Part shown: positions 1 to 32,680 of the stretch, one piece after another | How positions within the stretch are numbered: position 1 is the stretch's first letter | Layout: every line of letters starts with the position of its first letter | Source: Armatimonadota bacterium | GTDB lineage: Bacteria; Armatimonadota; UBA5829; DTJY01 | Reading direction: 5' to 3' | DNA length: 32,680 nucleotides | Assembly: GCA_017993055.1 (NCBI GenBank) | Contig: JAGONM010000037.1 | Coordinates: forward strand, 1-32,680 | The notes under the pieces: generated by a model | The model's input: the letters and a program-made list of their open reading frames with translations, nothing else | The model's database searches: none | What the model was told of the DNA's origin: nothing | Translations under genes and position numbers: made by a program

Positions 1-1191
1 GTCGCAGGGTACGGGCTCATCAGGTCTCTCGGCCTTGCGGGAGTCCCAGTGGTTGCGCTGAGCGCGAGAAGGTGCGATTCCTTCTGCTCGCGATATCCAC
101 GGGAACGTCTCATCGTTCCCGACCCTCTGCAGAACCATATCGCTTTTGTCGAGTGGCTGGCGGACTACGGGCGGCGGCAGGACTCGAGGCCGGTGCTGTT
201 CATGGCAGAGGACGTCTACGCCTACATCGTCTCGGCGTATCAGGACCAGCTTGCCGAGCACTGCCTGTATCCCTATCTGCCAGTCAACAATCTGGAACGC
301 TTCTTCAGCAAGGATATCATGTTGTCGTGCGCGGAGCGCGCCGGGTTGGCCGTGCCGCGATGGATAGCCCGACCGACGCATGATCAGCTCGAGGGTTGGC
401 AGGACTTCCCGGCGGTGGTTAGGCCGCTGGTTTCCCGTTTCAGATTCAAGAACGGCGAACTGCGGGACGTGGTCGCATTCCCGAGGGCCTTTGGAGGAAA
501 GGCGATTCGCGCCGACGACCGCGAGAGCCTGGTTCGGGCTGCGCAAGCCGTCGAGGATCTGGGGATAGAGTACTTCGTTCAGAAGATGATTCTCGCTCCG
601 AACTCGGACTTGGTCAGCTTCAAGTTCGTGGCGGACGGTGACCATGCCGTTCCATCGGCCTTCATCGGGCGGAAGATACGGCAGCATCCAGCGGACTTCG
701 GTACCTGCGTCGTCGGACGTGCCGACTACGTGGACGCAGTCTTCGATGAGGGGCTGCGATTTGTCAGGGAGTCCGAGTACGTCGGGGGCGGAATGATCGA
801 GTTCCTGTGGAGCGAAGAGGACCGGCGCTGGTACTTCATCGAACTCAATCCGAGGCTTGATTACTGGGCGGGTATCGCTGTGGATAGGGGTGTCAACCTC
901 CCGTTCCAACAGTACCTCCTCAGTACCGGCCAGAGTCTGCTCGATGTCAGGCAGAGAGACGGCGGAAGGTACTGGATTGATGTTGCATGCGATCTGCGAG
1001 CGCTGAGGTGCCGTAGGCGAATGAGGGACTGGCCCATTTCCGTTCGCGAGATGGTTTGGCCCTACCTCTACTTCAACGAGGCGGTCTTCAACTGGAGGGA
1101 CCCCCTGCCGGGAGCATTTCGGCTGATCCGACCGTGTGCGGGCAGGGCGGCGCGATGGCTGTTGCGCCGATCCAGGATCAGGGGACAATAG
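1..1191 (+). CDS. ATP-grasp carboxylate-amine ligase-like protein, 5' partial
   Basis: The frame is open from the first base of the window and already reads like the start of an ATP-grasp fold (VAGYGLIRSLGLAGVPVVAL, a Rossmann-like N-terminal strand and helix), so the true start lies upstream; the GTG at 49 is only the first internal start-like codon. At least 397 residues are visible. The central part (about residues 105-290) carries the ATP-grasp signs: KDIMLSCAERAGLAVP, the VVRPLVS strand, and the C-terminal metal-binding IELNPRLDYWAG. It resembles the predicted ATP-grasp ligases (COG3919/CPSase-L-like) often found in polysaccharide clusters, which join a carboxylate to an amine using ATP; the substrate cannot be read from the sequence. 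It ends one base before the next gene, so the two are probably cotranscribed. The family is fairly sure; the role in sugar or glycan decoration is inferred from context. Confidence 0.8.
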   Translation, partial: VAGYGLIRSLGLAGVPVVALSARRCDSFCSRYPRERLIVPDPLQNHIAFVEWLADYGRRQDSRPVLFMAEDVYAYIVSAYQDQLAEHCLYPYLPVNNLERFFSKDIMLSCAERAGLAVPRWIARPTHDQLEGWQDFPAVVRPLVSRFRFKNGELRDVVAFPRAFGGKAIRADDRESLVRAAQAVEDLGIEYFVQKMILAPNSDLVSFKFVADGDHAVPSAFIGRKIRQHPADFGTCVVGRADYVDAVFDEGLRFVRESEYVGGGMIEFLWSEEDRRWYFIELNPRLDYWAGIAVDRGVNLPFQQYLLSTGQSLLDVRQRDGGRYWIDVACDLRALRCRRRMRDWPISVREMVWPYLYFNEAVFNWRDPLPGAFRLIRPCAGRAARWLLRRSRIRGQ

Positions 1192-2028
1192 TTGGCTGCG
1201 ACAGCACGGGAACTGATCATCAACTTCACGCCGACGGGTATGATACCGACGAAGGCGGTGAATCCTCACGTTCCGATCACGACGGATGAGATCATCGAGG
1301 ATGTCCGCCAGGCGTGTGCGGTCGGCATCACTTCGGTGCACTTGCACGCTCGCGATGAAGCAACAGGGGAACCCACTCATAGCGCGGTCATGTACGAGAG
1401 GATCATCACGGGTGTTCGGGAGTTTGCGCCGGACCTGGTCATCTGCGTCAGTCTCTCCGGGCGGACGTGGTCCGAGTTCGAGAAGCGCGCGGAGCCTCTG
1501 AATCTGGCCGGAGCCGCAAAGCCCGACATGGGCAGCCTGACGCTGAGTTCACTCAACTTCAGCAGACAGGCCAGCGTAAACGCACCGGACACGATCATGC
1601 AACTCGCCGAGCGGATGAAGGATCGCGGTATCAAGCCTGAACTTGAAGCATTCGATTCGGGCATGATCAACTATGCCTGCTACCTGGCAGAACGAGCCGT
1701 GATCGGTCCCCCTCACTACTTCAACCTGATTCTGGGGAACATTGCTTGCGCCCAGGCGGATCTGCTTCATGTAGGCATCATGATTCGCGACCTGCCGGCT
1801 AGTTCCCTCTGAAGTGCCGGAGGTCTCGGGGATCGACAGTTGCAGATGAACTCGCTCGCTGTAGCGATGGGCGGTGGTGTAAGAGTCGGCCTAGAGGATA
1901 GCGTATGGTACGACGTTGCTCGGACGAGCCCCGCGCGCAACCAGGAACGTGATCGCCTTCCTTGGAGTGACGTTGACCGCTCATACAGGGCGGGCTATAC
2001 TCAGATGCTGGGGTTGCGCGTGTTGTGA
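1192..2028 (+). pseudogene. BKACE/DUF849 (beta-keto acid cleavage enzyme-like) gene interrupted by an in-frame TGA
   Basis: The first part (TTG at 1192 to 1809, 206 residues) matches the BKACE/DUF849 TIM-barrel family: INFTPTGMIPTKAVNPHVP, the metal-site HLHARD, SGRTW, and the PELEAFDSGM strand. A TGA at 1810-1812 ends it after LPASSL, but the same frame continues with SAGGLGDRQLQMNSLAVAMGGGVRVGLEDS, the expected C-terminal family motif (GGHVRVGLED type). In relatives the residue at the TGA is normally Trp, so one G-to-A change (TGG to TGA) explains the break. With the stop read through, the length is 279 codons, within the family range. The last 25 residues fit poorly and overlap a promoter. 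Family enzymes condense beta-keto acids with acetyl-CoA; the substrate here is unknown. A consensus error in the assembly is a live alternative to a real pseudogene. Confidence 0.8.
1973..2001 (+). promoter_or_regulatory. Sigma70-like promoter for the first GT4 gene
   Basis: TTGACC (1973-1978), a 17-base spacer and TATACT (1996-2001) give a near-consensus housekeeping promoter. The predicted start of transcription is about 2008, leaving a leader near 58 bases before the TTG start codon at 2066. It lies inside the 3' end of the broken BKACE gene, so it could drive the downstream glycan genes independently. Confidence 0.6.
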
Positions 2029-2065
2029 TGGCGAACCTCTCGAGTGTGGTACAGGTGATAAAACA

Positions 2066-3193
2066 TTGGATGGGCTCCTGATCGCAACTCCGTTTCCACC
2101 GGCGAGAGGTGGCATTCAGAACTACCTTCTCGGTCTGTACTCGAATCTGCCGGAGCATAGATTCTGCGTCCTCAGCCCCCGCCAACCCGGCTGCAGGGAT
2201 TTCGACGCGGTTCATAGCCGTTTGGCGATCAGGCGCCCCCGCCGCATGCCGCGGATACGCGGGGCGAGAAGCGTCGGCATCTTCATCGAAGCGATGCGGG
2301 TCGTGGCTTGCGATAGGGTTCGACACATCCACTGCGGTGTTGTGTTGCCTGACGGTCGCGTCGGGTATCTGCTGCGGAGGATCACAGGTCGTCCCTATCT
2401 GGTCTACGCATACGGCATGGAACTGTATGGCTCTCCCGCGTATGAATCCCTCATCACAAGTATTCTGCGCGGCGCCGGCACGGTGGTGGCCATTAGCCGC
2501 TTCACCCGCAGTCGGCTGCTCGATCTGGGGGTGGACGCCGCTCGGATTGAGTTGATACCGCCTGGCGTAGACGCAGATTTCTATGTCGCTGGAGAGAGGG
2601 ACAATGACATCAGATCGAAGCTCGGCCTGCAGGGCAAGAAGGTGATTCTGAGCGTCGGACGACAGGTCGAGAGAAAGGGCAGCGACACGGTCATCAGGTC
2701 GCTGCCGGAGGTTCTGAAGATAGTTCCGAATGCACATTACGTTATCGCGGGCGACGGTGATTATCTGTCGCGGTTGCGCGACCTGACCCGCGAGCTCTCA
2801 CTGGAGCGATGCGTGACCTTCGCGCTGTCCCCCACGGATTTCGAGATGCCGGGACTCTATGCCATGTGCGATGTGTTCGCGATGGTTAGCCGCACGCTCC
2901 CCGGCAACGATTGCGAGGGCTTCGGGATAGTATTCTTGGAGGCTGGAGCCTGCGGGCGGCCCGTTATCGGCGGGGATTCCGGCGGCATCCCGGACGCCGT
3001 CGTGGATGGAGAGACCGGGTTTCTCGTGGATTCTACGGATGTGGGCGCGGTAGGCAGAGCTATCGTCCGTCTTCTCGCGGATGACGGGTTGGCACGCCGC
3101 ATGGGAGAGGCCGGAAGGCGGCGTGTGCTGCGCGGGTTCACCATTCAGTCACAGGCGGCACACCTGTCGCGAGTGATACGGGGACAATCCTGA
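2066..3193 (+). CDS. GT4-family glycosyltransferase
   Basis: A 375-residue GT-B-fold glycosyltransferase that should transfer a sugar from a nucleotide donor to a growing lipid-linked glycan at the cytoplasmic face. The N-terminal domain starts ATPFPPARGGIQNYLLGL, with the GG acceptor-side loop. The C-terminal Glycos_transf_1 domain has VGRQVERKGSDTVIRSLPEV and the donor-binding EGFGIVFLEAGACGRPVIGG (EX7E motif). The frame stays open upstream to 1916, but the start is best placed at TTG 2066: AGGTGA lies seven bases before it, and family homology begins right after it. Acceptor and donor sugars cannot be read. It ends one base before the acyltransferase start at 3195, so the pair is an operon. 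Confidence 0.85.
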   Translation: MDGLLIATPFPPARGGIQNYLLGLYSNLPEHRFCVLSPRQPGCRDFDAVHSRLAIRRPRRMPRIRGARSVGIFIEAMRVVACDRVRHIHCGVVLPDGRVGYLLRRITGRPYLVYAYGMELYGSPAYESLITSILRGAGTVVAISRFTRSRLLDLGVDAARIELIPPGVDADFYVAGERDNDIRSKLGLQGKKVILSVGRQVERKGSDTVIRSLPEVLKIVPNAHYVIAGDGDYLSRLRDLTRELSLERCVTFALSPTDFEMPGLYAMCDVFAMVSRTLPGNDCEGFGIVFLEAGACGRPVIGGDSGGIPDAVVDGETGFLVDSTDVGAVGRAIVRLLADDGLARRMGEAGRRRVLRGFTIQSQAAHLSRVIRGQS

Positions 3194-3194
3194 G

Positions 3195-3863
3195 ATGGAT
3201 TCTCCGGTGTCAGGCGGAAGGAAGGCAAGGAACGTGCGGACAGTGATGAGGTTGCTTCGGCGATGGGTGATTAGCCCGGTCGCTAGCCGGGTGATTCTAG
3301 GCTGGGTTCTGCTCAGGTCGGTGGCCTTCGGGCCTCCCAGAGTCCTTATGTATAACAGCCACATCAACGTCGCGATCCTGCGTTGGTTCGGGGCGACCGT
3401 AGGGAAGGGGGTCCGCGCGCATCCTCCTATCACGCTCCACGCTTGCGAGGACGGGTATGGGAATCTGTTCCTGGGTGACGGATGTAATCTCAACGCGAAT
3501 GTCTATCTTGACCTATCCGGAAAGATCGTTCTCGAACGGGGTGTCGGGATCGGCCCGGGGGCGATTATCAATACGCACAACCGGTTCAACTACGACGAAT
3601 ACTTGGAAGAACGTCTGTCTCATCAGTGCGGAGTCGGGGAGGTTATCGTCAGAGAGTGTTCGTCAGTCAAAGCGAACGCATTGGTTATCATGGGAGTCAC
3701 GATCGGGAGGCACTGCGTAGTGGCAGGTGGTGCCGTCGTGAACCGCGATGTTCCGGACTACAGTTTCGCCGTCGGTGTGCCTGCAAAGGTGCAGGATAGC
3801 CTTGCGCCCGAGACTCTGGCTGAACGGGCCGGTGAGTCGTCCGCTTGCGAGGATCGGGGATGA
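3195..3863 (+). CDS. Hexapeptide-repeat acyltransferase (WbbJ/LacA-like)
   Basis: 222 residues. The second half is a left-handed beta-helix built from imperfect hexapeptide repeats (GDGCNLNANVYLDLSGKIVL, then VGIGPGAIINT, IGRHCVVAGGAVVNRDVP), ending in the family hallmark VGVPAKV. His in the INTHNRF segment is the likely catalytic base by analogy with LacA/WcaF-type O-acetyltransferases. The usual job is to transfer an acetyl (or other acyl) group from acetyl-CoA to a sugar hydroxyl, decorating the exopolysaccharide. The N-terminal segment (about residues 15-60) has hydrophobic stretches as in colanic acid WcaF/WcaB relatives. The ATG follows the previous stop by one base, so translation is probably coupled. 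Confidence 0.8.
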   Translation: MDSPVSGGRKARNVRTVMRLLRRWVISPVASRVILGWVLLRSVAFGPPRVLMYNSHINVAILRWFGATVGKGVRAHPPITLHACEDGYGNLFLGDGCNLNANVYLDLSGKIVLERGVGIGPGAIINTHNRFNYDEYLEERLSHQCGVGEVIVRECSSVKANALVIMGVTIGRHCVVAGGAVVNRDVPDYSFAVGVPAKVQDSLAPETLAERAGESSACEDRG

Positions 3864-3870
3864 CAGGATA

Positions 3871-3895
3871 GATGCATTGTCGCGCTGAATGCATC
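3871..3895 (+). repeat. Perfect 8-bp inverted repeat (hairpin) between acyltransferase and flippase
   Basis: GATGCATT (3871-3878), a nine-base loop, and AATGCATC (3888-3895) are exactly complementary. No T-run follows, so it is not a classical terminator; an mRNA-stability or operator element is possible. It lies in the 95-base gap before the flippase gene. Confidence 0.45.
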
Positions 3896-3958
3896 GGTTC
3901 TCGAGGCGCGCGGCATCACATGGCTATGAGTGCATCGCAGAGATGCTGGAAGATATAG

Positions 3959-5458
3959 ATGGACTGGAATCCAGGTGACGGCGAGTTTCGCAGCAAGACG
4001 GTTCAAGGGATCGGTTGGAGTCTGTCCAGCCAAGTCGTGAATCAGGCTATCGCCATGATTGCGGTGGTCGTCCTCGCGCGGCTGCTGTCTCCGCGCGAGT
4101 TCGGGTTGTTGGCCATGGTCACCGTTGTGACCGTCTTCGCGGAGCTATTTTGCGACATGGGTTTCAGTGCCGCGTTGATACAAAGGCAGGACATAACGCA
4201 GGAGCACCTGTCCTCGGTTTTCTGGTTCAACCTCGGCGTCGGTGTATCCCTCACGGCGATCTTTGTCGGCGCCGCTCGACTGCTCGCCGACTTCTACGGT
4301 GAGCCGGTCCTGGCCCCGCTCACAATGATTCTGTCTGCAAACTTTCTCATAGGTTCTCTGAGCATCGTTCAGCGAACGACACTAGTGAAATCCATGGAGT
4401 TCCGACGGCTTGCGATTGTGGACATCGTCGCTACAGGCCTGTCCGGGAGCATTGCTGTGGCTATGGCCTTCTCGGGCGCGGGGGTGTGGAGCCTCGTCGG
4501 GCAGGCCATCGTGAGATCGGGTACGTCTACCGTACTGCTGTGGGTTCTAGGCGGATGGCGACCGTCGCTGATCTTCCGCTGGCGCGATGCCGGGGAACTC
4601 CTGTCTTTCAGCCTGAACGTCTTCGGCAACAAGATACTGAACTACTGGGTTCGAAATCTCGACTACCTCCTCATCGGGCGGTATATCGGCACACAGCCTC
4701 TGGGCGCGTATAGGAACTCCTACCAGATCATGCTTTTTCCTCTTATCAGCGTCTCGGGGGTTATCTCGAGAGTAATGTTTCCGGCCCTTTCGATGATACA
4801 GAACGACATACAGAGGGTGCGAGGTGCGTTCCTGCGATCAACCCGGGCAATAGCCCTCGTCACCTTCCCTATGATGACCGGCCTCTTCGTCACCGTAGAA
4901 CCGTTCGTCATGACGGTCCTGGGCCCGAAGTGGGTTCAGATGATCCCGATTCTTCGGGTCTTCTGCTTGGTGGGCCTGATGCAGTCCATCGGCACGCTCA
5001 ATGCAAATCTGTTCCTGTCACAGGGGCGCGCCGATCTGCAGTTCAGGCTCGGTTTGGCGCTCAAGGCGATCTCGATGCTCGGGATCATCATCGGTTTGCG
5101 GTGGGGAGTACTCGGCGTGGCTGTGGGATACTCCGTCACGTCGGTCATGAGTTCCTATCCGGGATTCTACTTCGCAGGCAAACTCGTAGGCCTTACCTAT
5201 TGGCGCCTATGGCGGGAACTGTCGGGGGTGCTCGCCTGTGCGCTCGCGATGGCGGCTGCCGTATGGGGAATCAGCGTCCTGCTGCCCTCTCGGCTGCCCG
5301 TGCAGGTCCTGTTCGCATCACAAGTCGCTGGCGGACTTGTGGTCTACGCGGCGCTCTTGCACTTCCTTGGGATAGGCGCATATCGCGACGTCAGGCAGTT
5401 TGTCTGGGAGAACATCCGGCATCTGCGCGCCTCCCGGCTTGAAGGGGAGACGCCATGA
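3959..5458 (+). CDS. MOP-superfamily oligosaccharide flippase (WzxC/TuaB-like)
   Basis: 499 residues, very hydrophobic, with about 12-14 predicted membrane segments. It opens with FRSKTVQGIGWSLSSQVVNQ and continues with ARLLSPREFGLLAMVTVVTV and FCDMGFSAALIQRQDITQEH, the conserved N-terminal signature of WzxC/TuaB-type lipopolysaccharide biosynthesis flippases. It would move the lipid-linked repeat unit built by the neighbouring glycosyltransferases across the inner membrane. The ATG at 3959 is preceded by TGGAAG at six bases. The 3' end overlaps the next start codon by four bases (ATGA). Assignment to the flippase family is solid; substrate specificity is not visible. Confidence 0.88.
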   Translation: MDWNPGDGEFRSKTVQGIGWSLSSQVVNQAIAMIAVVVLARLLSPREFGLLAMVTVVTVFAELFCDMGFSAALIQRQDITQEHLSSVFWFNLGVGVSLTAIFVGAARLLADFYGEPVLAPLTMILSANFLIGSLSIVQRTTLVKSMEFRRLAIVDIVATGLSGSIAVAMAFSGAGVWSLVGQAIVRSGTSTVLLWVLGGWRPSLIFRWRDAGELLSFSLNVFGNKILNYWVRNLDYLLIGRYIGTQPLGAYRNSYQIMLFPLISVSGVISRVMFPALSMIQNDIQRVRGAFLRSTRAIALVTFPMMTGLFVTVEPFVMTVLGPKWVQMIPILRVFCLVGLMQSIGTLNANLFLSQGRADLQFRLGLALKAISMLGIIIGLRWGVLGVAVGYSVTSVMSSYPGFYFAGKLVGLTYWRLWRELSGVLACALAMAAAVWGISVLLPSRLPVQVLFASQVAGGLVVYAALLHFLGIGAYRDVRQFVWENIRHLRASRLEGETP

Positions 5459-6657
5459 CACCGGCGAATCTACCGACCGTGATGCACATCCTGGACGGCT
5501 ATCTGCCTGTGACGGAGAACTGGCTCTATCGGCAGATGATCGGTATCACGCGGTATCGGGTCGTTGCCGTTCCGGGGAGGTTGTACGAGGCCCGGAGCTT
5601 TCCGCTGGATAACCTCTGCGTGTGCCCGCGCTTGTTCGCCGCGCCGAGATCATGGGCCGGCCGTGCCGCCAATCGTGTGGCTGAATCTGCGTTCTGCGTG
5701 CAGTCGCGTCGTCAGGCGAGAGTCGCGAAGCGCTTCCAGGCGAGTCTGCTCCACGCCCACTTCGGGCAGACGGGGTACAACAGCCTGGCGGCGAAACGGT
5801 TCGCCGGGTTGCCACTGATAACCTCGTTTTATGGAAGGGATGCCTGCCTGTTGCCCGGAGTCCATCCAATATGGCGAAGGCGGTATACGCGCCTCTTCGC
5901 GGAGGGAGATCTCTTCTTGGCCGAGGGAAACCACATGAAGTCCACCCTGGTTTCGCTCGGATGTCCGCAGGAGAAAGTGGTTGTTCATCATCTCGGCGTG
6001 GATCTGAACGCCTTGCCGTTTGCCATTCGACGGCCCGATGATGACGGGACGATCAGGATTCTGGCCGTGGGAAGGTTTACGGAGAAGAAGGGCTTGTCAT
6101 ATGCGGTTCGCGCGTTTGCAAGGGTGGCGCGTGAGAGAGTGGGCGTGAGGCTTGTACTAGTCGGCGACGGTCGGGGAAAGGCTGAACTCGCTGAGAAGGC
6201 CGAACTTCTTCGGTTAGTGCATGAGAACTCCCTTGGCGACAGGGTACGATTCACGGGTTACGTTGGCTACCCGGAATTCCTCTCACTGATCGGAGAGACG
6301 CACATCTGCATTGCCCCCAGCGTCACCGCAGGCGACGGGGATGCGGAGGGAGGCGCGCCGGTGTGTCTGATCGAAATGTCCGCGTCGGGCATGCCTGTTA
6401 TTGCCACCCGGCACTGCGATATCGGTGAAGTGGTGCTTGACGGCGTCTCCGGGTTCCTTGCCCCCGAACGTGATGTAGACTCACTCTCGGAGCGCCTGTT
6501 GCATCTCGTAGATCACCCGCAAATCTGGCCGGCGATGGGCGCCTCCGGCCGGAGGCATATCGAGAAGAACTACGATGCCGCCAGACAGGCAGTGTGCCTG
6601 GAGCGGACCTACGACAGTCTGTTGGGCCGTGCAGGCCCTGATGAGAGCCCTTGCTGA
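5455..6657 (+). CDS. GT4-family glycosyltransferase, WcaL/AmsK-like
   Basis: 400 residues. It resembles the colanic-acid/amylovoran WcaL-AmsK subgroup of GT4: HAHFGQTGYNSLAAKRFAGL and ITSFYGRDA in the N-terminal domain, then VGRFTEKKGLSYAVRAFARV and the long donor-binding loop around GDGDAEGGAPVCLIEMSASG in the C-terminal domain. Such enzymes add a side-chain or late backbone sugar in exopolysaccharide repeat units. The start overlaps the flippase stop (ATGA at 5455-5458), so it is translationally coupled. The exact linkage is unknown. Confidence 0.85.
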   Translation: MTPANLPTVMHILDGYLPVTENWLYRQMIGITRYRVVAVPGRLYEARSFPLDNLCVCPRLFAAPRSWAGRAANRVAESAFCVQSRRQARVAKRFQASLLHAHFGQTGYNSLAAKRFAGLPLITSFYGRDACLLPGVHPIWRRRYTRLFAEGDLFLAEGNHMKSTLVSLGCPQEKVVVHHLGVDLNALPFAIRRPDDDGTIRILAVGRFTEKKGLSYAVRAFARVARERVGVRLVLVGDGRGKAELAEKAELLRLVHENSLGDRVRFTGYVGYPEFLSLIGETHICIAPSVTAGDGDAEGGAPVCLIEMSASGMPVIATRHCDIGEVVLDGVSGFLAPERDVDSLSERLLHLVDHPQIWPAMGASGRRHIEKNYDAARQAVCLERTYDSLLGRAGPDESPC

Positions 6658-6673
6658 TGGCGCGTCCTCTTCC

Positions 6674-6703
6674 TTGACTCGCACCGCTCGCGATTGCTAC
6701 ACT
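6674..6703 (+). promoter_or_regulatory. Sigma70-like promoter close to a start codon
   Basis: TTGACT (6674-6679), an 18-base spacer and TACACT (6698-6703). Only ten bases separate the -10 box from the ATG at 6714, so the transcript would start at or just before the start codon, a near-leaderless arrangement. It sits in the 56-base gap between two glycosyltransferase genes. Confidence 0.5.
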
Positions 6704-6713
6704 GACGCGGGAG

Positions 6714-7904
6714 ATGGGCATGGAAGGCGGTCAAGAGCATCCCAGTCGGTCGGCACCTGACAGGATCAGAGTCCTGTACGTAGATCACACGCCGATTATG
6801 GGCGGCGCACAGATCTCCCTGCTTGAGCTGGTGCAGACGCTCGATCGCTCGCGATTCGATGTGGCCGTCGCGTGTACTGATCGCTGTCCGGCTGTCATGA
6901 GAGGCATCGAGGATGCGGGAGGCGATGCTCTGGTCGTGCGCGTCCCTCGTCTTCGAGGAAACCCGCTGACTCTGCCCGTGCGCTGCGCTGCCGGCATCTC
7001 CGACCTGGTTGGAGCATGCCGGGAGTTTCGTCCTGACGTAGTGCACAGCAATAGTGCGAGAACCCACGTTTACGGTCTGGTTGCTGCCCGCATCTCGGGG
7101 GCGAAGTCCGTGTGGACGCTGCGCGACATGGAGTTTCCTCGCGCGTTCTTCAGACGTCTCGTCGGATTCACGGCGGGGGTTATCTGTGTCTCTGGAGCCG
7201 TGCGCGACCACTACGATCCCGGCCACCGATTCGCAGGGGTCCATCTGATACCCAACGGGATTCTTGTCCCGCCGCTGGATGTCCCGCATGAGCGAAGTCG
7301 CGTACGTGCGGAACTTGGTATTGCGGAAGACGTACCAGTCGCGGGATCTGTGGGAAGGATGCTGCCTTGGAAGGGTCAGGATCGCTTCCTTCTTGCTGCT
7401 GCTTCGGTCCTGCGTGAACTGCCCGACGCCAGATTCGTCTTACTGGGGAATCCCGATCAGCCGGACTATCTGCGGGGGCTAGAGGAACTTGCCGATACCA
7501 ATGGCATCGGCGAGCGGGCCGTCTTTGGAGGATTCCGGGAGGACATAATCCCTTCTATCACTGCGTTCGATTTGCTCTGTCACACTTCTCTCGCGCCAGA
7601 ACCGTTCGGCAGGGTATTGGTGGAGGCAATGGCAGTGGGGGTGCCGGTGATCGCTTCACCGACGGGAGGGCCCCTGGACATCATCGAGCATGAAGTCAGC
7701 GGCCTTCTCGTGGATCCTCAGGACACGAGTCTTCTCGCAGAGAGCATGATTCGTCTCTTGACCGATAGAACTCTTCGCGAGAGGCTGTCTCGCTCCGCGC
7801 GCTCCGCCTTCGAGACGAAGTTTGACCAGGCGCGGGAGACCGCGTCTGTAGAAGCAGTCTATGAATCGGTCATGATGTGCGGGCGGGGGGACCGGTGCGG
7901 ATGA
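6714..7904 (+). CDS. GT4-family glycosyltransferase
   Basis: 396 residues in a GT-B fold. Recognisable pieces are MGGAQISLLELVQTLDRSRF (acceptor-side loop), VVHSNSARTHVYGLVAARIS, VGRMLPWKGQDRFLLAAASV, and the donor site EPFGRVLVEAMAVGVPVIAS followed by GGPLDIIEHEVSGLLVDP. This is the typical order of Glyco_trans_4 then Glycos_transf_1. ATG 6714 is used here; a second in-frame ATG lies at 6720 and cannot be excluded, since the promoter at 6674-6703 would place the transcript start next to either. The gene ends in an ATGA overlap with the next glycosyltransferase. Sugar specificity is unknown. Confidence 0.85.
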   Translation: MGMEGGQEHPSRSAPDRIRVLYVDHTPIMGGAQISLLELVQTLDRSRFDVAVACTDRCPAVMRGIEDAGGDALVVRVPRLRGNPLTLPVRCAAGISDLVGACREFRPDVVHSNSARTHVYGLVAARISGAKSVWTLRDMEFPRAFFRRLVGFTAGVICVSGAVRDHYDPGHRFAGVHLIPNGILVPPLDVPHERSRVRAELGIAEDVPVAGSVGRMLPWKGQDRFLLAAASVLRELPDARFVLLGNPDQPDYLRGLEELADTNGIGERAVFGGFREDIIPSITAFDLLCHTSLAPEPFGRVLVEAMAVGVPVIASPTGGPLDIIEHEVSGLLVDPQDTSLLAESMIRLLTDRTLRERLSRSARSAFETKFDQARETASVEAVYESVMMCGRGDRCG

Positions 7905-9049
7905 GAGTTACGCTCGTGCAGATCAACCTCACCGGAGGAGTTTCTACGCATTTGTATCACGTCCAGGTCTTTGGACTGGCCAGGCGTCTTGCTGAATCGG
8001 GGTGCGAGGTTACGATCATCACGGGGGAAGACCATGGGTGCAGCGTTCGGTCCGAGAACCGCGACGGATACGAGGTCATCTACCTCCCTGTCCTGGCGCG
8101 GAAGATGAACCAGACGCTGGTACGGAGTCTCTGGAGCTCCATCCGCGAGAGCGAGCCCGATGTAGTTCAGGTGGCCGAGTTGATCGAGCTGACAACCTTG
8201 CAGACGGTGCTCTGGTGCCGGCTCCACAGCGTCCCGTGCGTGGTCTGGAATGGTGCCTATGAGTATCGCGGAAAGTGGGTATCACTTCAGAAGGCCTACC
8301 TGTTTACGGTGGGCCGGGCGATCTGCCGAAGCGGGTGCGAGATGATCGGCAAGACAACCGCAGCGGGGCGGTTCCTGGAGCGATTGGGCGCTCCGCCTTC
8401 GAGGGTCTGGGTGATACCGGTCGGCCTCGATACCGAGACCTTCATCGGCAGGAGAGTGGCGCCCCCTGACACCTCCTGGGTGCCTGGGGAACCCTTCGTT
8501 ATGAACGTGGGACAGATGACTGCAAGGAAGAATCAGGCTACGCTGATACGAGCGCTGAAGCTGATTCACGAGACCTGCCCGGAGTTCAAGCTCCTACTCA
8601 TCGGTGGTGGATCGGAGGCTGACTCGCTATATCGCCTGGCGGTATCGCTAGGTGTCGAGAAGAGCGTGGTAATGCAGAGAGCGCGAGTGGCAAACAGTGA
8701 TCTGGCCGCAATCTACTCCAGAGCTTTTGTCACCGCGATCCCTTCGGAATACGAGATCTTCGGCATGACGATGCTGGAAAGCCTCGCGTGCGGAACGCCC
8801 GTAATCGGGCGGCGTACCGGCGGCATGGCGGATGTCATCCGCGATGGGGTCACCGGTTGGCTGTATGACGAGGACGATCCCGGATTCATCAGCGAGACCG
8901 TCCTCCGGATCTACTGCGATAGGGCTCAATACCTTGATTTTCGCCGGCGGGCCGCTGAGGACTCCTTTCAGTACGACTGGAAGATCATCGCGCCGAGGTT
9001 CCTCGAAGTGTACAGACGGTCGAGATCGTATACGAGGGAGAAAGAATGA
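7901..9049 (+). CDS. GT4-family glycosyltransferase
   Basis: 382 residues. N-terminal domain: TLVQINLTGGVSTHLYHVQV and ARRLAESGCEVTIITGED; C-terminal domain: NVGQMTARKNQATLIRALKL and the EX7E-type EIFGMTMLESLACGTPVIGR followed by GGMADVIRDGVTGWLYDEDD. The start is ATG 7901, which overlaps the previous stop (ATGA); an earlier in-frame GTG at 7877 would only add eight residues without family similarity. It belongs to the same cotranscribed run and ends with an ATGA overlap with the ligase/polymerase gene. It should add one sugar to the repeat unit; which sugar is not visible. Confidence 0.85.
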   Translation: MRVTLVQINLTGGVSTHLYHVQVFGLARRLAESGCEVTIITGEDHGCSVRSENRDGYEVIYLPVLARKMNQTLVRSLWSSIRESEPDVVQVAELIELTTLQTVLWCRLHSVPCVVWNGAYEYRGKWVSLQKAYLFTVGRAICRSGCEMIGKTTAAGRFLERLGAPPSRVWVIPVGLDTETFIGRRVAPPDTSWVPGEPFVMNVGQMTARKNQATLIRALKLIHETCPEFKLLLIGGGSEADSLYRLAVSLGVEKSVVMQRARVANSDLAAIYSRAFVTAIPSEYEIFGMTMLESLACGTPVIGRRTGGMADVIRDGVTGWLYDEDDPGFISETVLRIYCDRAQYLDFRRRAAEDSFQYDWKIIAPRFLEVYRRSRSYTREKE

Positions 9050-10368
9050 CCCCTTCGCTCCTTTTGTTTTACGCGGTCTGCTTCTTCGCAGCCTACTCCC
9101 AGGCGATGCGCCCGGAGTTCGGTCCGGTTCGCCTCTCGCTGCCGTACCTGCTGGGCACTCTCGGACTCGCCTTCATGGTCGCGGAGAGGGCATTCCGATG
9201 TTCGCCCAACCGGGCCATTTCGATGAGGATGTTCGTCCCGGCGTTGACCTTTGTGATGGTCTACGTCGTGCTTGGGGGCCTGGCGATCGTCCGGCTGCAG
9301 ACGGGAACCATGACGAGTTCGCCAATCGCGCTCTTTCGAGTAGTTGAGCAGTTGGGACGGCTGGTCCTCAGCTTCTGTCTGATGCTTCTCACCGCGAACT
9401 CGGTTCGAAGCCTGGATGCCCTGGTCAGAGCCCTGACCATCGTGGTCGTGTCGGCGGGACTGGTAAGTATGTACGGCGTCTACCAGGTGATCGGCACCCT
9501 TGGCGGCTTCTACAGGCCGATCCTGCCGAACACGGCCTCGTATGGTCTTGCGCCCGGTGTCGTAGGGGTAACCAGGGCAACCGCTACGATGCAGGAACCG
9601 TCGTTCCTTGCGGGCTTTCTCTGTTTCGCTATTGCGGTTACGGCGGTTCTGATCGTCTGGCGTGGAGATCTGGGCAGAGTCGCTCGTGCGGTCCTCTGGT
9701 CTTCTCTCGGACTGGAACTGGCGTGCCTTCTTATGACCACCTCTACCGGAGGATTCGCTGGAGTTGCAGTTGTTCTGATGTCCGGACTCTACTTTCTCAG
9801 GCAGGCGGAGAGGCGCCGATTCGCCTTGGTATGGCTGATCTCTGCTGTCCTGCTGGCCCTGCCGATAGTACATATTTTGGCTCAGCCGGGGTTTCAGAAA
9901 AGGTTGATCATCGGGTCTGTTGGAAAGATAGGCCACGTAAGCGCGCAGGAGCGAACCGAGTTCATCCGGGCGGGACTCAGGATGTTCTCGGACAATCCGC
10001 TGATTGGGGTGGGGCCCGCGCTCTACGATAGCTATGCAGAGAACTACACGAGGGCCTTCAGCGTCTCCCGAATCATAATAGTCAACAACGTATACGCGGA
10101 ACTGCTTGCGGAGACCGGGCTGGTAGGCTTTGTGTCGTTCATGATCATGTTCGCCTGCCTGTTCCGTCGCGCGATCAGGAAGATGCGTCGCGCGGGCGCC
10201 GACAGGCCGCTTCATGCGGCGATGGTGATATCGCTGAGCGCGCTTGCAGTTCAATTCATGGCGTATCCTACCTTTAAGATGGAGTTTATATGGCTACTGT
10301 TCGGTCTGATCGCGGCGCCTCTCCCCAACCGGGAGTCTGAGCGCGCAAAGAAGATGGCGGGGACCTAG
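9046..10368 (+). CDS. O-antigen ligase / Wzy polymerase-like membrane protein
   Basis: 440 residues with about ten to twelve predicted membrane helices and one larger external loop (about residues 290-345) containing QERTEFIRAGLRMFSDNPLI and GVGPALYDSYAENY, the diagnostic segment of the Wzy_C/WaaL superfamily. These proteins either polymerise flipped repeat units or ligate glycan to an acceptor on the periplasmic face; the sequence alone does not separate the two roles. Its position next to a Wzx flippase and glycosyltransferases makes the polymerase role more likely. The start overlaps the previous stop by four bases. It ends one or seven bases before the next gene, depending on start choice. 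Confidence 0.82.
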   Translation: MTPSLLLFYAVCFFAAYSQAMRPEFGPVRLSLPYLLGTLGLAFMVAERAFRCSPNRAISMRMFVPALTFVMVYVVLGGLAIVRLQTGTMTSSPIALFRVVEQLGRLVLSFCLMLLTANSVRSLDALVRALTIVVVSAGLVSMYGVYQVIGTLGGFYRPILPNTASYGLAPGVVGVTRATATMQEPSFLAGFLCFAIAVTAVLIVWRGDLGRVARAVLWSSLGLELACLLMTTSTGGFAGVAVVLMSGLYFLRQAERRRFALVWLISAVLLALPIVHILAQPGFQKRLIIGSVGKIGHVSAQERTEFIRAGLRMFSDNPLIGVGPALYDSYAENYTRAFSVSRIIIVNNVYAELLAETGLVGFVSFMIMFACLFRRAIRKMRRAGADRPLHAAMVISLSALAVQFMAYPTFKMEFIWLLFGLIAAPLPNRESERAKKMAGT

Positions 10369-10375
10369 TGTGGGC

Positions 10376-11527
10376 ATGAGAATCGGCATCAATGCACAGC
10401 TCTGTTCGCCTTCGCTGTCTTATCGAAATGCCGGCGTTTCCAGGTACATCTCAAACTTGGTGAGAGCTCTCGGTGAACTGGACGACGCAGGTTACGATAT
10501 CCATCTTTTCCTGCCTGCGGGTTGTGAGAACGAGACTTGCACTCGGCACAACGTGCACCGGAGATCGTGGCAGGGAGAAGGACCGGCAGCCAGGATTGCC
10601 TGGGAGCAGTTCGTTCTACCGGTGTTGAGCCGCACGCTGCGATTAGACGTCCTTCATTCGCCGATGCACGTGCTCCCCGTGGTCTGTCCGACTGCTTCCG
10701 TGGTTACAGTTCTCGACCTGACATTCATGAGGTATCCCGAGGCCTTTCCGCGGCATCAGCGCATGTACTTGGAATATGCTACCCGGCGAGCTGTCGCGAA
10801 AGCCGATGCCGTCATCGCGATTTCGGACTGTACGAGGGCAGACGTCATCAACCAACTGCATGGGGACCCCGATCGAGTTTTCACGATCCCGCTAGCCGCC
10901 GACGATTCCTTTCGGCCGGCGACTGTCAAAGAAGTGGCCGAGATTAGGCGACGCTATGGGGTGGGCGAGACGAGCGTGCTGTACCTCGGAACTCTCGAGC
11001 CGAGGAAGAACATCCCTGCGCTTCTAGAAGCGTTCCGGCAGGTTCGAACGGACCGCGACGGCGACTGCCGACTCGTGCTGGGTGGAGGCAAGGGATGGTA
11101 CTACCGGGATGTGTTTCGGCGTGTCGAGGAGTTGGGGCTGAAGGATGATGTCGTCTTCACGGGGTATGTTTCGCAGGAGGATCTACCGGTCTTGTACTCG
11201 TCGGCTACCGTGTTTGTCTATCCAACTCTTTACGAGGGGTTCGGCCTGCCGCCTCTTGAGGCGATGGCATGCGGGACACCCGTCATCACCTCGAACACGT
11301 CGTCGCTGCCTGAGGTGGTCGGTGACGCCGGGGTCATGGTGAATCCATTGAGCGTTGATGAGATCTGTCAGGCAATCCACACGGTGCTCTCCCGCGAGGA
11401 TCTTAGGAGAGAGATGAGTGCAGCGGGATTGGAGCGTGCGAAGCGGTTCTCGTGGAAGGAAACCGCCGGGCAGACGCTGAAGGTATACGCGAGCGCGTAC
11501 GAACGATCAAGGAGACGTCGGCCGTGA
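10376..11527 (+). CDS. GT4-family glycosyltransferase, mannosyltransferase-like
   Basis: 383 residues. Typical GT4 features: RIGINAQL and [40 protein letters not shown], the strongly conserved [40 protein letters not shown], and the donor site [20 protein letters not shown] followed by [16 protein letters not shown]. This set is close to the group containing mannosyl- and rhamnosyltransferases of O-antigen clusters. ATG 10376 is preferred for homology, but GTG 10370, two codons upstream, has better spacing from the GGCGGGG sequence before it. The stop overlaps the next start (GTGA at 11524-11527). Confidence 0.85.
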
Positions 11528-12723
11528 AGCTGGCAATTGTCCATGACTTTCTCAACCAGATGGGCGGGGCGGAGCAGGTAGTGAAGGTTTTTCGGGAAAT
11601 CTTCCCGGATGCCCCGATCTACACGTCCATCTACGTTCCGTCCGCGGTCTGCCCTTCATTCAAGGAAGCTGATGTACGCACTTCCTTCATGCAACGTCTT
11701 CCGATGATTAGGAAGCACGCTCGCAGGTACCTGCCGCTCTATCCCTATGCTTTCGAGCAGTTCAACCTGTCGGAGTATGATGTCGTACTCAGCAGTTCTT
11801 CATCATTCGCAAAGGGCGTGGTGACTCCGCCAAGCGCCTGCCATATCTGCTACTGCTATACGCCGATGCGTTTCGCGTGGACCTATCATATGTACGTTGA
11901 GCAGGAGCCGCTGTCCCGCCTCGCGAGGCTCTGCCTTCCCTATTTCATACACAGGGTTCGCAGATGGGACGAGATCACATCGAACAGGGTGGACAACTTC
12001 ATAGCAATATCGCATGAGATTCGGCGTCGCATCTGGAAGCACTACCGCAGGGAGTCCGACGTCATCCACCCGCCCGTTGATACGACGAGGTTTGCGGTCA
12101 GCGACCAGGACTCGGGCTATTACCTGATCCTCTCCAGACTGCTTCCCTACAAGAAGATTGACGTCGCCGTCGAGGCCTTCAACGTCTTGCAGATGCCGCT
12201 CAAGATCGTGGGCGACGGGAGGGATATGACTCGGTTGAAGAGGATGGCCGGTCCCACGATCGAGTTCCTTGGCCGACTTCCGGACAGTGAGATGCAGAGA
12301 TGCTTGCGCGAGTGCAGGGCCCTCGTCTTCCCCGGTTTCGAGGACTTCGGCCTAACGCCTGTGGAAGCGATGGCATGCGGCAAGCCCGTGATCGCCTATG
12401 CAGCCGGCGGTGCTCTCGAGACCGTGGTTGACGGGATCACCGGCAGGTTCTTTGACGAGCAGACCCCGGAGGCGATCGCCCGCGTCGTGAGAAGCTTTGA
12501 TCCGACCGCGTTCGATCCGAGTGAACTGCGATCTCACGCTGAATCCTTCGACGTATCGGTATTCAAGAAGCAGATCAAGTGGTATGTTGACCAGAAGTAC
12601 GACGAGCACATTTCCGGTGCTGCAATGTCCGCTGCTCCGCGAACCGGTATACTCGCTTCCTTAGACAGTCAGGCGTTTCAGCCGCGACGAGAGCACTCTC
12701 AGAGTACGACCGACGGACGATAG
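11524..12723 (+). CDS. GT4-family glycosyltransferase, WbaZ-like
   Basis: 399 residues. It matches the WbaZ-like GT4 subgroup: AIVHDFLNQMGGAEQVVKVF, DAPIYTSIY, SSSSFAKGVVTPPSACHICY followed by CYTPMRFAWTYHMY, IHPPVDTTRF, ILSRLLPYKKIDVAVEAFNV, and the donor site FPGFEDFGLTPVEAMACGKP. WbaZ itself is a mannosyltransferase of O-antigen synthesis; the sugar here is not proven. The open frame extends upstream into the preceding gene, but GTG 11524 (GTGA overlap with the previous stop, GGAGA a few bases upstream) begins exactly where family similarity begins. The C-terminal 35 residues are low-complexity and not conserved. It lies 36 bases before the SLH-Wzi gene. Confidence 0.85.
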   Translation: MKLAIVHDFLNQMGGAEQVVKVFREIFPDAPIYTSIYVPSAVCPSFKEADVRTSFMQRLPMIRKHARRYLPLYPYAFEQFNLSEYDVVLSSSSSFAKGVVTPPSACHICYCYTPMRFAWTYHMYVEQEPLSRLARLCLPYFIHRVRRWDEITSNRVDNFIAISHEIRRRIWKHYRRESDVIHPPVDTTRFAVSDQDSGYYLILSRLLPYKKIDVAVEAFNVLQMPLKIVGDGRDMTRLKRMAGPTIEFLGRLPDSEMQRCLRECRALVFPGFEDFGLTPVEAMACGKPVIAYAAGGALETVVDGITGRFFDEQTPEAIARVVRSFDPTAFDPSELRSHAESFDVSVFKKQIKWYVDQKYDEHISGAAMSAAPRTGILASLDSQAFQPRREHSQSTTDGR

Positions 12724-12759
12724 CCGTTGGCGCAGTCGACCGACAGGAAGGATCACCTG

Positions 12760-14265
12760 ATGACCAGATTCGCATTCCCCCGACTTCTCGCCACCTTGAT
12801 GCTCGTCTTGGCCGCGTCTGCGGCGGTGTCGGACGTCGGCGCAAACGTTACTTCTTACGACCGACTGCCTCTGGGGGATTGGACATACGATGCGATGATA
12901 GGTCTCGCCGCGGACGGCGTGCTTACCGGCACATCTGCGAGGCTCTTTCAGGGCGACCGGCTCTTCACACGTGATGAGATGGCTGAAGTGCTCTCATCGG
13001 CTATGCGGCGTCCTGAGATTCTGACCAATGCACAGCGCGCACTTGTCAAGCACGTCGCGCTGGAACTAGGCTCGGAACTAGGAAGGGTACGCCCTGATTG
13101 TCCTGTGGGCGCGCAGGATGCGCCAGTGGACGCGGATGTTCTCCTGCTCGCATATGCGAGAGAGCGCGTGCTGGACGACCGGGGTGGGGCGCCGGGCGCG
13201 GACAGCACGGCTCTGACCTACCGCGCCACGGGATTCGCGAATCTCACCGCCGAAACATTCGCGATGCTCACCTTCGCAGAGAAGGAGGAGCGGTTCTTCC
13301 ATGATCTTCGCACATCGACGAGTCTTGACAAGGCTTTCATCGCCGGCAATAACAGGGGGACGTCATGGCTCGTCGGTCGTGCTTACCAGAACTGGGGACC
13401 TTCATACTCAGGATCGCTTATCCTTTCGGACAACGCTCCTGCGTTCTGGCAGGCCAGAGCCGCGCGCGACATCGACTTCGGCAAGGCGATCGGCCGAGTG
13501 AAGGTTACTCAGTTTGCCAGTGTTTTCGAGGATCTGGATCAGAAGTTGTATCTCATCGGTCGCCGCTATGAGAAGCCGCTGTCTGATCGGTGGCAGATCG
13601 GACTCAGTGAGACGGCAAAACTCAACAAGATGCCTAACCCGCTTGTGCTTGCGATGCCGCTGTATCTGTACCATTATCTGTTCCTCCATGACGAAGATGA
13701 GCACATGAACAACATGGTAGGAGCCGACGTGCTGTATCGTGCATCTGGCGGACGGCGTATCTACGCGGAACTGCTCATAGACGACATGACCGCTCCCAGG
13801 CTGCTAAGTGACGATTTCTCCCGGCCGCGAAAGATCGGCTATACGATCGGTTTCTCATTGCCCGGACCTCGAGGCGACCACGGGTCATCGTTCCGTGTGG
13901 AGTACATCTCAGTTGACCGGCTGACCTACAGCGCTTCGAGGACGGATGCTCCGGAGTTGGCATACTTGCATGACACACAGTATATCGGGCACGCGATCGG
14001 TCCGAACAGCGAGGCGCTGTATCTGAGAGGGGAGCGAGTCCTGTCGAACAGGCTCAGTGCGGTAGTCGAATACCTCAATCAGCGCCAGAAAGATCCCGGG
14101 AAGCCGGAGCGCGGATCAAGGGAGTATCTATCGCTGACTACCTCGTGGGATATTGCTCCCGACAAGTCCGCCTCAGTTCGAGTAACTCCCTACGAGATTA
14201 CTCCACCGGGCGGATCCTCCGACCACGGCGTGCAGTATGAATTGCGGGCATCTTTCGCGCTCTAG
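12760..14265 (+). CDS. SLH domain-Wzi-like capsule assembly outer-membrane protein
   Basis: 501 residues. Start ATG 12760 follows AGGAAGGA at seven bases and gives a clean signal peptide (RFAFPRLLATLMLVLAASAA); the frame is open further back to a TTG at 12727. Residues about 28-80 look like one SLH domain (YDRLPLGDWTYDAMIGLAAD, then FQGDRLFTRDEMAEVL). From about residue 150 onward the protein is beta-rich and carries the Wzi hallmark region around residue 208 (QNWGPSYSGSLILSDNAP), with later alternating strands ending in an aromatic-poor but barrel-like C terminus (YELRASFAL). Wzi is an outer-membrane beta-barrel that binds capsule polysaccharide at the surface; the SLH part would bind cell-wall polymer. 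Being last in the glycan operon fits this job. The two-domain reading is mine from motifs, not a computed match. Confidence 0.72.
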   Translation: MTRFAFPRLLATLMLVLAASAAVSDVGANVTSYDRLPLGDWTYDAMIGLAADGVLTGTSARLFQGDRLFTRDEMAEVLSSAMRRPEILTNAQRALVKHVALELGSELGRVRPDCPVGAQDAPVDADVLLLAYARERVLDDRGGAPGADSTALTYRATGFANLTAETFAMLTFAEKEERFFHDLRTSTSLDKAFIAGNNRGTSWLVGRAYQNWGPSYSGSLILSDNAPAFWQARAARDIDFGKAIGRVKVTQFASVFEDLDQKLYLIGRRYEKPLSDRWQIGLSETAKLNKMPNPLVLAMPLYLYHYLFLHDEDEHMNNMVGADVLYRASGGRRIYAELLIDDMTAPRLLSDDFSRPRKIGYTIGFSLPGPRGDHGSSFRVEYISVDRLTYSASRTDAPELAYLHDTQYIGHAIGPNSEALYLRGERVLSNRLSAVVEYLNQRQKDPGKPERGSREYLSLTTSWDIAPDKSASVRVTPYEITPPGGSSDHGVQYELRASFAL

Positions 14266-14912
14266 TAGAGTCCTTCGAGCAGTACTTCGCGGCCGAGCGG
14301 TATCACCTCGCAGTAACGCCACAGGCTCTCCAGGAAACAGCGGTTCTCGCACAGCCCTCCCGAAACGTAGAGCCGGCCGGGTCTCTGGGCGAAGGTGTGG
14401 ACGTTGAAGGCAATTCCGTGGACGAACGCCGCCAGAGCTTCCTCGGGTGAGCCCCCGTGTATGATCGCGTCGAATATCTTCTCGATCGCGAACACGCCGC
14501 ACGTCACGGACAGACGCTGCTCCGATACCGGTAGCGAGGCGTAGTCCACATCGTAGTATTGGCCGAGCAGTTCCAGGGTGAAGCCGATCGTTGCGCCGCA
14601 AGCTTGGTTCCAATCCAGCTTATCGAGCTTCCTGTCGGTGAAACGGACGTACTTGGTATCTCTGCAGCCAATGTCCACGACCGTGAAGCTGTCCTCTCGC
14701 ACCTTCTTCAGGCTTCCTTGTGCGAGGGCGACCAGTTCGTTCTCGTATCTGTCGGTTCGCTGACGCCCCAGGTGGCCGGTCGCTATGTCAAAGCGCACCG
14801 ACTCGTCCGATAGGACCTGCCTGGTGGGCGCGATCAGCGTTTCACTGATCTCAGTATTCCTTATCTTCGTCCAGGAACTGCCGCAGTCAGCGACTATGAG
14901 CGGTTCACACAT
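14262..14912 (-). CDS. BadF/BadG/HgdC-type ATPase (2-hydroxyacyl-CoA dehydratase activator-like)
   Basis: 216 residues of the ASKHA ATPase family that reduces 2-hydroxyacyl-CoA dehydratases or benzoyl-CoA reductases at the cost of ATP. Visible motifs: phosphate loop ADCGSSWTK, the TGHLGR stretch, VVDIGCRDTKYV (family DIGGQDSK), NQACGATIGFTLELLG (family CAAGTG region), SVTCGVFAIEKI (family CTVFAESEV) and the adenosine motif VSGGLCEN. Both Cys residues that, in HgdC, bridge a [4Fe-4S] cluster across the dimer are present. It is about 45 residues shorter than typical HgdC, mostly in the N-terminal half. Start ATG 14912 overlaps the upstream gene's stop (TGATG), so the two are coupled. Its stop shares the CTAG at 14262-14265 with the convergent Wzi-like gene. 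The client enzyme is presumably the upstream gene's product. Confidence 0.78.
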   Translation of the reverse strand: MCEPLIVADCGSSWTKIRNTEISETLIAPTRQVLSDESVRFDIATGHLGRQRTDRYENELVALAQGSLKKVREDSFTVVDIGCRDTKYVRFTDRKLDKLDWNQACGATIGFTLELLGQYYDVDYASLPVSEQRLSVTCGVFAIEKIFDAIIHGGSPEEALAAFVHGIAFNVHTFAQRPGRLYVSGGLCENRCFLESLWRYCEVIPLGREVLLEGLY

Positions 14913-15634
14913 CACCGCAGCCTCACGAAGGCGGCAATCTTGGCCAGGACACTGCTTGTGACCGGGCCGTCGCAGTCGATGTAGAGCCCGTGATGTTTGT
15001 CGGCCAGATAGCGTGCGAGACTGTTCTTCGCGCAGAAAGACTGGCAGTAAAACACGGTGGGCACGCCGGGGTCAACGGCCATCTCCAGGTTGAGGTCGGA
15101 GGGAACTCCGGCTTCGACGCATCTCGTCCAGCCGTAGACGTGCGTCGTTTCTGGGAACTGCTCCAGGAGTCGGAAATCATGAGGGGGCACTCCCCAGAAG
15201 CCGTGGGTCGGTTCCACCCACCTATAGTGCTTCCGGTTCGGCACGATAACCGTATCCATGACGCGATTGATCTTCTCCGCGAGACGCATTGCGGAAGTGC
15301 ATATACTGATCCGCCGGGGTTCGTTCTCGGTGTTTCGGGTCTCGACCACAGTGAAGCCGAGGTCTTGGAGGATGAGCGCGGCGAACCTCCCTCCATCGCA
15401 TTTGTCCTCACCGACCGCCGCGAGAATCATCCGGAGCTCCCCTTGCAGGCGCGCCGCGTTGTCCAGGATGTTGGTGACGATCTGGCAGTACGCGTCGGGC
15501 ACGATGCCGGTCGGAGGCGAGCCAATGTCCAGGTCGAGGTCCACGAACTCATCGAACGGGAACTTGCGCCTGTAGTGGCCGATAACGTGTCTGGGCGGGA
15601 CGCCCCAGTATCCGATCAGCTTGGATCGACGCAT
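14912..15634 (-). CDS. Compact HgdB/2-hydroxyacyl-CoA dehydratase-like protein
   Basis: 240 residues. The open frame runs upstream to 15772, but the start is placed at ATG 15634 (RRSKLIGYWGVPPRHV), immediately after a promoter. The C-terminal third resembles the end of HgdB-type dehydratase subunits: VFYCQSFCAKNSLARYLADK, then YIDCDGPVTSSVLAKIAAFV, where the Cys of SFC is a candidate cluster ligand. Other Cys lie in GEDKCDGGRF, ISICTSAMRL and GWTRCVEAG. It is far shorter than canonical HgdB (about 370-420 residues), and no HgdA partner is adjacent, so the substrate and even the reaction are uncertain. Coupling to an HgdC-type activator supports an ATP-driven, iron-sulfur electron-transfer role. 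The internal sequence repeats GYWGVPP and GFWGVPP at residues about 8 and 155. Confidence 0.55.
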   Translation of the reverse strand: MRRSKLIGYWGVPPRHVIGHYRRKFPFDEFVDLDLDIGSPPTGIVPDAYCQIVTNILDNAARLQGELRMILAAVGEDKCDGGRFAALILQDLGFTVVETRNTENEPRRISICTSAMRLAEKINRVMDTVIVPNRKHYRWVEPTHGFWGVPPHDFRLLEQFPETTHVYGWTRCVEAGVPSDLNLEMAVDPGVPTVFYCQSFCAKNSLARYLADKHHGLYIDCDGPVTSSVLAKIAAFVRLR

Positions 15635-15647
15635 GGTTTCGAGCGGC

Positions 15648-15656
15648 AGTATAGCA
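15648..15656 (-). promoter_or_regulatory. Extended -10 promoter for the HgdB/HgdC-like pair
   Basis: On the - strand the sequence reads TGC-TATACT, an extended -10. A weak -35-like CTGACA lies upstream but at only 14 bases. Thirteen bases separate the -10 from the ATG at 15634 and no Shine-Dalgarno is visible, which again suggests a nearly leaderless transcript. Confidence 0.5.
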
Positions 15657-15691
15657 CACGTCGTCGCTGTCAGTCCAGGCGCGCTTGAGCC

Positions 15692-15719
15692 TTGACAGCC
15701 GCTTCGAGCCTGTGCTAAT
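15692..15719 (+). promoter_or_regulatory. Promoter for the SMC gene
   Basis: Consensus TTGACA (15692-15697), a 16-base spacer and GCTAAT (15714-15719) preceded by TG at the extended -10 position. The predicted start of transcription, about 15726, leaves a 55-base leader to ATG 15781. It is divergent from the HgdB-like promoter about 40 bases away. Confidence 0.6.
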
Positions 15720-15780
15720 CTCAGGCTGTCCGTGCCGCCCTCCAGGTACCAAAATCCATACTGATGGCGCATACCCTGAC

Positions 15781-18700
15781 ATGATCCTCAAAAAGCTGGA
15801 AATCCAAGGGTTCAAGAGCTTCGCGGAGCGCACCGAGATCAACTTCTCTTCCGGTGTTATCGCGGTGGTCGGACCAAACGGAAGCGGCAAGAGCAACATA
15901 TCGGATGCGATCCTATGGGTGCTTGGAGAGCAAAACATCCGCAACATTCGGGGCGAGAAGGCGCAGGATGTGATCTTCAACGGCACGGACAAGCGCCGTC
16001 CGGTCGGAATGGCGGAAGTCTCTCTCACGGTAGACAACACCAGCGGTCGGCTCCCGATTGATTTCTCCGAAGTGACTGTCACCCGCCGCGCCTATCGGAG
16101 TGGTGACAGCGAGTTCCTCATCAACAAGACCCCTTGCAGACTCAAGGACATATATGAACTCTTCCTCGACACGGGGGTCGGCAGGGGTGCGTACTCGATT
16201 GTCAGTCAGGGCGAGATTGACGCGATGCTCTCAGCCAACCCTGAGGATCGTCGCGCGCTTTTCGACGAGGCGGCTGGCATCAAGAAGTATCGAGTGCGCA
16301 AACGGGAGGCCGTCCGCAAGCTCGAGAGCACGGAGCAGAACCTCAACCGCGTCAACGACATTATCAACGAGATCGAGCTTCAGATCGAGCCGATGCGAAA
16401 GCAGGCCGAGACTGCAGCCCACTACCTCGAGCTTACATCGCGCCTTAGTGAGATCGAGATCGGGATACTGATCAACGACCTCCAGCGCTTCTCTGCGGAA
16501 ATCGAGCATGTCCGCGAGGAGAACTTGACGTGCGGCAAGGAAGTCTCGGACTCCGATGCTCTGCTGGCGGCTCTGGAAGAGGAGAAGACAGCTCTCGCCG
16601 TTGACCTCGCGAATGCCGATGCGCAGGTCGAGAGATACCGGGCGATGCACCAGGAGGCCGTGACGCGGGTCGAGCGCACCGAGAGCCAGATCGCTCTCGT
16701 GAAACAGCGACACGCGGCGGCCTCGAGCGCGGAGGCCCTGCTCGAGCAGGAGATAGAGCAGCTGCGGGCTCGGATGGCGCAGGCCGAACAGCACAAAGCC
16801 AGTCTATCGGCGGAAGATGGCCACGTAGTGGACCAGGAGAAGGCCCTGAGCGACCAACTGGCCGCCAAGACCGTCGAGGCCGAGAACCTGCAGCGGCGGA
16901 TCGAAGAGTCGTCCCAGGCTGGCACACGCCGCAAGGCGGACTATATCGAACTGGCTAAGCAACTTGCCGCTCAGCGGAACGAGTTGACGAACAACGCTTC
17001 GCGCATCGAGAACCTGCAGACGCTTCTGGCGAAGCGCGACCAGGAGATGTGCAACGCCCAGAAGTCGGTAGCCGCGGCGAGTTCGGAGCGTGATCGGCTG
17101 TCGGCCGAGTGCGAATCGGTCAGGGTGAAGGCTGCGTCGGTCGCCGAAGAGATGGCCTCCGTGCGGGCGTCTGCAGAGGCGAAGCGCGAAGAACTGGCTG
17201 ATCTGATGGCGAGTTCTCAGCGGACCGCTCAGTCGATCGTCGAGAGGCAGTCTCGGCTTCGCACGCTTCAGGAGATGGAAGAGGCCAGAGAAGGTTACTA
17301 CCTCGGCGTGAAGTCCGCCATGTCTGCGGCTAAGTCGGGAGAGATCGAGGGCAGCTACGCGGTTGTCGCCGACGTGATCAAGGTGCCAAAGGGATATGAG
17401 ACAGCCTTCGAAGTTGCATTGGGCGGCAGCCTGCAAGACATCATCACGGATACCGAGAGAGAGGCGAAGGCGGGGATCGAGTTCCTGAAGCGGAACAAGG
17501 CGGGGCGAGCGACGTTCCTTCCTCTGAACCTCATGCGTCACAGCGTCTCGCCGCATCTCAAGGATCTGGTCGGCAAGAACGGAGTCCTCGGCCTGGGCAA
17601 TGACCTCGTCAGGTTTGACTCGAAGTACCGCCCGGCGATCGACGCTCTTCTGGCGAAGGTCGTAGTTGCGAAGGACATAGATTCCGCATTGGCGGCATCG
17701 AAGGCGGCGATCGGCTGGAGCAAGATCGTAACCTTGGACGGAGAGTTGGTCGCTCCGAGCGGAGCGATGACGGGCGGCGCTTCGCCGGGCAGAGGCGTCC
17801 ATCTCCTGACCCGCAAGCAGGAGATCATCAACTTAGAATCTGAGATCAAGGAGTGCCAACGCGCTGCATCAGCGCAGGCGTCTGATATAGAGTCCTGCCG
17901 GCTGGAGTCGGGGCTTCTGGTGGCGACGCAGAAGGATTTGGAGGAAGAGGATACCTCGCTCAAGATGAACTTGCTCGAAGGCGAGCGCCGTCTTGATTTC
18001 TCTGCGAGAGAGCTGACGCGGCTTGCTCGAGACCTGGAAACCCTCAAGGTCGAACGTGAAGATGCGTTGGAGAGTCTGGAAAATGCGCGCGAGCGTGACG
18101 CTGAACTGAGGAGATCACTCGCGCTTGCGGATGAAGAAAACCACAGCCTGGACGATACCATGGCGCAGGGTGAGCACGAGCTGCGGAGTCTCCAGGAGGA
18201 ATACGATGCGCTCAACGGCGAGATAGGCCGCATCAGCGTCGCGCTGGCCAGCCTGACTCAGAAACGCATATCCATAGAGCAGACTCTCGGCACCTCGGAC
18301 GGCTCGATCCGGCAGATTATGGAAGAGATACATCGCAAGAACGACCGGATTGCCGGGGTTCGAGTGGAGATCGAAACCACTGGGAACGAGAGCGACGAAC
18401 TAGATTCTTTACTGAAGCAGCTGCGAGATGCCTGCCGCGACACCGGGGCTCAGTCGGAACAGTGGCGCAAGACGAAGAAGGCCGTCCTCGACTCGAGCAT
18501 GGAAGTCAGCGAGCGCGTGAAGGAGATAGTGCGGGGCAGAGACCAGCTTGTGCAGAAAATCCATGCCGCGGAACTCAAGGAAGCCCGTCTCGAAGTGCAG
18601 ATAGCTCAGGCTGCGGCTCGGCTGCTTGACGAGTACGATATCACGACCGAGGACGCGCTTCACCGCACGCCGCCCGAGGTGCGACACGGATCGGCAACTG

Positions 18701-19350
18701 AGGTCATGCGGTTGCGGCGTGAGATCAGAGACATGGGTGAGGTCAATACGGGGGCGGTTCACGAGTTCTCCAGATTGACGGAGCGCTACGGTTTTCTGAG
18801 CAGCCAGCGCCAGGATCTTCTCGATGCCCGCGAGAAGCTGACCGACGCAATTCGCGAGATAGACGAAGGGACCCGGGGTGTATTCACGGAGACACTCGAT
18901 CAAATCCGGACCGCGTTCGAGGTGATGTTTACCCGGATGTTCGGCGGGGGAGCGACGGAGTTGGCCCTCACGAATCCCGAAGATGTTCTGGAATCCGGCA
19001 TTGACGTGATAGTGCAACTTCCCAGCAAGAAGCGCCAGAGCCTGGAACTGCTCTCAGGCGGCGAGCGCGCGCTGACCGCTTCCGCTCTGATGTTTGCCCT
19101 GCTCTCGATACGGCCGAGCCCCTTCTGCCTGCTTGACGAGGTTGATGCCCCTCTGGACGAGGCAAATGTCGAACGTTTCGCGGATATCGTGAAGGAATTC
19201 GCTGAGAAATCGCAGATGATAGTTATCACTCACAATAAGGCGACGATGGAGGCTGCTGATATCCTATATGGTGTGACGATGCAGGAGCCGGGCATCTCCA
19301 AGCTCGTTTCCGTGAAGATGAGCGATATGGCCGAGGAGTCTGCGGTTTGA
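15781..19350 (+). CDS. smc: Chromosome segregation/condensation ATPase SMC
   Basis: 1189 residues, the normal full length for bacterial SMC, the core of the condensin-like complex (with ScpA and ScpB) that organises and separates chromosomes. The start is ATG 15781 (ILKKLEIQGFKSFAERTEIN); an open frame back to 15685 lacks family similarity. Walker A is at residues 31-39 (GPNGSGKSN). Two long coiled coils (about 170-500 and 660-1000) flank the hinge (about 505-650, with GYETAFEVALGGSLQDIITD). The ABC signature LSGGERALTASALM is near residue 1091, and Walker B with the D-loop (CLLDEVDAPLDEANVERF) is near 1115. All ATPase motifs look intact. ScpA/ScpB and the frequent neighbour ftsY are not in the window; a small lipoprotein gene follows at once. 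Confidence 0.96.
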   Translation: MILKKLEIQGFKSFAERTEINFSSGVIAVVGPNGSGKSNISDAILWVLGEQNIRNIRGEKAQDVIFNGTDKRRPVGMAEVSLTVDNTSGRLPIDFSEVTVTRRAYRSGDSEFLINKTPCRLKDIYELFLDTGVGRGAYSIVSQGEIDAMLSANPEDRRALFDEAAGIKKYRVRKREAVRKLESTEQNLNRVNDIINEIELQIEPMRKQAETAAHYLELTSRLSEIEIGILINDLQRFSAEIEHVREENLTCGKEVSDSDALLAALEEEKTALAVDLANADAQVERYRAMHQEAVTRVERTESQIALVKQRHAAASSAEALLEQEIEQLRARMAQAEQHKASLSAEDGHVVDQEKALSDQLAAKTVEAENLQRRIEESSQAGTRRKADYIELAKQLAAQRNELTNNASRIENLQTLLAKRDQEMCNAQKSVAAASSERDRLSAECESVRVKAASVAEEMASVRASAEAKREELADLMASSQRTAQSIVERQSRLRTLQEMEEAREGYYLGVKSAMSAAKSGEIEGSYAVVADVIKVPKGYETAFEVALGGSLQDIITDTEREAKAGIEFLKRNKAGRATFLPLNLMRHSVSPHLKDLVGKNGVLGLGNDLVRFDSKYRPAIDALLAKVVVAKDIDSALAASKAAIGWSKIVTLDGELVAPSGAMTGGASPGRGVHLLTRKQEIINLESEIKECQRAASAQASDIESCRLESGLLVATQKDLEEEDTSLKMNLLEGERRLDFSARELTRLARDLETLKVEREDALESLENARERDAELRRSLALADEENHSLDDTMAQGEHELRSLQEEYDALNGEIGRISVALASLTQKRISIEQTLGTSDGSIRQIMEEIHRKNDRIAGVRVEIETTGNESDELDSLLKQLRDACRDTGAQSEQWRKTKKAVLDSSMEVSERVKEIVRGRDQLVQKIHAAELKEARLEVQIAQAAARLLDEYDITTEDALHRTPPEVRHGSATEVMRLRREIRDMGEVNTGAVHEFSRLTERYGFLSSQRQDLLDAREKLTDAIREIDEGTRGVFTETLDQIRTAFEVMFTRMFGGGATELALTNPEDVLESGIDVIVQLPSKKRQSLELLSGGERALTASALMFALLSIRPSPFCLLDEVDAPLDEANVERFADIVKEFAEKSQMIVITHNKATMEAADILYGVTMQEPGISKLVSVKMSDMAEESAV

Positions 19351-19364
19351 CACGGGAGTCTTCA

Positions 19365-19793
19365 ATGCACGGGAAACCCGATCGCGCCTCTAGGTTCTGT
19401 CTGATCGCGGCGATCGCCATCGCTGTCTGTCCGGCGCTTGTGCAGGGATGCAGGCGGACGCCGAGAGAACTCGTCGCCGATTCAGGAAACGTCATCGTTG
19501 CTGCTCCCACTGCTGGGTCAGTCGTGTCCAGCCCCGTGACCGTCAGGGGGCGCGCCCGTGTGTTTGAGGCCGCACTGAACGGACGGGTCGTCACGAAAAG
19601 CGGGAACGTGTTGGGCGAAGCCTACTTCATGGCGGATGCCGGTGGCCCCGAGTTCGGGAACTTCGATGCCGAGATCGCATTCAAGATGTCTCGATCCGCG
19701 GAGTCCGGGTACGTCGAGGTGTTCGCGCGTTCTGCGAAGGACGGGGCGATCATAGATCTTGTTCGAGTTCCAGTGCGCCTCCGCGGTCGCTAG
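19365..19793 (+). CDS. Lipoprotein with Gmad2 immunoglobulin-like domain
   Basis: 142 residues. ATG 19365 follows CGGGAG by six bases; an in-frame TTG at 19347 overlapping the smc stop is the alternative. The N terminus is a lipoprotein signal (CLIAAIAIAVCPALVQGC) with Cys at about residue 29 as the lipidation site, though the -2 Gln is not the most common lipobox residue. The mature part matches the Gmad2 domain (first described next to GerMN domains in spore germination proteins): IVAAPTAGSVVSSPVTVRGR, ARVFEAALNGRVV, and VEVFARSAKDGAIIDLVRVP. This is a small beta-sandwich module thought to act outside the membrane; its ligand is not established. No GerMN domain is present here. It probably shares the smc transcript. 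Confidence 0.72.
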   Translation: MHGKPDRASRFCLIAAIAIAVCPALVQGCRRTPRELVADSGNVIVAAPTAGSVVSSPVTVRGRARVFEAALNGRVVTKSGNVLGEAYFMADAGGPEFGNFDAEIAFKMSRSAESGYVEVFARSAKDGAIIDLVRVPVRLRGR

Positions 19794-19905
19794 CGGGAGT
19801 ATACGAGCGCGTGTCTGGTGATGGTCTGTACCCGCATACCTGTTGAACCCAACTGGTCCAGTATATGATCTCGGCGTGAAGTGCCCGACTTTATGCGAAC
19901 AGTAC

Positions 19906-19935
19906 TTGACAGGCCTGTAAGGTGGGTTGTATTAT
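19906..19935 (+). promoter_or_regulatory. Promoter and candidate operator of the BlaI/MecI-like gene
   Basis: TTGACA (19906-19911), an 18-base spacer and TATTAT (19930-19935) form a strong promoter with a transcript start near 19942 and a 60-base leader. ACAGGCCTGT (19909-19918) is a perfect 10-base palindrome overlapping the -35 box, with ACA...TGT half-sites like those in BlaI/MecI operators (TACA...TGTA), although with a four-base instead of two-base centre. Autorepression is therefore plausible. The rest of the 209-base gap before the gene shows no other feature I recognise. Confidence 0.6.
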
Positions 19936-20002
19936 GTCAGCACCTGCCGGAATTGGGTCTGGCAGAGATGAGTAGTTTTCCGATTGAAAGGGGGCAGTTA
20001 GT

Positions 20003-20437
20003 ATGGATTCAAAGGACGGCGCAAGAGACTACGTGGGCATCCGAAAAGCCATGGGAGGTCAGTCGTTGGGAGAACTGGAGGCGCAGATTCTGGACATCAT
20101 CTGGGACTTGGAGCCGCCGGTCAGCACCACCCAGGTCTTCAAGATCATGTACCCGCGTAGAGAGCTCTCGTACTCTACCATCATGCTGACGATGGCGAAG
20201 CTCGCGCGCAAGGGCATCCTCACCCAGAAACGGACCGGCGACAAGAAGACCGATCCGTTCATCTACACACCCAACATGTCTCGCGAACAGATGGGGATGG
20301 TCCTGCTGAACGAGGTATCCAAGCAGGTGATGAGAAAGCCGCTGCATGAGGCCATTCCGGTTCTCTGTGGCACCGAAGGCGACATCTCAAAGTCGGACTT
20401 GGCCAAGTTGGGCAAGCTGATCGCCAAGGCGAAGTAG
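20003..20437 (+). CDS. BlaI/MecI/CopY-family winged-helix repressor
   Basis: 144 residues. The N-terminal two-thirds matches BlaI/MecI: SLGELEAQILDIIWDLEPPV, VFKIMYPRRELSYSTIMLTM (recognition helix region), then KLARKGILTQKRTGDKKTDP and FIYTPNMSREQMG (wing and start of the dimerisation helices). The family binds DNA as a dimer and in classical systems is cleaved when a BlaR1/MecR1 membrane protease senses beta-lactam. No BlaR1/M56 peptidase or beta-lactamase gene lies nearby, so the signal here is unknown. The ATG follows an AAAGGGGG sequence at about eight bases. The C-terminal tail (after about residue 110) is less conserved. Confidence 0.82.
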   Translation: MDSKDGARDYVGIRKAMGGQSLGELEAQILDIIWDLEPPVSTTQVFKIMYPRRELSYSTIMLTMAKLARKGILTQKRTGDKKTDPFIYTPNMSREQMGMVLLNEVSKQVMRKPLHEAIPVLCGTEGDISKSDLAKLGKLIAKAK

Positions 20438-20491
20438 CCTGATACCGGCGGTTCAGCGCATATCTGAATATCGCTAAGCAATCACCACGAC

Positions 20492-20519
20492 CGGGGCGGG
20501 AGAGAGATCTTCTGCCCCG
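20492..20519. terminator. GC-rich hairpin between convergent genes
   Basis: CGGGGC (20492-20497) pairs with GCCCCG (20514-20519) across a 16-base loop that can partly pair (AGA with TCT). It lies between the convergent ends of the BlaI-like and CcdA-like genes. No T-run follows on either strand, so intrinsic termination is only a guess. Confidence 0.35.
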
Positions 20520-20526
20520 CTTCGGT

Positions 20527-21249
20527 TCAGCCGACCTCCCAGGGCATCAGCTCTTGAAGAGGTCCGCTCAGTATCTGCAACTGTGCGGTGAATATCAGGA
20601 CTCCGACCAATATCAGCAACGCGCCGCTGGCGATTTCGATCTTCCGAAAGTGCGGCTTGATGCGGTTCATGGCCCCGACTGCGTGACTCGTCGCAAATCC
20701 CGTGAGGACGAACGGAATCCCGAGACCGAGGGAATACACGGCTAGCAGAGCAGCTCCTCTTGTAACCCCGCCGGAGTTGGCGGCAATGGTGAGGATAGTT
20801 CCCAGAACCGGCCCTACGCACGGCGTCCATCCGAACGCGAACGTGATCCCCAGCAGGAATGCTCCCAGGTATCCAACGTTCTTGATGCGAAGGTGAAAGC
20901 GTCTCTCGGAGTATAGAGCCCTGATGCGAAACACACCGAGCATGTGTAGCCCGAAGACGACGATGATCGTTCCAGCGACTTTCATGATCAGTTCCCTGTG
21001 CAGCATCAGAGCCTGGCTTATTGACGTGGCTGTTGCCCCCATGACCGTGAACACCAGCGAGAATCCCATCACGAATGCAATGGAACGCATTCCAGCCCGA
21101 TGCATTGACTGCCTGCTCTCTCCTGCTGCCAGGTCCTCGATCGAGACACCCGACATGTACGATATGTAAGCCGGGACGAGGGGCAAGACGCACGGCGACA
21201 GGAACGACAGAATCCCACCGACGAAGGCGGTGATGAAAGGAATTTCCAT
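20527..21249 (-). CDS. ccdA: CcdA/DsbD-type thiol-disulfide transporter membrane protein
   Basis: 240 residues with six predicted membrane helices. The paired redox Cys are present: LSPCVLPLVPAYISYMSG in helix 1 and FGWTPCVGPVLGTILTI in helix 4, the hallmark of CcdA and the DsbD core. The protein carries reducing equivalents from cytoplasmic thioredoxin across the membrane for cytochrome c maturation or periplasmic disulfide reduction. The start is ATG 21249, with AAGGAG seven bases upstream on the - strand; an open frame to 21321 adds a non-hydrophobic stretch without family similarity. No ResB/CcsA, thioredoxin-like partner or cytochrome gene is adjacent, so the downstream acceptor is unknown. 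Confidence 0.88.
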   Translation of the reverse strand: MEIPFITAFVGGILSFLSPCVLPLVPAYISYMSGVSIEDLAAGESRQSMHRAGMRSIAFVMGFSLVFTVMGATATSISQALMLHRELIMKVAGTIIVVFGLHMLGVFRIRALYSERRFHLRIKNVGYLGAFLLGITFAFGWTPCVGPVLGTILTIAANSGGVTRGAALLAVYSLGLGIPFVLTGFATSHAVGAMNRIKPHFRKIEIASGALLILVGVLIFTAQLQILSGPLQELMPWEVG

Positions 21250-21312
21250 GGCGAATCTCCTTGAGTACTTGCTCGGGTATGTTTTCCTCGAAACCCGCAG
21301 TTTCCTGCACTG

Positions 21313-21318
21313 ATTGTA
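21313..21318 (-). promoter_or_regulatory. Possible -10 box for the CcdA-like gene
   Basis: TACAAT on the - strand, 63 bases before the ATG at 21249. No convincing -35 element is present, so this is weak. Confidence 0.25.
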
Positions 21319-21340
21319 CATGAAGAAGACCCGAGCCGTG

Positions 21341-21370
21341 TTGCAGTCACGTCACGACGCGTGGTATCCT
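21341..21370 (+). promoter_or_regulatory. Possible promoter for the small two-TM protein
   Basis: TTGCAG (21341-21346), an 18-base spacer and TATCCT (21365-21370), about 50 bases before ATG 21421. The match to consensus is moderate. Confidence 0.3.
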
Positions 21371-21420
21371 AGAGCGTCGTTTTCGAGCGGGGTTGCAGCT
21401 GCAGCCAGAGGATATGGGGG

Positions 21421-21744
21421 ATGGATCGGACGTCTCGCGCATTGGGTTTGTCTGTGTTCGTATTGGGCATTGCCATGCTTCTGATTGTTTTTGCCGTTGC
21501 CTTGTGGATGTTCATTGCGGGAGGCATCCACATGTCGGCGCGAAGTGAGGGGTCGGGCGCGGTGTCAGCTCTCGGCTCCTTAGGCAACGCGACAGCGGCT
21601 GTGTTCACCCGAATCGCGCTTCTCTTCGTCGTTGCACTGGCTGGATCGTTGGTTGCCGGAAGAGGAGTGGATCTGTATCTGGGCAGTCGGAAAGGGCCCG
21701 GTCACGTCATTGGTGAGGAGGAAAGGCTAGGGCCGGAGGACTAG
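21421..21744 (+). CDS. Small membrane protein of unknown function
   Basis: 107 residues that I do not recognise. Two clear membrane helices: residues about 8-34 (GLSVFVLGIAMLLIVFAVAL) and about 62-82 (IALLFVVALAGSLVAGRGVD), joined by a Gly/Ser/Ala-rich loop, with a charged, Glu-rich tail ending EEERLGPED. This is a common layout for short integral proteins without catalytic motifs. The ATG follows GGATATGGGGG. It lies between the divergent CcdA-like gene and the S1 leader, 20 bases before the S1 promoter. Codon use looks like the neighbours, so I take it as a real gene. Confidence 0.6.
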   Translation: MDRTSRALGLSVFVLGIAMLLIVFAVALWMFIAGGIHMSARSEGSGAVSALGSLGNATAAVFTRIALLFVVALAGSLVAGRGVDLYLGSRKGPGHVIGEEERLGPED

Positions 21745-21761
21745 CGTTATGGAGCGCCCTG

Positions 21762-21770
21762 TGCTATAAT
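21762..21770 (+). promoter_or_regulatory. Extended -10 promoter for ribosomal protein S1 gene
   Basis: TGC-TATAAT: a perfect -10 (21765-21770) with the extended TG element. The -35 region at 17 bases (TAGCGT) is poor, which fits an extended -10 promoter. Predicted transcript start is about 21777. Confidence 0.65.
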
Positions 21771-21776
21771 GCCCGC

Positions 21777-22007
21777 GGCGCTCAGTGCCGTCGTCGCGGT
21801 CGTCTTGAGGCTGACGTCGGTAGGTGGGCTGTAGCAGCGGGTAGGACTCCGAGCGGGCGAACGTTGTGCCGTACATCAGTTCCCGTTCGACTGGGTTGCA
21901 GCAAGGGGTCTCATACGGCAGTTGAGTCCCGAAATCCTGGATCGGGCAAGCAGTGCTGCCCGAGATTAGGCGATTGAGTCGCCTAGCCAAGAGAGGAGAT
22001 AACGACA
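21777..22007 (+). ncRNA. Structured 5' leader of the S1 gene
   Basis: About 230 bases between the predicted transcript start and ATG 22008, with several complementary segments. TGCCGTA (21867-21873) pairs exactly with TACGGCA (21914-21920), enclosing CAGT/ACTG (21877-21880 with 21890-21893). TAGGCGA (21967-21973) pairs exactly with TCGCCTA (21979-21985) in a tight hairpin six bases before the GAGAGGAG ribosome-binding site. I do not recognise a known riboswitch or ribosomal leader family. E. coli rpsA is autoregulated by S1 through its mRNA leader, so a regulatory role here is plausible but inferred. Confidence 0.45.
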
Positions 22008-23750
22008 ATGTCAGACGATCTGGAACCGCAAGAGACTACGGATGTCGAGGCGACAACCGTTTCCGAGGAGACAATCTCCGTCGAACCCGAATTGAACGTC
22101 GAGACAGGAGAACCGGCCGCTGAACCCCAGGAGGGGCCCTCTGAAGAGCCTCTCGGCGAAGTCGAGCAGGTTGCGGAACCGGGAGGAGTTTCTGGGGAAC
22201 CCTTAGGTGACGTCGAGCGGGTTGCGGAGGCGACAGGAGTCTCTGAGGAGCCTTCAGGCAGCGTCGAGCAGGTTGCGGAGGCGGAGGCCACCCCCGTAGC
22301 GCCCGCGCGGAAGAAGTCGGAAAGAACTCAGAAACCGCGATCCGAATCAGATATGGACTACTCCAACACTTTCCGCGAACTGACGGAGGGCGATGTAGTG
22401 CCCGGAGTGGTCGTTCACATAGATAAGGAAGGCGTTCTGGTAGACGTCGGCACGAAGTCCGAGGGCATAATCCGTCCTCACGAGTTGGCGACCAGTCCGT
22501 ACCAGTCGGCCGAGGACGTGGTCTCCGTTGGAGAGGAGATCAACGTCTACGTGATGGAGACCGAGAATCAGGATGGCAACCTGATTCTCTCAAAGAAGCG
22601 CGCGGATTTCGAGAAGGCTTGGGATAAGGTTCAGGCTGCGATGGAGGACAAGAGGGTCATCACCGCGATGGTGAATGATCGTGTCAAGGGTGGTCTGGTG
22701 GTGGATCTCGGCATCCGCGGATTCGTTCCTGCCTCTCACGTTGGCAGTGGGAAGGTCAAGAACCTGGAGAAGTACATCGGGCAGTCGTTGCCCCTCAAGG
22801 TGATCGAGGTTGACCGCGAGCGTCGCAAGGTCGTCCTCTCACACAGGCTCGCGACCGAAGAGGAGCGCGAGAAGAAGCGGGAGGAGACGGTCGCAGCGCT
22901 CACCGAGGGCCAGGTCAGGGACGGAGTCGTGCGGCGGATCACCGACTACGGCGCTTTCGTGGATCTGGGCGGCATTGACGGCCTGCTCCACATCAGCGAG
23001 ATGTCATGGACGCGGATCAACCACCCGTCCGAGGTCGTCAAGGTCGGACAGAAAATCCAGGTCGCTATATTGAAGCTCAACTTGGAGCAAGGCAGAGTAT
23101 CACTCGGCATGCGGCAGATTCTTCCCGATCCGTGGACCGTAGTTCCTGGGAGATATACGGTCGGGGAGACAATCGAGGTAACGATATCCAGGCTGGTTCC
23201 GTTCGGCGCGTTCGTCGCTCTCGAGGGTGGAATCGAAGCCATCATCCCGAACTCCGAACTCAGTAGGCGTCGTGTGAATCGGCCGGAGGACATCGTGTCC
23301 GTTGGCGAGACCGTCCAGGCCAAAGTCATTGACATCAAGCCGGAAGAGCGCCGCATGACCCTGAGCATTCGACAGATTCGTGAGGACAAGGAACGTGAAG
23401 AGTACGACAGCTACCGGCACTCGTCGCGGTCGTCGTCGCAGGATAGCGGTCGGATGACTCTGGGCGACCTGGTGGGATCGCAGTTGAAGGAGCTTCAGGC
23501 GGGCATGAAGCAGGAAACTCCTGCTGAAGAGCCTGTCGCGGAGGCGATTTCCGATTCTGATGCCGCGCAAGATGTGTCGAGCGTTGAGGACGTTGTCGAG
23601 AATGTCGTTGAGCCGGAAGCGGTTGTGGCGGAGCCTGAGCCGGAAGCCGTTGAGGAGTCTCCAGAGGAAGTTGCGGAGGCGACGTCTGAGGAGGCTGTCA
23701 TAGAGGGCCTGCCGGAGACCGAAACCGATGAAGGTGAGGCTGAGGCCTGA
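22008..23750 (+). CDS. rpsA: Ribosomal protein S1 homologue with four S1 domains
   Basis: 580 residues. Four S1 RNA-binding OB-folds: about 127-197 (TEGDVVPGVVVHIDKEGVLV), 214-281, 298-369 (VRRITDYGAFVDLGGIDGLL with HISEMSW) and 384-455 (ISRLVPFGAFVALEGGIEAI). The third is the most canonical. The protein should help bind mRNA on the 30S subunit; four-domain forms are typical outside Proteobacteria (E. coli has six). The first 115 residues are acidic and contain three 17-residue repeats; the last 80 are also very acidic (Glu/Val/Ala-rich). Acidic tails at both ends are unusual. ATG 22008 follows GAGAGGAG at nine bases. The gene is followed 51 bases later by coaE, a frequent type of housekeeping pairing. 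Confidence 0.9.
   Translation: MSDDLEPQETTDVEATTVSEETISVEPELNVETGEPAAEPQEGPSEEPLGEVEQVAEPGGVSGEPLGDVERVAEATGVSEEPSGSVEQVAEAEATPVAPARKKSERTQKPRSESDMDYSNTFRELTEGDVVPGVVVHIDKEGVLVDVGTKSEGIIRPHELATSPYQSAEDVVSVGEEINVYVMETENQDGNLILSKKRADFEKAWDKVQAAMEDKRVITAMVNDRVKGGLVVDLGIRGFVPASHVGSGKVKNLEKYIGQSLPLKVIEVDRERRKVVLSHRLATEEEREKKREETVAALTEGQVRDGVVRRITDYGAFVDLGGIDGLLHISEMSWTRINHPSEVVKVGQKIQVAILKLNLEQGRVSLGMRQILPDPWTVVPGRYTVGETIEVTISRLVPFGAFVALEGGIEAIIPNSELSRRRVNRPEDIVSVGETVQAKVIDIKPEERRMTLSIRQIREDKEREEYDSYRHSSRSSSQDSGRMTLGDLVGSQLKELQAGMKQETPAEEPVAEAISDSDAAQDVSSVEDVVENVVEPEAVVAEPEPEAVEESPEEVAEATSEEAVIEGLPETETDEGEAEA
22146..22298 (+). repeat. Three 51-bp tandem repeats inside the S1 gene
   Basis: Three in-frame units encode residues 47-63 (EPLGEVEQVAEPGGVSG), 64-80 (EPLGDVERVAEATGVSE) and 81-97 (EPSGSVEQVAEAEATPV). 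They are imperfect at DNA level but clearly alike (gtcgagcaggttgcggag and gtcgagcgggttgcggag). They extend the acidic N-terminal region. Confidence 0.85.
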
Positions 23751-23801
23751 CGCATTGCGTAAGGCTGAGGGAGCCGTGAGATTCGGGGCGAGTGAACTGC
23801 C

Positions 23802-24494
23802 ATGAGTCCTGATGGGGAAACCAGTTATGAGCCAGTCCGTGGGCAAGAGCCTGAACGGGCTGGCTCTTTCTCTTGCCGAAACACTCTGGTCGTGGGGCTT
23901 ACAGGCGGAGTGGCGTCGGGTAAGTCTACGGTGGCGCACATGCTGGAGGCCATGGGGGCCACTTGGATCAGCGCCGATGAAATCGTCCACGCGTTGCTCG
24001 CTCCGGGAACGGAGACTTCGAGTCAGGTGGCGAGGGAGTTCGGTTCTGAGGTGCTCTCTCCAAGCGGTGGAGTTGACCGCGGCAAGCTGGGGACGATCGT
24101 GTTCAGCGATGTCGAGAAGCGGCGTCGGCTTGAAGCGATCCTGCATCCGATCGTCATGAAGGAGATTTCCAGTAGCATAGAGAGGTTTCGAGACTGTGGG
24201 TCGGGAGTGCTGGTCGTTGAGGTCCCTCTTCTGGTAGAGATCGGGGCTGCAAGGATGTTCGATAAGATTCTGGTGGTGTCTGCGGAACAAGAGAGCCAGA
24301 TCAGCCGTCTACATAAGCGATGCAACCTGAACAGAGATGAAGCGGAACTGCGCCTCAAGGCGCAGTTGCCGATGAAGGACAAGATGCAGTTCGCTGACTG
24401 GGTTATCAGCACCGAAGGCACTCTGGCCGACACCAGAACGCGGGTGGAGAGACTCTGGTGTGACATTCAAGAGTGCCTTGCACTTGGGGAATAG
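23802..24494 (+). CDS. coaE: Dephospho-CoA kinase
   Basis: 230 residues. It phosphorylates dephospho-CoA with ATP, the last step of coenzyme A synthesis, in the cytoplasm. Motifs: P-loop VVGLTGGVASGKSTVAHML near residues 30-48, the ISADEIVHALL segment (family DADxIxH), ILHPIVMKEI, VVEVPLLVEIGAARMFDKIL, the lid region QISRLHKRCNLNRDEAELRL, KAQLPMKDKMQFADWVI. All are normal for CoaE. ATG 23802 gives an N-terminal extension of about 28 residues before the P-loop that most CoaE lack, and I see only a weak ribosome-binding site, so the true start may be further in, although no ATG, GTG or TTG with a good site is obvious. The length without the extension (about 200) is typical. Confidence 0.92.
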   Translation: MSPDGETSYEPVRGQEPERAGSFSCRNTLVVGLTGGVASGKSTVAHMLEAMGATWISADEIVHALLAPGTETSSQVAREFGSEVLSPSGGVDRGKLGTIVFSDVEKRRRLEAILHPIVMKEISSSIERFRDCGSGVLVVEVPLLVEIGAARMFDKILVVSAEQESQISRLHKRCNLNRDEAELRLKAQLPMKDKMQFADWVISTEGTLADTRTRVERLWCDIQECLALGE

Positions 24495-24506
24495 CTGTGC
24501 TATAAT
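24478..24506 (+). promoter_or_regulatory. Extended -10 promoter of the exported-protein operon
   Basis: TGC-TATAAT: TATAAT at 24501-24506 with TG at 24498-24499, and a partial -35, TTGCAC (24478-24483), at 17 bases. The -35 lies within the last codons of coaE. Predicted transcript start is about 24513. Confidence 0.65.
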
Positions 24507-24512
24507 CTCACG

Positions 24513-24844
24513 GTTCGCGGCAAGGCCCCGGTTTTGCGGGCTTGCGATGAGATTGATGCGCGGTTTACGGGACGTGCGCGTGCATCTTCCGAGCGGGTAG
24601 TTAGTCAGGGCATTCCATAACAATATGCGCCATTCCAAAGGACGGTAGACCGGGCTCGCCGAAAGCCGACAGCACTCCTTGATTCATCAGGAACAGCACC
24701 CCCCTTGGAATCAGCATGTTTGCCTTGGCCTCTGACGAGCCTGCCCCGTTAGAGCCGGGTGATTGGGCCTTCTGCGCAACCGTGATCCCGTCGAGATTAT
24801 CCGGCGACGTGCCGGGCCAAATCGTCTTAGGAGGACATATTCCT
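24513..24844 (+). other. 330-base leader/intergenic region with a bulged hairpin
   Basis: The gap from the coaE stop (24494) to GTG 24845 is 350 bases. Near the predicted transcript start lies a hairpin: GCAAGGCCC (24520-24528) with GGGCTTGC (24538-24545), eight pairs with one bulged G and a loop of nine. No T-run follows. Beyond it I see no RNA family and no convincing + strand gene before the signal peptide start. A 38-codon - strand reading frame (24601-24717) is open but unsupported. Most of the region is unexplained. Confidence 0.35.
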
Positions 24845-26731
24845 GTGAGACCATTCAGAAACCATGCCAGGCGCTGGCCGGTCAGCGCGCTGTGCATCGT
24901 CTCCCTCTGTGCAGCACTGTGCAGCGGACTGTTCTTCTCCACGCCGCTGCGGGCGCAGGTAGGCATTACGCAGGTCGCTGTCGTAGATTTCCGAAATTCG
25001 AGCAAGATGCCCGGACAGATGTTCGGGCGCATGGCAACAGATGCCGTGGTGCTCGAGCTCATCCGGTCAGGCAAGTTCGGCGTCGTCCCCAGTGATTCCC
25101 TGTCCGCCATGATGAACCAGCTCGGCTACGATGCGAATATGAGCCAATCCGCAATGATCCGTCTGGGCCAGGAAGTGGAAGCTTCGGCGGTTCTGAGTGG
25201 CGACGTCCTCTCCATCAACTTCGACAAAGACAAGAAGAAGGCGGAGGCGCGGATTGCCGTCAAACTTCTGGATGTAGCCTCGGGCGAGATGCTGAACGGC
25301 GCGGTTGCGACTGGGATCAGCCAGCCGCGAACCGGCTACACCGCAGATGAGGACAGGATGCTCGTCGAGGCGATCAAGGACGCCGCTCGAACGGCGGTTG
25401 AGACCATGGTTGCCTATACCATCCCTGAGGCGACCGTCCTGAACTCGGTGGGCACAAGCGAGGTACTCCTGAACAAGGGATCCCGGGAGGGGCTCCAGCC
25501 CGGCATGGAGATGATCGTCATCCGCCGGATGGATGGCGGCGAGGAAGTCGTCGGGCGCGTCAGGGTGAACAAGGTCAGCGACAGCGATGCCATGGCGACT
25601 ATTCTGAAGGCTCCGAGGGGTGTCAAGCCCGAGGACCGAGTGCGCGCCGTCTACAAGATGCCTGATATCAGCGACACTAGCCGCACCGTCGCACCGCGGT
25701 CATCCAGCAGGCCCAGCATCACGAGCGGGAACAAGCTTCTCATGGGCTTGGCGCTCATTATCGGCATAGGCGCGCTCTTTGGCAATCTGGGCGACAAACC
25801 GGAGTCGGTGAGCGGCGTTGCTGCGGCCGGAGCCACTCCCGACATCACTTCCGCGTTCGACGATGGCGGGGTCTTCATTGGCTGGAACGAGCCTAGGGGC
25901 GTCAGAACCTCGGATATCATAGAGTACCACGTTTGGCGTGACAATCACGGCAACTACTTCGCCAGCGGAGGGGAAGCCACGCTCGCCGGCCCGGTTCTGG
26001 TGCCTGACAGTGTGACAGCCACTCCCTACAACGGCGGAATAGGGCGTTTCGATCATCACAGCATTGATGATACAGCAGTTCGTCTGGATTATACGTGGAA
26101 CTACGTCGGTATAGATGGTGAGTTGGCTCAAGGCACACAAGCCAATATGCCAGGAATAACCGTTGGAAAGACTCACAAGTACTGGCTGTCCTGTGTGTAC
26201 CGCATTACTAGCCCGACGGATGGCAGCGTGGGGTACAAAGAGAGTACGCCGACGTATCTTGGCACGGCGACCTACGTGCTGCCCCCGGTGTGCGTGAGCC
26301 CGGATGCGACCACCGGTCTGCCCCTTAGCAGTATTACATTTGAATGGGAGTTGTCCGCGGGCGCCAACCGCTACCGGGTCGAGGTATCAACTAGCGATGA
26401 CTTCATCCGTGATCAGACCGTATGCTTTGACGTTAACCGGAGTACAGACCGGTTGACGGTTGACCTAAGGAGCCACCCGGAGTTGGCAGGTGTATTTGAT
26501 GGTCAGGAGCTGTTCTGGCGCGTGGGAGCCAAGAACAGTAATGACAGGCCTGGGCCAATGCCCTCGGGAAACGGTGCTTCCGCTGCGGCGACCGGGACGA
26601 AGAACACGCGGTATATCTACTCCACAGAGGCACTCAGTTTCTTTGTTGACGCACCTCCCGGCACCGGCCCCGGCGATGATGACGGCGGGGGCGACGACGG
26701 CGGCGGCCCTCCTCCGCCTCCGGATATCTGA
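24845..26731 (+). CDS. Exported CsgG/LpoB-like protein with C-terminal beta domain and D/G-P tail
   Basis: 628 residues. GTG 24845 with TAGGAGGA nine bases upstream gives a signal peptide (WPVSALCIVSLCAALCSGLF, cut near residue 37); the frame is open 43 codons further up but without a ribosome-binding site. Residues about 40-190 look like the CsgG/LpoB-type fold: ITQVAVVDFRNSS, ATDAVVLELIRSGKFGVVPS, SAVLSGDVLSINFD, IAVKLLDVASGEML. Residues about 200-270 (NKGSREGLQPGMEMIVIRRM) look like a small beta domain of the FlgT-C type. A single membrane helix follows (LLMGLALIIGIGALFG, about 298-313). The remainder resembles a fibronectin/Ig-like domain (VFIGWNEPRG, YHVWRDN; ITFEWELSAGANRYRVEVST). The tail is Asp/Gly-rich then five prolines. 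It heads the operon of exported proteins, 35 bases before the protease. Role inferred only: envelope assembly or secretion accessory. Confidence 0.68.
   Translation: MRPFRNHARRWPVSALCIVSLCAALCSGLFFSTPLRAQVGITQVAVVDFRNSSKMPGQMFGRMATDAVVLELIRSGKFGVVPSDSLSAMMNQLGYDANMSQSAMIRLGQEVEASAVLSGDVLSINFDKDKKKAEARIAVKLLDVASGEMLNGAVATGISQPRTGYTADEDRMLVEAIKDAARTAVETMVAYTIPEATVLNSVGTSEVLLNKGSREGLQPGMEMIVIRRMDGGEEVVGRVRVNKVSDSDAMATILKAPRGVKPEDRVRAVYKMPDISDTSRTVAPRSSSRPSITSGNKLLMGLALIIGIGALFGNLGDKPESVSGVAAAGATPDITSAFDDGGVFIGWNEPRGVRTSDIIEYHVWRDNHGNYFASGGEATLAGPVLVPDSVTATPYNGGIGRFDHHSIDDTAVRLDYTWNYVGIDGELAQGTQANMPGITVGKTHKYWLSCVYRITSPTDGSVGYKESTPTYLGTATYVLPPVCVSPDATTGLPLSSITFEWELSAGANRYRVEVSTSDDFIRDQTVCFDVNRSTDRLTVDLRSHPELAGVFDGQELFWRVGAKNSNDRPGPMPSGNGASAAATGTKNTRYIYSTEALSFFVDAPPGTGPGDDDGGGDDGGGPPPPPDI
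26660..26728 (+). repeat. Low-complexity Gly/Asp then Pro tract, CsgG-like protein C terminus
   Basis: Encodes a tail whose core is DDDGGGDDGGGPPPPP. Similar tracts occur in the next two genes (28018-28074 and 31848-31904). Confidence 0.85.
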
Positions 26732-26766
26732 TGCAGTCTTTCGTTGCAGGGAAAGCAGGGTAGGAG

Positions 26767-29700
26767 ATGACCAAGATACTTGGTAGAACGATAGTCAGGG
26801 GCACCAAGAGCCTCTTCCTCGTCTGCGGGATACTGATCGCCGTTCAGGGGTGGGCGGCGCAGGGTTTCGTCCGCCGGCCGGCTCCCTCTAGGGAATACGC
26901 GGCCAACCAGGTAATGGTGACGCTTCGTCCGGGATACACCGAGGCCGATCTATCGGCCTTGAATGCCGCTTACGGAAGTCGCGTCGTGCGGCGGCTTAGC
27001 AACGGCAGCACGTTTCTGCTGGATCTCCCGGGAAGCGGCGCGCCTTCCGAGTCGTTTGTGGCGAGCGGGTCTGCGATCGCGAGGAAATACCCTGCCGTCC
27101 AGGGTGTACAGCACAACTACTACCATGAGATAAAGGCCAGGCCGAACGACGAGTACTTCAACGCCTATTACGATACGCTGTCGAGGCTGATGGGTCAGTG
27201 GTACTTCCAGCCGGATCCCTCAGATGCCGCCATTAAGCACGTATATGCCACGGAGGCATGGGACCTGCAACAGGGCAGCAGCGACATCATCGTCGCCGTC
27301 ATCGACACCGGGATCAGGACGAAGAGCGCCCTCGGAGATGACGGCACGACCTACTATCGCACGCCGCATCCGGATCTCGTGGGCAGGCTGATTGTGGATC
27401 CTGCGCCGGTGCTCAGTCCGTACGGAGTGATCCCTCCCGACACCGCGATGGGGGATAACGACCCGTCGCCGCCTGAGAACGCCGGCGCCTATGTCGCAGC
27501 CCACGGCACAATGGTCGCCGGATTGATCGCGGCTCAAGGCGACAACACCATCGGCATCAGTGGGATGTGCTGGAACGGCGTCAAGATTCTGCCGGTCAAG
27601 GTCGCGACTGATGAGGATGGGCTTATCTGGGACGACGCCGTGTTTGACGCGCTGGAGTACTGCATAAGATATCGGGACACCGAGCTTACGTCGTCCGGCT
27701 TTCCCAAGCGAGTAAACGTGATCAACATGAGCTTTGGCCGCCAGACGCTGTGGCCGTCCACTCTGGTGTCGCAGATTCAGCGAGCTGCCGCCTCCGGAAT
27801 CATCCTGGTGTCTACGTCCGGCAACGAGTGGGAGTCCGGCCCGTACCCGCCGGACTATCCTGCGGCGCTGGATGAAGTGATCTGCGTAGGTAGCACGGAC
27901 AGGCGCGATGTGGTGAGTACCTTCTCCCAGCGGGGGCGAGCGCTCGATATCGTCGCTCCGGGAGAGGACGTCATAAGCACGGCCTTCAGTCCCTATCTGG
28001 CCGAGATTGGTCCCGTAGATTCGGGCGGCGGAGATAACGGGGGCGGCGGCGGTCCGCCGATAAACCCTCCCGGTTACTACCCTTCTCAGATTCAGGCGAT
28101 CGGTTCGCTCTTCCCTGACAAGTACGGCAACTACATCGCCGAGTTCATAAGCGGATCGTCTTTCGCGACGGCCATCGTGTCTGGCGCGGCCGCGTTGCTG
28201 ATGTCTCAGGGTGTTCCGGCTGCGGACGTGAAGAACATGCTCTACAGCACTGCTACGCCTAAGGGATTCGGCCGTCCGAACGAGACGTACGGCTGGGGGT
28301 TGCTGAACGTTCGCGCGGCGCTCGAAAAGGCCTCGATTGACGTCCAGATCCAGACTCCTGCGAAGTCGAGCGTTGTGACAAGTGCGCGCCCCAGGATTCG
28401 CATTGACTTCCGGCATGCCCTGGCCTCATCCATCCGAGTATGGCTCGACAAGGGCACGGCTGGCCAGGTGCTGCTCATCGGAGGATCGGGTGCGGCTATT
28501 CAGGATTGGAGCGGCTTGTACTACACGCTCGATGCGGCCGCCGGGAAGACCTATCTTCAGTTCGATTACCCGATCGCCGCCGGTTCACACACCATCACGG
28601 CTTCCGCAGACAGCGACATTCTTTTCGATTCGGAGCTTCCGGTCGCGGTATCGGCGGAGGACTCCAGTACCTTTATCGTTCGGGCCGCCACGCTGAATCC
28701 GGGCTGGCACATGTTCTCCGTGCCCTACAAGCTCGACAGTTCCGTTACCCCGGATCAGGTGATCGGAACGGGTTCGCAGCTGTGGAGGTACGCCTACACG
28801 GATGGAGAGAGCCCGCGGTATGCCGCATATGCATATGGAGCGCGCATGGACAACGAAGCGACGTTCCATCCTTACAGCGTCATCGCGAACCTGTCCGTTC
28901 GGCCGTCCGGTAGTGCTGTCGCCACGCCTCCGGCCGGTCTCGGCTACTGGCTGAGAGTTCGGAGTTCCGGTTGGACTCTGCCGGGTCTGAATCCGGCTAC
29001 GGCTTCCGAGGTGGGGGGCGGGCCTTATGAGATCGGGCTCTATAAGGGATGGAATATGGTTGGATGCCCGTACGTTTCGGCCGCTCCCTGGTCGAGCGCG
29101 CTGGTGGATTACGGCGGACTGCGCCTGACAGCGCAGGAAGCAGTCACGATGGGCTGGATTGGCAACTATATATACAGCTATGATCCTGTCAACCAGAGGT
29201 ATAGCACCGCGTCGGTGAGCAGTGCGGTGATGCAGCCCTGGCAGTCGCAGTGGGTGAAGGTCAAGGTGGATGCTCCGATTACGGCGCGCACGTACAACGC
29301 ATCCTTCCAGGGTACGTTTGGACTGACTACGGCGCCGGACTGCACGGGTCAGGTTGCATCGGACTGGTCTGCATTCGCGGCTAGCGGAGAGGCGCACTTC
29401 ACCGTTGGGTCCGTGGGTGTCACCGATGGTGTGTCCCAGAAAGTCATGCCGGCGAGTTCGGCCGGGTGGTTCGTTGGAGGCATCTACCAGCAGATAGCGG
29501 TTTTGCCCGGGCAGAGATACACCTTTTCGGCATGGACCAGGCGAGACATGAACTGCTCCGGAGTTTCGGGCACTTGCAGGTGGCCGTTCGGAGAAGGCAC
29601 TCAGGTCGGTATTGATCCGACCGGTGGTACCGACCCTCTCGCGTCGAGCGTTGTCTGGTCTTCAACCGAGTCCCTCGTCGGGGACTGGTCGCAGCAGCTC

Positions 29701-29862
29701 GCGTATGCGACCGCGCAGTCGTCAACCATGACGGTGTTTGTGGCGGCGTTTGCCGGTGCGCCCGGGACAGACCGTTCGGTCTACATTGACAACGCCCAGG
29801 TGTCAGGCGGGCATGACATCACGTTGATAGTCAACCCGGGCTATACCACCGATCGGCTCTGA
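26767..29862 (+). CDS. Secreted subtilisin-family (S8) serine protease with C-terminal adhesion-like modules
   Basis: 1031 residues. Signal peptide about 1-31 (SLFLVCGILIAVQGWAA). Residues 43-125 look like the fervidolysin-type propeptide/inhibitor (NQVMVTLRPGYTEADLSALN). The S8 domain (about 150-525) has Asp180 (VAVIDTG), His246 (AAHGTMVAGLIAA), oxyanion Asn353 (STSGNEWESG) and Ser465 (SGSSFATAIVSGAAALL): a complete catalytic set. A Gly/Asp/Pro tract (418-436) is inserted just before the catalytic Ser strand. After the protease come an Ig-like region (about 525-640), a GWNMxGxPY module (about 644-840, shared with the next protein) and a carbohydrate-binding-like beta-sandwich (about 845-1031). 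ATG 26767 follows GGGTAGGAG directly, so ribosome spacing is tight. It should be secreted and self-activating; substrate unknown. It overlaps or nearly abuts the next gene. Confidence 0.9.
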   Translation: MTKILGRTIVRGTKSLFLVCGILIAVQGWAAQGFVRRPAPSREYAANQVMVTLRPGYTEADLSALNAAYGSRVVRRLSNGSTFLLDLPGSGAPSESFVASGSAIARKYPAVQGVQHNYYHEIKARPNDEYFNAYYDTLSRLMGQWYFQPDPSDAAIKHVYATEAWDLQQGSSDIIVAVIDTGIRTKSALGDDGTTYYRTPHPDLVGRLIVDPAPVLSPYGVIPPDTAMGDNDPSPPENAGAYVAAHGTMVAGLIAAQGDNTIGISGMCWNGVKILPVKVATDEDGLIWDDAVFDALEYCIRYRDTELTSSGFPKRVNVINMSFGRQTLWPSTLVSQIQRAAASGIILVSTSGNEWESGPYPPDYPAALDEVICVGSTDRRDVVSTFSQRGRALDIVAPGEDVISTAFSPYLAEIGPVDSGGGDNGGGGGPPINPPGYYPSQIQAIGSLFPDKYGNYIAEFISGSSFATAIVSGAAALLMSQGVPAADVKNMLYSTATPKGFGRPNETYGWGLLNVRAALEKASIDVQIQTPAKSSVVTSARPRIRIDFRHALASSIRVWLDKGTAGQVLLIGGSGAAIQDWSGLYYTLDAAAGKTYLQFDYPIAAGSHTITASADSDILFDSELPVAVSAEDSSTFIVRAATLNPGWHMFSVPYKLDSSVTPDQVIGTGSQLWRYAYTDGESPRYAAYAYGARMDNEATFHPYSVIANLSVRPSGSAVATPPAGLGYWLRVRSSGWTLPGLNPATASEVGGGPYEIGLYKGWNMVGCPYVSAAPWSSALVDYGGLRLTAQEAVTMGWIGNYIYSYDPVNQRYSTASVSSAVMQPWQSQWVKVKVDAPITARTYNASFQGTFGLTTAPDCTGQVASDWSAFAASGEAHFTVGSVGVTDGVSQKVMPASSAGWFVGGIYQQIAVLPGQRYTFSAWTRRDMNCSGVSGTCRWPFGEGTQVGIDPTGGTDPLASSVVWSSTESLVGDWSQQLAYATAQSSTMTVFVAAFAGAPGTDRSVYIDNAQVSGGHDITLIVNPGYTTDRL
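28018..28074 (+). repeat. Gly/Asp/Pro tract inside the protease domain
   Basis: Encodes residues 418-436 (core GGGDNGGGGGPPINPP) as an insertion between the S8 strand DVISTAFSPYL and the catalytic Ser motif. Matches in style the tails of both neighbouring genes. Confidence 0.8.
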
Positions 29863-29897
29863 TGCGACGACGCGGCACGGGTTTACGGAGGATCATA

Positions 29898-31907
29898 TTG
29901 TTACAGCGAAATCACGCATCACTGACCTTCTTGCTTAGCGCGGCCGTGTTGCTGCTGCTTCCGACAGCTGCGTTGACGCAAGAGGACGTGGTTACGTCGA
30001 TATCCATGAATAACAGTTTCGTCGGCGTGACCATATATCAGAGCGGCGCGGACTCCTCCGGGCGCTTTTCGATATGGAACGTCGAGGGCGATCCCTCCAG
30101 TTCCATGGACGACCATGAGTCCGTGGTTGACTGGGGATCGGTCCGCCTCATGATAGATATGCTGCCGGAGGACGAGGACACACTTGGCAAGGTGTGGGCG
30201 ACGTTCGAGAAGGGCGGCAGTCTCGGCATCTGGGGTGACGCTGGTGACGGCTCCTGGTTGCTTGTGCCAAGCCTTGTGCCGAACCAGAAGGCGATCAGGG
30301 GAATCTGGCAGCCGGTTCCTGCCGAAGGAGTTCTGGGGCCGATCACCTTCGAACAGGAGGTCAGGCTGCTGCACGACATGGTTCGCTTCAAGTGGACGAT
30401 CACGAACAATGACGCGGTCTCGCACCAGGTCGGGGTCAGGATTGACGGTGACATATTTGTCGAGCCGCAGAATACCGGCGTGCTCAATCAGCGAAATGCC
30501 GTCAGCATTCCGGGCTATCCTCTTGTGGAAGAGCGCACCTTGATCTCGTCTCCACAGATTCCGGCTTACGTGGACTTCTACAACGGTGTGAGCGATCCGT
30601 CGAGAGCAGCTCGCATCGTTCTTGAAGGCAACAGCGCGGCCAAACCCGATATGCTGGGCATCGATGAATACTCGGCGCTGTCATCCAGTGCATGGTCGTA
30701 CGTTGCTGATCCGCTGAGCACATCGCTCGTTCCGAAGTTCATCTGGGGATACGAGATTTGGCCTGAACACCAATACATCACCAACAATCTGGGATATGCG
30801 GCGTTCTGGAAACCGGTCACCGTCGCCGCCGGGAAGAGTCGGACCATCATCCACTACATCGGCAATCCGGCGTGGAATAGCTCTGTCAACTTGCCGAGCA
30901 TTGACCGCCCGGTGTATGCGGCATCCGTCAACGGGCCGGTCGCTCTGAAATACTATGTGGATGAGATCACCGGCGAGGAGGTCTACGGTCCGGAGACATT
31001 CCGGATCACGGCCTCTCTGGAGAACCAGGACTCGGCGACGAACCTGACGAACTGCGGGTTCACCTTGATCCTGCCTTCCGGTCTGGCTCTGGACTCTTCG
31101 GAGCCACAGGCGACCAAGAGCATACCGCTGATCGGCGCTAACAGTGAGAGTTCGGTTTCCTGGCTCGTCAGGGCCACCGGCGCGAAGACAGGCTTGTTGA
31201 CTTACTACGTTTCCGTCAATGCCTATCCGATGGGCGGGACGATCTTGCGCCGCGATATCAACGTTCCGGCGATATCCACGCGTTCGCTGACCTATGGCTG
31301 GCAGCAGTTCTCGGTGCCGTTCTTGCTGACGAGCACCAGCCCGAGTTCGCTCGGACTGATGCCGGGCAGCATGATCAAGATGTTCCGATACGACACGAGT
31401 CTGCCCAGGAGCGCACCTTACTACCCCTATGAGGAAGTCCTGAGCGTCACCCCCGGAGAAGCATACTGGCTGAAGATGGCTGTTCCATCTCAGACCGACA
31501 TGACGCCCGGCACGTACGCGCCTCTACAATGGCAGGGCGGTACAGGTCACATGATCCCGGTGCGTCGGGGTTGGAACATGATAGGAAACCCGTATGTGTA
31601 CATCGTGACCATGGGCGAGTTGAAGTTCTATGCTCCTGCCTACGGGATACTGACGTACGATGAAGCCATCGCGAAGCGGATGATCAGCCGGACGCTGTAC
31701 TCCTGGAACACGACCTTCAATACCTGGAACTGGTCCACTCTGCGCAGCGCTCCACTGACGCCGTGGCAGGGATACTGGTTCAAACTGCTGGACGATCGAG
31801 TTGAGGCGATTGTCATTTCCCCAGCAGCGCAGATAGGCGCCAGCGTGGGCGGTTCGCCGCCGGACGACGGCGGTGACGATGGGGGTGGGCCGCCGCCCAT
31901 TCCGTAG
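29898..31907 (+). CDS. Secreted protein with GWNMxGxPY module and D/G-P tail
   Basis: 669 residues from TTG 29898, which has GGAGG six bases upstream and gives a signal peptide (ASLTFLLSAAVLLLLPTAAL, cut before QEDVV). ATG 29862 in the same frame overlaps the protease stop (TGATG) but has no ribosome-binding site; it would add 12 residues. The region to about residue 330 is beta-rich (FKWTITNNDAVSHQVGVRID) and I cannot assign it to a family. Residues about 360-455 look like a CARDB/Ig-like domain (TASLENQDSATNLTNCGFTL). Residues about 466-640 are the module shared with the upstream protease: YGWQQFSVPF, MFRYD, GEAYWLK, RRGWNMIGNPYV, LTYDEAIAKRMI, LTPWQGYWFKL. The C terminus is another Asp/Gly then Pro tract. 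No catalytic motif is seen. Confidence 0.78.
   Translation: MLQRNHASLTFLLSAAVLLLLPTAALTQEDVVTSISMNNSFVGVTIYQSGADSSGRFSIWNVEGDPSSSMDDHESVVDWGSVRLMIDMLPEDEDTLGKVWATFEKGGSLGIWGDAGDGSWLLVPSLVPNQKAIRGIWQPVPAEGVLGPITFEQEVRLLHDMVRFKWTITNNDAVSHQVGVRIDGDIFVEPQNTGVLNQRNAVSIPGYPLVEERTLISSPQIPAYVDFYNGVSDPSRAARIVLEGNSAAKPDMLGIDEYSALSSSAWSYVADPLSTSLVPKFIWGYEIWPEHQYITNNLGYAAFWKPVTVAAGKSRTIIHYIGNPAWNSSVNLPSIDRPVYAASVNGPVALKYYVDEITGEEVYGPETFRITASLENQDSATNLTNCGFTLILPSGLALDSSEPQATKSIPLIGANSESSVSWLVRATGAKTGLLTYYVSVNAYPMGGTILRRDINVPAISTRSLTYGWQQFSVPFLLTSTSPSSLGLMPGSMIKMFRYDTSLPRSAPYYPYEEVLSVTPGEAYWLKMAVPSQTDMTPGTYAPLQWQGGTGHMIPVRRGWNMIGNPYVYIVTMGELKFYAPAYGILTYDEAIAKRMISRTLYSWNTTFNTWNWSTLRSAPLTPWQGYWFKLLDDRVEAIVISPAAQIGASVGGSPPDDGGDDGGGPPPIP
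31848..31904 (+). repeat. Gly/Asp then Pro tract at C terminus
   Basis: Encodes a tail with core DDGGDDGGGPPPIP, matching the tail of the CsgG-like protein two genes upstream. Confidence 0.85.
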
Positions 31908-31973
31908 GGGTATTGCACTGCCGCAGAGCATCGGCTGGCCCATGTTTCTAGCTCTCTTGAGGTATTTAATAGT

Positions 31974-32680
31974 ATGCGAAAACTCACTCTGAATCTGATC
32001 ATAGCAGTCGCGATGGTGGTCGTGCTGGCGCTTGGCGCTCACGCGGCTTCCATCACGGATCTCTACGTGACTCCACAGCCGGAGGGCGCGGAGGGGGATG
32101 ACGTTCCCGGAGAGGGAACGTCCAACTCCATATTCACGATCCAGTTCAACTGGCATCAGGAAGATGGGCGCTTCCCGGACGCCAACTCTCTGGAGCTGTG
32201 CGTGTACACTCCCTATGTCGGCTCGACTTGCTACAGACTGCCGCACAATGCGGGAAGGGGCAATCCGGCTTCCGGCGAGGGCAGGCTGTACGAGTTTCGC
32301 ATGACTGCGGGCGTCAACCTGGCGAATGAGGGTATTCCCGGCACGTTCAACCCCGGACACCCGATACCGGATATGGTGGACGTCTTCTACATCCCGATAC
32401 TCAAGGCCGGTCCCGATGGAGCGGCCAATCAGATCACGCTTCTTGTGAGGGCGCGCTATACCGACCCTACTGAAGAGGACGCGGAGCCCGAACTGATAGA
32501 GGAATCTACTGACGTCATCATCCACGACTCCCATCCCCATAGCTCGGACAGATACGCGGGCGTTTCCTACGACAGGGATTTCCTCTACGCCTACTACGGC
32601 TATCAGACGCCCGGGCCCTACCCGATCAATACCTACGCGATCAACGAGAACTTCCAGTGGCGCAACCCGGACGATCCATC
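31974..32680 (+). CDS. Secreted protein of unknown function, 3' partial
   Basis: The frame is open from ATG 31974 to the end of the window (235 full codons, no stop). GAGG lies 11 bases upstream. A textbook signal peptide (LNLIIAVAMVVVLALGAHA) precedes a mature part that starts ASITDLYVTPQPEGAEGDDV. The visible part is beta-rich with pairs such as LELCVYTPYVGSTCYRL and ITLLVRARYTDPTEEDAEPE, and an aromatic stretch YDRDFLYAYYGYQTPGPY. I recognise no family. The gap from the preceding gene is 66 bases without a clear promoter or terminator, so it is probably the fourth gene of the exported-protein operon. Confidence 0.72.
   Translation, partial: MRKLTLNLIIAVAMVVVLALGAHAASITDLYVTPQPEGAEGDDVPGEGTSNSIFTIQFNWHQEDGRFPDANSLELCVYTPYVGSTCYRLPHNAGRGNPASGEGRLYEFRMTAGVNLANEGIPGTFNPGHPIPDMVDVFYIPILKAGPDGAANQITLLVRARYTDPTEEDAEPELIEESTDVIIHDSHPHSSDRYAGVSYDRDFLYAYYGYQTPGPYPINTYAINENFQWRNPDDP

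Follow-up and report, generated by a model that had tools for sequence, protein, structure and literature searches.

A conserved envelope locus of Armatimonadota that may place proteins with a shared C-terminal module at the cell surface

Gene content of the locus

The DNA analyzed here (the window, 32,680 nucleotides) makes up contig C37 in an 82-contig assembly of a 3.72-Mb genome (G000). Its last part holds four consecutive open reading frames for exported proteins on the plus strand, separated by gaps of 35, -1 and 66 bases, which bears out the arrangement described in an earlier note on this sequence. Gene calling followed a simple longest-ORF rule, and the hydrophobic N-terminal segments that give all four proteins the look of signal-peptide carriers were judged by eye. 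The features referred to below are the following:

22008-23750, plus strand: S1-domain protein, upstream neighbour kept beside the locus in most relatives
23802-24494, plus strand: coaE, upstream neighbour kept beside the locus in most relatives
24498-24506, plus strand: extended -10 promoter-like site TGCTATAAT just past the coaE stop, a sequence pattern only
24829-24847, plus strand: Shine-Dalgarno AGGAGG (24829-24834) and GTG start (24845) of CS; homologues begin at the same residue
24845-26731, plus strand: CS, CsgG/LpoB-like protein (Pfam LpoB, E 1.1e-9, and homologue alignment)
24974-25291, plus strand: LpoB-like (CsgG-superfamily) domain of CS, residues 87-192 of the 24716 frame
25736-25792, plus strand: hydrophobic 19-residue helix of CS, LLMGLALIIGIGALFGNLG (scan of homologues)
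26767-29862, plus strand: S8 (subtilisin-family) protease (Pfam Peptidase_S8, E 1.4e-43)
27280-28299, plus strand: S8 catalytic domain with D180, H246, N353 and S465 intact
28696-29262, plus strand: module copy 1, protease residues 644-832
29862-31907, plus strand: partner protein (PA), start overlapping the protease stop, no Pfam family
29973-31046, plus strand: galactose-mutarotase-like supersandwich of the partner, residues ~38-395 (fold match)
31290-31787, plus strand: module copy 2, partner residues 477-642
31974-32678, plus strand: fourth gene, first 235 residues, cut by the contig end; N-terminus 36% identical to the giant of L032
32554-32680, plus strand: exact 127-base overlap of the end of C37 with the start of contig C21 (sequence identity)

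The S1-domain gene and coaE are not thought to be members of the system. For CS, the ATG at 24716 given by the mechanical list of open reading frames was rejected as the start, since it lies upstream of the starts of the homologues. The site TGCTATAAT is a candidate operon promoter with a poor -35 element and was missed by the consensus scan. The promoter scan, which like the terminator scan gave results no better than those from shuffles, found no good plus-strand promoter between the locus genes.

The fourth gene continues on C21 (L100:3-5654), where it completes an exported giant of about 2,077 residues. It is followed by two small CsgG-like proteins (274 and 240 residues), a 649-residue Big_1+LptD-like protein whose N-terminus is a Big_1/Invasin_D3 domain, and uvrB, all of which were supplied by the downstream extension that the earlier note had called for. 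The 127-base identity looks like the kind of overlap left by assemblers, and the join is supported because L032, from genome G004, has the identical gene order on one contig.

CS is composed, in order, of an LpoB/CsgG-superfamily domain, an SH3-like domain, a hydrophobic helix, two Fn3-like domains and an Asp/Gly/Pro-rich tail. Pfam LpoB scores 38.7 bits (cut-off 22.3), whereas the LpoB equivalog TIGR02722 reaches 39.8 bits against a cut-off of 110.55. Pfam CsgG (PF03783) matches nothing in the whole genome while the controls match, and the identity of CS as a CsgG pore was rejected on that ground. Moreover, the CsgG-superfamily domain is LpoB-sized (about 150 residues), and the homologue alignment reveals in it none of the long inserts in which pore-forming hairpins like those of CsgG would be expected. 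Sequence comparison therefore assigns CS to the LpoB type rather than to CsgG, contrary to the proposal that a CsgG-like protein positions or exports the protease, and the candidate for an outer-membrane channel becomes the LptD-like protein downstream instead. The SH3-like domain, with a weak TsaP match (E 0.28), recalls FlgT; unlike LpoB, CsgG and FlgT, CS shows no visible lipobox and continues with the hydrophobic helix and the Fn3-like domains. This helix is found in 56 of 56 distinct homologues, with a mean hydropathy of at least 1.6 in 43, and both small CsgG-like proteins terminate in a similar one. Summed across homologues, the charge is +109 before the helix and +16 after it, a pattern that appears to oppose the positive-inside rule for a simple stop-transfer helix. 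The Asp/Gly/Pro-rich C-terminal tail is common to CS and the partner (ending in GDDDGGGDDGGGPPPPPDI and DDGGDDGGGPPPIP, respectively), with a related insert in the protease.

Two relatives of these proteins were encountered elsewhere. A paralogue on contig C30 (G000:C30:29250-30143; L050:18548-19894) is 70% identical to CS residues 365-671 and has the same tail in a different neighbourhood. An open frame in genome G036 (L105:1-5533), 1,844 residues or longer, fits the small CsgG-like profile in its first part and the Big_1+LptD-like profile after that, and is possibly a fusion of the two.

The partner consists of a mutarotase-like supersandwich, an Ig-like segment, the shared module and the Asp/Gly/Pro tail. 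Its AF2 model (pLDDT 79.8, pTM 0.79) aligns with GalM (4bze) with a VIA Z of 17.7 and an rmsd of 3.0 over 225 residues; by sequence, significant matches in the PDB were confined to the FlgD-like ends of longer homologues. Judging from the modelled fold, the partner probably binds glycan. The giant is mostly sequence without an assigned domain; some giants have an Ig-like domain, and the module lies near the C-terminus.

Conservation across Armatimonadota and the protease slot

Of 291 Armatimonadota genomes, 275 have a match to the CS profile, including 191 of the 194 good ones. Gene order was counted manually in 67 non-duplicate loci, a sample skewed toward available genomes, most of which are MAGs. 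The order CS-S8 protease-partner was found in 41 loci, CS-other protease fold-partner in 6 and CS-partner without protease in 15; of the remainder, one has the S8 protease without partner and four have neither. The partner comes after CS, with or without a protease in between, in 62 of the 67 loci, the LptD-like gene lies on the CS strand wherever both are present (38 of 38), and the LptD-like protein is matched in all 31 genomes searched. All ten loci read in the Fimbriimonadaceae-like family f16 have the order CS-partner-LptD-like, and Chthonomonadia and Fimbriimonadia loci carry a module protein of about 1,800-1,950 residues upstream of CS. The locus proteins are roughly 25-50% identical across many families of the phylum. 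Because the gene order recurs in so many families, a chance arrangement is excluded; there is strong support for a dedicated system of linked genes, and a look for scattered genes in relatives came out in favour of linkage. As far as genome sequences tell, this conservation makes the gene set and its order a phylum-core envelope locus.

Two short peptide patterns, whose scan across 84,980 species genomes is no proof of absence elsewhere, gave named matches in Armatimonadota (among them Chthonomonas calidirosea and Fimbriimonadales) or in MAGs that are untyped or carry odd labels and have this locus too. Two MAG contigs titled Actinomycetota (L086 and L088, SYKE/SYMT) contain the locus; this label looks wrong because the L088 contig equals G032:C313, which is placed in Armatimonadota, in both length and gene order. 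Genome G003, from the same family as the window and 97% complete, has module and LptD-like matches and no CS match, possibly through natural loss or an assembly gap.

The protease is built from a prodomain (Fervidolysin prodomain in Pfam, E 3.8e-4), the S8 catalytic domain, the shared module and a C-terminal domain. The catalytic D, H, N and S are kept in 54 of 54 aligned S8 homologues, two divergent ones (L106 and L114) having been left out. In other lineages the same slot, on the same C-terminal chassis, is taken by an M6 domain with HExxH (L105, L115, L142), by M6-like proteins without HExxH (L107:8167-11172 and L108:8565-11648) or by a C11-like protein (L110) whose catalytic residues, by eye, are apparently lost. 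The N-terminus of the L107 slot protein matches the M6 domain of L142 (blastp E 1.7e-21) with HExxH absent and matches nothing in the PDB; the L107 and L108 proteins are likely pseudoproteases retained in the slot. In all, three slots look catalytically dead. The protease was thus rejected as a core component, the slot being S8, M6, C11, sometimes degenerate, or empty (15 of 67 loci). The label of a protease system does not hold either, given that CS, the partner and the LptD-like protein persist. What the slot clearly shows is how one catalytic domain can replace another while the place in the genome stays fixed, with three folds on one chassis.

Two known arrangements resemble this one. In the dentilisin complex of Treponema (PrtP/PrcB/PrcA), a surface S8 protease is likewise encoded with partner proteins; the protease of the window, however, scores 95.9 bits with the PrtP model (NF033595, cut-off 300), and the partner here has a mutarotase-like fold. 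In type VII secretion the mycosin is an S8 protease beside a secretion apparatus, a likeness offset by a score of 132 bits where the cut-off is 279 and by the absence of visible ESX genes in the locus.

The shared module and the LptD-like protein

The module is about 175 residues long, falls into two halves (GW..P and GYW motifs) and corresponds to no family in Pfam or NCBIfam; its profile was iterated within these loci. A third copy lies in the giant, near the C-terminus. The earlier note had the first three proteins tied together by shared modules and low-complexity tracts: the module is real and links the protease, the partner and the fourth protein, but not CS, which has only its tail in common with the partner and the related insert of the protease. 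In this genome the profile has 21 matches, against 0-15 in its searched relatives. About 17 secreted proteins of this genome outside the locus share the module, and in 16 exported ones it ends 11-18 residues short of the stop; the consensus is ...YWWD...PWHGYW...DLALIVP. These bearers are otherwise unrelated and include GHL10 hydrolases, polysaccharide deacetylases and a C39-like peptidase. Since the module is genome-wide, it was rejected as proof of an exclusive gene set, which led to the idea of a C-terminal tag.

From its sequence and position, the module looks like a C-terminal sorting domain. What follows it in the locus proteins is mostly a stretch of at most 70 residues or one of notably uniform length, about 270, that ends in FlgD_ig; the protease and giant of the window are intermediate (199 and 167 residues). 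The frequent extension of about 270 residues was counted against a sorting tag, and the module could serve in sugar binding instead. In a region of contig C5 (G000:C5:76040-86655; L146, L147), a cluster of exported proteins, several of GHL10 type, was found to be entirely module-ended; two of them are recent duplicates, as their end sequences are almost identical.

The profile of the Big_1+LptD-like protein matches LptD (7omm) in the PDB with E 0.0024 over residues 185-368. The AF2 model of a homologue from L063 (seven sequences, pLDDT 74, pTM 0.41) shows Big_1, jelly-roll and barrel in succession, and LptD accounts for every one of its 14 best Foldseek matches (E 9e-12 to 4e-9). The identification rests on Foldseek and the sequence profile, because re-ranking with VIA puts other large barrels on top, with LptD within about 3 Z units. 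On the modelled structure, the last locus protein is LptD-like, with a jelly-roll followed by an LptD-type barrel as in LptD itself. It differs from LptD of the LptDE complex in its N-terminal Big_1 (invasin-type) domain, in escaping detection by Pfam LptD (PF04453, no match in the 31 genomes; among 14 controls only E. coli and Caulobacter match), and in its location among surface-protein genes, away from lptA/C/F/G. Moreover, lptF/G are present in 31 of 31 genomes, and in this genome they are directly adjoined by a separate gene for an 803-residue protein with a weak LptD_N match; similar weak matches occur near lptF/G in relatives. Because of this gene, the Big_1+LptD-like protein is a second LptD-type protein and not obviously the LPS one. 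Core LPS genes have been reported from Armatimonadetes (PMC5007114).

Further Big_1 proteins lie outside the main locus. Contig C17 of this genome (L144:3833-8017) encodes a second Big_1+LptD-like paralogue (682 residues) beside a Big_1-repeat protein (686 residues). Downstream of the locus in G036 (L117, G036:C82:95000-107000), an open frame of about 4,000 residues with more than 35 Big_1-type repeats fills 12 kb and runs off both ends.

Possible roles of the locus

We tentatively read the locus as a phylum-specific machine that would deliver proteins carrying the module to the cell surface and in which the LptD-like protein would be the outer-membrane component; we regard this as quite possible, if still short of probable. 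The transport mechanism that we infer would be as follows. Sec would take proteins across the inner membrane; an outer-membrane assembly, formed by the LptD-like protein and the three LpoB/CsgG-type proteins, would recognize the module as a sorting or anchoring tag; the protease-fold protein of the slot, itself module-tagged, would process or seat the clients, and the partner and the giant would be resident surface proteins. A fuller version is put forward with reserve, as a possibility: an export or anchoring route of the Armatimonadota's own at the outer membrane, in which a second, Big_1-bearing LptD-type barrel and LpoB/CsgG-type partners would handle proteins with an undescribed C-terminal module, the protease domain being swapped between S8, M6 and C11 on one C-terminal chassis.

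The closest analogue in working style appears to be the type IX secretion system (T9SS), and the locus may work like such C-terminal-domain secretion. The T9SS has outer-membrane barrels and exports numerous enzymes that have one C-terminal domain in common, a domain borne also by its surface protease PorU. Here, too, a predicted outer-membrane barrel goes together with a module near the C-termini of many exported enzymes and with a putative surface protease that has this module itself, and the FlgD_ig ends of locus proteins resemble T9SS tails. On the other hand, the module is a different domain, and an LptD-like barrel with LpoB-type proteins stands in place of SprA and PorK/L/M/N. SprA exceeded the cut-off in none of the 31 genomes, with short local matches in 9; the control was uninformative, as no control genome matched either.

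Further points were counted against the machine. To our knowledge, LptD moves LPS only, which speaks against protein export through an LptD-like barrel. The CS helix seems, from its sequence, hydrophobic enough for an inner-membrane stop, so the placement of CS in an outer-membrane assembly is tentative. Finally, four genomes (G010, G013, G025, G029) keep CS and the LptD-like protein with a single module match each.

The strongest rival agrees with the machine in giving the locus a function at the cell surface. The genes could form a surface-layer operon, in which giant, partner and protease would be coat and maturation protease, the LptD-like protein would deliver a glycolipid anchor, and the module would be a glycan- or LPS-binding anchor, with no protein passing the barrel. 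The giants of 1,500-3,800 residues in most loci, the sugar-binding type of the partner fold and the insertion of LPS by known LptD proteins all suit this explanation, as does the existence of the Lpt pathway and LPS genes in the phylum (PMC5007114). Against it, the module at the C-termini of many unrelated exported enzymes suits general sorting or anchoring more than a single coat, and the f16 loci show no giant between partner and barrel. We consider it a serious possibility, though some way from probable.

A variant locus for LPS transport, with the Big_1+LptD-like protein as the working LptD, a small CsgG/LpoB-type protein replacing LptE and the surface proteins riding along, would account for the LptD-like fold, the near-universal presence and the weak Pfam LptE matches of CS (E 0.02) and a small CsgG-like protein (E 0.014). 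It is unlikely in view of the other LptD_N-like gene beside lptF/G and its counterparts in relatives, and it leaves the linkage of protease, partner and giant unexplained. Export of a dedicated protease and partner by a CsgG-type pore, as the earlier note had it, agrees with their position next to a CsgG-superfamily protein in most loci; it is very improbable in the face of an LpoB-type domain without a Pfam CsgG match, of the loci that do without a protease and of the dead slots. That unrelated exported genes merely happen to lie between the housekeeping genes coaE and uvrB, which do flank the locus, is refuted by the synteny of these diverged proteins over many families and can be set aside.

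Nearly every genome of the phylum has this locus, and no description of it was found in the open papers searched. If the machine proposed above is the true reading, a C-terminal-domain route of export or anchoring would exist outside Bacteroidota, and an LptD-type barrel would gain a role tied to surface proteins. It would also make testable what the Armatimonadota surface contains and how the many secreted carbohydrate enzymes arrive there. The locus may thus bring proteins to the cell surface by a route not yet described.
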